A program made the translations under genes and the position numbers. This document shows, in pieces, positions 1 to 64,000 of a stretch of DNA of 64,000 bases (position 1 is its first letter; the number at the start of each line of letters is the position of its first letter). The DNA comes from Ktedonospora formicarum. Lineage in GTDB: Bacteria > Chloroflexota > Ktedonobacteria > Ktedonobacterales > Ktedonobacteraceae. Where the stretch lies: positions 2,802,501-2,866,500 of the forward strand of contig NZ_BNJF01000001.1 in NCBI RefSeq assembly GCF_016587355.1, written 5' to 3'. A model generated the notes under the pieces. It saw only the letters and a list, made by a program, of their open reading frames with translations. It had not been told where the DNA came from and did no database searches.

Positions 1-489
1 AGAGATGAGGTATTGCTTCCTATTCCGGGTGAGGTGATGTTGCCAGGAACTTCTTGGCTGGTACGTGCCGAACTTGTACCTAAAGACATAGAAGCCCGTG
101 TTGTCCAGGCTCTATGCGCAGGGGATATGGCGCGGATGTGGCATGACCTTGCGCTCACGCGTTATTCTGTATATATTGATCGAACCGGCATCGAAGCGCC
201 GTTATATGTGCGCACAAGGCGAGCCGGAGATCGCATACGTCCGCTTGGTATGGTACACACAAAGAAGGTTCAAGATATCTTTGTCGACCGACATATTTCA
301 CGTCAGGAGCGTGAACAGCTTCCACTGTTTTTTTCTGGGGAGCAATGTATCTGGCTGGGAGGTGTGTGTATAGATGATCGTGTACGTCTGACCGGCACAA
401 CACGGTATCTGTTACACCTTTCAATGCACCGACGAGAAGCATTTTCCGGCGAGGAAGAGGGGTTATACGCGGACAAAGAGATTTTATGA
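1..489 (+). CDS. tilS: tRNA(Ile)-lysidine synthase, C-terminal part (5' end outside window)
   Basis: The reading frame is open from the first base, so this is the tail of a longer gene; the internal ATG at 13 is not its start. TilS converts C34 of the CAU-anticodon tRNA-Ile to lysidine using ATP and lysine in the cytoplasm. What is visible is the C-terminal tRNA-recognition domain: the stretch RTRRAGDRIRPLGM followed by KKVQDIFVD and a short tail with WLGGV matches the TilS C-domain pattern. The catalytic PP-loop domain is not in the window. The next gene, hpt, starts 12 bases after the stop, and tilS-hpt is a very common bacterial pair, which supports both calls. Confidence 0.85.
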   Translation, partial: RDEVLLPIPGEVMLPGTSWLVRAELVPKDIEARVVQALCAGDMARMWHDLALTRYSVYIDRTGIEAPLYVRTRRAGDRIRPLGMVHTKKVQDIFVDRHISRQEREQLPLFFSGEQCIWLGGVCIDDRVRLTGTTRYLLHLSMHRREAFSGEEEGLYADKEIL

Positions 490-501
490 AATGAGGAATA
501 C

Positions 502-1080
502 ATGCACCAGGATATTTCCGAGATTCTTTTCTCCGAAGAGCACATTAAAGCCAAAGTTCAGGAACTTGGTAAGCAGATTACCGAAGACTTTCAGGGGAAA
601 CACCTCTTGCTCCTGGGGACGCTTAAAGGAGCAGTCCCTTTTATTGCCGATCTGGCAAGAGCTATAGATATGCCCCTGGAGCTTGACTATATGGCAATCT
701 CAAGCTATGGCAATAGCACACAATCTAGCGGCATTGTACGCATCCTGAAGGATCTAGAGGGGCCAATTGACAATAAGCATATTCTTATTATTGAGGATAT
801 TATTGACAGTGGCCTGACATTGAGCTATCTGGTCGATGTGATTAGACGCCGTAATCCACTGAGCCTCAGTATTTGCACTTTGCTTTATAAAGAGCGCAAG
901 CGTATGAAAGAGGTCCCGGTGAACTATATCGGCTTCACGATTCCTGATAAATTTGTCGTTGGCTACGGCCTTGACTATGCACAGTACTATCGCAACCTGC
1001 CTTATGTTGGTATTCTTAAGCCTTCTGTCTATGAAGGTGAGAGTGAGCCAGAGCAGCAGCATGCTAGCCCTGCTGAATAG
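502..1080 (+). CDS. hpt: hypoxanthine(-guanine) phosphoribosyltransferase
   Basis: This 192-residue purine-salvage enzyme transfers ribose-5-phosphate from PRPP to hypoxanthine or guanine. The PRPP-binding loop HILIIEDIIDSGLTL lies near residues 92-107 and the KGA motif of the N-terminal loop near residue 42 (GTLKGAVPF). The C-terminal part carries the base-binding VGYGLDYAQ stretch. Length fits the family, with an extra acidic tail (about 15 residues). The ATG is preceded by a GAGGA-type ribosome site. It sits 12 bases behind tilS and is probably co-transcribed. In many bacteria ftsH follows; here a strong hairpin at 1151-1202 ends the unit and an unrelated gene follows. Confidence 0.93.
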   Translation: MHQDISEILFSEEHIKAKVQELGKQITEDFQGKHLLLLGTLKGAVPFIADLARAIDMPLELDYMAISSYGNSTQSSGIVRILKDLEGPIDNKHILIIEDIIDSGLTLSYLVDVIRRRNPLSLSICTLLYKERKRMKEVPVNYIGFTIPDKFVVGYGLDYAQYYRNLPYVGILKPSVYEGESEPEQQHASPAE

Positions 1081-1150
1081 AGTATGGGGTTAGCCTTCAG
1101 ATTTGTTTCTTAAGGAAGCTTCCTCGGCTCGCTGTGCGAATCTATTTCAG

Positions 1151-1202
1151 AGTGAGAGCATGTGGTGATTGAGAACTTGTCCGACCACCACATGCTCTCA
1201 CT
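1151..1202 (+). terminator. 17-bp perfect inverted repeat after hpt
   Basis: Arms 1151-1167 (AGTGAGAGCATGTGGTG) and 1186-1202 are perfectly complementary with an 18-base loop, followed by a T-rich but interrupted run. It most likely ends the tilS-hpt transcript. It overlaps the most upstream possible GTG start (1162) of the next gene, which argues against that start. Confidence 0.65.
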
Positions 1203-1245
1203 CTTGCTTTTGAGCATTGCGGTCGCGAAGAGTGAGTTAAAGTCC

Positions 1246-2553
1246 ATGCCTCGCCTGCTTAAACATGGTACAATGTATCAGATGGATCTCTGGGCCGATA
1301 TTGAGATTGACAACACCAATAAAGACGTTTTGGCGCAGACAAACGGAAGCAAACCACAAAAACGGGTACGCAGGCCGAGTGAACGTGAAATTCTGGCCGC
1401 GCTGCGCCACTGGCTGCTACATGATTATGTAGCGGCTTATTGTCGTACCCTGGCCTCGACACGGATCTTCCGTCGGTGTTCCTGGATTGACGCTCTGGGA
1501 CTCAATGCACGCGAGCAGGCGCTAGTCGCGCTTCCTGATAGCGCGAATGGGAACGGAAGTGCTAACAAAAAGCGCCGTAAGAAGGATGTTGAGATTTCCC
1601 AGGTTCCGCTTGCTCTGCGTCCTCTGGCTATACTAGCGCATGATCTTGTCCAGGAGCAACCTCCCTTCTCTCTCCAATCTTTTCTGCTCAGCGGAGTCAG
1701 GCAGAGTGGAAGTTTTCAGAAGGAAATGGCATTGAAAGAAGGAGGTGTATTACGCTCAAATTGGCTTGAGAGTGGGCCTGTCTTGCTCAATGAAGTCGAA
1801 CCATCGCCCGCAATCTTTCTCTTTAATCCCTTCCTTCCTGGCCTCTTTGGTTATGATAATCTACTTAAAGTCTACCAACGAACCGCTCCAACAGAGATTC
1901 TCTTCTGGCTTCCGCACCGCTCGATAGATGCCTGCCTTCAGTCCGCACAAAGTGATGAGCAGATTGCATTGCGTCTCAAAAGCCTCTTGCGTACTGATCG
2001 CTGGAAGATGCTACCTACTGACGAAGCCAATCAAGCCAGGGCACGCCAGGGCTTTATTGACCTGTTTATACTAAGCATAAAGCGCCACTTTAGCCTACCA
2101 GTACAAAGTATTCGTCTGCCTGTGCAGATTGGCCCGGCCTGGATTGAGACGGTACCTTATACCCTGCTCTTTGCCACCAGGCGTCAAGATAGTACGCAAT
2201 GTATGAATGAGGCGCTGTGTAGCTATCGTCACCGTTTGTATAAACATAGTCACCAGGGCGTGCTGGCGGAAGAATGGTTTTTAGCTCAGGAAGATGAGCG
2301 CCGGTCGAGAGCTCTCGAACAGCTTACACAACGTATCCTCCAACTTGGGCGGGAACAGCGAGTTCGTCGCTGGCCTGATCTACGGCAGCAGGTTATGGTA
2401 GAGCGCTTCGGACAATTCGCGCTTACTGATTACGATCAGGTGATGGGGCAATTGCTACTTGAAGGCGAGGTACGTTGTGAGAGACGACGGCGTGAGGTGG
2501 CGTTAGAAGAGGCCCCTATACCTGGGAACGACGATATTCTGATATGGCGCTAA
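1246..2553 (+). CDS. TcmP-like (three-Cys-motif partner-type) protein, function unknown
   Basis: About 435 residues from ATG 1246. An open frame reaches GTG 1162, but that codon lies inside the hpt terminator hairpin, and ATGs at 1273 and 1282 are also possible; none has a clear ribosome site. I see an N-terminal helical stretch ending in RRCSWIDALG, a hydrophobic strand AIFLFNPFLPGLFGYDNLL with a PTEILFWLP strand about 25 residues later, and a late strand PYTLLFATRR followed by CMNEAL. Their order and spacing resemble the TcmP family, a methyltransferase-fold group, but the glycine-rich cofactor loop is not evident, so it may be degenerate. A basic KKRRKK patch sits near residue 107. A DNA methyltransferase gene follows on the same strand. 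Function is unproven. Confidence 0.45.
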   Translation: MPRLLKHGTMYQMDLWADIEIDNTNKDVLAQTNGSKPQKRVRRPSEREILAALRHWLLHDYVAAYCRTLASTRIFRRCSWIDALGLNAREQALVALPDSANGNGSANKKRRKKDVEISQVPLALRPLAILAHDLVQEQPPFSLQSFLLSGVRQSGSFQKEMALKEGGVLRSNWLESGPVLLNEVEPSPAIFLFNPFLPGLFGYDNLLKVYQRTAPTEILFWLPHRSIDACLQSAQSDEQIALRLKSLLRTDRWKMLPTDEANQARARQGFIDLFILSIKRHFSLPVQSIRLPVQIGPAWIETVPYTLLFATRRQDSTQCMNEALCSYRHRLYKHSHQGVLAEEWFLAQEDERRSRALEQLTQRILQLGREQRVRRWPDLRQQVMVERFGQFALTDYDQVMGQLLLEGEVRCERRRREVALEEAPIPGNDDILIWR

Positions 2554-2584
2554 CCGATTGAGAAAAAATCCTCAACAAAGAAAG

Positions 2585-2642
2585 AGGCGTCACCAGGGGG
2601 AAATGCCGGGCATGGGGAGACCTGGCATTTTAGTGATGCCTC
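2585..2642 (+). terminator. stem-loop after the TcmP-like gene
   Basis: Nested arms: AAATGCCGGG (2601-2610) pairs with CCTGGCATTT (2621-2630) with one G-T pair, and an outer AGGCGTCAC/AGTGATGCCT stem encloses it. It lies about 30 bases after the stop codon at 2553. There is no long T-run. Confidence 0.5.
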
Positions 2643-2751
2643 CTATTATGAGTTTACGTTTGTGCAGTAGATTTGGTGGCATAATTTTAAGAGAAAAAGT
2701 GTTAAATTTGAGCAAAGATCTATGAATTAAGTGTAATAGGAAATGGCGTGT

Positions 2752-3585
2752 ATGAAAGATGAAGAAGTATCATCGCGCAACATACTGAATGAGCTCAATG
2801 GGGCTGAATGGCTCTACTTTACACGAAGCATCATGACGACCTCGTATCCTTCCACCTATGGACATCATTTGCGCAAAGCGCATGGCGCTAACAAGCCTCC
2901 TCAATTGATGAGTCAGCTTATTGAATTCTTCACCAAACCCGGCGCTAGAGTGCTGGATCCCTTCGCGGGTGTTGGAGGGACACTTATCGGCGCCTCCATC
3001 TGTAAGAAGCCGCGTGAGGCTATTGGTATTGAGATCAATCAGCAATGGGTGGTTATCTATCAGCAGATCCTCAAAGAGTACCAGGACCAGCTACTACCAC
3101 AACAACTCTTCTGCGGCGATTGCCTTCAGCTTATGGCCGAGATGGAAAGCGAGAGCTTTGACTTTATCGCAACTGATCCACCATATAATATTCACCTGGA
3201 ACAAACAATGTCTGGTAAGCAACGTGCTCATCAGCATGTTAACAGGCGCACCATTTATGACATGCGCTCAGACGATCCTTCTGACCTGGCGAACCTTCCT
3301 AGCTATGAGGCATATCTTGAAGTAATGGAACAGGTTTTTGAAGGATGCCATCGTCTGCTCAAACCGAAGAAGTACATGGCTATCATCGTACGTAACGCAT
3401 ACCAGCATGGCGAATATACCTTTACACATGTTGATCTGGCACGCCGAGCGAGAATGCATGGCTTTATACCTAAAGGGGAAATTGTCTGGTACCAGATTGG
3501 AACACGCCTCCGCCCCTATGGCTATCCCTTTGCCTACATTCCCAATATCGCCCATCAGTATATTGTTATCTTGCAACGAGTGTGA
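2752..3585 (+). CDS. DNA methyltransferase, N6-adenine/N4-cytosine type
   Basis: A 277-residue SAM-dependent amino-methyltransferase. The cofactor motif VLDPFAGVGGTLIGA lies near residues 66-80, an acidic IGIEIN strand follows, and the catalytic motif ATDPPYNIHL is near residue 140; the order motif I before motif IV is that of the alpha/gamma-type enzymes. The start at 2752 is preferred over ATG 2743 because the AGGA at 2738-2741 is ten bases from 2752 but only one from 2743. No restriction endonuclease is recognisable next to it, so it is either an orphan regulatory or protective methylase or part of an unrecognised set with the genes on either side. Target sequence cannot be read from the protein. 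Confidence 0.85.
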   Translation: MKDEEVSSRNILNELNGAEWLYFTRSIMTTSYPSTYGHHLRKAHGANKPPQLMSQLIEFFTKPGARVLDPFAGVGGTLIGASICKKPREAIGIEINQQWVVIYQQILKEYQDQLLPQQLFCGDCLQLMAEMESESFDFIATDPPYNIHLEQTMSGKQRAHQHVNRRTIYDMRSDDPSDLANLPSYEAYLEVMEQVFEGCHRLLKPKKYMAIIVRNAYQHGEYTFTHVDLARRARMHGFIPKGEIVWYQIGTRLRPYGYPFAYIPNIAHQYIVILQRV

Positions 3586-3771
3586 GATGCAGGTACTACC
3601 CAAAGCAAGAGTTTTCCCGTTGAAAAGCTGTGCTTGTATGATTGGCAAGCGAGCGAGGTATAGTTGCCCTACCAATAGGCTTGTCTGGCGAGTATAATAT
3701 CTGGAAACATTACGACAACAGATAAGAAGTTAGAAGAAACCACATGTTCCTCAGAAGAAGAGAGTGATACA

Positions 3772-5724
3772 ATGCCACGGAAGACAAAAGAGAACAACGA
3801 ATACAGTGAGCTGATTCAGAAACAGGATGCGGTAGAAGAGACCCTCATTCCCCTAAATGGCGAGACACACGGCATCGATGAAGTGTTAAACGAGCGTAAC
3901 CGAATAGCTGTCCTATCCTCTCTTGAGCATGGCGAGCGTTTTCATGCGGCTGGCAAGCGAGATGTAGAGCTTTATATACGCACGTATAACACCATGCTGC
4001 GTAGTTCAGGAGAGGTAAACCTGAAGGCTCTGGTCCAGGCACATTACAACATTGACTCCATCTTGCATCCCGATGCACGCTCACCATATCCCGACATGTC
4101 AGCTTTCATCTACAGCGTATTGCGCTTACCAACCTCAATTATGAGCTGTAAGTTGGTCCTGCTGGGTCAGTCGGAGGAAGTCTTTGTCCAGCACGATTAT
4201 CCAGTCAATAGCTGGGAGGCTGTAACTGCTTCGGCACGCAGACGCAAATGGTTTTATGATGGGAAGGAAACCCTTGCGGCCTATGTCGCAAGTGTTAGTG
4301 ATACGGACGATATTGTTCCAGTTCTGGTGGCGTTCCAGATCGAGTGGAACAAGATGTATTACCTGCTCAATGCTGATCCTACCACTATCAAATTGCTTGA
4401 GACGCGTATGGATCGTAGTTCGCCAGTCTTCGCTGAGATAAGCAAGGTCTTGCGGGAGCGCCTGCATATCGCGCCTGATGACTGGAGCCGACTGGAAGTC
4501 ATCTGGGGCGACCAGTTGTGGGAAACATTGCTCCAGATGGCGCGGCAGCGGAAAAACTTCCGTCTACGCATGCTGGGAGGCTCACATGTTGGCTATGTGC
4601 GCGCCACACATCAATGGTGGAATCCAGTCAAAGCGGTTCTGGATAGCTTGAACGTACAGGAGCGACCAGTCTACTTTGTTTCTAGCAATACGCATAGCAT
4701 GGTGAACGTACTTTCCGGTTCGCTGCTCAATCGACAGGATGAGTTGACACGCTTCGCGCTGAAGGGAGATGATCCCTATCTGACCGACGAATGCCGTAAA
4801 TTACAAGAGGGTGAGGTGCCTGGAAACTGGCATAACTTCCTCTACTTCGCTGGTCGTGAATGGGTGCGTACGCCAGCCGGGAGGGAGTTCCTGCGTCATC
4901 GCGAACAGGAGGAGCGGGAGCGTGGCATCTGGCGCATTGATGCCCGGCATGGTATGGAGATCGATGCGCAGATCTTTGATCTATCCAAGCTACGCCCAAC
5001 TGATGTTGACCCACGAGGTCGGATGCGCTACATGGATTACCTGTCACAAAGTAAGGCACTGATTATCAACATTGATTATCCACTGGGTATGGCGGCCTAT
5101 CGCATGATGCGCGAGATCATGGAGAATCTCTCACAGGTGCGAGGCATTTATATCCTGGGTAAAGCCGCGACGCTCAATGGGAGCATTGGCGATGTCATGA
5201 TCTCCAATGTAGTCATGGATGAGCATAGCCAGAATACCTACTGGCTCGATAACTGCTTCTCGGCTCATGATGTGCAGCCGTATCTCATTTACGGCTCCGT
5301 TCTGGACAACCAGAAGGCTGTGTCAGCGAAGGGGACATACCTGCAAAATCGGCAATACCTTGACTTCTGTTATAACTCTAATTATACGGTAGTCGAGATG
5401 GAGAGCGGCCCCTACCTCAACGCGGTCTATGAGGATCAATACCTTACACGCTATCCTGTGGGAGAGAATATCAACTTCGCGCGTCTGCCCTATGAGGTTG
5501 GGTTGTTACACTACGCATCGGATACGCCCTATACACGTGGCAAGAATCTTGGTGCGGGTAGCCTGTCATACTTTGGCATGGATTCCACTTACGCCACGAC
5601 GATTGCTATCGTTCGGCGTATTCTTGAGCGTGAGATCGGTTTCTTGCAGCGGCAATCTTTGCGCACACTGCCCCAGGCTGCCGCGCAAGCTGAGAGTGGG
5701 GACGAAGAGAGCAAGGTCTCTTAA
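3772..5724 (+). CDS. DUF6909-type protein with nucleoside-phosphorylase-like C-terminal domain
   Basis: A 650-residue cytosolic protein without signal peptide or membrane segment. The first two thirds are not recognised beyond resembling a conserved uncharacterised family found in Chloroflexota and relatives (DUF6909, from memory). The last third carries two signatures of the nucleoside phosphorylase/nucleosidase fold: GKAATLNGSIGDVMI near residue 462, where those enzymes hold the phosphate/ribose loop and the 'GDV' turn, and VVEMESGPYL near residue 538, like the V-x-MEx-A motif that contacts ribose. A nucleosidase or phosphorylase role is therefore inferred, not shown. A TATAAT box at 3693-3698 could be its -10 element, without a good -35. 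It ends in a very strong terminator. Confidence 0.6.
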   Translation: MPRKTKENNEYSELIQKQDAVEETLIPLNGETHGIDEVLNERNRIAVLSSLEHGERFHAAGKRDVELYIRTYNTMLRSSGEVNLKALVQAHYNIDSILHPDARSPYPDMSAFIYSVLRLPTSIMSCKLVLLGQSEEVFVQHDYPVNSWEAVTASARRRKWFYDGKETLAAYVASVSDTDDIVPVLVAFQIEWNKMYYLLNADPTTIKLLETRMDRSSPVFAEISKVLRERLHIAPDDWSRLEVIWGDQLWETLLQMARQRKNFRLRMLGGSHVGYVRATHQWWNPVKAVLDSLNVQERPVYFVSSNTHSMVNVLSGSLLNRQDELTRFALKGDDPYLTDECRKLQEGEVPGNWHNFLYFAGREWVRTPAGREFLRHREQEERERGIWRIDARHGMEIDAQIFDLSKLRPTDVDPRGRMRYMDYLSQSKALIINIDYPLGMAAYRMMREIMENLSQVRGIYILGKAATLNGSIGDVMISNVVMDEHSQNTYWLDNCFSAHDVQPYLIYGSVLDNQKAVSAKGTYLQNRQYLDFCYNSNYTVVEMESGPYLNAVYEDQYLTRYPVGENINFARLPYEVGLLHYASDTPYTRGKNLGAGSLSYFGMDSTYATTIAIVRRILEREIGFLQRQSLRTLPQAAAQAESGDEESKVS

Positions 5725-5729
5725 GAAGG

Positions 5730-5771
5730 AAGCGGATCGGGCATGCCCGATCCGCTTGACAGGTGTTTTTT
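5730..5771 (+). terminator. rho-independent terminator
   Basis: A 28-base perfect palindrome (5730-5757; left half AAGCGGATCGGGCA) begins just after the stop at 5724 and is followed by GACAGGTG and a seven-base T-run ending at 5771. Confidence 0.88.
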
Positions 5772-5833
5772 TCGTGTCCTGGTTTAGAGAAAGGCCGAGG
5801 ATATGATAGAAGATCAAGAATATGCATGTAGGA

Positions 5834-6250
5834 TTAAGATAGGATATCCAGGCTCAATTTGAGTGCGAATTCGACGCGTTGCATTTCTTCATGAGTGATA
5901 ACGCCTCTGCGGCGCAGGAGGCGTGATTTTTCAATCGTCATTAATTGTTCGCATTTGACATCTGTATAGTCGGTCAGCCCATTCTCAGCATTGGGTGAGA
6001 TGCGTACATGCAGGGGGAGTTCGCGTTCCGTGCGACTCATAGAGGCGACGATTGTTAATGGATAGTGTCGTGAACTGTTACCACGATCATTCTGGATAAT
6101 TAAAGCCGGGCGTGTGCCTTGTTGTTCGGCTCCACGTCCGGGCGACCAGTTGACATCCCATATTTCGCCTCGGAGGGGCTGTGAGTGCTCCGCTTGCTGT
6201 GTAGCGTACGCTCTGTGGCTGGCCCGGACGTGCCTGGCCTCTTCACTCAT
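5834..6250 (-). CDS. MazF/PemK-type endoribonuclease toxin
   Basis: A 138-residue protein of the MazF/PemK/Kid family, typically ribosome-independent mRNA interferases neutralised by a cognate antitoxin. The family's N-terminal strand pair is clear: RGEIWDVNWSPGRGAEQQGT followed by RPALIIQND, then a TIVASMS strand and a KCEQLMTIEKSRL region. About 28 residues precede the conserved RGEIW start, longer than usual. The start codon overlaps the stop of the upstream gene by four bases (ATGA), the translational coupling normal for such pairs. Active-site residues were not assigned individually. Confidence 0.88.
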   Translation of the reverse strand: MSEEARHVRASHRAYATQQAEHSQPLRGEIWDVNWSPGRGAEQQGTRPALIIQNDRGNSSRHYPLTIVASMSRTERELPLHVRISPNAENGLTDYTDVKCEQLMTIEKSRLLRRRGVITHEEMQRVEFALKLSLDILS

Positions 6251-6576
6251 GCAACCATACCTTCATGTCCGGCTTCAAAAAAGAATTGGGCGTCTTCTAG
6301 TGTTTCGGGGAGGGAACCAAGATATGCGTAAGCTTCGTCGAGGGAGTAATTGAGGGAGGAAGATAATTCGCGTTCGCGTTTTTGCATAATGGCTGATTTG
6401 AGCTGCTGATAATTATCTTGCTGCATGAGTTCCATAATGGTCTCCACGACATCTCCTAAAGAGGAATCTAGCTCGACAGCGAGGGCCTTCAGCTCTTTGT
6501 GTTGAGTTGAGGGTATCTGAATAGATTTACGAACGAGGTTTTCATGACGGTAAAAGTCGGTATGTGCAATAGCCAT
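6247..6576 (-). CDS. antitoxin partner of the MazF-type toxin
   Basis: A 109-residue protein encoded immediately upstream of and overlapping the MazF-like gene, hence the presumed antitoxin. Residues 14-45 (VRKSIQIPSTQHKELKALA and onward) resemble a ribbon-helix-helix DNA-binding region, and the acidic C-terminal half (SLPETLEDAQFFFEAG) would be the toxin-neutralising part; this division is an inference. An AGGAGG site lies seven bases before the ATG. Such antitoxins usually repress their own promoter. The AT-rich stretch from 6577 upstream to about 6720 probably holds it, but no clear operator was seen. Confidence 0.75.
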   Translation of the reverse strand: MAIAHTDFYRHENLVRKSIQIPSTQHKELKALAVELDSSLGDVVETIMELMQQDNYQQLKSAIMQKRERELSSSLNYSLDEAYAYLGSLPETLEDAQFFFEAGHEGMVA

Positions 6577-6803
6577 GAAGATGCCTCCTGGTTTCTACAT
6601 AACGTCTTATTTTTCTATTGTACTTGCCCCCCGAGTAAAAGTCAATAAATATGGATGTTGTTTGCTTAGAAAAATAAGAAATTCTAATTTTTGCAAACTT
6701 CAATTTTGTAGCGCCTCTAGAGCTTTCCGATGGCCTTTTGTTGCCTTTAGTTAAGATCCATTGCCATCTGGTTTCTTAGAAAATGTGAACCTGCTTGTCA
6801 AAT

Positions 6804-6849
6804 AAAAGAGAGTCAGAGGATGCATGAAAACACCCTCTGACTCTCTTTT
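6804..6849. terminator. bidirectional hairpin terminator
   Basis: Perfect 16-bp arms AAAAGAGAGTCAGAGG (6804-6819) and 6834-6849 with a 14-base loop; each strand ends in TTTT. It lies 13 bases beyond the stop of the 68-residue minus-strand gene (6863) and marks the upstream edge of the toxin-antitoxin region. Confidence 0.85.
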
Positions 6850-6862
6850 GTTTGTATTCTAG

Positions 6863-7069
6863 CTAAGCGCATTCGGCTTCTTGCGGTAGCTTTGCGTATA
6901 CCACAAGTTGACCTTCTAGCGCGATCTTTGTCCAGTGCTTATCCATTGAAACCCCTTCCAGCCTCTCTCCAATGTTATTTTCTTCCTTGGCGTGCTGTGT
7001 GAGGGTCTCGTCAACGAAACTCAATGTAGGGACATAGATAAAATACTCTTGCAATAGATCCTTCTGCAT
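6863..7069 (-). CDS. small hypothetical protein (68 aa)
   Basis: No family recognised. The short acidic protein starts MQKDLLQEYFIYV and has no signal peptide, membrane span or cysteine pair (one Cys, near the C-terminus). Support for a real gene: a strong hairpin terminator sits 13 bases after the stop, and an AGAAAGGG-type ribosome site lies upstream of the ATG. A long hairpin at 7114-7171 lies about 45 bases before the start and could be its leader structure or the end of the preceding unit. It may equally be an accessory of the toxin-antitoxin locus that follows in the same direction; nothing in the sequence decides this. Confidence 0.5.
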   Translation of the reverse strand: MQKDLLQEYFIYVPTLSFVDETLTQHAKEENNIGERLEGVSMDKHWTKIALEGQLVVYAKLPQEAECA

Positions 7070-7113
7070 GTATTGCCCTTTCTCTGTTGACTCTCACCTC
7101 ATTACCACCTGTG

Positions 7114-7171
7114 TTGTTCAAACACTTACCAATGTTTTCCTTCAATCCTTTGGTGCGGAGTGTTTGAACAA
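7114..7171. other. 13-bp inverted repeat with nested stem in the 7070-7401 gap
   Basis: Arms TTGTTCAAACACT (7114-7126) and AGTGTTTGAACAA (7159-7171) are perfect, and an inner ACCAA/TTGGT pair (7128-7132, 7150-7154) extends the fold. There is no T-run. It could be a leader hairpin of the 68-residue gene or an operator. The rest of the 332-base gap holds the terminator at 7294-7341 and nothing else I recognise. Confidence 0.5.
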
Positions 7172-7293
7172 TTTGCTCATCTTGCGTATCGTTGCAAGCT
7201 TCCTTCTACGGTGAAGGGGAATGGCTTTTGACATTGATATGGTAGACACAAATAAAGATCTGACCAATATTGATAAGGTAATCCCAAAAGTAC

Positions 7294-7341
7294 ATCGAGG
7301 ATTCCATCGTCATCTAATTTTATAGACGTTGAATCCTCGAT
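7294..7341. terminator. hairpin downstream of the 213-aa gene
   Basis: ATCGAGGATTC (7294-7304) pairs perfectly with GAATCCTCGAT (7331-7341), with an inner CGTC/GACG pair. It lies about 60 bases beyond the stop of the minus-strand gene ending at 7402; on the plus strand it is followed by TTTT. Confidence 0.6.
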
Positions 7342-7401
7342 TTTGTGACATATGACTTTTGACCGATCTGGTTATCGTGGGCCAGAGAAATGTTATCTGG
7401 T

Positions 7402-8043
7402 CTATTCAGCCTCCGTCCAGGGGGCAATTGACCAACGGTTACTCTGAGCGAAGCCAAAGCCTTCTTTGGTGACTGTGCCGTCGAAGCCAGCGGGTACAGA
7501 CTCGAAGAAGGGAGCCAGCTTGCGTGGGAAGATTGCCAGTTCAAAGGCCCAAGGATCACCAGCCTCTTCGACGATAGAGCGCCATGAGCGGTTCTCCTGC
7601 CACTCCTCGGTGAAGTAGACTCCCAATTCGGGAAAGGCCTTCGCCAGGGTGCGCAGAGTATGCCAGATCGCGCCCCCAATGCCAGACTTGTAAACGGAAT
7701 GGATCTCTTCTTGAAGTGTTTCGCTTTCAAACTGAAGATTGATACCGATCCAGGAGGCTGGCTCTTCCTCAAGTGTTGGGGCCCCAATGTCAGGATAAAG
7801 AGCGACATCAATGCCTGTGCAAACAAGGGTGATGCTAGCCGTCGGAGTAAGTGTGAATTCGGCTGGATAGATGTCGCCAAAACTATCGTCTTCACTTTGA
7901 GGCCAGTGAAGCTCTGCGAGCCACTGTAATACCCCTTGGTCGTGACAGCCCAGATCCTTGAGTGCGCTGCGGTAACGCTCAAGCAGAGTGTCAAAATTGT
8001 CTCTTGTATAGGTCGCGTATGCTTGGATTTGCGTAGTTGCCAT
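7402..8043 (-). CDS. hypothetical protein (213 aa), partner of ADP-ribosylglycohydrolase
   Basis: I do not recognise a family. The protein is soluble, acidic and rich in Trp and Phe, with alternating predicted strands and helices (TLTPTASITLVCTGIDV, then SWIGINLQFES) but no catalytic motif I can name. Start: ATG with GAAGGA about ten bases upstream. It is encoded 30 bases downstream of the ADP-ribosylglycohydrolase gene on the same strand and is almost certainly co-transcribed, so a role linked to ADP-ribose removal (substrate, regulator or immunity partner) is possible but only by association. A terminator hairpin follows at 7294-7341. Confidence 0.7.
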   Translation of the reverse strand: MATTQIQAYATYTRDNFDTLLERYRSALKDLGCHDQGVLQWLAELHWPQSEDDSFGDIYPAEFTLTPTASITLVCTGIDVALYPDIGAPTLEEEPASWIGINLQFESETLQEEIHSVYKSGIGGAIWHTLRTLAKAFPELGVYFTEEWQENRSWRSIVEEAGDPWAFELAIFPRKLAPFFESVPAGFDGTVTKEGFGFAQSNRWSIAPWTEAE

Positions 8044-8073
8044 AAGATAACGTCCTTCGCTGGTGGGTGCTGA

Positions 8074-9096
8074 TCAGTCCCAGGCTGCTCCCAGGCGGGC
8101 TAGATGTTCTCGATACTCAATGCGCTCTATCCATGCCTGGGGCCAGGCATCCAGGCCCAGGTATGCTCCCGCGAAGGCTCCAGTCAGGCAGGCGATGGAG
8201 TCAGAATCTCCACTGGTTGTTGCCGCGCGTTGGATGGCCTTTACTGGCTCATCGGGATAAAGCAAGAAGCAGAGCAGACCAGTTGCGAAAGCCTCTTCAG
8301 CGATCCAACCGCCGCCAGTTTGCGTGCAGGGATCACTCTCTCGGTCTGGTTTCTGGAGAGCGGCATCAATCCTGCCGAGAACGTGTAGACATTCTTCCCA
8401 GCCTCGTTCGATAAATTCCTGTGGTGTTCCGCTTGTTGAGAGTTGCCAGAGGGGGCCAAGCCATGCCTGGTGATAGAGTGAGCGCTGACTAAGGGCATAT
8501 GCGCGAAGCCTGCTGGTGATGTCATCTATCTTACCACCTGCTGCCAGGTCGGCGATACACCATGCTGTGAGATCGGAAGCCACCAGGGCCGTTGGGTGTC
8601 CGTGAGTCAGTGCGGCCTGAAACTGGGCTATGGCAGCTCGATGCTCGGGCGTGACATCTTCCTGGTTGGCATGTAGCAGGCCTACAGGAGCCACGCGCAT
8701 ATTCGCACCACAGCCTTTGGAACTGAGAACTGTTGCGTTGTGCCAGGGCAGGTTACGAGCCAATCCTTCACAAGCCTGGAGGCAGGTATTGCCAGGCGCG
8801 CGATTATTGTCCGGGCTATTGTTCCATGCGACGAAGGCCGAACGAAGCGGCTCTTCTAGTGTGTCCGCGTTATACGGTCGCTCGGCTGCCAGTAAGGAAT
8901 CTCCAACTGCCAGTGTCATCTGGGTATCATCCGTGACGCGTGCTGGATCGCCATGGAGCTTATCTGGTCCCTGGGTTCCATACTTCTTCTGGATGCTATC
9001 AATGTCAAGAAACTCAGTATCGGCTCCTAGAGCATCCCCAAACGCCAGCCCGAATAGGCATCCCGATGCTCGCTTATATATATCTTTCTTCGCCAT
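8074..9096 (-). CDS. ADP-ribosylglycohydrolase (DraG/ARH family)
   Basis: A 340-residue enzyme expected to remove ADP-ribose from modified proteins or related substrates using two metal ions. Family hallmarks: GCLFGLAFGDALGADTEF near residues 12-29, the first metal site in RVTDDTQMTL near residues 54-63, and the second in SGDSDSIACLTGAFAGA near residues 295-311; the C-terminal helix ends in EYREHLARLG. All expected acidic residues appear to be present, so it should be active. It leads a two-gene unit with the unknown gene at 7402, and a Nudix hydrolase lies 115 bases upstream on the same strand. The substrate cannot be told from sequence. Confidence 0.9.
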   Translation of the reverse strand: MAKKDIYKRASGCLFGLAFGDALGADTEFLDIDSIQKKYGTQGPDKLHGDPARVTDDTQMTLAVGDSLLAAERPYNADTLEEPLRSAFVAWNNSPDNNRAPGNTCLQACEGLARNLPWHNATVLSSKGCGANMRVAPVGLLHANQEDVTPEHRAAIAQFQAALTHGHPTALVASDLTAWCIADLAAGGKIDDITSRLRAYALSQRSLYHQAWLGPLWQLSTSGTPQEFIERGWEECLHVLGRIDAALQKPDRESDPCTQTGGGWIAEEAFATGLLCFLLYPDEPVKAIQRAATTSGDSDSIACLTGAFAGAYLGLDAWPQAWIERIEYREHLARLGAAWD

Positions 9097-9211
9097 AGCT
9101 GTAATCCTTTTATCACATGAAAGGTTATATTTTTTACTGATGGCTGGCTACAAACAGATTATGTTGGGATAATATATCATATGATCTCAATACGTGTCAC
9201 GTATGTGTGTT

Positions 9212-10054
9212 TTATGATTCGTGAGCACTCAGATCAAGTGTCTGAGCTTCGATATGGTGTAGGATGGGGATCAGCCAGTCCTGCCCATAGCGTAGCGCGC
9301 CATAGAGCAATAGGTTTGGTTCGCCCGTGGGTGAGATATGACCATGATGCTCCAGCAGAAAGTTTTTGAGGCTTGCCTCGCTGACATGAAGTGTTTTGAG
9401 TTCCTTGATTTCATCTTCCTCTGGCTCTCGCTGTAGTACCTCTGCCAGTGGAATATTCAGATGGGTCAGAAAGAGTAGCTCGCCATGTGGCATTAGCATA
9501 TCGTAGGCCGCTCCCAGACAATACTGAGAGTGTATATCTTCGGCCTGGATACCAGTTTCTTCACGAATCTCGCGGCATATAGCCGCGAATGGATCTGGCA
9601 ACCTCTCGTCCATATCGAGCCCGCGCTCGAAGAAGCCGCCAATCACATGATAATGTCCCTCATAGGCATCGACACCCTGACGCTTGTCGAGCAAGATGTA
9701 GTTATCACTTGTCTCGACGACTGAGCAGACGCCAATGGCATTGCCAAGCTCTTCACGAGAGTGCTTACGCGCAAAACTATCTTCGCGCGTGGTGACATAT
9801 TCTTTGTAGCTTGTGTCACCCAGGCGAAGCATAAGTTTATTATCGAGAGTGCTTTCCGCTCCCACCAGGCGAAAGAGAGGTGCGTCGAAGAGGCGTTTCC
9901 CTTGCGCGCGTGCCTCTGTGAGTTTGGCTTCCCAGAGCGTATCCATCCAGGCTTCAAGATCAGATGTGCGTGGCATACGCCATTCTGATTGATAGCTGAT
10001 CTCTACCTGAGCAGATGAGAAACAGCCCTGGGCCAGAATTTCAAAATTCCGCAT
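9212..10054 (-). CDS. Nudix hydrolase with enlarged Nudix box
   Basis: A 280-residue protein with a Nudix domain in its centre. The box begins GGFFERG (139-145) and ends CREIREETGI (160-169); about six to seven extra residues lie between the two halves compared with the classical 23-residue box, as in Nudix enzymes acting on nucleotide-sugar type substrates. The N-terminal 100 residues form a separate module (RLVGAESTLDNKLMLRLG). The metal-binding REIREE helix is intact, so hydrolysis of a nucleoside diphosphate derivative is likely. AGAGGA precedes the ATG. It lies next to the ADP-ribosylglycohydrolase, making ADP-ribose or a related product an attractive but unproven substrate. Confidence 0.85.
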   Translation of the reverse strand: MRNFEILAQGCFSSAQVEISYQSEWRMPRTSDLEAWMDTLWEAKLTEARAQGKRLFDAPLFRLVGAESTLDNKLMLRLGDTSYKEYVTTREDSFARKHSREELGNAIGVCSVVETSDNYILLDKRQGVDAYEGHYHVIGGFFERGLDMDERLPDPFAAICREIREETGIQAEDIHSQYCLGAAYDMLMPHGELLFLTHLNIPLAEVLQREPEEDEIKELKTLHVSEASLKNFLLEHHGHISPTGEPNLLLYGALRYGQDWLIPILHHIEAQTLDLSAHES

Positions 10055-10079
10055 GTAGGTTCCTCTTCATTCCTATGTT

Positions 10080-10131
10080 ACGCGAAAGCTGAACAGTATT
10101 CGGATAATCGAACTCTGTTCAGCTTTCGCGT
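10080..10131. terminator. perfect 17-bp hairpin after guaA
   Basis: ACGCGAAAGCTGAACAG (10080-10096) is perfectly complementary to 10115-10131 with an 18-base loop. It lies 25 bases beyond the guaA stop on the minus strand and separates guaA from the Nudix gene. Confidence 0.75.
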
Positions 10132-10155
10132 TGTTGTGCTTCTGTGTAAGCGGTT

Positions 10156-11802
10156 TTACTCCCACTCGATAGTGGCGGGTGGCTTAGAGGTGATATCGTA
10201 CACCACGCGGTTAATTTCTTGCACCTCGTTTACCAGGCGATGGGAAATACGGCCTAGCAATTCAGGAGAGAGGCGTGCCCAATCCGCTGTCATGAAGTCG
10301 CCTGTTGTGACGGCGCGTACGGCGACTAGATTCGCGTATGTGCGCCCATCGCCCATGACGCCAACGCTTTGAATGGGCGTCAGGACAGCGAATGCCTGCC
10401 CTAGTTCGCGATACACACCCGCGCGTCGAATCTCCTCAATGACGATTGTATCGGCTCGGCGCAGGATATTGAGTTTCTCCTCTGTGACCTCACCAATGAC
10501 GCGAATCGCCAGTCCTGGCCCTGGGAAGGGGTGGCGCCAGACCCACTCTTCAGGGAGACCCAGTTCCAGGCCAATCTCGCGGACCTCATCTTTGAAGAGC
10601 ATGCGCAATGGTTCGACAAGCTGAAAGGTCATCTCTTCGGGCAATCCACCTACATTGTGATGTGTTTTAATGCGTGTGGCTGTGCTAGCTGTATCATGGC
10701 TGGTGCTCTCAATGACGTCGGGGTAGAGGGTACCCTGTGCCAGGAAACTAATTTGGCCCTGTTCGACGGAGAGTTTGGCAGCCTCTTCCTCAAAGACACG
10801 AATGAATTCTTCGCCGATGATCTTGCGCTTGCGTTCTGGATCGACAACGCCAGCCAGTTTGCCCAGGAAGCGCTCGCTCGCATTGATTGCAACCAGGGGG
10901 ATGTGTAGATGATTGCGGAATGTTTCAACTACCTGCTCGCCTTCGCCAGCGCGCATGCAACCTGTGTCTACGAACATACAGGTAAGCTGATCGCCGATAG
11001 CGCGGTGAACGAGAAGCGCCGCAACCGCAGAGTCCACGCCGCCTGAGAGGGCGCAGAGTACGCGCTCCTGTCCTACCTGTTTGCGAATGCGCTCTACCGT
11101 TTCGTCGATAACCTGTTCCGGGGTCCAGCTTGCGTTGCAGCCGCAAATGCGGAAGAGGAAGTTCTTAATAAGTTCTTTGCCCTGAGGAGTATGTGTGACC
11201 TCGGGATGAAACTGGAAGCCAACCAGACCATCAGGATGCGCGATGACCGCGACGGGATTGCTCTCAGTTGTTGCCAGCACCTTGAAGCCTTCGGGCAAGC
11301 GATCAACGCTGTCACCGTGGCTCATCCAGACAGGCAAGCGGAGTGGGTCTTTGCTGGCTGGCTTATCCAGGTGGCGTGTCTGTTCGGGTGAGGGATGAAG
11401 ACCCTCAAAGATACGGAAGGTGTCCCGGTCGCTCTCCGCTCCCTCAACGACTTGGATGGTTGCGGGGCCATACTCTCGTGTGCCATGCGCCATAGCGACA
11501 TGTCCACCCAGTTGGTGAGCCATAAGCTGCATACCATAGCAAATGCCCAGGATTGGTAGACCACTTTGGAGAATGGCCTGATCGCAGCCAGGCGCCTCCT
11601 CATCATAAACACTGGAAGGGCCACCTGAAAGGATAAAGCCTTTGATGTCCAGGTGTTCTCTGGCCTGTAGATCGGCCAGTGTTGTTGTGGCTGGTACCAG
11701 TTCACTATAGACGTGACATTCGCGAATGCGGCGTGTGATTAAGCGGCTGACTTGCGAGCCATAGTCAAGAACAATGATTGCCTGACGGCGTTCCGGTTGC
11801 AT
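10156..11802 (-). CDS. guaA: GMP synthase (glutamine-hydrolysing)
   Basis: GuaA makes GMP from XMP, ATP and glutamine. The 548 residues contain the class I glutamine amidotransferase domain with nucleophile Cys88 (LGICYGMQL) and the His199/Glu201 pair (FQFHPEV), then the ATP pyrophosphatase domain with SGGVDSAV near residue 255, and the GMP-synthase dimerisation C-terminus ending PATIEWE. It is about 25-35 residues longer than usual, in part because of an insert near residues 135-155. AGAGGA lies six bases before the ATG. The 200-base leader on the minus strand (11803-12000) was checked for a guanine riboswitch and none was found. Confidence 0.96.
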
Positions 11803-12131
11803 ATATTCCTCTTTTTAAGATATCTGTTTGATGGCGTCCAGGTTTTACGGATTGTATATCTATGCGTTAATGCAATCTGTGTCAATTGAATGTCTCCCTG
11901 GCTGAGAGCAGAGGTGTTTGCTATAGATAATCGTCCAAAGTGGTCAGGAATTTGATAATCTCGAACCCAGTTTCCCACGATGCCTGCTGAGAGCATTAAG
12001 AGACTCTACACATTAACGCTAAATTGAGCTATCATGTTGGTGTTGAGTATATCACACGATACATGCCGCCGTCGTCGCTACGGCAAAAGAGTGGGTCAAG
12101 GTCCTGTATCGAAGCGAGAAAGGAAGATGCT

Positions 12132-12689
12132 ATGGGATCATCCAGGCAGGGAAAATGGTATGTGGCTGAAATGGTGGAGGTGATTCGCGTCGAAGGAGAG
12201 AGCAAGAATGTGGTTCATAGAAACTTTGTGCTGATTCGTGCAGGCTCGGCTGAGGAAGCCTACCAGAAGGCTCTAGATGGCGGCAAAAAAGGGGATATGA
12301 CGTATGAAAACCCGCAGGGGCAACGTGTCACAGCAAGTTTTCGTGGTTTGAGCAATCTGACGGAGATTTATACAGAACTTGAGGATGGTGAGGAGATTAC
12401 CTATTATCAGTGGGTTGGACTGGACGAGGAGGAGATACAATCCATGATCTCGCCCAAAGAGGATCTGGATGTATTTCGTAGCTGGAATGAAGATGACGAT
12501 GATCCCGACACCCCTGATATTCGTGCCCGTGGTTTTGCCGAGATCCTGTCCCTTCAAGAGGAGTCTATGCCACTTGAAAAAGAGGATGATCTAGATGAAA
12601 TAGATCCTCGCGATGTGCTTGCTGAAGCGGAACGCATTCTGCGTGGTGGCCCTCGCGATTCACATGATATTGGCGAAGATCGACACTAA
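12132..12689 (+). CDS. DUF4288 domain protein
   Basis: A 185-residue protein from ATG 12132, which has AAGGA about eight bases upstream; the open frame extends to 12024 but that part looks untranslated. Residues 8-100 match the DUF4288 pattern: KWYVAEMVEVI, then NFVLIRAGSAEEAYQKA, then a short FRGLSNLTEIY strand and EDGEEITYY. DUF4288 is a small domain of unknown function. The C-terminal 80 residues are strongly acidic (DEDDDDPDTPD region) and probably flexible. It stands alone on the plus strand, divergent from guaA, and ends in a terminator of more than twenty paired bases. No function can be given. Confidence 0.75.
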   Translation: MGSSRQGKWYVAEMVEVIRVEGESKNVVHRNFVLIRAGSAEEAYQKALDGGKKGDMTYENPQGQRVTASFRGLSNLTEIYTELEDGEEITYYQWVGLDEEEIQSMISPKEDLDVFRSWNEDDDDPDTPDIRARGFAEILSLQEESMPLEKEDDLDEIDPRDVLAEAERILRGGPRDSHDIGEDRH

Positions 12690-12692
12690 GAT

Positions 12693-12717
12693 CTTATGCG
12701 AAAACCGTTTTCATAAG
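12693..12717. repeat. minimal copy of the dispersed three-way-junction repeat (outer arms only)
   Basis: CTTATGCGAAAAC joined directly to GTTTTCATAAG: the two outer arms of the dispersed element with the inner hairpins missing, placed three bases after the DUF4288 stop and merging into the following terminator. Confidence 0.6.
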
Positions 12718-12770
12718 AAAAGACATGCATTCCTCCTTCAAGGACTCGAAGGAGGAATGCATGTCTTTTC
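12717..12770. terminator. perfect long hairpin between convergent genes
   Basis: The arm 12721-12739 (AGACATGCATTCCTCCTTC) pairs perfectly with 12748-12766, and flanking GAAA/TTTC bases extend the stem to 23 bp. It lies between the convergent DUF4288 and cupin genes and can serve both. Confidence 0.88.
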
Positions 12771-12788
12771 TAGGTCAGGGATGTGGGA

Positions 12789-13139
12789 TCAGGCTTCGTG
12801 TGGAGCTTCCAGACATGTGACCCCTAGTGGGCCCACCGATGCGCTGTGGCGCACCCCAGAGGGAAGGAACATACGATCTCCTCGTTCGAGATCCAGATTT
12901 ACCACTTCTCCCAACTCATCGCGGATATCGGGAAGCGTAAAGCGAATCGAGCCACGCACACAGTAGAGTATCTTGTGATAGGTATGCTGGTGAACGGCAT
13001 ATTGATCGCGAGGTCCGTTAGACCAGGCGTAGGGCGAGAGATGCTCACTAAGCATCTGTTGTTGAAGTGTGTGCTCATCTGGAAGCTCTGTACCTTGCCA
13101 GCGCGTGACATATGGTTTTAGTTTCTGATTGTCTGTCAT
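12789..13139 (-). CDS. cupin-domain protein
   Basis: A 116-residue small beta-barrel protein. The start at 13139 is chosen because AGGTGG lies a few bases upstream; the frame extends 16 codons further without a ribosome site. Cupin motif 1 is visible as the HQHTYHKILYCVRGSIRF stretch (two histidines, then a glycine turn) and motif 2 as RGDRMFLPSGVRHSA, with the typical PxGxxH. Metal ligands His/His/His thus appear present. Cupins of this size include dioxygenase-like, isomerase-like and sugar-binding proteins; nothing here selects one. It is a single-gene unit convergent with the DUF4288 gene. Confidence 0.8.
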   Translation of the reverse strand: MTDNQKLKPYVTRWQGTELPDEHTLQQQMLSEHLSPYAWSNGPRDQYAVHQHTYHKILYCVRGSIRFTLPDIRDELGEVVNLDLERGDRMFLPSGVRHSASVGPLGVTCLEAPHEA

Positions 13140-13258
13140 AATCCACCTGCTTTTAATCTGAAGGGGAAAACGGGAAATTACTTGCAAAAAATGTATATTG
13201 CTATTGATGTTCTTCTGGTATAGCAGTACAATATTATTCTATGGCATTTTTGTAGACG

Positions 13259-13304
13259 TTCGCCAATGCCGCCTGAGCGGCGGCTAGCTTTGTTCAGGCG
13301 AATG
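13259..13304. repeat. dispersed repeat copy (GCCGCCTGAGCGG type)
   Basis: Outer arms TTCGCC/GGCGAA enclose GCCGCCTGAGCGGCGGCTAG, containing the family core TGAGCG...GGCTAG. It lies between the divergent cupin and zinc-ribbon genes, upstream of the latter. Confidence 0.6.
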
Positions 13305-13348
13305 AAAGGCATCAACGTCGGACGCGCTGAAAGGAGAAAACCCTACTC

Positions 13349-14065
13349 ATGAGCACGATCCAGCTTGCCGCGCGGTTGTTTCAGTTACAGGAACTAGACC
13401 TCGAACTAGACCGTGTGAATGCTGAACTACAGTCCCTTCAGCACGCTCTTCAGGGCAATTATACGCTGCGTAAACTCGGCTCCGAACAGGTGAGTGCGGA
13501 GCAACAATGGAAAGCAAGTTATCAGGCACAACAAGATGCCGAATGGCAGCTTGAAGATCTTAATGCTCGTCTTCGCGAGCAGGAACAGCGTCTCGCGAGA
13601 GAAACAGCCGCAAATACCCGTGACTTGCAAGCCGTACAATTGGAAGTCCAACAACTTCAGGCACAACAGGCTCGCCAGGAAGAGGCCCTACGAGAGCTTG
13701 TGGATGTGACTGAGGCCCTTGAGGAAACGGCACAGCGCAAGGTTAACGAGGTACAGAAAGCCAGGGATGTCTGGATGCAGGACAACGCTTCGCAGATCGT
13801 ACAGCAGCGAGAGCTTGAAATTCAGAGTACTAATCTGCAACAGCGACGAGTTCAGCTCGCCTCTCTCCTGGAATCTGCCCTGATTGATCGCTACACAAGG
13901 ATGCGCCGCACCAAGCAGGGGCGAGCCGTGTCTAGGGTGGAGCAAGATGCCTGTCAGTGGTGCCGCGCCCTGCTCGCTCCCAGCGAATTGCAGCAAGCGC
14001 GTGTCAGCGTCGAGCTTCAGGTGTGTACGAATTGCGGTCGTATCCTCTATTACGATCAACATTGA
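13349..14065 (+). CDS. coiled-coil protein with C4 zinc ribbon (zf-RING_7 family)
   Basis: A 238-residue protein. Residues about 8-190 form a long coiled coil rich in Gln, Glu and Leu; the C-terminal 40 residues form a zinc ribbon with ligands Cys202/Cys205 (CQWC) and Cys226/Cys229 (CTNC), ending GRILYYDQH. This architecture is that of the widespread bacterial zf-RING_7/CT398-like family, proposed to act as nucleic-acid or chaperone-type adaptors and of unsettled function. The ribosome site AAAGGAG lies about a dozen bases before the ATG. It is a separate unit from rsgA, which has its own promoter downstream. Confidence 0.88.
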   Translation: MSTIQLAARLFQLQELDLELDRVNAELQSLQHALQGNYTLRKLGSEQVSAEQQWKASYQAQQDAEWQLEDLNARLREQEQRLARETAANTRDLQAVQLEVQQLQAQQARQEEALRELVDVTEALEETAQRKVNEVQKARDVWMQDNASQIVQQRELEIQSTNLQQRRVQLASLLESALIDRYTRMRRTKQGRAVSRVEQDACQWCRALLAPSELQQARVSVELQVCTNCGRILYYDQH

Positions 14066-14231
14066 TGGCTTGATAGATAGGTCTACTTCGTGGATCTATA
14101 GTCTTACGTATCGTCCGACAGTGCCTACCCAGTCTTTATTCGTAGACAGTTACATAGGGTTGATTCACTGGGTGCTCAGTGAACTACGCAGCGTGGCGTA
14201 TCCCTTCTCCTTTCTTTCCTCATCTCCCTTG

Positions 14232-14261
14232 TTGACAAACGCAATTTGTGTCTCGTATACT
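14232..14261 (+). promoter_or_regulatory. sigma-A-type promoter of the rsgA leader
   Basis: TTGACA (14232-14237), an 18-base spacer and TATACT (14256-14261): near-consensus. Transcription would start about 14268, giving a leader of roughly 370 bases before rsgA. Confidence 0.8.
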
Positions 14262-14325
14262 CTTGATACAAGGAATCGTTCGTTCAAATTCTGGCCCGGC
14301 CAGTGAAAAAGGAGGTGTCGTTCAT

Positions 14326-14436
14326 ATGAAAAAGCACCAGACCTGTGATGCTGTGCTTGAATGCACCTGTTCTGTCCGGTACGAGGCGAGTGTTATCGAC
14401 AGCAGCGAGAGCAATTGCCCCGCCAGGCTTTCCTGA
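14326..14436 (+). CDS. 36-residue leader ORF upstream of rsgA
   Basis: ATG 14326 is preceded by AAGGAGGTG at the ideal distance, a better ribosome site than most genes here. The product begins MKKHQTCDAVLECTCSV and ends CPARLS; it has four cysteines, several Ser and no signal peptide. It lies about 60 bases after the promoter at 14232 and 200 bases before rsgA. It is either a translated regulatory leader peptide controlling rsgA or a true small protein. The strength of the ribosome site is direct evidence; the role is inference. Confidence 0.6.
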   Translation: MKKHQTCDAVLECTCSVRYEASVIDSSESNCPARLS

Positions 14437-14496
14437 TCGCTCCATCTTCACAGGCGCCTGGCTCACGCTAGCTCGACCTGCCCGTCTGCACCTATT

Positions 14497-14552
14497 CCGG
14501 TTGGTTGTTGCACCGGAGACGCATCTCAGCCATGCTTTCCCCCCGGCTGAGA
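14497..14552 (+). promoter_or_regulatory. tandem hairpins in the rsgA leader
   Basis: Hairpin 1: CCGGT (14497-14501) with ACCGG (14512-14516). Hairpin 2: TCTCAGCC (14524-14531) with GGCTGAGA (14545-14552). They lie between the leader ORF and rsgA, where an attenuator or processing site would sit. No T-run follows hairpin 2. Confidence 0.4.
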
Positions 14553-14638
14553 GATTCCACTCTTCCTCCTTACGGCAGTTACCTTCTTATTGTTTTGCTG
14601 TTTTGAAGCATGCACTGATGCTTCCTGGAGGAAAACGC

Positions 14639-15679
14639 TTGATTGATGACCCAATTCTGCTGACAGGTATTGTGTTGACGGGCGCGCATGGTATCTACGA
14701 TGTGCATACCGACAATGGCATCTTTCGTTGTACCTTACGTGGTAAGTTGAAAAAAGCCTTCGCCCGCGTTCAAACTCAGAATGTTGTGGGAGGGCGTAAA
14801 TTAAATGTCTATCAGATGCGACGCGCTGAGCGTGAGCGCGAGAAACAGCATAAACCCGCTCCCGAAGCTGAAAACCCTATCCAATCGCGCCTCTCTGCTG
14901 GCGATTATGTAAAGTTCCGCAAATTAGATGAGCATACCGGGTTAATTGAAGAAATTCTGCCGCGTCAGAGCGAACTCTCGCGCCTCGATGCAGGTTCAAC
15001 CGATAAGAAAGCCATTCCCCAAACGCTACTAGCGAACCTCGATCAGGTATTTATCGTATTGGCAGTTGCGCAACCCGATCCTCACTTTGCCTTTCTGGAT
15101 CGCTACCTGGTCATCTGTGAAGCCGCGAATTTAAGTGCGATCATCTGTTTGAATAAGGCTGATCTGCCCCATGATTCGCACGTGGAAGAGGCAGCCAGCC
15201 TCTATGCGAGGCTTGGATACACTGTCGTCTGGACGAGCGCGTATAGTGGACAGGGAATCGAAGGCTTGAAGGCGCTGTTGAAGGATCATACCAGCCTCTT
15301 TACTGGCCCTTCCGGCGTTGGTAAGTCTTCGCTTGTCAATGCATTAGAGCCGAATATGGCGTTACGAACTGGCTTGATTAGCGATGCCACAGGTAAAGGA
15401 CGCCATACGACCACCGGTTCGCAGTTATATCCTCTCTCAACGGGCGGCTGGCTGGCAGACTCGGCTGGCATTCGCGCGCTTGCGGCCTGGGATGTTTCGA
15501 TGGAGGATCTGCCGCGCTGCTTTGTGGAGTTTCGCCCCTACCTGGGTGAGTGTGTCTATGATGACTGTAACCATATTGATGAGGAAGGTTGTGCTATCAT
15601 CCAGGCGGTAGAGGATGAGATCATTGATGAGGGGCGCTATCGCAGCTATGTACGTATCTATACAGGTGAAGAGCGCTAG
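14639..15679 (+). CDS. rsgA: ribosome small-subunit-dependent GTPase A
   Basis: RsgA is a circularly permuted GTPase acting late in 30S maturation. I place the start at TTG 14639: GGAGGA ends seven bases upstream and the product then begins directly at the OB fold (DDPILLTGIVLTGAHGIYDV, FRCTLRGKLKK). Upstream in-frame ATGs, including 14618, lack a ribosome site and would add unrelated residues. The permuted motifs follow in order: G4 CLNKADLP, G1 GPSGVGKSSLVN, G3 ADSAGIRAL, then the zinc site GECVYDDCNHIDEEGC. The product is 346 residues, close to the family norm, with a charged insert (RAEREREKQHKPAPEAE) in the OB-domain region. It is preceded by a structured leader with its own promoter and small ORF. 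Confidence 0.92.
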   Translation: MIDDPILLTGIVLTGAHGIYDVHTDNGIFRCTLRGKLKKAFARVQTQNVVGGRKLNVYQMRRAEREREKQHKPAPEAENPIQSRLSAGDYVKFRKLDEHTGLIEEILPRQSELSRLDAGSTDKKAIPQTLLANLDQVFIVLAVAQPDPHFAFLDRYLVICEAANLSAIICLNKADLPHDSHVEEAASLYARLGYTVVWTSAYSGQGIEGLKALLKDHTSLFTGPSGVGKSSLVNALEPNMALRTGLISDATGKGRHTTTGSQLYPLSTGGWLADSAGIRALAAWDVSMEDLPRCFVEFRPYLGECVYDDCNHIDEEGCAIIQAVEDEIIDEGRYRSYVRIYTGEER

Positions 15680-15682
15680 GGT

Positions 15683-15724
15683 GTAGGACCGTGAGCGCTG
15701 CGCTTTAGCCAGTGCAGCGCCTAC
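15683..15724 (+). terminator. stem-loop after rsgA
   Basis: GCGCTGC (15695-15701) pairs with GCAGCGC (15714-15720), with flanking GTAGG/CTAC. It follows the rsgA stop by a few bases; T-rich sequence comes about 10 bases later. Confidence 0.5.
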
Positions 15725-15825
15725 ATATGGCCTTTTTCCTTGTTGTTGGTTGTTATATTGCCGCGATAGTTTGATACTGCTTCGCACACACCTCTCAAAT
15801 TTTCATTGTCAAGGAGGCTACTCTT

Positions 15826-16482
15826 TTAGAGGCTGATGAGGCCGCGTTGTGCGGCAAGAGCAACGGCTTCGGTACGGTTGGTCGCGCCTAGCTTGCTCAT
15901 GATAGAGCTTACGTGGAACTTGGCGGTACGCTCACTGATAACAAGTTGCGAGGCGATCTCTTTATTTGGCATGCCTTGAGCCAGCAGGCGTAGGACTTCC
16001 AATTCACGCTCAGTAAGCTCTTCTACCTGGAGCAGGTCATCAGCGGGCCTGCCGTTTCCTTCACGCTGCCCCATGTGCCGCAGGAGCTTGGAGGCTACTA
16101 GCGGTTGTAAGAGAGAGCCACCTTCCATCGCGAGGCGAATCGCCTTAAAAATATCATCGCGGGGTGAACCTTTGAGGAGATAGCCATCTGCCCCCGATTG
16201 AATGGCGTAGATAATGCGCTCATCGGTATCAAAGGCTGTAAAGACAATGGTGCGGGCTGGATGATGGCGCAGACGAAGTTGCTTAATGGCTTCCACGCCA
16301 TCCATGATTGGCATCTCCAAGTCGAGAAGGAGTATATCCGGCTTGAGTGCTTCAGCCTGACGAATGGCCTCTTCCCCATTGGCGCATTCCGCGACAACTT
16401 CGAAGTCGGGCTGCGTTTCAAGTACCGCGCGCAACCCTTCGCGTACAATGGGATGGTCATCTGCCAGTAAAATGCGAATCAT
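15826..16482 (-). CDS. NarL/LuxR-family response regulator
   Basis: A 218-residue response regulator. The receiver domain carries the acidic pair at residues 8-9 (LLADDHP), phospho-acceptor Asp54 (LLLDLEMP), the conserved Thr in TIVFTAFD and Lys in YLLKGSPRDD. The C-terminal GerE helix-turn-helix is ELTERELEVLRLLAQGMPNKEIA through the FHVSSIMSKLGATNR recognition helix. It should bind DNA as a dimer when phosphorylated. The cognate sensor kinase is encoded just upstream on the same strand, separated by 123 bases that contain a dispersed repeat (16545-16600). Confidence 0.93.
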   Translation of the reverse strand: MIRILLADDHPIVREGLRAVLETQPDFEVVAECANGEEAIRQAEALKPDILLLDLEMPIMDGVEAIKQLRLRHHPARTIVFTAFDTDERIIYAIQSGADGYLLKGSPRDDIFKAIRLAMEGGSLLQPLVASKLLRHMGQREGNGRPADDLLQVEELTERELEVLRLLAQGMPNKEIASQLVISERTAKFHVSSIMSKLGATNRTEAVALAAQRGLISL

Positions 16483-16544
16483 GTGTTGTCCTCTGCGCCT
16501 TTCTCTCTGGTGATGCGTTCTTTTTAAGAATATGCCCTAAAAGC

Positions 16545-16600
16545 ATTCGCCAACGCCGCCTGAGCGCACCGGCGCTAGCCGCCGATCAGGCGGCGTTGGC
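16545..16600. repeat. dispersed three-way-junction repeat between sensor and regulator genes
   Basis: Outer arms GCCAACGCCGCCTGA (16549-16563) and TCAGGCGGCGTTGGC (16586-16600) are perfect over 15 bp. Inside lie GCGC-accg-GCGC and the GCTAG core. A clear family member between the two genes of a two-component operon. Confidence 0.8.
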
Positions 16601-16605
16601 TGGCC

Positions 16606-17820
16606 TTAGTAAGGGAGTATGATATATATATGAGTTCCTTGCTCTGGTTCGCTCTCGATACACAGTGTACCATTAAGCAGCTTGACGCGCTCACCTATGC
16701 CTGTCAGTCCAAAATGGCCTTCCTGAGCAGCAATGGTATCGAGGTCGAAGCCCCGCCCATTGTCTTTAATAGCGAGTCGGACCTGGTGCTCGTTGGCTTC
16801 AAGTGTAATTTCTACTCGTTTGGCCTGTGCATGCTGGTAGGCATTATTCAAAGCCTCCTGGGCGATGCGATACAAGCCAGATTCGACGTTAGCGGGAAGC
16901 GGTGGGAAGAGTGGTGAAGGCTCGTAATAGAAACTCACCTGGGTTTGGCCAGTGCGTTCTCCCATGATCTTATCGTCATTTGCCAGTGATTGCAAGGCCT
17001 CTGGAAGCGTGCGTCCCTGTAAGGGAGCGGCGCGTAGATCCATCACAGAGCGGCGTGCTTCCTCCAGATTGTTGCGTGCCAGGCGCAAGGCACGCTGTAA
17101 GGCAACCTGAGCTCGTTCTGGCCTGGCTTCGGTTAGCGCGTCTGCCGTTTCTAATTGTAGGGTAATGGCGGCGAGACCCTGAGCAATGGTATCGTGGATC
17201 TCCCTTGCCAGACGATTGCGCTCTTCAATAGTCGCTAAGCGCGCCGCCGCGTGCATATGCTGCGCTGAGATACGAGCGCGTTGGATCGCCAGGCCGATCT
17301 GATCACCGATGATGTGCAGGAGTTGTAGCTCTTCGGGCTGAAGCCCACGCCAGTCTTCACTGGCGACGTTGAGCACACCAATACGAGTATCTCCCGCGTA
17401 TATGGGAACACTCGCGTGGAAGCGTAGACCAAGTGCCGATGGATCGCTGTTCCGTTCGGCATTTTTCAGGCGACTACAACGCAGGACGTCGATGTTTGAG
17501 GCCCCTGATAGTTCCCCGCCTAAGAAGGTATCCAGGCACTGGCAGGAACCCGTCATGCGCTCGGTATGGTCAGCCAGATAGGGTGGAAGTGCCTGTGAGG
17601 CTGCCAGATAGGTATGACCCCACTCATTGAGTAGCCAGACCCAGCCCGTACGTAGCCCGAGTAATTCAGTGACGCGGGCTAACACTTCTTGCAGTGCCTC
17701 ATGTACATCAACGATATGATTTAAGTAGCTGGCGATATCATATAACACTGCCAGTTCGCGATTATTATGCAGGAGCGACGTGGCTTCACTTGTCGATTTC
17801 TCGAATTGTTCTTGTGTCAT
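16606..17820 (-). CDS. NarL-type sensor histidine kinase with GAF domain
   Basis: A 404-residue cytoplasmic kinase with no membrane segment. Order: short coiled start, GAF domain (about 25-180), HisKA_3 dimerisation domain with phospho-acceptor His209 (RLAREIHDTIAQG), then HATPase with NALNNAYQHAQA-type N box (EALNNAYQHA), DNGRGFD G1 and FGLTGIGERVKLL G2 motifs. The GAF domain contains a Cys-x-Cys (93, 95; GSCQCLD) and a third Cys at 115 (VLRCSRL), a pattern I have seen in related Chloroflexota kinases and compatible with a metal, Fe-S or redox site; ligand identity is inference. It is paired with the response regulator downstream and flanked by dispersed repeats on both sides. Confidence 0.9.
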   Translation of the reverse strand: MTQEQFEKSTSEATSLLHNNRELAVLYDIASYLNHIVDVHEALQEVLARVTELLGLRTGWVWLLNEWGHTYLAASQALPPYLADHTERMTGSCQCLDTFLGGELSGASNIDVLRCSRLKNAERNSDPSALGLRFHASVPIYAGDTRIGVLNVASEDWRGLQPEELQLLHIIGDQIGLAIQRARISAQHMHAAARLATIEERNRLAREIHDTIAQGLAAITLQLETADALTEARPERAQVALQRALRLARNNLEEARRSVMDLRAAPLQGRTLPEALQSLANDDKIMGERTGQTQVSFYYEPSPLFPPLPANVESGLYRIAQEALNNAYQHAQAKRVEITLEANEHQVRLAIKDNGRGFDLDTIAAQEGHFGLTGIGERVKLLNGTLCIESEPEQGTHIYIILPY

Positions 17821-17829
17821 ATCTTCCAG

Positions 17830-17880
17830 GAAAAAGGCGTTTGCGCTAGCCGCGAGGGCGGCGTTGGATTTTGTTTAAGA
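17830..17880. repeat. partial dispersed repeat upstream of the sensor kinase gene
   Basis: Contains TTTGCGCTAGCCGCGAGGG, GCGGCGTTGGATTTTG and TTTAAGA, i.e. the right half of the element (GCGCTAGC core, second hairpin CCGC/GCGG, degraded outer arm). Confidence 0.6.
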
Positions 17881-18215
17881 CCATAGCCATAAATGGTATA
17901 CGAGAAAGTGGCTGCTGGCAATGGTAGTAGTTTCTTCCTGAGAAGTATAGCATCCGGTTGAAAGCGTGTCGAGGATGATCTAGTGATTCGCATGAATTTG
18001 GGATGCGGAGGGATTGGGCAGAATGCACAAATTGGTAAAGGCTACCCATAATTATACGAATGCCACAACGTGTATTATTTGGTATCGCTATGAGATATCA
18101 GCTTTATGCTTGTATTATCTCCACAGCTAATGTTATCATATTTGTCGATACAGATTTCCTTACCTATCTATACCTGGCGGCATACCATGCCGTCTTCTAT
18201 TTTGGAGGAAGCCTT

Positions 18216-19595
18216 ATGGCCTTACCACCAGGTCGGCTCGGAGAGAGCCATGCGCGTTCTTCGACGTCGAAAATGCTTGGCTGGTTATACAGAGTCTGGA
18301 TTTCTCTCAGTCGCCCTCTATTCGCCGTTGCGTTGGCGATGGTCGCAGGGAGTATTTTGATTCTGATTACCGCTCCGGGATCGCTTGAAGACAGGTTAAA
18401 TACCGTTGTCAATGCGTATCAGTATCTCTTGCAGGGCTCCTTTGGCGATCCTGCGAGCCTGTCGTACACTCTGGTTCGTGTTGGACCGCTGATTCTGGCG
18501 GGTCTCTCCGTCTCCATTTCGTATCGGGCGGGCCTTTTTAATATTGGTGCGGCTGGGCAAATCGCGGTGGGTGCGATGACCGCTGGTATTATTGCCTTTG
18601 CCCTTTCGGGCCTACCCGGTATTATTCTTGTTCCTTTGATGATTATCGGTAGCATGGTAGCTGGTGGTATCTGGGGTGGTATTGTTGGACTACTTAAGGC
18701 ATGGCGCGGCGTACATGAAGTCGTTACAACTATCATGCTGAACTGGATCGCCTTTTATGGAACCGATTATCTGATATCTGGTCCCTTTAAAGCTCCACAG
18801 CAGTCTTTACAGACACCAGCCATTCCCGCACAGGCTCAATTGCCTGCGATCACAGTGTTCTATAATCAGACATTAGGCCAATTTCTTCCCCCTATTGAGA
18901 ATCCTGAGCAGTATTTGACTGATGTGAGCCTGCTAATTGTCCTGGTGATTCTGGTTGCGTACTGGTTCATCACCACACGCACGGCTTTCGGTTATGAGAT
19001 ACGCGTTATAGGAAACAACCCCAGGGCCGCGAAATATGCTGGTATCCGTACCGGGCGCAACCTCTTCCTGGCGATGGCGATGGCAGGCGCGCTCTCGGGA
19101 CTCGCAGGCGCGTTCCATCTAATGGGACAGGCTCCCTACCAATTGTTGGGCTCTACATTTGCGATTGACCCAACGGGTTTTGACGCGCTAGGTGTCGCGC
19201 TCCTTGGTCGCACTACGACGATTGGCGTCCTGCTAAGCTCTCTACTCTTTGGTGGCTTGCGTCAGGGTGGCACCACGATGCAGCTTTTTGCGAATGTGCC
19301 CGGTGATCTGGCATATATGCTACAGGCTCTGGTACTCTTTAGCATCGCTTCAGAATTCCTACCAGCCATTATACGTGCCCTCCGTAGTCGCTCGAAGCGC
19401 GCGGTGGCGCCAGCCATTGAAGTACCTCTCTCAGGGCCTATCGTTGGTGACCCCTTGATTGTTGTGGAGAACGAGACGGTGATAGAGCGCGAGCTAGAAG
19501 TGCCTGCGACTGCGATCACCAGTAGTGACAATACACCTGAAGAGCGCCCAAATGTGGAAGAACAATCGTCTGAACGTATTGAGGAGGGCCACTAG
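18216..19595 (+). CDS. ABC transporter permease, nucleoside/simple-sugar type (first subunit)
   Basis: A 459-residue integral membrane protein. The start at ATG 18216 is chosen because GGAGGAAG lies just upstream; the frame extends 52 codons further without support. After a short cytosolic N-terminus come about eight to ten hydrophobic segments (FAVALAMVAGSILILI, GLSVSISYRAGLFNIGAAGQ, and so on). The motif RAGLFNIGAAGQIAVGAM and the later RAAKYAGIRTGRNLF loop are typical of BPD_transp_2 permeases importing nucleosides or purines in the BMP/Yuf-type systems. The C-terminal 80 residues are acidic and cytosolic. It forms an operon with the next two genes (2- and 10-base gaps). Confidence 0.88.
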   Translation: MALPPGRLGESHARSSTSKMLGWLYRVWISLSRPLFAVALAMVAGSILILITAPGSLEDRLNTVVNAYQYLLQGSFGDPASLSYTLVRVGPLILAGLSVSISYRAGLFNIGAAGQIAVGAMTAGIIAFALSGLPGIILVPLMIIGSMVAGGIWGGIVGLLKAWRGVHEVVTTIMLNWIAFYGTDYLISGPFKAPQQSLQTPAIPAQAQLPAITVFYNQTLGQFLPPIENPEQYLTDVSLLIVLVILVAYWFITTRTAFGYEIRVIGNNPRAAKYAGIRTGRNLFLAMAMAGALSGLAGAFHLMGQAPYQLLGSTFAIDPTGFDALGVALLGRTTTIGVLLSSLLFGGLRQGGTTMQLFANVPGDLAYMLQALVLFSIASEFLPAIIRALRSRSKRAVAPAIEVPLSGPIVGDPLIVVENETVIERELEVPATAITSSDNTPEERPNVEEQSSERIEEGH

Positions 19596-19597
19596 TA

Positions 19598-20542
19598 ATG
19601 CTTGGTTTAATCTTAAGCGTGTTGGGCTCCAGTGACCTGTGGGCCGCGACGCTACAATTCGCCGCGCTGTTGCTTCTGCCAGCGCTTGGAGGCGTGCTCT
19701 CAGAGCGTAGTGGCATCATCAATATTGCCATGGAAGGAATGATGCTGACGGGAGCCTTCGCTGCTGTAGCTGTGGCTCGTGCCAGCAACAACGTATTTCT
19801 AGGTGTCGTGGGAGCTATCATCGCTGGTGGCTTGATTGCATTGATTCATGCTGTTGTCTCGATCAATTTTAAGGCCAATCAGACGGTGAGTGGTATCGCT
19901 ATTAACCTCTTCGCGCTTGGCCTGACGAATTATGTGCTTTTTGTTCAGACTGCTGGTCAGGGCATACCCTCCTTGAGCGATTCTTTGCGTCTTCCCCAGG
20001 TCTCGCTTGGCCCACTCTCGACGATCCCTTTTGTGGGGCCGGTGCTCTTTCAGCAGAACATCATCTTCTATGTTGCTATCGTGATCTTGCTTGGAACGCA
20101 GTTTTTGCTCTTCCGCACCAACTTTGGTTTGCGGATTCGCGCTGTCGGCGAACATCCCCAGGCTGCTGATACGGCAGGCGTGAATGTGCGCTTGATTCGC
20201 TATATCTGCGTAGTGGCCAGCGGTGCTCTGGCGGGACTCTCTGGCGCTTTCCTCTCGTTGGGTATCGCAGGCATCTTCAACTCGAACATGACGGCTGGTA
20301 CTGGCTATATCGCCCTGGCGGCGATGATCTTTGGCAAATATACCCCCTGGGGGACTGCTGGTGCCTGTCTGGTCTTTGGCCTGGGTGAGGCTCTGGTCTC
20401 ACGCTTACAGGGGCCCGGTATCGACCCCAACCTGTTAAGTACGCTACCTTATATCCTGACCTTGCTCGCGCTTGTGGGGCTGGTTGGGCGCACGATTCCC
20501 CCTGCTGCGGATGGGATTCCTTATGAGCCGGGTACGGAATAG
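19598..20542 (+). CDS. ABC transporter permease, nucleoside type (second subunit)
   Basis: A 314-residue membrane protein starting two bases after the previous stop, with GAGGAGGG upstream. Family motifs: LGGVLSERSGIINIAMEGMML near residues 28-50 (ERSG..NIA.EG) and a C-terminal cytosolic loop region GEHPQAADTAGVNVRLIRY that docks to the ATPase. About nine hydrophobic helices are visible. It is the usual heterodimer partner of the first permease. The tight spacing shows one operon. No substrate-binding lipoprotein is encoded in or near this operon, so specificity depends on a protein encoded elsewhere. Confidence 0.88.
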   Translation: MLGLILSVLGSSDLWAATLQFAALLLLPALGGVLSERSGIINIAMEGMMLTGAFAAVAVARASNNVFLGVVGAIIAGGLIALIHAVVSINFKANQTVSGIAINLFALGLTNYVLFVQTAGQGIPSLSDSLRLPQVSLGPLSTIPFVGPVLFQQNIIFYVAIVILLGTQFLLFRTNFGLRIRAVGEHPQAADTAGVNVRLIRYICVVASGALAGLSGAFLSLGIAGIFNSNMTAGTGYIALAAMIFGKYTPWGTAGACLVFGLGEALVSRLQGPGIDPNLLSTLPYILTLLALVGLVGRTIPPAADGIPYEPGTE

Positions 20543-20552
20543 GAGAAGAGTT

Positions 20553-22172
20553 ATGCAGGAAAGCACTCTGGTAAAACCAACACAGGAGAGTGATGCTCCT
20601 TACGCGGTCGAAATGCGCGACATCTCCAAAATCTGGCCCGGTGTGATCGCGAATGACCGTGCCAATCTCACTGTGCGTCAGGGCGAAATCCATGCTTTGA
20701 TGGGTGAGAATGGAGCCGGTAAATCAACATTGATGAATATTCTTTATGGGCTTATCCATCCCGATGGAGGGAAGATCTTTGTCAAGGGCCAGGAGGTCTC
20801 TATCCACGGCCCTCGCGATGCTATGCGCCTGGGTATTGGTATGGTCCACCAGCATTTTATGCTCATTCCGCCCCTGACTGTGGCGGAGAATATCATTCTT
20901 GGGCGTGAGCCGGGCGGCCTGGGCGGAACATTGAGCCTTCAGCAAGCGCGTACAGAAGTCAAGAGCTTGGGCGAGCAATATGGACTGCCAATCAATCCTG
21001 ACGCGAAGATTAAAGACCTCTCAGTGGGATTACAACAGCGCGTTGAAATTCTGAAGGTGCTGGCGCGTGGCGCGGACATCCTGATTATGGATGAGCCAAC
21101 CGGCGTGCTGACACCCCAGGAAACAGATGAGCTCTTTAGCGTCTTGCGTAGCTTAGTCAAGCAAGGCAAGACCATCATTTTTATTACGCATAAGCTACGT
21201 GAAGTGCTGGAACTGACCGACAATATCACCGTCCTACGGCGTGGGAAGAACGTTGGGAATCTGGCAACGAGCAAGACAGATCGTCGCGAGATCGCGCGTA
21301 TGATGGTTGGACGCGACGTGTTGCTCCAGGTCGTGAAAGAGCCAGCACAACCAGGGGCTCCTATTCTTCAGCTCAAAGATCTCTGCGCGAAGTCTGATCT
21401 GGGCCTGGAAGTGCTACACAATATCAATCTGGAGGTGCGCTCTGGTGAGATTCTGGGTATCGCGGGTGTGGAGGGGAACGGACAGTCTGAACTGGTTGAA
21501 GTGATCTCCGGTATGCGAAAGTGTACAACTGGCGAGGTTACGATTACACCAATCAACGATGGGAAGCCCGGCCAGACGGTAAACCTGACCAATATGAACG
21601 CGAGCGACGAGCGTGCTATGGGCCTGGCACATATTCCGGAGGACCGCCGTGAGAGTGGCCTGGTCTTGAGTGAGTCGATTGCTGACAATATGATTCTGGG
21701 TCGCCAGCGCTGGCCTGAGTTCGCCTGGAAATGCTTCGCTCTCTCCCTGCGTAAGATTGGTTCAGTGGCGCGCAAGCTAGCAGCGGACTTTGACGTACGC
21801 ACTCCATCGGTTGAGATCCCAGTAAAGGCCCTCTCTGGTGGTAACCAGCAGAAGGTCATCATCGCGCGTGAGCTGTCTTGTAATCCCCAGGCGTTGATCG
21901 CTTCGCAGCCTACACGTGGCGTCGACATTGGTGCGATTGAGTTTATCCATCGTCGCCTGATTGAGCAGCGAGACGCCGGAAAGGCTGTACTCCTCGTCTC
22001 CGCCGAATTAGATGAGATACGCTCACTCTCCGACCGTGTTGCGGTCATGTACGAAGGGCGTATCGTTGACATTGTTAGCCCTGATACCTCAGATGAAGAA
22101 ATGGGTGTGTTGATGACTGGTGGCGCTCACCATGATGAGACGACACAGGGACCTGAGCCTGTTCGTGAATAG
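20553..22172 (+). CDS. ABC transporter ATPase, duplicated, nucleoside/simple-sugar type
   Basis: A 539-residue protein with two nucleotide-binding domains in tandem. ATG 20553 follows AGGAGAAG and matches the family start; the 27 codons upstream overlap the permease gene and are not used. Domain 1: Walker A GENGAGKSTLMN, signature LSVGLQQRVEI, Walker B ILIMDEPTGVLTP. Domain 2 (from about residue 265): degenerate Walker A GVEGNGQSELVE, signature LSGGNQQKVIIAREL and ASQPTRGVDIG where Walker B should be, as is normal for the sugar/nucleoside (RbsA-like) class, in which only one site hydrolyses efficiently. It energises the two permeases encoded upstream. Confidence 0.92.
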   Translation: MQESTLVKPTQESDAPYAVEMRDISKIWPGVIANDRANLTVRQGEIHALMGENGAGKSTLMNILYGLIHPDGGKIFVKGQEVSIHGPRDAMRLGIGMVHQHFMLIPPLTVAENIILGREPGGLGGTLSLQQARTEVKSLGEQYGLPINPDAKIKDLSVGLQQRVEILKVLARGADILIMDEPTGVLTPQETDELFSVLRSLVKQGKTIIFITHKLREVLELTDNITVLRRGKNVGNLATSKTDRREIARMMVGRDVLLQVVKEPAQPGAPILQLKDLCAKSDLGLEVLHNINLEVRSGEILGIAGVEGNGQSELVEVISGMRKCTTGEVTITPINDGKPGQTVNLTNMNASDERAMGLAHIPEDRRESGLVLSESIADNMILGRQRWPEFAWKCFALSLRKIGSVARKLAADFDVRTPSVEIPVKALSGGNQQKVIIARELSCNPQALIASQPTRGVDIGAIEFIHRRLIEQRDAGKAVLLVSAELDEIRSLSDRVAVMYEGRIVDIVSPDTSDEEMGVLMTGGAHHDETTQGPEPVRE

Positions 22173-22179
22173 AGTAGAT

Positions 22180-22239
22180 TCTATCACAATAATCCACCCA
22201 TAAGCTTGCGCAAGCTTATGGGTGGATTATTGTGATAGA
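22180..22239. terminator. perfect 60-base palindrome between convergent genes
   Basis: The 30-bp arms are perfect, centred at 22209/22210 (centre AAGCTTGCGCAAGCTT). It lies 8 bases after the ATPase stop and 5 bases beyond the XdhC stop on the other strand, so it terminates both. Confidence 0.9.
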
Positions 22240-22243
22240 GGGC

Positions 22244-23077
22244 CTATACCTGGAGTACCTGATCGTCTAGAAGTTGGTGACGCGACTTAAGGGGCAGGCC
22301 ACTTCCCTGGCGGCGCAACATAACCATCTCAGCCGCGATACTCAAAGCAATCTCATCGGGAGTTTCCGCGCCTAGATCGAGACCAATGGGAGCGTGAACC
22401 TGCTCCAGTTGCGCGCGTGAGATTCCTTCCTCACGAAGATGGCGAAAGATCTGTTTTACCTTGCTAGTGCTCCCAATCATGCCGATATAAGCGGCCCGAG
22501 TTTGTAGTGCGGCGCGTAAGGCATCATTATCGAGAGTGTGCCCTCTGGTGACGATGACAAGCCAGCTTGATTCATCTGGTTCGAGCTTACGAATAGTAGT
22601 GGGGATATCGCCAAAGACCAACTGAACTTTATCACTAAAGACCTGCGGATCAGCAAGATCGCGCCTATCGTCAACGACCACTATGCGAAAACCTAGTGTC
22701 GCGGCGAGGCGTGCCAGAGATTGAGCCACATAACCTGCGCCCACAATGATGAGACGGGGCTCGGGACGTAGTACCTCGAAGAAGACCTCCAAGGTCGCGC
22801 CACAACTTCCAACCGCCTCACCATTGTCTGCGTCGATATGAATATGTGCCAGATGTGAGCGATCCTCTCGTAGCGCCTTGAGGCTCTCCTGCGCTATCTG
22901 CTTATCGGTAATGGGTCCCGCGATACTCCCCTGGGGGGTCCCATCCTGCGCGATGAGCATTTTACTTCCAATTTCACATGGAGCCGCGCCCGTGGTCTTT
23001 ACCACGGTAGCGACCACCACTCGTTTGCCTTGATGGAGAGTGGTTTGAATCTCGTTATACAGTGCTATGGCATTCAT
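22244..23077 (-). CDS. XdhC/CoxI-family protein (molybdoenzyme maturation type)
   Basis: A 277-residue protein. The N-terminal XdhC_CoxI domain shows VVATVVKTTGAAPCEIGSKM and the GSCGATLEVFFE stretch; the C-terminal Rossmann-type domain shows LIIVGAGYVAQSLARLAATLG and the late GLDLGAETPDEIALSIAAE signature. Relatives insert sulfurated molybdenum cofactor into xanthine dehydrogenase or CO-dehydrogenase-type enzymes; no such enzyme is encoded in this window. AGAGGTAGG precedes the ATG. Its convergent neighbour is a nucleoside-type transporter, so a purine-catabolism link is conceivable. Conserved cysteines (GAAPCE, GSCGA) are present. Confidence 0.9.
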   Translation of the reverse strand: MNAIALYNEIQTTLHQGKRVVVATVVKTTGAAPCEIGSKMLIAQDGTPQGSIAGPITDKQIAQESLKALREDRSHLAHIHIDADNGEAVGSCGATLEVFFEVLRPEPRLIIVGAGYVAQSLARLAATLGFRIVVVDDRRDLADPQVFSDKVQLVFGDIPTTIRKLEPDESSWLVIVTRGHTLDNDALRAALQTRAAYIGMIGSTSKVKQIFRHLREEGISRAQLEQVHAPIGLDLGAETPDEIALSIAAEMVMLRRQGSGLPLKSRHQLLDDQVLQV

Positions 23078-23449
23078 TGCCTACCTCTTACATTACTACT
23101 CAATCGCTGAATATCCTATTCCTATCATTATACTATTACGCGGTAGCTGGCGAAAATCGTTCTCAATAATAACTTCCCTTTTTAGGGAAGTTAGAAAGAA
23201 TAATATAGCAACACCACCTGTCAACTTGACAGCCACTTCAAGGCTGTTCTATAATGTGAAGACGAATTAGAACAAAGTTTCAAATTTTGAGAAGACATGG
23301 CGGCGTCCATGTGTGGATTGATGGGTGACTACATGCCGTGAAGGTGAGTACTGTCTGGTTGTGGACAGATGAGCGAAGATGCGAGATACGGGCAGGGATT
23401 TGCGCGCGTCCATTGTATTTTGTCCAGGGGTTGTAGTTTACTCCTTGTC

Positions 23450-23507
23450 CGAAGACCTGAGCGCGGTAGCGCTAGTCACGATAGTGACGTTGGTTTTCGC
23501 TTAGGAT
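23450..23507. repeat. dispersed three-way-junction repeat
   Basis: Outer arms near CCGAAGACC and GGTTTTCGCTTAGG; hairpin 1 TGAGCGC-ggta-GCGCTA; hairpin 2 GTCAC-gata-GTGAC. One of the clearest copies. The rest of the 478-base gap 23078-23555 shows no further gene; AT-rich sequence near 23100-23280 probably holds the xdhC-type promoter. Confidence 0.8.
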
Positions 23508-23555
23508 CTTATGAGAGCGCAACAAATGATTGACTTTCGAGTAGGAGAATGAGGA

Positions 23556-24269
23556 ATGAATAATAGTCAGCCATTTAATCCCAGAGAACATTTGATTAAC
23601 ATTCGGAACGGCAAGGGGACCTCTGAGTACCTGGAAGTGAAGTGGCGCCTGGTCTGGTTCAGACAAGAATGCCCAGAAGGAACGATTGAAACTGAGTTAG
23701 TGCACCTGGATATCGATAAAGAGACAGAAGAAGAGGCGTTTGTCTGGAACGCGGAGAAGCGTCGTAGCGAGAAGGTCATTAAGACCGCGAAAGGCATTGC
23801 CATTTTTCGCGCAGTAGTACGTGATGGCAAGGGTGGAGTTGCGACTGGCACCAAGATGGAGAGAGCTGCCGCCTTCCCCGATTACCTCGAAAAGGCCGAG
23901 TCGGGCTCGATAGGTCGTGCGCTGGCGGCGCTTGGCTATGGCACTCAATTTGCCCCCGAGCTGAATGAAGAACATAGGATCGTCGACGCACCAGTGGAGC
24001 GGAGCAATGGCGCGCATATAAATGGAAACGGAAATGGGAATGCTGCCGCTGCTGTCGCCAATGGCGCACGAGCGGAGAAGGGTGAAGCACTTACCCCTGA
24101 GTCAGCGGCGACTGAGCGGCAGGTCTCTAGCATTCGTAAGCTCTGCCAACACCTGAGCAAGCCCGAGCCCTCCGACCTCTCCTCGATGACAGTTCTGAGC
24201 GCGAAACATTTAATCCAGCAATTAACGGAAGAGTTCAAGGCGCAGCAGCAACAAAACAAGGCCTCTTAG
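23556..24269 (+). CDS. single-strand-annealing-protein-like (Rad52/ERF-type) protein
   Basis: A 237-residue protein. The N-terminal part begins MNNSQPFNPREHLINIRNG and has beta-rich segments (YLEVKWRLVWFRQE, AIFRAVVRDGKGG). The key stretch AFPDYLEKAESGSIGRALAALGYGTQF near residues 105-135 matches the helix found in Rad52-superfamily and ERF-like annealing proteins (alanine-rich, E-KAE-G-IGRALA-LGYG). A low-complexity Asn/Gly/Ala linker follows, then a helical C-terminus ending in poly-Gln. The ribosome site AGGAG is well placed. Such proteins are usual in phages; here it is an isolated chromosomal gene with one small partner. A DNA-annealing role is inference. Confidence 0.5.
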   Translation: MNNSQPFNPREHLINIRNGKGTSEYLEVKWRLVWFRQECPEGTIETELVHLDIDKETEEEAFVWNAEKRRSEKVIKTAKGIAIFRAVVRDGKGGVATGTKMERAAAFPDYLEKAESGSIGRALAALGYGTQFAPELNEEHRIVDAPVERSNGAHINGNGNGNAAAAVANGARAEKGEALTPESAATERQVSSIRKLCQHLSKPEPSDLSSMTVLSAKHLIQQLTEEFKAQQQQNKAS

Positions 24270-24310
24270 TGCCAGGGCACCTGTCACTCTTCCAGAAAGC
24301 GTCGATACGC

Positions 24311-24568
24311 ATGACTTCTAACACTATTGAGCGCGCTGAAAAGCGTATGCAGCAGAAATGGTATGAACTGGCGCGAGCGGAGCAAGATGGGGCTCCTCCC
24401 CAAGCCCTTGAGCGTATGTTTAACGCGTATATGCTGGCTGTTGAGGAGTATAATCGCTGTTCGGAGCAATATCTTGTCAAGCAGCGAGAAGTGTCGGACA
24501 CAGTTCCAGCCATTCGCGGACCACTTACGGATGAGAGGAAACATGGGAAGAGGCGAAAGGCATCATAA
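24311..24568 (+). CDS. small helical hypothetical protein (85 aa)
   Basis: Not a recognised family. The ATG at 24311 lies 41 bases after the preceding stop; an upstream GTG (24269) overlapping that stop is a weaker alternative. The protein is almost entirely helical and charged (ERAEKRMQQKWYELARAEQDG) with a basic tail KHGKRRKAS that could bind nucleic acid. Shared strand, short gap and a common terminator at 24564-24611 suggest co-transcription with the annealing-protein-like gene, so it may be its accessory factor. The terminator overlaps the stop codon region. Confidence 0.6.
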   Translation: MTSNTIERAEKRMQQKWYELARAEQDGAPPQALERMFNAYMLAVEEYNRCSEQYLVKQREVSDTVPAIRGPLTDERKHGKRRKAS

Positions 24569-24611
24569 CACAGCGAGGTCGTTGCAAGCGCAACGACCTC
24601 GCTGTGTTATG
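24564..24611. terminator. perfect 22-bp hairpin
   Basis: Arms 24564-24585 (starting CATAACACAGCGAGGTC) and 24590-24611 are perfectly complementary with a four-base AAGC loop. It serves the convergent 85-residue gene and hydrolase gene. Confidence 0.85.
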
Positions 24612-24626
24612 ACCTGCCTCGGAGGG

Positions 24627-25493
24627 TTAGAGTGCCTCAACGAAGCTTTTGATCTCTGAAGCTACAGCCTCAGGAGCATCGAAGGGAATTAGATGACCTG
24701 CATTGTGAATGACAGCCAGTTTGGAATGAGCAATCTCGCGATGCAAACGCTCAGCGATTTTGATAGGCATCTGTTGATCTTTCTCACCCCAGATGATGAG
24801 AACTGGCTTTTGGAAGACAGCCAGGTCGGTTGATACTGCGTTGGTGTAAGAGGGGATCAGCAGGCGAATGTGTTGATACAGCACCTCTTTGCCCACCTCG
24901 CTGTTCCAGGGCTCAATGTACTTATCGATGACATTGGCGAATTCTTTCACCTTCACAACACCACTTCCCAGGGTATTGCGCAGATCGTGAATAACCTCCT
25001 CAAGGGAAGCCTCTTTGGGAGCATCGAAATCCTGGCGCTTTGCCATTTCTGGCAGAGGCCAGTTTTCACTAAAGGCATGCAGGTAGGCAATTGTATCTAC
25101 CAGAACCAGAGCGGCAACCTGTTCATGATAAAGGCGTGTAGCAAGAATTTGAGCTACACCACCACCGACTCCGTGCCCAACCAGGATAATATTTTTGAGA
25201 TTCAGGTTCTTAAAGAGGAGCGCCAGTCCATCGGCCTGACCCCAGGTGGAGGTATCGGCGGGCCATGGATGATCGGAATTGCCGTAGCCGAGCATATCGA
25301 TAGCATATACTGCGCGCTTTAGCCCTACCAACTGTGGCATAACATTTTCCCAGGCGAAGGCACCAGCGGGAAGGTCATGTAGAAGGACAATAGCCCCATC
25401 GGAGCCATACTCGGCATTCTGTACAATATAGCTGTATTTATAGTGGATGGCGTTAGTTGTGCGCCGCTCCTGTGACGTACTGGTACTTGGCAT
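24627..25493 (-). CDS. alpha/beta-hydrolase-fold protein lacking the nucleophile
   Basis: A 288-residue protein of the alpha/beta hydrolase fold: oxyanion region VLLHDLPAGAFAWENV near residue 36, elbow LVGHGVGGG at 104-112, acid Asp239 (IIWGEKDQQMP) and base His267 (HNAGHLIPFDAPE). Where the family has Ser (esterases) or Asp (dehalogenases) at the elbow, residue 108 is Gly, coded GGA. The acid and base are intact and the frame is undamaged, so this is not a decaying gene in any obvious way. It may be a non-hydrolytic binding protein or use another nucleophile. It reads away from a cluster of dispersed repeats at 25518-25715. Confidence 0.85.
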   Translation of the reverse strand: MPSTSTSQERRTTNAIHYKYSYIVQNAEYGSDGAIVLLHDLPAGAFAWENVMPQLVGLKRAVYAIDMLGYGNSDHPWPADTSTWGQADGLALLFKNLNLKNIILVGHGVGGGVAQILATRLYHEQVAALVLVDTIAYLHAFSENWPLPEMAKRQDFDAPKEASLEEVIHDLRNTLGSGVVKVKEFANVIDKYIEPWNSEVGKEVLYQHIRLLIPSYTNAVSTDLAVFQKPVLIIWGEKDQQMPIKIAERLHREIAHSKLAVIHNAGHLIPFDAPEAVASEIKSFVEAL

Positions 25494-25517
25494 ACATCTT
25501 CTCTCTCTGATAAAGGT

Positions 25518-25580
25518 CTTATGCGAAAACCAACCCTCAATCGAGGGCTCAGCGCCGCTGGTTGCGGCTAGTGCGTACTC
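25518..25580. repeat. dispersed three-way-junction repeat, minus orientation
   Basis: Read on the minus strand it ends TTGGTTTTCGCATAAG, with hairpin 2 GCCGC-aacca-GCGGC and an extra CCCTC-gatt-GAGGG hairpin. First of three copies in the 320-base gap between the hydrolase gene and eno. Confidence 0.75.
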
Positions 25581-25583
25581 CTT

Positions 25584-25640
25584 GCACGAACATCTGAGCG
25601 CTTTGCGCTAGCTGCTGTTAAGGCGGCATTGATGTTCGTT
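25584..25640. repeat. dispersed three-way-junction repeat with variant outer stem
   Basis: Outer stem CGAACATC/GATGTTCG replaces the usual GAAAACC/GGTTTTC yet pairs perfectly; hairpin 1 is TGAGCGC-ttt-GCGCTA and hairpin 2 GCTGC/GCGGC with one G-T pair. Confidence 0.8.
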
Positions 25641-25649
25641 GTAACATAC

Positions 25650-25715
25650 GCGCTCAGATTTTCGGATAAGGAGCAAATAAGGTCTTCCGCGAAACTAACG
25701 CGGCTAGCGCGCTTA
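25650..25715. repeat. rearranged dispersed repeat fragments
   Basis: Contains GCGCTCAGATTTTCGGATAAGG (an end of the element with its core) and CCGCGAAACTAACGCGGCTAGCGCGC in pieces. Probably two overlapping partial copies. Confidence 0.5.
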
Positions 25716-25756
25716 GATGCCCCATATAATAGATGGGTATCTCGGAAACATGCGTC

Positions 25757-25782
25757 GTGAGGAGCCATTCTTGGCTCCTCAC
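25757..25782. terminator. hairpin beyond eno
   Basis: GTGAGGAGCC (25757-25766) pairs perfectly with GGCTCCTCAC (25773-25782), six-base loop, about 30 bases beyond the eno stop. Confidence 0.6.
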
Positions 25783-25813
25783 TTTCCGGGTTTCTATTTA
25801 TACTATAGCGCGC

Positions 25814-27175
<1,362 letters not shown>

Positions 27176-27180
27176 CTATT

Positions 27181-27272
27181 GGCAAGCTATTCATTCGCCT
27201 GAGCGCAGCCGCCTGAGATGCTCAGATGTCGCACAACACAAACCCAGCAGGAAGTGGAGCCATGTGGCGGCG
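27181..27272. repeat. 92-bp direct repeat, copy A
   Basis: Begins GGCAAGCTATTCATTCGCC and ends CCATGTGGCGGCG. It aligns without gaps to copy B at 27535-27626; by eye 77 of 92 positions match and 14 of 15 differences are transitions. It overlaps the left half of the dispersed element at 27191-27307. Confidence 0.8.
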
Positions 27273-27307
27273 AAGCTAGCCGCTGCTCAGGCGGCGTTGG
27301 CGAATGC
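27191..27307. repeat. long dispersed repeat upstream of eno
   Basis: CATTCGCC at the left end and GGCGAATG at the right end form the outer stem; inside, GCCGCCTGAG pairs with CTCAGGCGGC and GAAGCTAGCC holds the core. It is about twice the usual size because of a central insert. Confidence 0.65.
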
Positions 27308-27373
27308 TTTTTAGAGCAAGCGGCACCGACGCTCTTTTCGCATATGCTGTATGCTGGCGGTGCAATATCAAAT

Positions 27374-27454
27374 ACTCCTTACGCGAAAACCTGAGCGCAT
27401 TAGCGGCATTGTATCCTCGAATGAGAGATGGTTTCCGCTCAAAAGCTTAAGGAG
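27374..27454. repeat. diverged dispersed repeat
   Basis: Starts ACTCCTTACGCGAAAACCTG, continues AGCGCATTAGCGGCATTG and ends CTTAAGGAGT; CTCCTTA/TAAGGAG form the outer ends. The 558-base gap 27140-27697 holds only these repeats and a hairpin; no gene is supported. Confidence 0.6.
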
Positions 27455-27534
27455 TGGTAAAAACGCCAGTAGTGGACGTAATGTGTTACTCTACATTCTC
27501 GTCGTGGCTATTGTACATCGAAGTGGGGTTTATG

Positions 27535-27626
27535 GGCAAGCCATTCATTTGCCCGAGCGTGACCGCCCGAGATACTCAGATGCTATACAACACAAACTCA
27601 GCCGGAAGTGGAACCATGTGGCGGCG
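27535..27626. repeat. 92-bp direct repeat, copy B
   Basis: Begins GGCAAGCCATTCATTTGCCC and ends CCATGTGGCGGCG. Compared with copy A most changes are C to T or G to A and the reverse, in both directions. Confidence 0.8.
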
Positions 27627-27636
27627 TTTTTATAAC

Positions 27637-27675
27637 AAGCCATGCAGATGCCTGAAAAGATACTCTGCATGGCTT
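27637..27675. terminator. hairpin beyond hisC
   Basis: AAGCCATGCAGA (27637-27648) pairs with TCTGCATGGCTT (27664-27675). It lies 23 bases beyond the hisC stop on the minus strand. Confidence 0.65.
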
Positions 27676-27697
27676 GAGGGAGTATTACTCTAACTGG

Positions 27698-28807
27698 TTA
27701 AAGGAGTGTGTGTAGAGCTTTGTCGATATTATCGGTATGTTCAGGTTTGCCCACTGTTACACGAATGAAATTGCGCATAGCGGGCTGAGAGAAGTAGCGC
27801 AAGAGGATACCTTGTTTCTCAACTGCTGAGCGAATCTCATTCACTTTGACCTGGCTTTCGTCCACGCGAGTCAGAATAAAGTTGCCCTGAGATGGGAAGG
27901 GTGTAAAGAAGGAATAGCGTGAGAGCATCGCGAAGAGTCGCTCACGCTCTTCCACGATGCGTCGTACATCATTTAGAGTGTAATCAAGAGCTTTTAGCGT
28001 CTCGATAGCAGCGATATGCCCGGCGATATTGACCTCAAAGGGACACTGCGCGCGTCGCATGTAAGCCTGGATCCAATCGGGCATGAGGGCGTAACCGATA
28101 CGCAAACCCGCCAGCCCGGCCCACTTACTGAAAGTGCGCATCACGACCAGATTCTCATATTGCGGAACGAGGTGCGCGAAGCCGCGAGGTCTATCGGAGA
28201 ACTCGACATAGGCCTCATCCAGGATTACGATGCGCCCTGTATCGAGAAGTGTTAATATATCTTGCTCACTGATAGCGTTACCAGTGGGATTATTGGGTGA
28301 TGTAAGCACAATCAGCTTGGTCTGCGGGGTAAGTGCTGTTAGAACGGCATCGATGTCAACCTCGTAATTCTCTTTACGAGACACCTCCAGAACGTGAGCG
28401 CCACAGAAGCTAGTCACTGAAGTGTAGAGTGAGAAGGTAGGAGGGCAGCAGAGAACATTGTCACCCACAGAGAGAAAAAGATGCCAGAGAAGATTGATAA
28501 GTTCAGAGCTACCATGATGGACGACAATATGATGTTCCTCTACGCCGGCATAGGTTGCCAGGGCGGAACGCAAAGCGGCGGAATTAGCATCAGGATAATG
28601 GTTATAACTACTGAAATTGCTAAGAGCTTTTAAAACCGAAGGAGCGGGCTCATATGGGCTTTCATTGCTATTAAGTTTAATAATATCCCCGAGAGGAATG
28701 CCGGTACGGGCGCTAAAAGCCTCCAGCGATTCGCCTGGAGCATATTGATCCAGGCGATCCATCTCTGGGCGCACCGTCACTAGACGGGGAGAAGAGTATG
28801 TATACAT
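27698..28807 (-). CDS. hisC: histidinol-phosphate aminotransferase
   Basis: A 369-residue fold-type I PLP enzyme acting in histidine biosynthesis. Visible: substrate region IKLNSNESPYEP near residues 42-53, LTSPNNPTGNAI near 165, VILDEAYVEF near 195 and the PLP lysine in MRTFSKWAGLAGLRIGY near residue 230. These are the HisC-type signatures, though close relatives accept phenylalanine or other amino acids and the sequence alone does not exclude this. No other his gene is nearby. It lies 12 bases downstream of the gene at 28820 and is presumably co-transcribed with it. Confidence 0.88.
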   Translation of the reverse strand: MYTYSSPRLVTVRPEMDRLDQYAPGESLEAFSARTGIPLGDIIKLNSNESPYEPAPSVLKALSNFSSYNHYPDANSAALRSALATYAGVEEHHIVVHHGSSELINLLWHLFLSVGDNVLCCPPTFSLYTSVTSFCGAHVLEVSRKENYEVDIDAVLTALTPQTKLIVLTSPNNPTGNAISEQDILTLLDTGRIVILDEAYVEFSDRPRGFAHLVPQYENLVVMRTFSKWAGLAGLRIGYALMPDWIQAYMRRAQCPFEVNIAGHIAAIETLKALDYTLNDVRRIVEERERLFAMLSRYSFFTPFPSQGNFILTRVDESQVKVNEIRSAVEKQGILLRYFSQPAMRNFIRVTVGKPEHTDNIDKALHTLL

Positions 28808-28819
28808 GTCCTACTAGTC

Positions 28820-30022
28820 CTACTTCTGTGAATCGGCATCGACGAAGATTTGTGCGGGCTTACGAATAAGAGAATTACGTGGCGAAAAACTCCCCGTTGA
28901 CCCTGTAAGGTTGCCGCTATTGCCGCCACCGAAGGGGGAATTGAGCGGAGAGGACGTCGTTTGTCGTTGCATACTCTCCTGAGGAGTCTCAGCCGCTACT
29001 TCAATAGAAGGCCGCGTCATTTCCAACCCTTGGCGCAATGTCATCATATCACGCATAAAGCAAGCTACCGCTGACGCAGCTGATCCTTTTTCGCGTGACG
29101 AGTCAAAGCGGCGAGATGTGGATTCGCCTGCGGCCTGCGCGGCCTGGGCCATGGGATCGGACGTTTTAGCGGCATATACGTCCTGGAAAATATCATCCCA
29201 GTTGCTCCAGCGACCACGGAGGGGTTTCCATCCAAGCTGTCCATCACTAATTGTACGCCATTTTTCTTCCGTGAATTGAATCCAATCATCGATGAGGCGT
29301 GCATAGGAGGCCAACTGCTGGCGCAATTGCTCTTCCTCTTCGGAAGGGCCTTGTTGGAAGCCACGTGGAAGACCATCGGTGCTCTGTGTACTGACGTAAT
29401 TATTGTTGCCTAACGCGGGGTTCCCAAAACCATTGACACCTGTAAATGAGCCAGCGCCAGGGAAGAAGCCAGCAGCCGGAAAGCCCTGCCCATCTGTAGC
29501 TGGCTGCCCCATCTGTCCGTTGGGACCAGGAAGGCCAAGTGGTAACTCTGTACCTGCGGGTAGTTCGCCGAGGACCTGAATGCCACTTGCCCCAAGCATC
29601 GGACCCATGATAGCGGTTCCATCTTGGAGAAGCACACCTTCGGAGGGGAGGCCTCCAATAACAATCTCTTCATGCCCAACCGCATCCAGAATGCGCCATG
29701 CCAGGCGGGGATGTTTCATGGCCCACCAGAAGCGACGAACCAGGAAAGTCGAGGCAAAAGTAAAATTGACGACCAGCCAGACGATACCTCGTACTGCCAA
29801 CCAGTTAATGAGCGCTAGAATGACAATCATGTACCATGGGTCACGTTGTCCCGCTTCTTCTATGAAGGTTAATACAGCGGCGACCATCAAGCTTGGGTCG
29901 CGTAGTGGATTAATGAAATCCAGTAAGCGTTTTAGCCAGCTATTGCCTGTCCTCTCTTCCAATGTGCGCTCCTCTCGGTTCTGCCGCTGGTTCGACAGAG
30001 TGCTATTTCTGTGATACTTCAC
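28820..30022 (-). CDS. hypothetical membrane-associated protein with Gly/Pro-rich linker
   Basis: A 400-residue protein with no recognised family. Start appears to be GTG 30022 (product MKYHRNSTL); the ribosome site is weak. Residues about 42-95 contain one or two hydrophobic segments (SLMVAAVLTFI, WYMIVILALINWLAVRGIVWLVV). A low-complexity Gly/Pro/Asn/Gln region follows (about 150-230), then a charged helical domain (EEEEQLRQQLASYARLIDDW) with many Trp, and a Ser/Asn/Gly-rich tail. The layout suggests a membrane anchor with a soluble domain. It precedes hisC by 12 bases; a functional link to histidine synthesis is not evident. Confidence 0.7.
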   Translation of the reverse strand: MKYHRNSTLSNQRQNREERTLEERTGNSWLKRLLDFINPLRDPSLMVAAVLTFIEEAGQRDPWYMIVILALINWLAVRGIVWLVVNFTFASTFLVRRFWWAMKHPRLAWRILDAVGHEEIVIGGLPSEGVLLQDGTAIMGPMLGASGIQVLGELPAGTELPLGLPGPNGQMGQPATDGQGFPAAGFFPGAGSFTGVNGFGNPALGNNNYVSTQSTDGLPRGFQQGPSEEEEQLRQQLASYARLIDDWIQFTEEKWRTISDGQLGWKPLRGRWSNWDDIFQDVYAAKTSDPMAQAAQAAGESTSRRFDSSREKGSAASAVACFMRDMMTLRQGLEMTRPSIEVAAETPQESMQRQTTSSPLNSPFGGGNSGNLTGSTGSFSPRNSLIRKPAQIFVDADSQK

Positions 30023-31012
30023 TTGGTCTCATGCAGGGCAGATTCTAGCATGTGTCCTACATAACTGCAAGTTTTGTCTCGCAGGCAGGTAGTTATGGGT
30101 GATGTTGATGCATCTTCTACAGAGATAAACATGGCGCAGGGTCTATTTTTACCAGTGAAAATAGGGTACCCTTTGGGGTATTGTAACTGGTACCTGAATG
30201 TACTAGATGTGTTCGCTGACATTGCCTTATTGGTGGCTAACTTTGCTCAGGCACCTAAATGACATACAACAATAATGCCTGCTTTCACCTTTCTACAACG
30301 AGTTGAGAAGTAAGAATGGATGCCAGTCGGTACCATAGTACCTATTTAATCAGCGAAAGAAAGTTTGCAGGGCCTTCAGATTTATCCCTATCAAGCTTAT
30401 ATTCGCCCCGTTGGTGCTCAAAAGGAGGCGAAGCAACGGTAAAGCGGAGAGGCTCTAAAAAGATTAGCCCATTTCTTGTAATTGCTGAGTAATAGAGGTA
30501 GAAGTATGCTATTTAAGATAGGATTATTGCCTGTTTGTTTTTAGTTCTTAGTTCTATTTCGCGTCTACATCGATGGGGTTCCATCTTTTGCTGAGTCTTT
30601 CAAAACATCTGGTTCGTATCACTTGTGAAGGAACCATACGATGTTTCAAGAGAGTTGTAGATCCCCACTACATATTTACTCTAGTTCGTGAAGAGGCATG
30701 TGGAGCTGTTTTATGGTCGCTCACGTTGAATCATGCTGGTAATTCTGCTTCATTGTATGGTAACATTACACTTGGTGTCTTGCAGAATACTTTCTTGCTT
30801 TCTACGATTTGAAAACCCGAGTGTGTTAATGCTAGCCATGACAATCGCATTGGTTTTCATGTAAGCAGCCTGTTCGGTATGGCCACATGCACAGTATGTG
30901 CCGGGTGTACTCTTGAGATAAGAAGGGGAAAATTTCTTCTCACCTGGAAAATGCAATCGTAACGTGATCTTCCAGGCCACAACAGAACGCTTCTGTTAGA
31001 AAGGACAAACTC
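30023..31012. other. 990-base intergenic region before otsA
   Basis: No convincing gene: the open frames of 60-80 codons lack ribosome sites and resemble nothing known. A ribosome-site-like AAAAGGAGG at 30419-30427 leads to no start. It contains a diverged dispersed repeat (30803-30865). The region is AT-rich and divergent between 28820 (-) and otsA (+), so promoters for both probably lie here, but I cannot fix them. Confidence 0.5.
30803..30865. repeat. diverged dispersed repeat upstream of otsA
   Basis: GAAAACCCGAG, GCTAGCCATGACAATCGC and ATTGGTTTTCATGTAAG align with the family end to end; the core GCGC has become GTGT/TAAT, mostly by transitions. Confidence 0.65.
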
Positions 31013-32584
31013 ATGCCCACGCGGATGAAGACGGATGTCCATCTTCCGCAGTTGAAGCATGCGCGTCGTCTGATTATCGCTTCCAATCGTGGTCCCGTCG
31101 AGTTTCAACTAAGCCAGAATAACACGCTTAAAGCAAGGCGTGGTGCTGGTGGAATGGTAACGGCACTTATTGATGTCGGAAACCAGATGAACATGACCTG
31201 GGTGGCGATGACCATGACCGAAGGCGACCGCTTGGCCGCAAAGGAGATGGAGCAGCATGGAGGCGTTATGCCTTCACCTCTACGTGGTCAAAAGATGCAA
31301 TTGCACTATGTCTCCGTTCCTAAGGCAACCTATCGCAAGCATTACGATAAGATTAGTAACGAACTCCTCTGGTTTCTCCAACACTATATGTATGATCCCG
31401 TACAGAGTAATGTGCGTCAATTGCAAGACTCCTGGGAGAATGGATATTGTGAAGTCAATCAGGCTCTCGCCGATGCTGTCGTAGCTGAGATTGAGCGTGA
31501 GGATTCGTTGCCAGTAGTCATGCTGCATGACTATCACCTCTATCTGGTATCCTCGTTAATTCGTAAGGTTCACCCCTCCATTGTTATCCAGCAATTCATT
31601 CACATTCCCTGGCCGGATATTCGTTGTTGGCACTTTCTGCCGGGTAATATTGCTCAGGCTATCTATGCTGGCCTGGTAGGTAACGATATCATCGGTTTTC
31701 AGACGGAGCGTGACGCGCGTAACTTTTTGGAGGGCGCTCGCACCATTCTGGAAGGTGCCGTCGTAGACTTTGAAGAGGGAGCCCTCTGGTGGCAAGGTCA
31801 CCGCACGCAGGCCCGTGCGTATCCAATCTCGATCTCTGTGACCGAGGAACGCAATGTGGTGAAAAGCGCTGCTGGTAAACGTGCCGTTGAGGAGGTAAAA
31901 CCGTTACTCAACGAGTTTACGATTATGCGTACCGACCGCATTGAACCAACGAAGAATATATTGCGAGGTTTCCAGGCATATGATTATATGCTTGAAGAGC
32001 ATCCAGAACTCCTGGGACGGGTCAACTTCCTGGCTTACCTGGTTCCTTCACGCCAGTCCTTGCCAATCTATCGTCGGACGTCGTTGGAAGTGCAGGCCAT
32101 TATTGAGGAGATCAATCAGAAGTACAGTACCGATGCGTGGACTCCCATTCATGCCTTCTTTGGCAATGATCGGGTCCGTGCATTAGCCGCAATGCAGTTC
32201 TATGATGTTCTGCTAGTGAACCCCATTATTGATGGTATGAACCTGGTGGCCAAAGAGGGCCCCGTGGTGAATCAAAAGGATGGTGTTCTGGTTCTTTCGA
32301 GGACTGTTGGCGCGTTCCAGCAATTGGCAAAGGGTTCTGTTCCAACCTCCCCTACCGATGTTTTAGAAACATCGCAGGCTCTCTATAAGGCGCTGATGCT
32401 TCCACCAGAGGAACGTCACGCCAAGGCCATGTTTGCTACTCAGGCTGTGGAAAAAAATAACCTTACGGCCTGGCTTGCTAAGCAGATTGGCGATATCAAT
32501 GACCTCCTTGATCGCGCTGTAACCGGAAAAGGCGCAGACGAAGCCGAAGAAGCCACAACGGATGTGGTTGCCAATGTAGGTTAA
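31013..32584 (+). CDS. otsA: alpha,alpha-trehalose-phosphate synthase (GT20)
   Basis: A 523-residue glycosyltransferase joining a nucleotide-activated glucose and glucose-6-phosphate to trehalose-6-phosphate. GT20 features: N-terminal RLIIASNRGPVEF and GGMVTALIDV, HDYHLYLVSSLIRK with FIHIPWPD near residue 195, RTDRIEPTKNILRGFQAY near 305 and VNPIIDGMNLVAKEG near 405. AAAGGA lies eight bases before the ATG. The cognate phosphatase is convergent downstream rather than in an operon, with a dispersed repeat and a hairpin in between. The donor (UDP- or ADP-glucose) cannot be told. Confidence 0.93.
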   Translation: MPTRMKTDVHLPQLKHARRLIIASNRGPVEFQLSQNNTLKARRGAGGMVTALIDVGNQMNMTWVAMTMTEGDRLAAKEMEQHGGVMPSPLRGQKMQLHYVSVPKATYRKHYDKISNELLWFLQHYMYDPVQSNVRQLQDSWENGYCEVNQALADAVVAEIEREDSLPVVMLHDYHLYLVSSLIRKVHPSIVIQQFIHIPWPDIRCWHFLPGNIAQAIYAGLVGNDIIGFQTERDARNFLEGARTILEGAVVDFEEGALWWQGHRTQARAYPISISVTEERNVVKSAAGKRAVEEVKPLLNEFTIMRTDRIEPTKNILRGFQAYDYMLEEHPELLGRVNFLAYLVPSRQSLPIYRRTSLEVQAIIEEINQKYSTDAWTPIHAFFGNDRVRALAAMQFYDVLLVNPIIDGMNLVAKEGPVVNQKDGVLVLSRTVGAFQQLAKGSVPTSPTDVLETSQALYKALMLPPEERHAKAMFATQAVEKNNLTAWLAKQIGDINDLLDRAVTGKGADEAEEATTDVVANVG

Positions 32585-32588
32585 ACTT

Positions 32589-32650
32589 CTTATCCGGAAA
32601 CCAGAGCGCAACAGCGCTAGCCACAACAATGGTGTTTGTTTTCGTATAAG
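32589..32650. repeat. dispersed three-way-junction repeat between otsA and otsB
   Basis: CTTATCCGGAAACC at the left and GTTTTCGTATAAG at the right; hairpin 1 GAGCGC-aaca-GCGCTA, hairpin 2 CCAC-aacaat-GGTG. It begins four bases after the otsA stop. Confidence 0.82.
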
Positions 32651-32754
32651 AATTAACAGGCTCGCCTACTAGATGTTCCGCTTGAATTGCTTCTGTTGCG
32701 TTGCCAACAAGCAGGTTCCAGTACTCTAGAAATCGAGAATACTACAAGCAGTAC

Positions 32755-32789
32755 CTTCGGTGGACGCAATGGTTGCGTTCCCACCGAAG
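32755..32789. terminator. hairpin between convergent otsA and otsB
   Basis: CTTCGGTGG (32755-32763) pairs with CCACCGAAG (32781-32789), with inner ACGCAA/TTGCGT; on the plus strand TTTATTTTT follows within 12 bases. Confidence 0.7.
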
Positions 32790-32841
32790 AGCGGACCTTT
32801 ATTTTTCTTCTCTCCCTTCTATCCTTCAATTCTGAGATGCT

Positions 32842-33657
32842 TTATGCGTTGTTGTGCATGGTTGCCAGATAGCGATGAATTTCTTTGAGACGTTCAACCA
32901 TGCCATGAACCTCAAGCACGATTTCATCGGCGCGCTCCAGCAGTTCTGATGGCGTATCAGCATGCTGAACAACAATAGCGTGCCCTTCGATACCCTCCTG
33001 GCGCAACTGTGGTATCTCTCGTATAGCATAGAGGTCGGTGCGATCATCGCCCGCGAAGATAACCCCGCGTAGCTGCTTCCGCTGCACAAAGCGTCTGAGT
33101 GCTTCACCTTTGTTGACCTTAAGGGGCGCGAGGACCTCAACAACTAGCTTTCCCTCTCCCAGGAGCATGCCTTCCTGGCGCGCGGGCTCAGTTAGAAGAT
33201 CGAATAGGAGTTGGCGTGCTTTGATAGGGTCGGCGCTCTGACGATAGTGAATAGAACCACCAACGCTTTTGCGTTGTACGATAATACCGGGATCATCTTG
33301 TGTCTCGCGTTGCACGAGATCAAGCAGGCGTTGTCCGGGCTCAATGTAGGGTTGAGCCTCGGCGATGAGTTGAATGTGTTCAGGTCCCGCCGGTAAATCT
33401 TCGCTCCACTCTAGCCCATGTGTTCCTATGTATGCCATGCCTTTGAGATTGATAAGATCTGCGCCATCAGCGACGGCGCGTCCCGTCAGGATTGCGACCT
33501 CGGCATAGTGCTGGAGATCGGTAAGTAAGTCTGCTACTCCAGCATAGAGCCTGGCCTCGGAGGGGGTGGGGGCGATCTCGCTTAGAGTACCATCAAAGTC
33601 AAATACCAGTCCCAGTGGGCGTTGGGTCAGGACATGTTGGAGTTCTTTATTGAGCAT
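32842..33657 (-). CDS. otsB: trehalose-6-phosphate phosphatase
   Basis: A 271-residue HAD-superfamily phosphatase releasing trehalose from trehalose-6-phosphate. Motif I LVFDFDGTLSEIAPTP near residues 17-32 holds the nucleophile DxD; motif II is VAILTGR; the late GDDRTDLYAIRE near residue 215 holds motif IV acids; the substrate region GTHGLEWSEDL is typical of OtsB. Complete and of normal length. It is convergent with otsA, an unusual arrangement since the two are often adjacent in one direction. An IS element is inserted 55 bases upstream of its start, so its original promoter may have been displaced. Confidence 0.92.
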   Translation of the reverse strand: MLNKELQHVLTQRPLGLVFDFDGTLSEIAPTPSEARLYAGVADLLTDLQHYAEVAILTGRAVADGADLINLKGMAYIGTHGLEWSEDLPAGPEHIQLIAEAQPYIEPGQRLLDLVQRETQDDPGIIVQRKSVGGSIHYRQSADPIKARQLLFDLLTEPARQEGMLLGEGKLVVEVLAPLKVNKGEALRRFVQRKQLRGVIFAGDDRTDLYAIREIPQLRQEGIEGHAIVVQHADTPSELLERADEIVLEVHGMVERLKEIHRYLATMHNNA

Positions 33658-33712
33658 ATATTTCTCTTCCTGATGTGTTTATATCGCATAAAAACGGAGA
33701 GTAGAGTGTGAT

Positions 33713-35448
33713 CCCACATTCCGCAGTTTTAATCTGAAAAAAAATAGAATTGTTGAGAGGCAGGCCCCAATAAAGAAAGGATCTGATGATGCAATGGTTG
33801 CAAGCGGAGGACAAGCGATTGCGTGGTGGCTGCGGTGCGGATGTGCAACAATTCAACGCCTTCAAAGCATTGGAAGACCCAGCGCATCGTCGGTCGAGCC
33901 GTGGGCTTGTTGACTTGATTGGGGATAGTTTGCCCAGTTGCCTCTAATTGCTCACGCAAGCGATGTTCCGCCAGACGGTACACCAACAAGGCAAGCACCA
34001 TGATCAAGCTCAGGGCCACGATGCGTTCTGGCTTTTTCACAAAAACCGAGGACGCCAGGAACAAGGGATCTTTCAGGAACCGGAAGCCCCGTTCGACGCT
34101 TCCCTGTTCCAGATACAGGTTGATCAACGCATCGTTGGATATCTCGGCTTCATCCACCACATTGCTGGCAATGACAAAGCAGGCTTTGCGCTGGGCGAAG
34201 GCCAACAGTTTGCTTTCGTTGAGGAGAACCTGGGGCGTGACACTCCAACGCACCCCGCTTGGCTGCGCATTGCGTGCAGGACGGCCTCGTCCTTCAAAAA
34301 CCGCCTGGCTCTTCAGTTCCATCGAGGCATCCAGCCACTGCGGCAGCCCTTTGAGACTTTGTTCCCAGGCCTGTTGCGCATCCTCTCGGCAGGCAAATGC
34401 CTTCGTGCTCACATGCCACACCTTCTTGCTCCACATTTCCAGTTGCTTGTCGGCCTGCTTGCGCGCCGTCTGCAACGCTCGCTTGATCCCAGCATCACTG
34501 CGAACGATGATCCACCGCTCAGGCCCCTGAGGCAGATCCATGTGCTGCACGACCAGGTGACGAATTCCATCGGCACTGGGTTGCCACGCCTCCTCGTCTT
34601 GCATCACGGCGGCTTTGGCTTCTTTGCTCGTTTCGGGGACGCGACTGACCCACCGTACCCCAGTTTGATTGAGCTGGCGCATGTTCTCTGCACTGTAGAG
34701 GCCACTATCGGCCACGTAGAGCGGGTTTTCCTCGGGTTCTGTCTCTTGCAATTGGGCATGCAGGTCGGCAATCACCTTGATCAGGCTCTCTTTATCGCTG
34801 CGGTTGCCCGAAAGCGGCTGCAAAAAGAGCGGAATATCCCCTTGATGGGTGGTCGCCAGAGCCAGCATCCACTGTTTGAGATCTTCGCGATGATCGCGCG
34901 AGTAGCCATAGGTGACTGCAATGACGTGCTCATGTTCCTGCTCGGTTTCATAGGCTCCATTCACCGAAAACGAGGTCGTATCCACATGCACGTGCTGGGC
35001 TGTTATCCCAAAACGTTGCCGGGCCTGATGGGCAATGCCAGCGAACACCGTGGTCACATCGTGCTCATAGAGCCAATCAAGGGTACGTCCCAGGCAATCA
35101 TCATTGAGCATGTCCGCGCTGATGCCGGCTCCCAAGAGGTGCGCGACCGGTTTATTTTCGAAGAATTGTGGCACCAGATAGAGCTGACGATTGGCAAAGC
35201 CCAATCCATTGAGAATCATGGCGACAGTGGAGGTCCCGTAACTCACTGCGCGCTGTTGGTTGGGTTCCAAGGCATCCAACCACTGCGCCAAGCCCAATTC
35301 CTGGCACACGCCCGCCACAATGCCCAAATGGTCCAAACGTTCGTTCTGGTAATCCTCAGCTCGTTGCATGCTTTTTCTACTCCTTGCGCGTTCTGAGATT
35401 ACCTTATCCAATTTCAGTTTTCCTGTCAATTACCCTGCGGAATGTGGG
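33713..35448 (-). mobile_element. IS1634-family (IS4-like) insertion sequence, complete
   Basis: 1736 bp. Terminal inverted repeats are perfect over 14 bp: CCCACATTCCGCAG (33713-33726) and CTGCGGAATGTGGG (35435-35448). They are flanked by an identical 6-bp target duplication TGTGAT at 33707-33712 and 35449-35454. One transposase gene fills the element. Perfect ends, intact transposase and intact duplication point to a recent insertion, between otsB and the debranching-type gene. Confidence 0.95.
33729..35369 (-). CDS. IS1634-family transposase
   Basis: A 546-residue DDE transposase, complete. I start it at ATG 35369, with AAGGAG ten bases upstream; the frame extends 20 codons further without support. 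The fold's first acid is in HVHVDTTSFSVNG near residue 130, the second in LYVADSGLYSAENM, and the C-terminal glutamate region is LEQGSVERGFRFLKDPLFLASS, with the family's late VLALLVYRLAEHRLRE segment. This arrangement is that of IS4-like enzymes of the IS1634 group. Base composition is more GC-rich than neighbouring genes. A 482-codon open frame on the other strand is a mirror artefact. Confidence 0.93.
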   Translation of the reverse strand: MQRAEDYQNERLDHLGIVAGVCQELGLAQWLDALEPNQQRAVSYGTSTVAMILNGLGFANRQLYLVPQFFENKPVAHLLGAGISADMLNDDCLGRTLDWLYEHDVTTVFAGIAHQARQRFGITAQHVHVDTTSFSVNGAYETEQEHEHVIAVTYGYSRDHREDLKQWMLALATTHQGDIPLFLQPLSGNRSDKESLIKVIADLHAQLQETEPEENPLYVADSGLYSAENMRQLNQTGVRWVSRVPETSKEAKAAVMQDEEAWQPSADGIRHLVVQHMDLPQGPERWIIVRSDAGIKRALQTARKQADKQLEMWSKKVWHVSTKAFACREDAQQAWEQSLKGLPQWLDASMELKSQAVFEGRGRPARNAQPSGVRWSVTPQVLLNESKLLAFAQRKACFVIASNVVDEAEISNDALINLYLEQGSVERGFRFLKDPLFLASSVFVKKPERIVALSLIMVLALLVYRLAEHRLREQLEATGQTIPNQVNKPTARPTMRWVFQCFEGVELLHIRTAATTQSLVLRLQPLHHQILSLLGPASQQFYFFSD

Positions 35449-35520
35449 TGTGATAGCTATGTCTAGATCATAGTTGTCGCACTCTACCCTTATACCTTGT
35501 GGAGAGGTCCCTTGGCAAGG

Positions 35521-37692
35521 TTACAGTATCTGTAGCTCGACCTCGTTCTCCTCGCCAGGTTCGACTTCAGTATGTGCTCCTCGTCGTGTGAAACGGAGAT
35601 GTACACGCCGCTCCCCAATATAGAGATCACGTAGTTCCAAAGTATTGATCCAGGGAGGAAGAGTGGGTTGCTCAAGTATGAGGCGGTGATGTTCTGCGTC
35701 GGCGTGCATACCGAGGAGTTCATTCAAGATCTGCCCTGGAGCACCAGTCGCCCATGCCTGAGGTGAGCAGGCGACTGGGTAGCGTGTAGGACCAAAGCCC
35801 TCGCGCTGGATAAAGCCACAGAAGAGCTCTGGTAATCGCGCATCTTCAAAGTAGTGGCTGGCCTGGTAGAGTCCTTTGAGGAGCTGTGCTGCCTCGTCTT
35901 TTCTACCGTAGCGAGCGAAGCCAGCACCCACCATAGCCGTATCGTGAGGCCAGACCGAACCATTATGATAGCTCATGGGATTATAGCGAGCTGCTGTGGT
36001 TGAGAGCGTGCGTAGACCCCAGCCACTAAACATATCTTCACGCATTAAGCGTTCAGTCACAAGTTGGGCTTTGCCCTGGGGAACGATACCACTCCAGAGG
36101 CATTGTCCTGCGTTTGTGGTTACAATAGCGCAGGGGCGTTTATCACGATCCAGCGCCATATAGAAGCTCTGTTCCTCTTCCCACCAGAAGGCTTGCAAAA
36201 AGCGCGCTTGGAGTTCGCTCGCGCGTTGTTCCCAGCCGCGCGCCTCTGCCTCATGTCCCAATCTTCGAGCCAGGTATCCCATATTCTGATACGCGGCGAA
36301 GGCATAACCCTGTACTTCACAGAGTGCTAGCGGGGAGTGTGCCAGATCACCATTGCTATGTGAAGCTGAATCCCATGAATCCTTCCAACCCTGATTGGCG
36401 ATGCCGCTCTCCAGGGTGCGGTGATACTCAATGAAGCCATCTCCATCCCTGTCGCCGTAATCGGCGATCCAGCGTGCAGCCAATTGGGCATGGGGCCAGA
36501 GGCTATGCAGGAAGTCAAGATCATTGGTCCAGCGGATATATTCACCAAGGATGCAGAGGAAGAGCGGCGTAACATCGATGCTACCATAGTAGGGAATGTA
36601 GGGAATTTCGCGACAATTTGCCATCTCGCCCATACGCATCTCATGCAGAATCTTGCCAGGCTCTTCTTCAGTGAAATCATCAACCTTTGTGCCCTGGTGA
36701 GCGGCAAGGAAAGCCAGTGTTCCCCTTGTCACCTGTGGGAACCAGGGCGTATATTGCTGACAGGTAATCAGGCCGTCACGTCCGAAGGGGCAGCAGAACC
36801 AGGGGATACCCGCGTATGGATAGTAGCCATAAGGTGTGAGAGTGCTCAACATCATCAAATCGTTCATACCGCGCGTAAGCAGACGATTGAAGAGATAATC
36901 ATCAGTTTGTACTGTTGGCTGCGCAAGTGGACGAGAACCTTCAACCTCAATATGTTTGGCGAAGCGTTCTGCATTCAGCTCGCATACTCCAATACGCACC
37001 TTAATGGTGATGGCTTTTCCGCGTTCGAGGGAAAGTGACCAGTGAATACGATCTTCGTAGGCATATGTAGTGGCTGGGGAGAAGGCTATACGCGTCTCGC
37101 GTGTCACCTCGTCGAGCCCAAGGTAGCTGAGTGTGACAGCTTCCTCCGTCGTAATCGTTGGTTGCGTCTGACCATGTTGCTCGCGTGTCAGGCCACGTAC
37201 CTCAAAGAGGTCGCAGAAATCGCTGCCAAACTTCAGGCTAAATCTGAGTGATCGGGGAAGCTCACGAAAACTTGTGATGGTAAAGGTCTGAATCAATTCT
37301 TCGTGATGAAGTTCAAGCAAGCGGCTGACATAGATTTCACCCTGTTCAATAAGAGTGTTAGCATCGGCTTTGAATGTTGGATTGGTTAAATCAACCTGAC
37401 CAGTGTTCCCCATATGCGAGACGTGATGTGAGAGCATCACTAGAGGTTGCCCCTCAAGAAAGAAATTGCATTCGCGCAGGAATCTGGCACCATGCCAATA
37501 GAGTCCCGTAGCTTGATTTGCGCTTAATAGATCGCCTCGCACATTCGCGACTAGAAAAGCATCGCCGCTCTTCAAGGTAATCTGTGTAGCGCTCGAATGA
37601 ACCTTTTCCTCTGTGATCTCTGGTTGATTAAAGGCCTCATCAGATCCTTCATCTGCTGGAAGCAGTACGACATCTGGCTTGTTGTCTGTCAT
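35521..37692 (-). CDS. amylo-alpha-1,6-glucosidase / glycogen-debranching-type glycoside hydrolase
   Basis: A 723-residue protein. Residues about 35-240 form the N-terminal GDE_N_bis domain (LKSGDAFLVANVRGDLLSANQATGLYWHGARFL), followed by an (alpha/alpha)6 barrel with GRDGLITCQQY near 300, EIPYIPYYGSIDVTPLFLCIL near 360, GDRDGDGFIEY and GWKDSWDSASH near 430, and a late NGSVWPHDTAMVGAGFARYG. The enzymes of this group release glucose or branches from alpha-glucans; cytosolic, no signal peptide. The nearby otsA/otsB suggest a shared role in storage or compatible-solute carbohydrate. Exact substrate (glycogen limit dextrin or other alpha-glucoside) is uncertain. Confidence 0.85.
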   Translation of the reverse strand: MTDNKPDVVLLPADEGSDEAFNQPEITEEKVHSSATQITLKSGDAFLVANVRGDLLSANQATGLYWHGARFLRECNFFLEGQPLVMLSHHVSHMGNTGQVDLTNPTFKADANTLIEQGEIYVSRLLELHHEELIQTFTITSFRELPRSLRFSLKFGSDFCDLFEVRGLTREQHGQTQPTITTEEAVTLSYLGLDEVTRETRIAFSPATTYAYEDRIHWSLSLERGKAITIKVRIGVCELNAERFAKHIEVEGSRPLAQPTVQTDDYLFNRLLTRGMNDLMMLSTLTPYGYYPYAGIPWFCCPFGRDGLITCQQYTPWFPQVTRGTLAFLAAHQGTKVDDFTEEEPGKILHEMRMGEMANCREIPYIPYYGSIDVTPLFLCILGEYIRWTNDLDFLHSLWPHAQLAARWIADYGDRDGDGFIEYHRTLESGIANQGWKDSWDSASHSNGDLAHSPLALCEVQGYAFAAYQNMGYLARRLGHEAEARGWEQRASELQARFLQAFWWEEEQSFYMALDRDKRPCAIVTTNAGQCLWSGIVPQGKAQLVTERLMREDMFSGWGLRTLSTTAARYNPMSYHNGSVWPHDTAMVGAGFARYGRKDEAAQLLKGLYQASHYFEDARLPELFCGFIQREGFGPTRYPVACSPQAWATGAPGQILNELLGMHADAEHHRLILEQPTLPPWINTLELRDLYIGERRVHLRFTRRGAHTEVEPGEENEVELQIL

Positions 37693-38105
37693 GATACCAC
37701 TTTCTATTGAATGCTTGACTACGAAAATCTGGTATTGCTAACAGTCATTACGCTGCATTGCGGGAATGCCAGGAATAAATACGGACTATAATAGACATCC
37801 GTATTAATAGCTAAAATAGCGCTCATGTGCGGAGAGGCGAGCTTGCAAGCGTGAAACCAGGCTCTCCAGGTGCCCGCGAGCGATCTCTACATACGATATA
37901 GAGCAAAGAATAGACAAATAATAACAGGGACGCTCTTTTTCTAGTTATGCCTGGCACAAATGTAGGGGCCTGGTCTAGTACTCATGGGTAATGTATTTGT
38001 GTATTCGTTCATCAGGATTATGAATATTCATCATTCTATGTCTTTTTGACTAAGGGATAATAGCAGTTGAGATGAAATAGTACGTTTCTATGTTACAATA
38101 GCCTC
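37693..38105. other. divergent intergenic region with 11-bp dyad at 37775-37808
   Basis: Between the divergent glucosidase and HipA-like genes. The dyad ATAAATACGGA (37775-37785) / TCCGTATTAAT (37798-37808), one mismatch, surrounds a TATAAT (37787-37792) and could be an operator over a promoter, although no -35 is at the right distance. A TACAAT box ends about eight bases before the HipA-like ATG (38106), which has no ribosome site, suggesting a leaderless message. Confidence 0.4.
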
Positions 38106-38888
38106 ATGTTAAGAACACTTACCGCTACGCGCTATGTCACCCCATTGCGCGAGGGTGGCTCACTACCTGCTATTGTGGAGGCCGATGATGATGGCCTCTA
38201 CGTGCTCAAATTTCGTGGTGCAGGTCAGGGACCTAAAGCGCTGATCGCCGAACTGGTTGCTGGCGAGATTGGCCGTGCCTTACAATTGCCAATTCCTGAG
38301 ATTGTCTTCGTAGAATTAGATCCAGTGCTTGGGCGTTCAGAGCCTGATTTTGAGATCCAGGCCTTGCTCAAGCAGAGTGCTGGACTAAATCTCGCTCTGG
38401 ATTATCTGCCGGGAGCGCTGGCATTTGATCCGCGCGATGCTCTCATGCTTGATCCTGTATTAGCCTCGTCTATTGTCTGGTTTGATGCGTACGTTACCAA
38501 CGTAGATCGCACGCCGCGCAATACGAATATGCTGCTCTGGCATCGTCGCCTGGCGCTCATCGACCATGGGTCTGCATTATATTTTCACCATATGCCAGTT
38601 GAGTATATGGAGCGTAGTCGCACGCCATTTACCTCAATCAAGGATCATGTTCTCCTGCCCTACGCGACCGCTCTTCAAGAAGTAGATAAGCAGCTAAAAG
38701 CGTATTTAACTCCAGAGCGTATTCAAAATATTATTGCCTCCATTCCTGATTCCTGGCTTGAAGATGATACTGTGTATTCCGATTCCAAGGTGAGGCGAGA
38801 AGCGTATATCGCTTATTTGCAGGATCGTCTGTCCGCGTCACATGTGTTTGTAGAGGAGGCATTACATGCCCGTACTCAGCTCATATGA
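38106..38888 (+). CDS. HipA-like kinase-domain protein
   Basis: A 260-residue protein with the HipA-like kinase fold but shorter than true HipA (about 440). A nucleotide-binding Lys is in LYVLKFRGAGQGPKALIAEL near residue 37; the catalytic loop equivalent is SSIVWFDAYVTNVDRTPRNTN near residue 125-145 (Asp and Asn) and the metal-binding Asp in RLALIDHGSALYF near 155. The pattern matches the short HipA-like family usually encoded with a DUF3037 protein, as here: the next gene overlaps by 23 bases. No HipB-type repressor is present. Target is unknown; toxin-like serine/threonine phosphorylation is inferred from HipA only. Confidence 0.82.
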   Translation: MLRTLTATRYVTPLREGGSLPAIVEADDDGLYVLKFRGAGQGPKALIAELVAGEIGRALQLPIPEIVFVELDPVLGRSEPDFEIQALLKQSAGLNLALDYLPGALAFDPRDALMLDPVLASSIVWFDAYVTNVDRTPRNTNMLLWHRRLALIDHGSALYFHHMPVEYMERSRTPFTSIKDHVLLPYATALQEVDKQLKAYLTPERIQNIIASIPDSWLEDDTVYSDSKVRREAYIAYLQDRLSASHVFVEEALHARTQLI

Positions 38889-39276
38889 TTATGCCCTGCT
38901 GCGGGTTATGCCGAGTGTCGAGCGAGGCGAGTGCGTAAATGTGGGCGTCATCCTCTTTTGCCGCACGCGTCAGTTCCTGGAGGCATTGATTGCGTTAGAT
39001 GAGCGGCGTGTGCTTGCTCTGGACCCAGATCTTGATCTTGAGGTGCTTCGAGAGCATCTAGAGACCATCTCTTTGATTTGCGAGGGGAAAGAAGAGGGAG
39101 GACCTATCGCGCGCCTGACTCTATCTGAGCGCTTTCACTGGCTGGTTGCTCCTCGTAGTGCCATCATCCAGACTTCTGTGGTCCACTCTGGTCTATGTAG
39201 CGATCCAGCAACGGCCTTGCAGCATTTAGTGAACACTATGGTAAAGCCACATAGTGCGAAAACCGCGCGAGCCTGA
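38866..39276 (+). CDS. DUF3037 protein
   Basis: A 136-residue protein matching DUF3037: SSYDYALLRVMPSVERGECVNVGVILFC at the N-terminus, then a RRVLALDPDLDLEVLREHLE helix and RFHWLVAPRSAIIQTSVVHSGLC toward the end. Function unknown. Its start lies inside the HipA-like gene (23-base overlap), with GAGGAGG-like sequence upstream of ATG 38866, so the two are translationally coupled and almost certainly work together. Whether it inhibits, targets or delivers substrates to the kinase is not known from sequence. Confidence 0.85.
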   Translation: MPVLSSYDYALLRVMPSVERGECVNVGVILFCRTRQFLEALIALDERRVLALDPDLDLEVLREHLETISLICEGKEEGGPIARLTLSERFHWLVAPRSAIIQTSVVHSGLCSDPATALQHLVNTMVKPHSAKTARA

Positions 39277-39365
39277 AAATGCGAAGCAGGAATGAAATGT
39301 CCATCGCAGTTGTTTATCATACTATAAATGGTTATGCTTGAGCATAGATTGCAAGGAGAATGCGT

Positions 39366-39845
39366 GTGAGTACGCAAAGCCGAACCTCGGGTGGCGTCAA
39401 AGTTGGAGACCAGGCACCCGACTTCTCTCTCCCAACCTCGACGGGCGAGGAGGTAAGTTTAAAGTCACTGCTTGGACAAAAGAATATTGTGCTTTATTTT
39501 TATCCCAAGGCTGATACTCCAGGATGTACAGCGGAAGCCTGTTCATTTCGTGATAGCTATGAGGTCTTTAAGGAGGCGGGCGCTGAGGTGATTGGTGTGA
39601 GCTCGGATTCGAGTGAGGACCACGATAAATTTGCCAAGCGTTATAGTCTGCCCTTTATTCTTGCTAGCGACAAGACCGGAGCATTGCGTAAGAGCTATGG
39701 TGTTCCCGCGACCTTTGGTCTCTTGCCTGGCCGTGTAACCTACATCATCGATAAGCAGGGTGTTGTGCAGCATGTCTTTTCATCTCAGTTCGCGCCGCAA
39801 AAACATGTCGATGAGGCTCTAAAGGTTCTGCGTGAGCTTGCCTGA
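39366..39845 (+). CDS. bcp: thioredoxin-dependent peroxiredoxin, BCP/PrxQ type
   Basis: A 159-residue thiol peroxidase reducing hydrogen and organic peroxides. The peroxidatic and resolving cysteines sit five apart in TPGCTAEACSFRD, typical of the BCP class; the TSA motif VLYFYPKADTPGC is complete, and the conserved Arg lies near RKSYGVPATFG. I prefer the GTG start at 39366, seven bases after AAGGAG, over ATG 39360, which is only one base away from it. It has its own terminators downstream and about 90 bases of promoter space upstream. Cytosolic. Confidence 0.92.
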   Translation: MSTQSRTSGGVKVGDQAPDFSLPTSTGEEVSLKSLLGQKNIVLYFYPKADTPGCTAEACSFRDSYEVFKEAGAEVIGVSSDSSEDHDKFAKRYSLPFILASDKTGALRKSYGVPATFGLLPGRVTYIIDKQGVVQHVFSSQFAPQKHVDEALKVLRELA

Positions 39846-39881
39846 TTGACAAAGATCTTCTGGCATATAATATAAAGGAAA

Positions 39882-39902
39882 GGGCGTGCCTATGGCACGC
39901 CC
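39882..39902 (+). terminator. short hairpin after bcp
   Basis: GGGCGTGCC-tat-GGCACGCCC. No T-run; it may act together with the stronger palindrome at 39961. Confidence 0.5.
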
Positions 39903-39960
39903 CTGAAATCTGCAATGCTGCCTTAAAACATAAGGCTCACACTTCTTTACTCTTGGCACC

Positions 39961-40003
39961 ACCTTATAATATGTTGCATGCAACATATTATAAGGTCTTT
40001 TTT
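39961..40003 (+). terminator. 36-base perfect palindrome with T-run
   Basis: 39961-39996 is fully palindromic (left half ACCTTATAATATGTTGCA) and is followed by CTTTTTT. It ends the bcp transcript and abuts the stop of the convergent TrpD-like gene. Confidence 0.85.
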
Positions 40004-41345
40004 AAGATGCGTTTTCCTGGCGATAGTTGTGATGTTGATGGGCATTGAGGAGGGCGGAGAAGTTATCTGCTACCTGATGGCTATCGATAATCTCTTCAAC
40101 CCGCTTGATGGCGAGCCGCAGTTGATCGCATATATAACCTTCGGATGGTGAGTGTTGCTCATGGGCGATCAGGAGTAGTGCCGTATTCATAACGATGAAG
40201 TCACGCTTAGGACCATCTTTCTCTCCTGAAAGAATGTGCCAGGTCTCGTTCTGGGATGCCTCCAGGTCAACCTCTTCCTGTATTTCCTCTATGTAAGCTC
40301 GCTTCAAATCCATATCTTCAGGTGAGCATTCCTCAAATATCACCTCATCTCGCGTCACGTGGACGAGGAGATTATTCGCTATGCTCGGATCTTGTTGACT
40401 GGATGCATTGGAGAGTTCATCAATGCCATCATAACAGTGAACAATCATACCTTCGCTATTCAGATGCAAGTAGAGCGAGAGCACATAGGGGAGCATAGGC
40501 AGGCTACATATGCCTGTTGAGTGGTGTGCGGGGCGTAGCACTTGAGCGTTGGGTGAGACAATCTTAAAGATATCGAGTGTGATTGGTGTAGTGCGTAGTG
40601 TCTCATGCCATTGTGGGGAGCCAACAGTATCATGGCGCGTGAGCGTGTCCATCGCTTCGTGCCAGAGGTGCTCGCGAGCCTCCTTGAGAGCTGGTGAATA
40701 AGGAAAATCAAGCGCGGAGAGAGGCACAAAGGTAAAGCCGAACTGGTCTAGTTCCTGATTTAGCGTCTGCATAGAGATCTGCCGGTGATGGTAACCAAAG
40801 GTTTCCATCGCTTGTGCGCTTCCATGGCAGGAAGTGACATTCGTTGTACCAGTTTTACAGATCTTAACCAGGGGCGCGGCGGCGATAGCGGCAGCGGTGC
40901 TGGCATGAATTGTCTTACAAAAGTCGCCGCCACTGCCAAATACATGGTCATGGGTGTGGAGTTGGTCCAAAGAGAGCCCCATACGCTGTAAGAATCTCTC
41001 AACGCGTGCTCGCAAATGGTCGGCGAGCAGATTTATCTGCCGCTGCCCTATGTGTCCATTGCCCGGCGCCAGTTCGTGAAGAAGCTTCAATAGTGTCTCA
41101 GGGCTTTGTGTAGGATCGCTACACATATCGAATTTCGTTATCAATGTCGCGTCGTCGGGTGGTTCAAGTTGTCGCTCATGTGCGAGGAATTGCTCAAACA
41201 TCGAGCGGAGTGAACCAAGTTGATTCAAAACAACCTCTTTACGCTCCTGGCTTACGTCGGAGGCAAAGAGGAAGTGAAGGTCATCTTTACGCAGGCGCAC
41301 CTGTGGGTGATGCGCTCTGGCTGGCAAACTAGTCAAATTGCCCAT
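40002..41345 (-). CDS. TrpD-fold (anthranilate phosphoribosyltransferase-like) protein, orphan
   Basis: A 447-residue protein. The stretch VFGSGGDFCKTIHASTAAAIAAAPLV (135-160) followed by KICKTGTTNVTSCHGSAQAMETFG mirrors the PRPP-binding core of TrpD (GTGGD...NxST...KHGNR...GSADxLE), with several substitutions (FGSGGD for GTGGD, TGTTN for HGNR). Later IVHCYDGIDELSNAS matches TrpD's VHGxDGLDE. The N-terminal helical part is about 130 rather than 80 residues. No other trp gene is near, so it may be a TrpD2/YbiB-like nucleic-acid-binding relative or a transferase on another substrate; both are inferences. AAGG lies ten bases before the ATG. Confidence 0.7.
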   Translation of the reverse strand: MGNLTSLPARAHHPQVRLRKDDLHFLFASDVSQERKEVVLNQLGSLRSMFEQFLAHERQLEPPDDATLITKFDMCSDPTQSPETLLKLLHELAPGNGHIGQRQINLLADHLRARVERFLQRMGLSLDQLHTHDHVFGSGGDFCKTIHASTAAAIAAAPLVKICKTGTTNVTSCHGSAQAMETFGYHHRQISMQTLNQELDQFGFTFVPLSALDFPYSPALKEAREHLWHEAMDTLTRHDTVGSPQWHETLRTTPITLDIFKIVSPNAQVLRPAHHSTGICSLPMLPYVLSLYLHLNSEGMIVHCYDGIDELSNASSQQDPSIANNLLVHVTRDEVIFEECSPEDMDLKRAYIEEIQEEVDLEASQNETWHILSGEKDGPKRDFIVMNTALLLIAHEQHSPSEGYICDQLRLAIKRVEEIIDSHQVADNFSALLNAHQHHNYRQENAS

Positions 41346-41528
41346 ATTTTTGCTGCCTTACTTTGCTATAAAAACGTTCGTCAAGCGCCAGGGAAAGTAG
41401 TACCTTGATGCGATTGCGCAGGCGAAAATGAAGTAATCTCATCGTGGTGATAGGTGACAACCACGGGTGTCCTATTACTAGTATAAAGTAAGGCATAACT
41501 ATCATCCTGTCAACAGGTCTAATGGGTG

Positions 41529-42221
41529 TTAATTTGTGCTGTTTTTCAGAGAGCGCACCAGGAAGGAGCGCAGGTTCTGCATGTCCTTGTTTTTGCGTGC
41601 GACTGAAAGTGAGGCGCGCATACGCTGCACTTCAGTAGGCTTTTCAGGCCACTGAATCGCGTCCAGATCGATATTATGTCTGCGACAAAGGCGGTGTAAA
41701 TCCTGAGGATTTTCTACTCGCTCTTTCATCGAACTGAGCATGGCATAACGCTGAGTTTGAGGAAGCTTAAGAATAGCCTCGATGGCGGCTTCAAGTAAGC
41801 AACACTCGTCCTCGTTGCGCTCCACGATTTCCGCTGGATCAGGAGCCTGTGTATTGAAAGTCTTATTGACTCTTCCCTGAAAGAACTCGCCATCATCATC
41901 CAGAGGAAGAGATTGGCATGGCTTATACTGGCGTGCCAGTGTGACAGTCTCGTTATGTGCCGCACGGCTGATATAAGCGCGAGGATTCTCAATGGGCCTC
42001 TGCCTGAGCGCGAGCCAACAGTTCAAGCGTAATGTTTGCGTGAGGTCGTCCACGTCCAGGTCATAGGTTTCGCTCTTTGCCATACTGTTCTTCTTGTTGA
42101 ATCTGTGTTGTGCCTGAGCCTTAATATAGGCATCGTACTTCTCAAAAAACTGGTCTACGTTCTGCTTCACTAAACCAGATAAGAGACTGGGGCCTTCCGA
42201 AGCCAGTGTTGTCGTTTGCAT
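41529..42221 (-). CDS. sigma-factor-like (ECF-type) protein
   Basis: A 230-residue protein from ATG 42221 (AAGGAG nine bases upstream; the frame extends 24 codons further unsupported). Residues about 30-110 resemble sigma region 2: QFFEKYDAYIKAQAQHRF, then DVDDLTQTLRLNCWLALRQRP (the DDLxQ helix contacting RNA polymerase) and NPRAYISRAAHNETV. Region 4 is weak: LEAAIEAILKLPQTQRYAML could be its first helix, but the recognition helix is not clear. It may be a divergent extracytoplasmic-type sigma factor. It is divergent from the HTH/NB-ARC/WD40 gene across a 257-base AT-rich region and might control it. Confidence 0.6.
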   Translation of the reverse strand: MQTTTLASEGPSLLSGLVKQNVDQFFEKYDAYIKAQAQHRFNKKNSMAKSETYDLDVDDLTQTLRLNCWLALRQRPIENPRAYISRAAHNETVTLARQYKPCQSLPLDDDGEFFQGRVNKTFNTQAPDPAEIVERNEDECCLLEAAIEAILKLPQTQRYAMLSSMKERVENPQDLHRLCRRHNIDLDAIQWPEKPTEVQRMRASLSVARKNKDMQNLRSFLVRSLKNSTN

Positions 42222-42428
42222 TGATCTGGTCTCCTTGAATCTCCCTATGGCTGGCCTTTGTTTGCATCTTGCTGTGTGACTATGTTTCAACATTTACGAA
42301 GAATTGTTTTTTTGTTCTCAATCAGCAATTGCCATTGTTTTTGTTTTCTCTTTGTTACAGAACAATAATAACATAGAAAACTATTATTATGCAATAGGTT
42401 TTTGATCGTATTTATCCTACAAAACTAT

Positions 42429-42456
42429 TTTGTTTTGTTCATTTTTACGTTATACT
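42429..42456 (+). promoter_or_regulatory. probable promoter of the HTH/NB-ARC/WD40 gene
   Basis: TATACT at 42451-42456 with a TTTGTT at 42429-42434 (16-base spacer, weak -35). The upstream AT-rich region has repeated TTTTGTT motifs and a dyad ATAATA/TATTAT (42365-42388). GGGAGGAGGA at 42461-42470 is the ribosome site, eight bases before the ATG. Confidence 0.5.
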
Positions 42457-42478
42457 GTGTGGGAGGAGGAACCTATTC

Positions 42479-45400
42479 ATGGGCAGAAAAGAAAAACGCA
42501 TAGAGCTTGAGAATGGCGAGGCAGTCTCGATTGGAGCTAGAATGCGCCTAGCGAGACAGGAGAAGGGTATTCGTATCTCCGATATGGCTCGTTTGATTGG
42601 CTATACTAAGAGCCGACTCTCATCAGTAGAAAACGGATATGGTCATCCTTCGCAGGAGCTGCTCCTGGCGTATGAGCAAACGTTAGCGCTTACTAGCGGC
42701 TCATTACTTACTCAGGAAACGCCAGCGAAGCCACTCTCTATGCCCACCCTCCATAGCCCGGAAACACCTCTAGCTGTCGCAGAAATTGATGATGAGCGCG
42801 CGGTTTTTGAGAAAACTGTCATATCAGTTGAGATGCGAACGACAACGATGAGTTCAGGAGGCGTGCAGGAGCATACAAGCGAGGCACCTAGAATAGCAAG
42901 CTTTTATGGGCGCGTGCGGGAGCTGCAGACGCTTGAGCAATGGATTGAACATGATCGTTGTCGTGTGGCATCTGTTTTGGGAATTGGTGGTGTGGGCAAG
43001 ACAATGCTTGCTTCTATGCTCAAAGAGCGGATTAAGGACCAGTTTGAATTCGTCTATTGGCGCACGCTGCAAAATGCCTTGCCGCTTGAGGAGTTCCTCG
43101 TCGACTGTATCCGTTTCCTTTCTGGCTTGGAGCAGGTGGAGCTGCCCGATGATGTTGGCGAGCTGATTGAGAGATTGGGAGCGTACTTGCATGAGCATCG
43201 TTGCTTGTTGATCCTTGATAATGTGGAGACCATCCTGGTGAGTGGGCAGAGCGCGGGCAATTACCGTCCGGGCTATGAGGGGTATGGCGAGCTGGTTGAG
43301 TATGTCGCAGATAATGCCCATAAGAGTTGCCTTATTTTGACCAGCCGTGAGCTTCCGCGAGAGATCGAATTCTGGACACGCTCTTCCGCTCATTTATTGC
43401 AACTGGCAGGTATCGGCCTGGAAGAGGGCCGTCTCATTTTGCAAGAGCGCGAGCTGGTTGGCAGCGACGAAGAGTTCATGGAGTTGATCCATGTCTATGC
43501 AGGAAATCCTCTGGCATTGAAACTGGTTGCCGCGCCGATCCGCGAGATCTTTGGCGGAGAGATCTCAGAGTTCCTCTCCGAGCGTGGGATGGTCATTGGA
43601 GATATCTATGATCTCATTGATAAACAATTCCACCGTCTCTCAGATCAGGAACAGGAGATGATCTATTGGTTAGCGCTGGCCTGTGAGCCTGTCTCACTCA
43701 ATGATATCTCGAAAGAAATTGTGCGACCGGTTCCTCGCCGTGAGTTGCTGGCGGCGCTTGATTCATTGCGACGGCGTTCTATGATTGAGAATAGCAATGG
43801 ATCGCGCTTCACGCTCCAGCCTGTGATTATGGAGTATGTGACTGATGCTCTGGTTGAGAATGTATGCCAAGAGATCGAGCGTAAACAATATTCCCTTCTG
43901 ACCAGTCACGCACTTATTCGCGCACAAGCCAAGGATCATATTCGTAATAACCAGATTCGCCTTTTCCTGGAGCCAATCGGACTACAATTACTGACGAAAC
44001 TTGGCAAGATGGAGTGTGAGGCACGTCTGAAGGAGATGCTCAAGGACTTACAGAATCAGCGTCCTCAGACACCAGAGTATACGGCTGGCAATCTCTTAAA
44101 CTTACTGGTGCAGTTGAAAATTGACTTACGCAGTTACGACTTCTCGAATTTAGTTGTTTGGAATGCTTATCTGCAAGATGTCTCGTTACCCAAGGTGAAC
44201 TTCGTTTCGTCGCAACTGGAGCATTGTGTATTTAGCGATACTTTCGGAAGTATTCTCTCGGTTGCGGTATGTGATGATGGTAGCAAACTAGCCGCAGGAA
44301 CAGCCAATGGCGATGTGCGTCTCTGGAACGCACATACGGGTGCTCCTTTAGGTATTTGCCAGGGGCATACTGACTGGGTGCGCGCGGTTGATATTAGCCA
44401 CGATGGCTCTAAGGTCATCAGTGGTAGTGATGATCAGTTTTTACGTTTATGGGATACACGTACGACACAGTGCCTGAAGACTTTGATTGGGCATACCAAT
44501 CGCATTCGCTCCGTCGCCTTCAGTCCAAAAGATGATCTGATCATCAGTGCTAGTGATGATATGACGCTTATGCTGTGGGATATTGAAAAGGGCGAGTGTT
44601 TATATACCTTCCGTGGTCATGAGAGTCGTGTATGGGCGGTCGCTTATAGCCATGATAGCAGGTATGTTGCCAGTGGAAGTAGCGATTACACGGTTCGTCT
44701 GTGGGATGTAGAGAGTGGTGAATGCTTACATGTTATGCGTGGGCATAAGGGGCGAGTACATGCTGTTACCTTCAGTCCTGACGGTTGCTACCTGGCTAGC
44801 GGAGGCGAGGATCAGACGGTACGCCTCTGGGATTTGCGGACAGGACAGTGCTTGAAAATCTTTTATGGGCATACTGGACGTATCTGGCCTGTGCGTTTTA
44901 GCTATGATAGTAAGCGTCTTGCCAGTGGAAGCGATGACCGCTCGATTCGGATCTGGGATGTGGAGAGTGGTGAATGTAGCTCGACGTTGCGTGGACATAA
45001 CAATCGTGTATGGGCACTCGCGTATAGCCCCGATGATCAGATGCTTGTGAGCGGAAGTGATGACCAGACCATTCGCCTTTGGAGTTGTGAGGATGGTCAA
45101 TGCTTCAAGACCTTACAGGGGCACAGTAGTCGCGTGCGCTCGGTCTGCTTTAGTCCTGATGGTTTGCGTCTGCTCAGTGGAAGTGATGACAGGGCTGTGC
45201 GCCTTTGGAACGTTGATACTGGTCGTAGCATCAAAACGCTACAAGGGCATAGCACCTGGATTTATACTGTCGCCTATAGCCCACAGGGTAACATTGTCGC
45301 TAGTGGCAGTGACGACCAGACTATTCGCCTCTGGGATGTGAATACTGGCTATTGTTTGCGTACCCTGGGTGGGCACGGAAACTGGGTCCGTTCGGTCTGT

Positions 45401-46099
45401 TTTAGCCCCGATGGAACACAACTCCTGAGCGGAAGTGATGACCAGACGGTACGTCTCTGGCAAGTGAATACGGGTCTCTGTATACGTGTATTGCAAGAGA
45501 ACAAGAGCCGTATCTGGACAGTTGCTTTTAGCCCCGATGGCTCTACCGTTGCTAGTGGTGGTGAAGATGCCATCATTCGACTCTGGCATAAAGAGAGTGG
45601 CGAATTGCGCTATCAGCTAGCAGGGCATGAGAAGCGTGTGCGCTCAGTAACTTTTAGTCCCGATGGACGACTCCTCGCGAGCTGTAGCGATGATAGCACC
45701 GTGAGGCTCTGGGATCTGGCAAGCGGGCAATGTATTCGTGTGCTCAGAGGGCATATCAACTGGATCTGGTCAGTCGCGTTTAGCCCTGATAGTGCATATC
45801 TGACCAGTGGTGGGGACGATAATAGTTTGCGCTTGTGGGATGTTGAGGAGGGGCGTTTGCTCTGGTCTGGATATGAGCACAGTAAACGTATCTATTCCGT
45901 AGCCTTTCACCCAATGGGGGAGAGTATTGCCAGTGGTAGTTACGATGGTACAATCCGGCTCTGGAATGTAGCGACGGGCGAATGTTACAAGACATTGCGT
46001 AGGGAGCGTCCCTATGAGGACATGAATATTCGAGGGGTGACAGGTATCTCACCGGCCCAACGCGCTATGTTGCGCACACTGGGAGCCATCGAAGAGTGA
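42479..46099 (+). CDS. HTH - NB-ARC (STAND NTPase) - 14 x WD40 protein
   Basis: A 1206-residue protein. Residues 15-75 form an XRE-type helix-turn-helix ([23 protein letters not shown], then LSSVENG). The NB-ARC ATPase spans about 140-460: P-loop [16 protein letters not shown] near 165, Walker [11 protein letters not shown] near 245, the [10 protein letters not shown] motif near 340. A helical region and a pentapeptide-like strand ([21 protein letters not shown]) lead to 14 WD40 repeats of exactly 42 residues (590-1176), enough for two seven-bladed propellers. This is the plan of bacterial NLR-like sensors: propeller as ligand sensor, ATPase as switch, HTH as effector or DNA binder. Ligand and target are unknown. 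Divergent from a sigma-like gene. Confidence 0.92.
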
Positions 46100-46346
46100 A
46101 TGCGATAGAGGCTCTCAATTGTTGAGCTTGCCTTCGTATCGATATGGCTTGTACACTGACTGCAAATGTTTTTGCCACAATCCATATTCCGTATTGCCCT
46201 GGTCCTACCAGATCTGCCAGGGAAAAGACAGTGCCAAATCAATGTCCTTCCTGGTATTCTCTCTTTTTCGTGAAAGAGTGTTGCTTTTTTCACCCATGCC
46301 CTGAAGATAGGGTATTTCTGGTGATTCAGGCGTTCCTTATTAATTA

Positions 46347-46420
46347 GAAAACCTGAGCGCGCCTGGGTTGATCCGAGAACCAACGCTGCCTGATTGGCAG
46401 CTAGCGCGCACTCTTTTAAG
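46347..46420. repeat. dispersed repeat, minus orientation, compound
   Basis: On the minus strand: GCGCGCTAGCTGCC, hairpin 2 CTGCC-aatca-GGCAG, then GTTGGTTCTCGGAT; a second outer arm (GAAAACCTGAGCGCGCC on the plus strand) lies at the left. It lies in the 358-base gap 46100-46457, in which I see no gene. Confidence 0.7.
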
Positions 46421-46457
46421 ATCGCGTAAACTATATTTTGGAGAAAAGTAGAACAAC

Positions 46458-48389
46458 ATGACAAAACCACAAGTTGCCCCCTATGGTGCCTGGGCATCTC
46501 CTTTTACTACCGATGTGCTCGTATCGGAGACTGTCAGGTTGAGTCAGGTGTTCTTGCAAGGGCAAGATACCTACTGGGTCGAGGGACGTCCACAGGAAGG
46601 TGGTCGAGGCGTCATCGTACGCCGATGTGCCGATGGAACGCAGCAAGATATTACTCCTCAGCCATTTAACGCGCGTACACGTGTGCATGAGTATGGTGGT
46701 GGTGATTACACTGTTCATGGCAATACTGTATATTTCTCCAACTTTAGCGATCAGCGTCTCTATCGCCAGCCATTGGGTGGTGAGCCAGAACCACTTACCG
46801 CCGTGACCAACAAGCGTTATGCAGACCCGATCATTGATGCTCAGCGTGAACGCCTGATCTGTGTCTGCGAGGATCACACCAACCCTCAGCGCGAGGCCGT
46901 GAACATGTTGGTGAGTGTTGCTCTTAATGAGAGTGGAGCGACGCATACGCTGGTAGCGGGCAATGATTTCTATTCGACACCACGTCTGAGTCCCGATGGC
47001 AAGCGTCTATGCTGGTTGACCTGGAATCACCCTAATATGCCCTGGGATGGAACCGAACTCTGGGTAGGAGAGTTAGACGCAAACGGCTTTATCGGCTATG
47101 CCAGCTATGTTGCGGGTGGCGCGAGTGAGTCAATTTTTCAGCCTACGTGGTCACCTGATGGAACGCTCTATTTTATCTCTGATCGTACGGGTTGGTGGAA
47201 TATCTATCGCCAGCGTGGAGGAGACGCGGTTGAGGCTGTCTATCCCCTGGAAGCCGAGTTTGGTCGTGCGCAATGGGTTTTCAATATGGTAACCTATGGT
47301 TTTGTCTCGGAGGAGCGCCTGATTTGTTGCTACTCTCAGGATGGTGACCATCTGGCGAGTCTTGATCTTACCACAGGTACCCTAACAGAGATCGAACTGC
47401 CCTATACGTTACTCGGCTCTCTGGCCATTACACCTGACTATGTTGCCTTCTCAGCTGCCTCTCCTACCGAGCGTTCGGTGATCGCGCGCTATCGCCTTGC
47501 CGATGAAAAGCTGGAAGTGCTTCGCAGTCCAGGTGAGAGCACTATTGATTCCAGCTATTTCTCGCGTCCGCAATCCATCGCCTTTCCAACATCAAATGGG
47601 GAGACTGCCTACGCTTATTATTATCCTCCGACCAATCCCGATTACCAGGCTCCTGATGGCGAGCTTCCCCCCTTGATTGTTGAGATCCATGGTGGCCCCA
47701 CCAGTGCGACCTCAAATGTGTTAAATTTAGGTAAGCAGTATTGGACCAGTCGCGGTTTCGCGTTGCTGGACGTGAACTATCGAGGAAGCACCGGTTTTGG
47801 CCGGGCTTATCGCGAGCGCCTGAAGGGCCAGTGGGGAGTTGTCGATATTGATGATTGTGTGTATGGCGCGCGCTATCTCGTAGAGCGGTCACTGGCTGAT
47901 GGTAAACGTCTGCTCATTCATGGTGGGAGCGCGGGTGGTTACACCACTCTTTGCGCGGTGACATTCCGCGATGCCTTCGCCGCTGGCGCGAGCCACTTTG
48001 GTGTGAGCGATCTTACAACCTTTGTAGGTGATACACATAAGTTTGAATCGCGGTACTTATTCGGCCTGGTAGGCCCCTATCCCGAAGCTGAGCAGACTTA
48101 CTATGAGCGTTCTCCCCTTAACTATATTGACCAGCTAGAGTGCCCGGTGATCTTCTTGCAGGGGTTAGAAGATAAGATTGTTCCGCCCAACCAGGCAGAA
48201 ATCATGGTCGAGGCGCTACGCGCGAAGAAAATTCCTGTTACCTATATGCCCTTTGAGGGTGAACAGCATGGCTTCCGTCGAGCCGAGAATATCAAGCGCT
48301 CCGTGGAGGCTGAACTCTACTTCTATTCTCGCATCTTTGGCTTCCCGCTTGCCGACGCGGTGGAGCCAGTGCTCATAGAAAACTTATAA
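46458..48389 (+). CDS. S9-family peptidase (prolyl-oligopeptidase / acylaminoacyl-peptidase type)
   Basis: A 643-residue cytosolic serine peptidase. An N-terminal seven-bladed propeller (residues about 10-370, with TolB-like strands such as TPRLSPDGKRLCWLTW and QPTWSPDGTLYFISDRTGWWN) is followed by the alpha/beta-hydrolase catalytic domain: LIVEIHGGPTS, catalytic Ser near 490 in LIHGGSAGGYTTL, the Asp in LQGLEDKIVPPNQAE and the His in GEQHGFRRAENIKRS. It removes short peptides or acylated residues. It shares an operon (21-base gap) with the M32 carboxypeptidase, suggesting peptide turnover. Confidence 0.92.
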   Translation: MTKPQVAPYGAWASPFTTDVLVSETVRLSQVFLQGQDTYWVEGRPQEGGRGVIVRRCADGTQQDITPQPFNARTRVHEYGGGDYTVHGNTVYFSNFSDQRLYRQPLGGEPEPLTAVTNKRYADPIIDAQRERLICVCEDHTNPQREAVNMLVSVALNESGATHTLVAGNDFYSTPRLSPDGKRLCWLTWNHPNMPWDGTELWVGELDANGFIGYASYVAGGASESIFQPTWSPDGTLYFISDRTGWWNIYRQRGGDAVEAVYPLEAEFGRAQWVFNMVTYGFVSEERLICCYSQDGDHLASLDLTTGTLTEIELPYTLLGSLAITPDYVAFSAASPTERSVIARYRLADEKLEVLRSPGESTIDSSYFSRPQSIAFPTSNGETAYAYYYPPTNPDYQAPDGELPPLIVEIHGGPTSATSNVLNLGKQYWTSRGFALLDVNYRGSTGFGRAYRERLKGQWGVVDIDDCVYGARYLVERSLADGKRLLIHGGSAGGYTTLCAVTFRDAFAAGASHFGVSDLTTFVGDTHKFESRYLFGLVGPYPEAEQTYYERSPLNYIDQLECPVIFLQGLEDKIVPPNQAEIMVEALRAKKIPVTYMPFEGEQHGFRRAENIKRSVEAELYFYSRIFGFPLADAVEPVLIENL

Positions 48390-48410
48390 ACGAGAGGATA
48401 AATTGTAACA

Positions 48411-49949
48411 ATGACGGAACATGGGAATATGCACTTTACTACTAGCAACGAGCAGATAAGCGAATTGCTCAAGCAGGTAGGTGTGATAGCTGACCTTGGC
48501 TCAATGGCCGCGCTGGCCGACTGGGATCAGCAGACAGGTATGCCTGAGGGCGCGAGCGAGGTGCGTGCTCATCAGATGGCTACCCTGCAAGGATTGATTC
48601 ATGAGCGTGTGACCGATCCTCGTGGAGGCGAACTGCTGGCTGCACTAGAAGATGTCGTGAAGCAGCAAGAATATACCGATGCCGATCGTGGATTGGTGTA
48701 CCAGGCACGCCGTTCTTATGACCAGGCTACGAAGCTACCACGCGATATGGTTGAAGAGATGGAGCGCGTGCGTGTGAAAAGCTTCGATGCCTGGGTGAAG
48801 GCGCGTCAGCACAACGATTTCGCTAGCTTCTCACCCTGGCTTCAGCGTACAGTAGAGTTTCAGCGTGAAATCGCGGATCGCTTCGGCTATAAAGAGTGTC
48901 GTTACGATGCTCTGCTTGATCTCTATGAGCCCGAACTTACTGCCAGCCGCGTTGACGTGCTATTCGCGCCTGTACGTGAGGTTAGCGCCTCTGTCTTAAA
49001 GCGCATTCAGGAGAGTGGTAAGAAGGTTGATACGAGCATCCTCTCTCAGAGCTTCCCGATAGAGAAGCAGCAAGAAGTCAACAAACGCTTGCTCGAAGGG
49101 ATGGGCTATGACTTCAATCGCGGTCAGATCGCCGTCTCGGCTCACCCCTTCACCACTAGCTTTGGTTCGCCTTTGGATGTGCGCCTGACAACGCGCTATG
49201 ATGAAAAGAATCTCCCCTGGTCCATCATGTCATCCCTGCACGAAGGCGGTCATGCTGTCTATGAACAGGGCTGCGCTCCTTCGCTACTGCGCACACCACT
49301 AGCGAATGGGGCCTCGATGGGAGTGCATGAATCGCAGTCGCGCCTTTGGGAGAACGCCATTGGGCGCTCTGAGGCGTTCTGGCGCGGTCAGTTCCCCGCA
49401 TTACAAAGCGCCTTCCCTGAGCAGTTCCAGGGTGTTGATGCCACGACTTTCGCATATGCGCTTAACAATGTGGAACCAAGCCTGATTCGTACCGAAGCCG
49501 ATGAAGTTACCTATAACTTGCATATCATCATTCGCTTCGAGATTGAGCGTGCTTTGATTAACGGGGATATTGCTGTTGAGTCGCTGCCATCGCTGTGGAA
49601 CGCGAAGTACAAAGAGTATCTTGGTGTGGTACCACCAACCGATAGTCTCGGTGTGTTACAGGATGTCCATTGGGCCTCCGGTTTTGGCTACTTCCCGTCG
49701 TACACTCTAGGTAATCTCTATGGCGCACAGATCTATTCCACGCTCCGTAGCAAGTTCCCTGATTTTGATGCGCGCCTGGAACAGGGAGACACACGCTTTG
49801 CGTTAACCTGGCTGCAAGAGCATATGTATGTGTATGGCGCGGCCTTTAAGCCAGCCAACTTGCTGAAACGCATCGTTGGCGAAGAGGCTGACCCAGGCTA
49901 CTTTGTCCGCTACCTGACTGAGAAATTCTCTAAGATCTATGATCTGTAA
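48411..49949 (+). CDS. carboxypeptidase, M32 (Taq) family
   Basis: A 512-residue zinc metallocarboxypeptidase. The active-site motif [13 protein letters not shown] near residue 277 gives the HExxH ligands, and [17 protein letters not shown] near 305 supplies the third ligand Glu; [18 protein letters not shown] precedes it as in the family. The [21 protein letters not shown] and [23 protein letters not shown] motifs near residues 360-420 are also typical. Length is the family norm. It lies 21 bases after the S9 peptidase gene and shares its terminator at 49997-50042. Confidence 0.95.
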
Positions 49950-49996
49950 AGATCAGACAGGTCAACATCCCTGGTAGCGCTCTAAAAGAATAGGCT

Positions 49997-50048
49997 GAGA
50001 ATGCGCCCTCTATGATGAGCTCATCATAGAGGGCGCATTCTCCTTTTA
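49997..50048 (+). terminator. perfect 46-base palindrome
   Basis: Centred at 50019/50020 (centre ATGATGAGCTCATCAT), followed by CTTTT. It ends the S9-M32 peptidase unit. The remaining 200 bases to the groEL terminator hold no recognisable feature. Confidence 0.88.
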
Positions 50049-50248
50049 CTAGAGACGATGTGGACGGGCGTTGATGCGTTGCTGAAAAAAAGTTGTTGCG
50101 ATAACAAAATAGATGATGACGATCTCGATAGGTATTGCGATTAACCTCGGCATAAAAATTGATAGGCGTAGATATTATACCTTTCCAATACTCTTCAGAA
50201 CGCATGTATAGCGTAGCATATGACATGTCTGTTGGTCTGTAAAGGAAA

Positions 50249-50283
50249 GGGAGAGCACCCTCGTAGCTCGAGGGTGCTCTCCC
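50249..50283 (-). terminator. hairpin after groEL
   Basis: GGGAGAGCACCCTCG (50249-50263) pairs perfectly with 50269-50283, five-base loop, 30 bases beyond the groEL stop on the minus strand, where TTTCCTTT follows. Confidence 0.8.
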
Positions 50284-50312
50284 TGGTATTTTATGTGGCT
50301 CGCTGAGCGGGA

Positions 50313-51986
<1,674 letters not shown>

Positions 51987-52040
51987 CTATTTGATGAGAG
52001 AGGGCGTTTTACCTTCTCTCTTTTTATGTAGGCTTCTAGT

Positions 52041-52104
52041 CTTAATATGAAAACTTGAGCATGTTAGGGCCAGTCGCGACGGCGACATTCGTTTTCATAT
52101 AAGG
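52041..52104. repeat. dispersed three-way-junction repeat inside the groES-groEL operon
   Basis: Outer stem ATATGAAAAC / GTTTTCATAT is perfect; hairpin 2 is GTCGC-gacg-GCGAC; hairpin 1 (TTGAGCATG...) is degraded. It lies wholly between the groES stop and groEL start. Confidence 0.75.
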
Positions 52105-52106
52105 AG

Positions 52107-52409
52107 TTACTCGATAATACCCATAATATCGCTCTCGCGTAGGATCAGATACTCCTCGCCTTCGAGCTTGATTTCGGTGCCTGCATATTTGGCAAATAGG
52201 ACTGTCTGCCCAACCTGGACTTCAAGTGTCGTGCGTTTGCCGTTGTCTAGCACTTTGCCAGAACCAACTGCTAGCACTTCGCCTTCTTGAGGCTTCTCTT
52301 TAGCGGTATCCGGTAGAACAATACCGCTCTTTGTGACGGCTTCACGAGCCAGGGGTTTGACTACCACACGATCACCAAGTGGTCGAAGCTTTACACTCAC
52401 AGTTGGCAT
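52107..52409 (-). CDS. groS: co-chaperonin GroES (10 kDa)
   Basis: A 100-residue lid protein of the GroEL chaperonin. Visible: [21 protein letters not shown] at the N-terminus, the mobile loop region [26 protein letters not shown], and the C-terminal [29 protein letters not shown] ribosome site (GGGAGAAATGGAGT) precedes the ATG. It is the first gene of a heat-shock operon with a near-perfect CIRCE operator and a good promoter 60-130 bases upstream, so HrcA control is expected; hrcA itself is outside this window. Confidence 0.97.
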
Positions 52410-52472
52410 ACTCCATTTCTCCCTGTTTACTGGTTTCTTTATAAAGTGGCGGTGAGAGGGTTTTCCCTTGAA

Positions 52473-52499
52473 TTAGCACTCTTCTTGTGAGAGTGCGAA
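52473..52499. promoter_or_regulatory. CIRCE element (HrcA operator)
   Basis: TTAGCACTC (52473-52481), nine bases, GAGTGCGAA (52491-52499): one mismatch from the TTAGCACTC-N9-GAGTGCTAA consensus. It lies just downstream of the groES promoter. Confidence 0.93.
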
Positions 52500-52508
52500 C
52501 CGCAATAC

Positions 52509-52537
52509 ATAATACACCATCAATAACGAATGTGCAA
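52509..52537 (-). promoter_or_regulatory. groES-groEL promoter
   Basis: On the minus strand: TTGCAC (52537-52532), 17-base spacer, TATTAT (52514-52509), with CIRCE immediately downstream. The other half of this divergent gap (52540-52985) shows no RNA gene; the kinase start at 52986 has no clear ribosome site. Confidence 0.85.
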
Positions 52538-52985
52538 GGGTTTCGCGCCTGGTTTTTGCCTGGGGAGGGCCGCTAAGAGACAAAAAGATCTACAATGCGC
52601 CAGTGCGGGATCAGGTGCCAGTGTGTGAGCGCTATACCCCTTTCTCTCTTTATCATACTCGTGTTCTAGATATGCCGTACTTAATTGTACCTGTTCAGGA
52701 CTTCTTACTGAACCATGACCAGATTGTCCGCTTTCCTGAATGATGGCCTATTGGACTTTCAATCTCTTGGGTTCGGTGCTATACTGCAAAAAGAAGCAAA
52801 ATCAAGTACAATGGCATAATAGGCAAAAATTGGTAGAATGCTCAGATAGCGTTAAATTTTGAGGTGGGAGGGAACATAGTAGCATGAAGCCAACCGCAAT
52901 TTGTATTGCATGCGACTTCTTCTTCGGACATTCGTAGTTAATTATAGAAGAGTACGTTTTCATATATTCCTCAATTGTGTAATTT

Positions 52986-55292
52986 ATGAAAGAACAGCGT
53001 GGAAACATTAGAGAGCCGCAAGGCACGACGGGCGGTCAACAAGGACCACAGAAGTTTGGTAACTATGACCTTGTACGTCGCATAGATGTAGGTGGAATGG
53101 GAGAGGTCTACCTGGCACGCCAACGTACCGCCTTTGGTCGAGAGGTTGCAGTCAAGATTATCCGCTCCGACCTGGCATATGATGGCGTAGCGCGTAAGCG
53201 CTTCCTGCGCGAAGCGGAAGTCAGCGCTCACCTCAAACATGAACATATTCTGCCCCTCTTCGAGTTTGGTGAGGAGCAAGGACGCCTCTTCCTCGTAACT
53301 CCTTATATTAAAGGAGGGACGCTTGCCCAACGCCTTCAGCAAGGACCGCTTTCTTATGGAGAGATCTATCAGCTTTTTAAGGCGCTAGCCCAGGCTATTG
53401 CCTATATCCATAAACGCGGTGTGATTCACCGCGATTTGAAGCCTAACAACATTTTGTTGGATCGTGCCGAAGATAGCGATCAGGTGTATGTTCGCTTGAT
53501 TGACTTCGGTATTGCCTCGTTGCAGGGAGCGCTGGCTAGCCCACCACTCACTACGGCGGATCACGAAGTTGGCACTCTGGCGTATATGGCTCCTGAACGT
53601 ATAGATGGCATCGCCGCACCCAGCAACGACATCTATTCTCTAGGGGTCATTCTCTCTCAGATGATTACGGGTCGTCTACCTGATAGCAGCACCAAAGTTA
53701 AGCTGCCCTCACCACTGGCTGAAGTTGTGACGCGCTGTATGGAGCCTGACCCTACGCGCAGGTTTGCTAGCGCCGACATCTTGCTATTGGCTTTTGAGCA
53801 GGCATATCGCTTGTTGCGTGCTTCACCCGAGCAACGCCCCTCTGGGTTGTCTGATAAATTTCCAGCGGTCTCATCTACTGAGGCTCGAAGTGAGAGTATA
53901 CCGCCGCGTGTTCCATTTACGCCTGTGCAGCGGGATAACATCTCAGCAAGCACCTCTGGCGTGAGTCAACCGCACGCTTACAATGAGTCGACGCCTGCTG
54001 CCCAGCCTGCCACTTCTGGCACGCAAAAACCTCTGAATCCACTTGTTGCAGGGAATGTACCGCGTGCGGAAAATAAAGCGAGTGATCCTCATCTAGAGCA
54101 TAACTCTCGACCACCACAGGAAAAGGTGGTGCTGACTCGCGAAGAGTTTATTCTTCCACCTAGAGATGCGGGAAGTTTCCAGGGGGGAGATTATGACGCG
54201 CCGACTTCATTTGTTGATCCTGCGCAATTGCGCCTTACGCCATCTACCACGAAATCAGGGGGCCGCAATACACCGCGCCCTCCGCGTCCAAGACGTTCTT
54301 TGGGAGCACTTATCCCCATTGCTATTGTGGCTATCATCGTCGTTATCATTGGTATGTCCCTGTATGCGTTCCAAAGTGCGATCTCGGCACGTGTCTCCTT
54401 TAGTCCCCAGGTGCGTGCGATTAGCAAAGTTTACACTATTAAAGCTGTGCCTGGTCAGCAGAATAGTGATACTAATGCAGGTACTATCCCTGTAAGCGAG
54501 ATAAGCAAGACCAAGACGGGGACCCGCTCGGGACCTGCCACAGGTCGCCCTTTCCTCTGCCTCATTAATTGCCCAACGGTAGTGTCCAGCGATGATGTCG
54601 TCAAGTTAGGTATCGAGACCAAGCAAGATTTGATTGGTCAGCTTACGCAGGAACTGAATAATGAGGTTCGCTCTCGCAATGCCACGGCAATTGGAAAACC
54701 AATCTTCCGCGATAGGGATAGCTCCTACGAACCCGAGGTTGGTAAGAAGAGTTCTAGCGTTTCAATTACGCTGACAGAAGAGGGTAAGCTGAGCTATTAT
54801 AGCAATAGTGATGCCCAGGGAATCGCGCGCCAGAAACTTCTCCAGGATGCGGGAACTAACTTCGAACTTGTTAGCTCTACGACGCGTGTAGGGCAGCCTG
54901 TACTCAAGAGTATTGATGATAGGGGAACTGTGACGCTGTTGATCCCAATTGCCAGCGTGGCTCGCTATAAACTCTCTTCCAGTGCGATCCAGGATATACA
55001 AACGCATATTAAGGGGTTGAAAGTCAAAGATGCGCGTGCGTATATCTCAACCCAGGCTGGTATTGATCCAAAGAGTGTAGCAATCCAAAACTCGTATGGT
55101 GATACGTTGCCCGGCAACGTGCAACAGATCACCATGGTTAGCGTCAACCCGACGGATATGCCCTCGGTGCAGTTGCCTAGTGTACCAACGCCGAAGAGCT
55201 CTTCCAACATTGATGACCCGGATGATAATGACGAAAATATGGCGGGCCCCGGTCTCATGCCTGGAGACCCAGGTTGGATCTACAACAATTGA
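52986..55292 (+). CDS. membrane Ser/Thr protein kinase (PknB type) with exterior domain
   Basis: A 768-residue protein. The kinase domain (24-290) has Lys in REVAVKII near 57, catalytic loop VIHRDLKPNNILLD near 145, DFGIAS near 172 and GTLAYMAPERI. The glycine loop reads RIDVGGMGEVYLA, with Asp where the first glycine usually stands. A Ser/Pro/Thr-rich linker (290-435) precedes one membrane helix, LIPIAIVAIIVVIIGMSLYAF (about 440-460), and an exterior domain of 300 residues with repeated beta strands resembling baseplate-J-like domains found in cell-surface Chloroflexota proteins. It ends in a Pro/Asp-rich tail. No PASTA repeats. No ribosome site is visible, so the start (ATG 52986) is set by the kinase domain. 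Confidence 0.9.
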   Translation: MKEQRGNIREPQGTTGGQQGPQKFGNYDLVRRIDVGGMGEVYLARQRTAFGREVAVKIIRSDLAYDGVARKRFLREAEVSAHLKHEHILPLFEFGEEQGRLFLVTPYIKGGTLAQRLQQGPLSYGEIYQLFKALAQAIAYIHKRGVIHRDLKPNNILLDRAEDSDQVYVRLIDFGIASLQGALASPPLTTADHEVGTLAYMAPERIDGIAAPSNDIYSLGVILSQMITGRLPDSSTKVKLPSPLAEVVTRCMEPDPTRRFASADILLLAFEQAYRLLRASPEQRPSGLSDKFPAVSSTEARSESIPPRVPFTPVQRDNISASTSGVSQPHAYNESTPAAQPATSGTQKPLNPLVAGNVPRAENKASDPHLEHNSRPPQEKVVLTREEFILPPRDAGSFQGGDYDAPTSFVDPAQLRLTPSTTKSGGRNTPRPPRPRRSLGALIPIAIVAIIVVIIGMSLYAFQSAISARVSFSPQVRAISKVYTIKAVPGQQNSDTNAGTIPVSEISKTKTGTRSGPATGRPFLCLINCPTVVSSDDVVKLGIETKQDLIGQLTQELNNEVRSRNATAIGKPIFRDRDSSYEPEVGKKSSSVSITLTEEGKLSYYSNSDAQGIARQKLLQDAGTNFELVSSTTRVGQPVLKSIDDRGTVTLLIPIASVARYKLSSSAIQDIQTHIKGLKVKDARAYISTQAGIDPKSVAIQNSYGDTLPGNVQQITMVSVNPTDMPSVQLPSVPTPKSSSNIDDPDDNDENMAGPGLMPGDPGWIYNN

Positions 55293-55336
55293 AATGCGTG
55301 ATTTGAGGTAGGATTCTCAGCGCCAAGCGTTTCACT

Positions 55337-55390
55337 GGAGTAAAAAAGGATGGGATTGGAGACATCTCCAACCCCATCCTTTTTTACTCC
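55337..55390. terminator. bidirectional terminator between kinase and recX
   Basis: Arms GGAGTAAAAAAGGATGGG... and its complement ending CCTTTTTTACTCC pair along 25 bp with one G-T; T-runs occur on both strands. It overlaps the last codons of recX. Confidence 0.9.
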
Positions 55391-56037
55391 TCATCGTCGA
55401 TAGTTTCCTCTCGCTGTTCTTCCCAGATACGTTTGACTGTACGTTTTGTAACCTCAAAGTTGAAGCCACGACGCTGTAGGAAGCCGCCCAGGCGACGGTA
55501 GAAGGTTGCATAGTCTATATCAGGCTGGCGGAGCAGCGCAAGAGCCTTCTTTTCAGCGGCCCGCGCGGCCCGCTCTTCATCATTGGTATCATCTACCATC
55601 TCATCGATGATATCGCGCTGTAACCCCTTCTGACGAAGCTCGTTTTTGAGAGCTTGTGCTCCCTTCGGACTGAAGTGCTCACGCGTTTCTAACCAGAAGG
55701 AAGCGAAGGAGCGATCATTAACCAGCTCCATGCGGTCGAGGCGCTCGAAGACCGCCTCGATATGTTCTGGTGGAGTTCCTTTGCGTCTCAGGTAGTTGCG
55801 AACCTCCTGGCGACTACGCGGGCGAAAGGAGAGATAGTTGAGAGCGCGATCAACGGATTGCTGAAGTGCTTCGCTGTTCTGAATTTGCTCAAGCTGTTCC
55901 TGGCTGATCTCCTGCCCTACTCTCAAGTCTAACTGCATTGCGAGGAGCGCGTTTATGCCGAGCAGAAACCTGTCGTCGACAAAAAGGTTAACGCGTTCGG
56001 GATTGTTAGCTTGCGTTTGAAGTGATGTGATTCGCAT
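55384..56037 (-). CDS. recX: regulatory protein RecX
   Basis: A 217-residue modulator of RecA filaments. ATG 56037 (MRITSLQTQ) is preferred over ATG 56055; neither has a ribosome site, and TATAAT lies about seven bases before 56037, so the message may be leaderless. The three-helix RecX repeats are visible: ALNYLSFRPRSRQEVRNYLRRKG, then VFERLDRMELVNDRSFASFWLETRE, then KNELRQKGLQRDIIDEMVDD and a last AFYRRLGGFLQRRGFNFEVTKR-type repeat. An N-terminal beta domain adds about 45 residues. recA is not in the window. Confidence 0.9.
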   Translation of the reverse strand: MRITSLQTQANNPERVNLFVDDRFLLGINALLAMQLDLRVGQEISQEQLEQIQNSEALQQSVDRALNYLSFRPRSRQEVRNYLRRKGTPPEHIEAVFERLDRMELVNDRSFASFWLETREHFSPKGAQALKNELRQKGLQRDIIDEMVDDTNDEERAARAAEKKALALLRQPDIDYATFYRRLGGFLQRRGFNFEVTKRTVKRIWEEQREETIDDEE

Positions 56038-56220
56038 AGGGCTATTATAGTACATAACACTCGTATTGTGTGCTTGTTGGGAGATGCATTGAACCTGCTA
56101 ATGTGATGAGGAAATTGTATTGGAGAGGTGAGAACCTTACAAACGTTTGGTAGGCTTGATGTAAGTAGTAATTCATCCAACCTCTCAGTTGAATGAAAAG
56201 ACTACTTGAAGCTATGATCC

Positions 56221-56631
56221 TTAGGAGAACACAACTTCGGTCTCTGGCTCAGGCAGCATTTCGTACAGTGGAACGTCTTTCTTCTCGGTCAGGCGGTTAT
56301 TTTCATCAACGAAGACGATATGCGGAGTCATAGTACGGATTTCTTCTTCAGTAAAGTCTGCATAGCTAATGATAATAATCAGATCACCTTCGGAGGTCAT
56401 GCGAGCAGCGGCACCATTCAAGCAAATGACCCCGGATCCACGTGCGCCAGCGATAGTATAGGTTTCCAGGCGAGCCCCATTGTTAATGTTTACAATCTGT
56501 ACCTTCTCGTAAGGGTAGATGCCCGCCGCATCCAACAGATCCTGGTCAACTGTAATGCTACCGACGTAGTTCAGATTGGCCTGAGTAACGGTGGCGCGAT
56601 GGATTTTCCCTTTACACATGGTACGTAGCAT
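56221..56631 (-). CDS. panD: aspartate 1-decarboxylase proenzyme
   Basis: PanD makes beta-alanine from aspartate for pantothenate and CoA. It is made as a proenzyme that self-cleaves between Gly24 and Ser25 (NYVGSITVD) to give a pyruvoyl group. The start at ATG 56631 ([16 protein letters not shown]) matches the family start; seven upstream codons to a GTG are not needed. The 136 residues also show [33 protein letters not shown] and a longer C-terminal tail ending in an acidic stretch. It is a single gene; pan partners are not in view. Confidence 0.95.
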
Positions 56632-56681
56632 AGTGGTTGTTAGTCCTTTCACGGTTCTACAAAACGGTGTTCTTAAGGTCT

Positions 56682-56736
56682 AAACGAAAACCAACGCCGC
56701 GAGTGCGGCTAATGCCGACGCGCCCAGGTTTTCTTA
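56682..56736. repeat. dispersed three-way-junction repeat, minus orientation
   Basis: GAAAACC at the left and GGTTTTCTTA at the right as outer stem; hairpin GCCGC-gagt-GCGGC in the left half. It lies upstream of panD. Confidence 0.75.
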
Positions 56737-56920
56737 ATCATGTATCAACTAGACGTAACTAGAAGTAACGATATGTTATTGCTGGGTAGTCTTGAATCTA
56801 CCCTTATTATAACTGCTCATAAAATGAACGATCCGCACTCTTATTATAGCCACACTTTCGCAATTTGTCCTACATTTAGGCATGGGATACATTACTAATT
56901 GGTTGTCATCGGAGTCGTAT

Positions 56921-57196
56921 TTATGAATGGCTGGGTTGCGGCTCTGCCTGAGCTGAAGGGCCCTCCAGCAAGGAGAGAAGAGCGAGTGCGTAAGCCTCAG
57001 GAGCGCTTTGAGCATCATGTATATTGTCACCCATCATCAAACGATAATGGCACTTCCAGCGTCGAGCAGGCCAGGCAGCCAGACGAATCAATGTGTAAGT
57101 TTCCGCATGTTTTTCTAGCTCCTCGCGAAGGGCTACCTCGCCCGAATCAATAATACCATGTTGATGCAAACGGGTTACAAGCTCTGATGAAAGCAT
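56921..57196 (-). CDS. small hypothetical protein (91 aa)
   Basis: No family recognised. AGGTGG lies eight to nine bases before ATG 57196, a good ribosome site that supports the gene. The product starts MLSSELVTRLHQHGIIDSGE, contains a Trp-rich strand (AAWPARRWKCHYRLMMGD) and an alanine-rich helix (DAQSAPEAYALALLSLLEG); soluble and mildly acidic. It lies between panD and a Nudix gene, all on the minus strand but with gaps of more than 130 bases. Function unknown. Confidence 0.6.
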   Translation of the reverse strand: MLSSELVTRLHQHGIIDSGEVALREELEKHAETYTLIRLAAWPARRWKCHYRLMMGDNIHDAQSAPEAYALALLSLLEGPSAQAEPQPSHS

Positions 57197-57333
57197 ATCA
57201 AGAATCCACCTGTTCTGTCTATGATCTGATTCACCGCAACAATGTGAGAAAGAGGACTTTTATCCTCCATTCTCTATTATAGGTTGTTTCTGAAGGGCAT
57301 GATGGGTTTTAATTGATGGAGGCTGAGAGCAAC

Positions 57334-57861
57334 CTATGAGCGCGGATTACGCCTGAGCAGATCGCGTAAGATGCTTCGATTGGAGGGAAACGCCAGATCT
57401 GGGAGTGTGTCGGGGGCGAAGAAGCCTAATTCGCTGACCTCCTCAACCTGGGGCGTGAGGTTCTGAATATTGTTGTCGAGAATCCTTCCCTGATAGGCGA
57501 TGATGATATGGGGACTACCATGCTGACTGTAGACGCCAATGAGACCCTCTAACTGTATGTCAAGATTGGTTTCCTCTTTGACCTCGCGTAGAGCGGCCTC
57601 CTCTACGCTCTCGTTCTGGTCGACATAGCCTCCGGTAAAGCCCCATTTGCCTTTGCCAGGATCGATATTGCGCTTTCCCAGCAGGAAACGTCCATTACGC
57701 TGGATAACGACTACGACAACCACCTTGGGATTCAGAAAGAAGATAAAACCGCAGTTTTCGCAGGCGAGGCGACGGGCATTGAAGAGTTCCTTCTCAATTA
57801 GTAGCGTAGCGCAGACCGGGCAATATTTTATTTCACTAAGATTGGGCATCGTTCCGCTCAC
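57334..57861 (-). CDS. Nudix hydrolase with N-terminal zinc ribbon (NADH-pyrophosphatase-like)
   Basis: A 175-residue protein. A zinc ribbon with Cys14/Cys17 and Cys34/Cys37 (YCPVC, CENCG) precedes a Nudix domain whose box GGYVDQNESVEEAALREVKEETNLD (77-101) is complete, GX5EX7REVKEE. This ribbon-plus-Nudix plan is that of NudC-type NADH/NAD-cap pyrophosphatases but shorter and lacking their SQPWPFPxS signature, so the substrate may differ. GTG 57861 is the likely start; AGGTG lies nine bases upstream. ATG 57849 is an alternative that would still keep the ribbon. Confidence 0.88.
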   Translation of the reverse strand: MSGTMPNLSEIKYCPVCATLLIEKELFNARRLACENCGFIFFLNPKVVVVVVIQRNGRFLLGKRNIDPGKGKWGFTGGYVDQNESVEEAALREVKEETNLDIQLEGLIGVYSQHGSPHIIIAYQGRILDNNIQNLTPQVEEVSELGFFAPDTLPDLAFPSNRSILRDLLRRNPRS

Positions 57862-58481
57862 TTTTCATGGCACCTGGCTCTCCTCAAAAGCTATGCTGTA
57901 TGGACTTGACAGGATGGGCAAGTAACTTCTATGCCTTTATACCTGTTCTCACCCGCCAGGTATGGTTCTCGCAGGTCATCTCATTCCAGGTGCTGCTGAT
58001 CATTGTATCATGATCGCGGCTCATGGCGATTAAAAATGGATCTGGTAATACGAGTCAAAGATGCGAGAAAGTACTTGCTGTATATCTGTGTGTCTTGTGC
58101 TTTTGAAGAGCTATGGCTGTAGTATAGTACCTTTTTCTTTTACTGCCTGGAGGATTGCTTTCGAGAAAACATTTATGTTAATCTCTTCTATGCGAGAGAA
58201 TTTTACTGGTGCGCATAAGGTTGGTACTCTCGGCGACCACTATGCATTCTATCTTGTTCAGGCAAAGAAGCCATGTATGTAAAATGCTCTAAGAATGCTT
58301 TTTTGTAATGTGTTCCTCTGGTAAGTAGTTGAGCACTACTTCCTCTCTACTTACGCTACGGCGTACCCCATTCTCTGTGATTTTTGTTCTATCTCCTTTG
58401 CTATCAGCAGTGTATTGATAAATATCGATTTGGGGTGCGCTGTCTCAAAAAATTGTTGTGTTTATTCTAGGGGGTTATATT
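57862..58481. other. 620-base region upstream of the S53 peptidase gene, with competing hairpins at 58321-58354
   Basis: No gene is supported; frames of 60-75 codons lack ribosome sites. GTAAGTAG (58321-58328) can pair with CTACTTAC (58347-58354), or its overlapping AAGTAGT (58323-58329) can pair with ACTACTT (58335-58341); the two folds exclude each other. This lies about 130 bases before the peptidase start and may be a regulatory leader. Confidence 0.4.
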
Positions 58482-61400
58482 ATGCCGTTCAAAGCTCTTT
58501 TGAGTGGCACTCAGCGCAAGCCTGGCTCAATGCGATACTGGCTTATTGGCTCAGCTGTCGCGCTTGCGCTCCTCGCCGGACTGGGAGCTACGATTCTACC
58601 CAATATGATTGGTTCGGCTTCAGCGAACCAACTCTCGTCCATTCCTGGCTCCGTTCCTTCTGTCGTGAAGAACAGCAAGAATGTCAGCACACTTACGACC
58701 AACCAGACACTCTCGATGGCGGTCAGCCTCAAGTTGCGCAACAAAGAGGCTTTGGAAAGCCTGCTACGTGACACCAAGGATAAGAAATCAGTCAACTATG
58801 GTCGTCACCTGACCGCCGATCAGGTAAAGAACTCCTTTACACCAACCCAGGAGTCCTACGATGCCGTGATTGCCTACTTGCAATCGCAGGGCTTCACGGT
58901 CACGCAGACCTACTCAAATCGCCTGCTGATCTCCTTCAGTGGCACCGCCGCCCAGGCCGAAACGGCCTTCCATGTTCAGATCAACAACTATGTGGACCCT
59001 AGTGGGACACAATTCTACTCCAATGCCAACGATCCTACCTTGCCCCCAACCATGGCGGGCTTAGTGCAAGGTATTGTCGGCCTGGATAACTATGCTAAAT
59101 TTACTCATTCACCCGTGAAGAAAACAGAGGTTAAAGCTAATACTAGCTCTAATGCTGCTGAACCTAATGCTGTAACATGCTACGCTGCTTCAAGTGATGC
59201 TAATTACTACACTCCTTCTCAATTAGCGACTGCTTACAATTATGACGGCCTTTATAACAAGGGCTTTAGAGGTGAGGGGCAGTCAATTGCACTTTTTGAG
59301 CTTGCTACCTTTAATCTAAACGATATTAAGGCTTTCACGAATTGTTACGGTAAGAGCCAAACCAGCATCCAGACTATACCAGTCACTGGCAACATCCGTT
59401 CTGATGGGGGGATGTTTGAAGTTGCTCTAGATGCAGATATTGTATTAAGTATGGCTCCCAAACTGAATCAGTTACGCATCTATGAAGCCAGTAATGATGT
59501 CCCTGGTTACCTTAGCGAGTGGGCGCGAATCATTAGTGATAACACTCCGGTAGTGAGTGTAAGTTGGGGCTTATGCGAAGCAAATCGATCACAAAACACG
59601 CTTGAAGCTTCAAATAACCTGTTTATGATTGCCGCTGCTCAGGGACAAACAATCGTTGCATCCTCTGGTGACGATGGGAGTTCGGGCTGCCAACGTAGTA
59701 GTACCAATCAAAATGCCCTTAGTGTTAGCGATCCAGCCAGCCAGCCCTATGTCACAGGTGTTGGAGGTACATCTTTAACAGTAGATGCGAACAACAAATA
59801 TACAATCGAGAGTGTTTGGAACGAGACAGCCTATTCAGACAGTACCAGTGGTGGTGGCGTAAGCACCTATTGGGCTCATCCTGCATGGCAGACTGGCACA
59901 GGCACAGATTCAAGCCTAATGCGCCAAGTTCCTGATGTGTCTTTGCATGCAGGTGGAGATAAATATTATCTCGTATATTGTACAATATCGTCTCTTGGCT
60001 GCTCAGCCGAAAATAACTGGTGGTTAGGTGCTGGGACCTCCGCAGCGGCTCCTATGTGGGCTGCTTTCGTGGCCCTCGCAAATGAGCAGTCGGTGAAGAG
60101 TGGTGGGTATAATCTAGGTTTTATCAACCCATATCTATACCAGATCACTGACTCAAAGTATACGAGCGACTTCCATGATGTTACTATTGGTAATAACGAT
60201 TATCAAGGGCTACAGGGAGGTAAGTATCCAGCTACCACTGGTTATGACATGGCGACGGGTCTGGGCAGCTTTAATGCGACCAACCTGGCGAATGATCTGG
60301 TCACGATGGCGAATGCCACAAAGGGCGCGCGCCAGGCTCCAGCGAGCAAAATCTGGTATTTCGCTGAGGGCAGCGTTGGTGGTAGCGATGGCTTCCAGGA
60401 GTTCATCTCCCTCCAGAATCCCGATGCGACAACCGATGCCCAGGTAAAGGTGACCTACCTGTTCGCGACTAAGACGGCTCTCTCTAAGACTTATACTGTG
60501 AAAGCCAGCACGCGCTACACCGTAAACGTGAATGCAGAGGTTGGCCTGTCAGACCTGAAGACTGTGCAGTATGCACTCTCGGCCATTGTTGAGGTGACGA
60601 GCGGCCCCGGTATTGTAGCGGAACGCCCTATGTACTTTAACTATCGTGGTCTCATCAAGGGTGGTACGGATGCCATGGGTGCTTCGCAGCCAGGTACCAG
60701 CTACTACTTCCCGCTGGCTGATACGACGCAAAACAAGACCACGCAAGCCTGGACCTACATTAGTATTCTGAACCCGAGCAAAACGCAGACCGCGAACGTG
60801 ACTATCACCTATGAGGATGGTCATTGTGGTAATGCTGGTCAGACTGCCTGCCGTACACAGATTATTCCTGTTGGTGCGCTCAAGCGCGGTACAGGTACTC
60901 CTACTGCCGTGGGCTTCAAGACTAAGACAGCGGTAAGCGTTACATCTGACCTGCCTGTCGTGGTTGAGCGTCCTCTGTATATCAGGACGAATGTTGCTAC
61001 ATCTGGTGGCTGGACGACTGGCTCGTCCAGTGAGGTTGGTGCGACCGCTCCGGCGACAACCGCGTACTTTGCTCAGGGCAATACTGGCAAGAACTTCCAG
61101 CAGTACTTCGTGATCGCGAACTACGGTGATGTTCCTGCTAACGTCTCGCTGAATTTGGTCTATAAGAGTGACTCTACTACGAGTCCGAAGACTATCACGG
61201 CCACTGTTGCTCCACATACACAGTACACAGTGGATGTGAATAAGAGCAATGCCGGCCTGCCTTCTGACTTTGGTGCGGAGGTGAGCTCGGATCAGCCAGT
61301 AGTTGTGGATCGTGAAGAGTTATTCCACTACGGTTCGGCCTTACAATCTGGTCAAACAGATGTGATTGGAACGCCCACGCCGAAGTCGGTCTACTCCTTC

Positions 61401-61703
61401 TCTGAAGGGTTTATCTCTTCGACCTTCACACAATACGTCAGCATCCTGAACCCAACTGACAATGACGAGACTGTCGTTATTACCTACTTTGGTAGCGGCT
61501 CTGTCTTCCAGCAGCAGTTTGTGGTGAAGGCGCACAAGATCATTCTCGTCAATGTGAGCAACGCGATAGCTCCTTTCGGAGATGGCAATAACTCGTCGAC
61601 TGTTCAGGCGATGAGCGGTACCATTGTGGTTGAGCGCTTGATGTACTTTGGTTACCACGACCGTACTGGTGGCTCGGATGTCATCGGTTATACTGGTGAC
61701 TAA
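58482..61703 (+). CDS. secreted S53 peptidase (sedolisin/kumamolisin type) with C-terminal beta repeats
   Basis: A 1073-residue exported endopeptidase of acidic-active type. ATG 58482 (GGGGG upstream) starts a basic N-terminus and signal segment WLIGSAVALALLAGLGATI. The propeptide (50-200) has the kumamolisin-prodomain motifs; the catalytic domain (200-590) carries Glu/Asp in GGMFEVALDADIVLSM, the oxyanion Asp in SSGDDGSSGC and the Ser in GAGTSAAAPMWAAF, with the calcium site near its end. Residues 605-1073 hold four related beta modules of about 110 residues, each with F-(A/S)-E/Q-G...(F)-x-x-(Y/F)-(I/V)-S-(L/I)-x-N-P. The DNA for residues 200-590 is lower in GC than either flank, suggesting a domain swap. 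Confidence 0.92.
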   Translation: MPFKALLSGTQRKPGSMRYWLIGSAVALALLAGLGATILPNMIGSASANQLSSIPGSVPSVVKNSKNVSTLTTNQTLSMAVSLKLRNKEALESLLRDTKDKKSVNYGRHLTADQVKNSFTPTQESYDAVIAYLQSQGFTVTQTYSNRLLISFSGTAAQAETAFHVQINNYVDPSGTQFYSNANDPTLPPTMAGLVQGIVGLDNYAKFTHSPVKKTEVKANTSSNAAEPNAVTCYAASSDANYYTPSQLATAYNYDGLYNKGFRGEGQSIALFELATFNLNDIKAFTNCYGKSQTSIQTIPVTGNIRSDGGMFEVALDADIVLSMAPKLNQLRIYEASNDVPGYLSEWARIISDNTPVVSVSWGLCEANRSQNTLEASNNLFMIAAAQGQTIVASSGDDGSSGCQRSSTNQNALSVSDPASQPYVTGVGGTSLTVDANNKYTIESVWNETAYSDSTSGGGVSTYWAHPAWQTGTGTDSSLMRQVPDVSLHAGGDKYYLVYCTISSLGCSAENNWWLGAGTSAAAPMWAAFVALANEQSVKSGGYNLGFINPYLYQITDSKYTSDFHDVTIGNNDYQGLQGGKYPATTGYDMATGLGSFNATNLANDLVTMANATKGARQAPASKIWYFAEGSVGGSDGFQEFISLQNPDATTDAQVKVTYLFATKTALSKTYTVKASTRYTVNVNAEVGLSDLKTVQYALSAIVEVTSGPGIVAERPMYFNYRGLIKGGTDAMGASQPGTSYYFPLADTTQNKTTQAWTYISILNPSKTQTANVTITYEDGHCGNAGQTACRTQIIPVGALKRGTGTPTAVGFKTKTAVSVTSDLPVVVERPLYIRTNVATSGGWTTGSSSEVGATAPATTAYFAQGNTGKNFQQYFVIANYGDVPANVSLNLVYKSDSTTSPKTITATVAPHTQYTVDVNKSNAGLPSDFGAEVSSDQPVVVDREELFHYGSALQSGQTDVIGTPTPKSVYSFSEGFISSTFTQYVSILNPTDNDETVVITYFGSGSVFQQQFVVKAHKIILVNVSNAIAPFGDGNNSSTVQAMSGTIVVERLMYFGYHDRTGGSDVIGYTGD

Positions 61704-61735
61704 GGAATAGCCACCTTATCAAACCTTATGCGACG

Positions 61736-61775
61736 GCATCAGCCCCGGGATCACATCCCGGGGCTGATGCTTTTT
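61736..61775 (+). terminator. strong rho-independent terminator after the S53 gene
   Basis: GCATCAGCCCCGGGAT (61736-61751), loop CAC, perfect complement 61755-61770, then TTTTT. Confidence 0.95.
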
Positions 61776-61839
61776 CTTGCCCTTATTTCGAAGTCTATGC
61801 CGGCGGCGGGATAGGCCACCCTGTCTCAGGAAGAGGGCG

Positions 61840-61848
61840 TGGTATAAT
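61840..61848 (+). promoter_or_regulatory. extended -10 promoter of fumC
   Basis: TGGTATAAT: a TATAAT at 61843-61848 with the TGn extension directly upstream; no good -35. The ATG of fumC lies 43 bases downstream. Confidence 0.7.
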
Positions 61849-61890
61849 GGCAGCGTAATTACCACTTTTACGCTCGATGAGGAGATGTAC

Positions 61891-63309
61891 ATGACTATGA
61901 CTCAAGAAACCCGTCTCGAACGCGATTCGATGGGCGAGATGCAGGTTCCCATACATGCCTATTATGGAGCTAGTACTCAGCGTGCCGTGTTAAACTTTCC
62001 CATTAGTGATTTGCGGTTCCCCCGTGCTTTTATTCAGGCCTTGGGGCAAATTAAACAGGCTGCCGCGCAGGTAAATGCCGACCTGGGAACGGTCGATGCC
62101 ACCATTGCCGAAGCGATTACGCAAGCGGCTCAGGAAGTGATTGCGGGCAAGCTTGATGAACACTTTGTGCTGGATATTTTTCAAACTGGCTCAGGCACCT
62201 CAACCAATATGAATGCCAACGAAGTGATCGCAAATCGTGCCAGTGAATTGCTTGGTGGTTCGCGTGGATCACGCAAAGTACATCCAAATGATCATGTAAA
62301 CTTTGGTCAGTCCTCAAATGATGTCATTCCCTCAGCGATCCACCTCTCAGCGTTTGTAAGTCTGGAGCATGATCTTATACCCGCGCTTCAGGAGCTTCAG
62401 CAAGCTTTACAAGAGAAGGCCGACGAGTTTATGCCTGTCGTCAAGACCGGGCGTACGCACCTACAGGATGCGACTCCGATTCGACTGGGTCAGGAGTTTT
62501 TGGGCTATGCTGGACAGATTGAGCGAGGAATCACGCGTGTGCGCCATGCCCAGAGCGAACTCTCGGAACTGGCTCTGGGTGGTACAGCGGTTGGAACTGG
62601 CGTCAATACACACCCCGAGTTTGCCGCGCGTGTATCGCGAGTTCTTTCCAGCATGAATGGCGTTGACGTTCATGAGACCAGTAACCATTTCCAGGCCCAG
62701 AGCACACTAGATGGTATTGTCGAGGCAAGTGGTGCGCTGAATACCCTGGCGGTAAGCCTGATGAAGATCGCGAATGATATTCGCTGGCTTGGCTCTGGTC
62801 CGCGTGCAGGCATTGGAGAGATCGAACTTCCAGCCGTCCAGCCTGGTAGCTCAATCATGCCGGGTAAAGTCAACCCCGTGATCGCGGAGTCTGTTTGTAT
62901 GGTCTGCGCGCAGGTAATGGGAAATCATACGACGATCACCATCGCGGGGCAGACAGGTAACTTCGAGATTAACGTGATGATGCCGGTAACGGCCTATAAT
63001 CTTTTGCAGTCGATTAACTTGCTGGCTGCTTCCGCGCGCAACTTTACACGCCAGTGCATTAAGGGTCTCAAAGCTACGACGAAGGGGCCCGAAATGGTAG
63101 AGCGAGGTTTGGCGATTTGTACCTCGCTAGCCCCAGTGATTGGGTATGATGCCGCCGCTGCTATCTCCAAGGAGGCGCATAAGACTGGTAAGACTGTGCG
63201 GGAGATCGCGCGCGAACAGACCAACCTCTCTGAAGAGGATCTGAATCGTATTCTCGATCCAGCTAGCATGACAAAGCCCGGTCTCGATGGCGGACCAGCC
63301 GGAGGCTAA
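61891..63309 (+). CDS. fumC: fumarate hydratase, class II
   Basis: FumC reversibly hydrates fumarate to malate in the TCA cycle; iron-independent. The start at ATG 61891 follows AGGAG by six bases; the frame runs back to 61777 through the promoter region and is not used. The 472 residues show TGSGTSTNMNANEVIANRA near 105, KTGRTHLQDATPI near 185 (catalytic His), and the superfamily signature GSSIMPGKVNPVIAES near 315 containing the catalytic Ser loop. Length is the family norm. It is monocistronic, between strong terminators. Confidence 0.97.
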   Translation: MTMTQETRLERDSMGEMQVPIHAYYGASTQRAVLNFPISDLRFPRAFIQALGQIKQAAAQVNADLGTVDATIAEAITQAAQEVIAGKLDEHFVLDIFQTGSGTSTNMNANEVIANRASELLGGSRGSRKVHPNDHVNFGQSSNDVIPSAIHLSAFVSLEHDLIPALQELQQALQEKADEFMPVVKTGRTHLQDATPIRLGQEFLGYAGQIERGITRVRHAQSELSELALGGTAVGTGVNTHPEFAARVSRVLSSMNGVDVHETSNHFQAQSTLDGIVEASGALNTLAVSLMKIANDIRWLGSGPRAGIGEIELPAVQPGSSIMPGKVNPVIAESVCMVCAQVMGNHTTITIAGQTGNFEINVMMPVTAYNLLQSINLLAASARNFTRQCIKGLKATTKGPEMVERGLAICTSLAPVIGYDAAAAISKEAHKTGKTVREIAREQTNLSEEDLNRILDPASMTKPGLDGGPAGG

Positions 63310-63350
63310 TGAGAGCTGTTGATGTGGCCTTTCATTGATGCAATCTGAAG

Positions 63351-63399
63351 AGGAGGTATGGTCGCGTTAAGCTATTGCTTAAATGCGATCATACCTCCT
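63351..63399. terminator. hairpin after fumC
   Basis: AGGAGGTATGGTCGC (63351-63365) pairs with GCGATCATACCTCCT with one G-T pair; an inner TTAAG/CTTAA continues the stem. It serves fumC and perhaps the convergent acetyltransferase gene. Confidence 0.75.
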
Positions 63400-63440
63400 T
63401 CTCGATTGTGGGGCAAGCTTGACGGCGCTAGTGAGGAAAT

Positions 63441-63992
63441 CTATGGATGGAGTTGCCGTCCCATGATAACCATGGGCTTTTCGCCGCCGGGAAAATAATA
63501 TTGTGGGAGGAGCGGAAGCCAGCCACGCTTGCGATAAAGCTGCATTCCTCGTGTCTCACCATCATAGGTCGAGAGAAGCGCGGTACGGTGAGGCACATCG
63601 CGCAACAGCGCGTCATGTAGTTGTCCTCCAAGTCCATAGCCCTGTGCATCTGGTACTACTGCCAGTTCTACCAGTTCTAGTGCATAGGTGAGCCACTCCT
63701 GAGCCATAGTAGGCGTCATTGAGCTTGCAATGGTATCATGCCACCACTGACCGGGGCGGCTGGTATAGCCATAGATGAAGCCAACGAGTTGATCTGCTTC
63801 CACGTCGCGCGCTGTGTAGAAGCGCAACCCATCTCGCCGAATGTGATGGGTCAAGGTTCGCGCGAAGCCATGTACCCCCTCTTCTGTGTTATTGTAGGGA
63901 GGAGCCGCAAAGGCTTGACGGTATACATCATGGATTTGTGCCTCCTGAGCCTCAATATCCTCGGGTGGTAGCTTAAACAGTCGCACTCGCAT
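63441..63992 (-). CDS. GNAT-family N-acetyltransferase
   Basis: A 183-residue GCN5-related acetyltransferase using acetyl-CoA. The core is visible: QLVGFIYGYTSRPG strand near residue 68, LVELAVVPDAQGYGLGGQLHDALL near 110-133 (the VxPxxQGxGxGxxL pyrophosphate-binding motif A), then TALLSTYDGETRGMQLYRKRGWLPL, where the YRKRGW stretch is motif B. The N-terminus (MRVRLFKLPPEDIEAQEAQI) is complete inside the window, eight bases from the end, but the ribosome site lies beyond it. The acceptor substrate is unknown. It is convergent with fumC. Confidence 0.9.
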   Translation of the reverse strand: MRVRLFKLPPEDIEAQEAQIHDVYRQAFAAPPYNNTEEGVHGFARTLTHHIRRDGLRFYTARDVEADQLVGFIYGYTSRPGQWWHDTIASSMTPTMAQEWLTYALELVELAVVPDAQGYGLGGQLHDALLRDVPHRTALLSTYDGETRGMQLYRKRGWLPLLPQYYFPGGEKPMVIMGRQLHP

Positions 63993-64000
63993 GCAATTAT

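Follow-up and report, generated by a model that had tools for sequence, protein, structure and literature searches.

The gene for an exported S53 (kumamolisin-like) peptidase in the 64,000 nucleotide stretch of Ktedonospora formicarum DNA analysed here (the window) displays a valley of low GC3 over its catalytic core. The explanation we lean towards is concerted evolution of the flanking regions by gene conversion, probably GC-biased, around cores that lie near an AT-rich equilibrium. Gene conversion of the flanks is itself well supported in tandem arrays of co-orthologous genes present at the same locus in two sister species, Ktedonobacter robiniae SOSP1-30 (G015) and Ktedonobacter sp. SOSP1-85 (G016). 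Replacement of the core in the window gene, as proposed in an earlier sequence-only reading, is not supported.

A GC3 valley coincides with the catalytic core of the S53 gene

The S53 gene, defined by its ORF and by sequence comparison, occupies positions 58482..61703 on the forward strand, as do all of the features within it. The ORF starts with GTG at 58458, and the ATG at 58482 (MPFK...) is common to all array copies. A putative N-terminal export/membrane segment, inferred from a hydrophobic stretch in the sequence and from the alignment (58482..58637), precedes the pro-kumamolisin activation domain (PF09286, E = 8e-36; 58671..59090). The low-GC3 segment, as delimited by fitted breakpoints, comprises the pro/mature linker and the S53 catalytic core (59061..60246) and is followed by ~470 residues of C-terminal repeat modules with high GC3 (60247..61700), where Pfam matches were weak (ASRT, 60705-60968; DUF5719, 61044-61289). 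Alignment to kumamolisin 1t1e indicated that the catalytic Glu (E321) and Asp (D325) of the motif E-x-x-x-D (59418..59432), the oxyanion Asp (D405; 59670..59672) and the catalytic Ser (S528) in GTSAAAP (60039..60041) are all intact. Because all four residues are kept, the window copy should be an active protease. With its propeptide and a core carrying E-D-D-S, the protein resembles S53 sedolisin/kumamolisin peptidases and can be aligned end to end with kumamolisin, from which it differs in the added C-terminal repeat modules. The locus is bounded upstream by a NUDIX-type gene (57334..57861, reverse strand) and downstream by fumC, encoding a class II fumarase (61885..63309, forward strand), both named from sequence. 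An AlphaFold model built from 8 sequences had a mean pLDDT of 35 and was left out of the analysis. Elsewhere in the 10.7 Mb window genome, a decayed S53 copy carries three in-frame stops (L053:2683-3939; G000:C1:3907674-3908975).

The sequence-only reading had counted 33, 25 and 33 GC bases in three 60-base samples (58801-58860, 59161-59220 and 60241-60300), counts that proved exact, and had proposed a shift of codon choice in the middle of the gene, which was borne out. GC and GC3 were 0.53 and 0.63 in the propeptide part (before 59090), 0.45 and 0.38 between 59090 and 60245, and 0.53 and about 0.59-0.60 in the C-terminal part. GC1 and GC2 were each nearly level along the gene, and the valley is therefore a codon-choice signal. 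Once amino acid composition was removed, the GC3 contrast between inside and outside gave z = -7.3, the strongest among 58 sampled genes of at least 500 codons from the same genome (runner-up 4.2), for which 20 sampled 20-kb stretches and the window formed the baseline. Codon shuffling of the S53 gene (n=1000) never reached 7.3, the maximum contrast being 4.8. A three-segment fit placed the breakpoints at 59061 (range 59043-59100) and 60246 (range 59997-60276), no more than 30 bases from the core borders proposed earlier (59090 and 60245). The second-strongest within-gene GC3 contrast in the window (z 4.0) was found in a WD40-repeat protein gene (42479-46099).

Edges this sharp, and this well matched to a domain, are in keeping with the idea that the core of the window gene was replaced, via conserved flanks, from an AT-richer donor. 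The codon usage of the core argues against it. Among native stretches of 385 codons, 5 of 458 had a GC3 as low as that of the core, which puts it in the lowest 1-2 %, and codon usage in the core correlated with that of native low-GC3 genes (r 0.84). Lying within the native low-GC3 range in its codon usage, the core is not conspicuous as foreign.

The valley is shared with tandem arrays in sister species

NUDIX and fumC are syntenic in the window genome, G014, G015 and G016. The window genome carries a single S53 copy at this position, and tandem arrays of S53 co-orthologues occupy it in G015 (three copies) and G016 (five copies). In G014, NUDIX adjoins fumC and no trace of S53 was found between them (L140:6170-6488). 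Around this locus, G014 shares about 94-97 % identity with G015/G016 but only about 67-82 % with the window, and loss of the array would most simply explain its empty locus. In K. robiniae, a frameshift close to residue 317 divides the first array copy, whose catalytic residues are otherwise kept (L039:14724-15695, L039:12451-14697), and a DDE transposase and an OrfB/TnpB-type gene are present within or beside the G016 array (L038:7415-8797, L038:12975-14231).

The valley was present in 9/9 array copies or pieces, with core GC3 of 0.30-0.48 and flank GC3 of 0.58-0.74, and the contrast ranged from z -7.3 to -10.1 across the full-length array copies. The same valley in every sister-species counterpart indicates that the window gene holds no recent foreign insert. 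The sequence-only reading had itself set a low-GC middle in all orthologues against core replacement, and this is what every array copy displayed. Outgroup homologues mostly lacked the valley (core minus flank GC3 -0.09 to +0.11), save G026_L056 at -0.16. This homologue from another genus (L056:22-2394) had a core GC3 of 0.49 versus 0.59 and 0.72 in its flanks, with the core more diverged than the flanks, and is a possible independent case of a low-GC3 diverged core. Beyond the clade, low core GC3 likewise tracked excess core divergence (rho -0.42, n = 23).

Separate phylogenies of the propeptide, core and C-terminal part, whose discordance the sequence-only reading had named as support for replacement, each placed the window gene and the arrays in one 100/100 clade. 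Neighbours of the clade were drawn from the same homologue group (G028, G002_L046, G003_L048 and G017). No conflict between core and flank trees was found for the window gene across the three trees or in an AU test, where the flank topology, with the window outside all array copies, was not rejected by the core data (p = 0.255). A search of 47 class genomes and a 400-genome phylum sample found no closer core outside the clade, the best outside matches reaching 53-56 %. Searching plasmids and phages returned no phage match and weak plasmid matches of about 28-35 %. A contig scan with the window core as query gave no match, and with the alignment as query it matched the sister arrays only; searching the literature for Ktedonobacter sedolisins was without result. 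Given that all three trees recovered one clade with overlapping relatives, no foreign core donor is seen. The marks of a recent foreign domain replacement, namely conflict between core and flank trees and a valley limited to the recipient, were both absent. The shared valley, congruent clade placement and lack of a closer outside core thus leave foreign-core replacement unsupported; core and flanks do recombine apart within the family, as described below, but we consider replacement of the window core from an AT-richer donor very unlikely.

Array flanks are exchanged around inherited cores

Between array copies, the flanks were ~90 % identical at the amino acid level and the cores ~60 % identical. 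The same contrast, though milder, was seen between the window gene and the array copies (flanks about 70 %, core about 57 %), whereas outgroup comparisons usually displayed the opposite, with cores better conserved than flanks. The second copies (c2) of G015 and G016, which are positional orthologues with cores 98 % identical, were especially informative. The c2 cores differed by a dS of 0.068 and a dN of 0.010, with neighbouring genes at dS 0 to 0.20, and dS in the two c2 flanks was 0.53 and 0.45, the change between the two levels falling at residues 202-229 on one side and at about 605-619 on the other. With the core at ordinary species-level dS and the flanks far above the neighbouring genes, these sequences indicate that the c2 flanks were overwritten by paralogous sequence and the core was inherited. 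The recombination at core/flank borders postulated by the sequence-only reading therefore holds for the sister-species arrays, but not as core replacement in the window gene, and its picture of flanks kept while the core was swapped is inverted in c2, where the direction is readable.

The borders at which flanks and cores decouple in the arrays coincide with the GC3 breakpoints of the window gene. A PHI-type recombination test was significant when applied to the entire gene, to the core and to the C-terminal part (p = 0.001 for each), and not when applied to the propeptide by itself (p = 0.076). Each copy had different best partners along the gene, and near-identical mosaic tracts were shared between non-matching copies. 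As in the concerted evolution of tandem paralogues, array flank tracts of non-matching copies resembled each other more than those of positional orthologues did, and recombination was detected. Unlike the usual case, conversion in the arrays is mostly confined to the flanks, halting at the border of a deeply diverged core, and composition shifts at these same borders. Paralogue similarity above the orthologue expectation was observed only in the sister species; because the window genome has a single copy, conversion cannot be shown there. In other S53 clusters considered as a contrast (G006 and G007), the flanks were not homogenised and a valley was not consistently present. Separately, a copy in G014 (L040:3277-6552) displayed a core/flank conflict, its core being closest to L042 (L042:2097-5035; 77 %) and its flanks to L041 (L041:2755-5976; 73 and 66 %).

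Decoupling of this kind might also arise if the conserved flanks allowed whole cores from an AT-rich pool to be swapped among copies or among strains, in the manner of rhs tips or hsdS target domains. Among G015 and G016 cores at matching positions, only c2 was shared, the rest differing by about 40 %, which fits such shuffling; the unmatched cores are equally explained by unequal crossing-over with copy loss. The rhs loci have the same decoupling, in that recombination within the conserved part of a gene lets its variable part evolve separately, and their dissociated tips are bounded by a GC peak in the conserved part (PMC2935791). In contrast to rhs, the variable part of the S53 genes is internal rather than C-terminal, the tandem genes are full-length, and neither displaced silent variable parts near the locus nor silent cassettes or free cores were found, whether in the arrays or in the search of class genomes. 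The target-recognition domains of type I restriction systems encoded by hsdS are variable internal domains between conserved regions. The S53 core is likewise internal and placed between conserved flanks, but the arrays, unlike hsdS, offered no evidence for inversion or programmed shuffling. Shuffling would moreover need an AT-rich pool though the nearest relatives are not AT-rich, and in c2 it was the flanks that changed rather than the core. We therefore regard core shuffling as rather unlikely.

GC3 follows identity between copies

Array flanks had a 4-fold GC of 0.65-0.81, above the genome value of 0.635, and array cores fell below it at 0.41-0.46. At the 30-codon scale, GC3 correlated with inter-copy identity (rho 0.76 overall, 0.65 within the core and 0.45 within the flanks), a relationship that is partly circular because chance matches are commoner where third positions are GC-rich. 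At flank 4-fold sites there was a strong tendency for G/C to be the state of most copies (48 sites at 6/7, five at 1/7), as opposed to an even G/C frequency spectrum at core sites, a difference that could result from a non-equilibrium history; array copies do not represent independent events in these statistics. Single-copy changes in the flanks were mostly towards AT (39 S>W versus 4 W>S), implying an equilibrium GC of ~0.40, with a loose 95 % interval of 0.14-0.57, near the 4-fold GC of the array cores. Such patterns would be expected if conversion were GC-biased in the exchanging flanks and absent from the core, in agreement with a reported link of recombination to GC content across bacteria (PMC4450053), but they do not amount to proof, and GC-biased conversion in bacteria is disputed (PMC8153448). 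Two observations weigh against flank conversion around cores at a simple equilibrium. The 4-fold GC of the window core (0.325) was lower than the intergenic GC of the window genome (0.454), which is below what a simple equilibrium calls for unless intergenic DNA is constrained, and the flanks of G007/G009 were more alike than their cores, yet without a GC valley.

The clade-wide valley could alternatively reflect an AT-rich core gained once in the clade ancestor and ameliorated only in part, and the 4-fold identity between cores (about 0.4-0.5) permits incomplete amelioration. However, the core adjoins the same Ktedonobacterales homologues as the flanks, mostly of normal GC3, GC3 varied with local identity even inside the core and inside the flanks, and import does not predict flanks above the genome mean. 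Such an ancestral gain appears distinctly unlikely. Selection on codons during translation, whether for accuracy at conserved sites or for slow codons in S53 folding, receives some backing from the higher GC3 of invariant residues within cores (0.48) compared to variable ones (0.40). The regional effect nonetheless stayed at invariant residues, both in the arrays (core 0.48, flanks 0.71) and in the window gene (0.43 and 0.59), and homologues expected to share the same fold lack the valley. Translational accuracy was rejected as the main cause by this site-class comparison, and translational selection as a whole is highly improbable as the source of the valley.

Loss of catalytic residues and possible diversification of the locus

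Several array paralogues, unlike S53 sedolisin/kumamolisin peptidases, lack catalytic residues. The alignment showed losses in four core lineages: c2 in both species (Glu to Trp and Ser to Pro), 16c3 (Glu to Lys and oxyanion Asp to Asn), 16c4 (Glu to Lys) and 16c5 (oxyanion Asp to Met). The genes concerned are located at L037:6617-9853, L039:9093-12320, L038:397-3642, L038:3783-7007 and L038:9235-12492. Between the two species, the dN/dS of the c2 core was about 0.14, suggestive of purifying selection on a non-enzymatic role, and the core appears to have been kept for a non-catalytic function, perhaps binding.

Flank conversion, our preferred reading, would account for the locus as follows. 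The window gene would be the sole remaining locus member of an exported S53 family whose tandem arrays lie between NUDIX and fumC. Gene conversion or unequal exchange has repeatedly copied the propeptide and C-terminal modules from one array neighbour to another in the two sister species, and the catalytic core, mostly too diverged for exchange, has retained old, deep lineages. The valley would mark the distinction between exchanging flanks and a non-exchanging core. The flanks would be held GC-rich, most likely via GC-biased conversion, the non-converting core would sit near an AT-biased mutational equilibrium, and the window gene would display the valley through descent from the same array system. 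The outcome would be exported proteases that share an export/surface frame and carry diversified cores, some of them pseudoproteases. A broader and more tentative possibility is that the array between NUDIX and fumC serves to diversify exported S53 cores, among them pseudoproteases under purifying selection, with flank conversion preserving the frame and the valley constituting a footprint of GC-biased conversion within a bacterial gene.

GC shifts within genes are often taken as foreign DNA, and the S53 valley, which is shared across a clade and linked to exchange, offers another reading. It also provides a small natural setting for asking whether bacterial GC is raised by gene conversion, and the arrays reveal exported proteases in a tandem family, several of whose cores are without catalytic residues.
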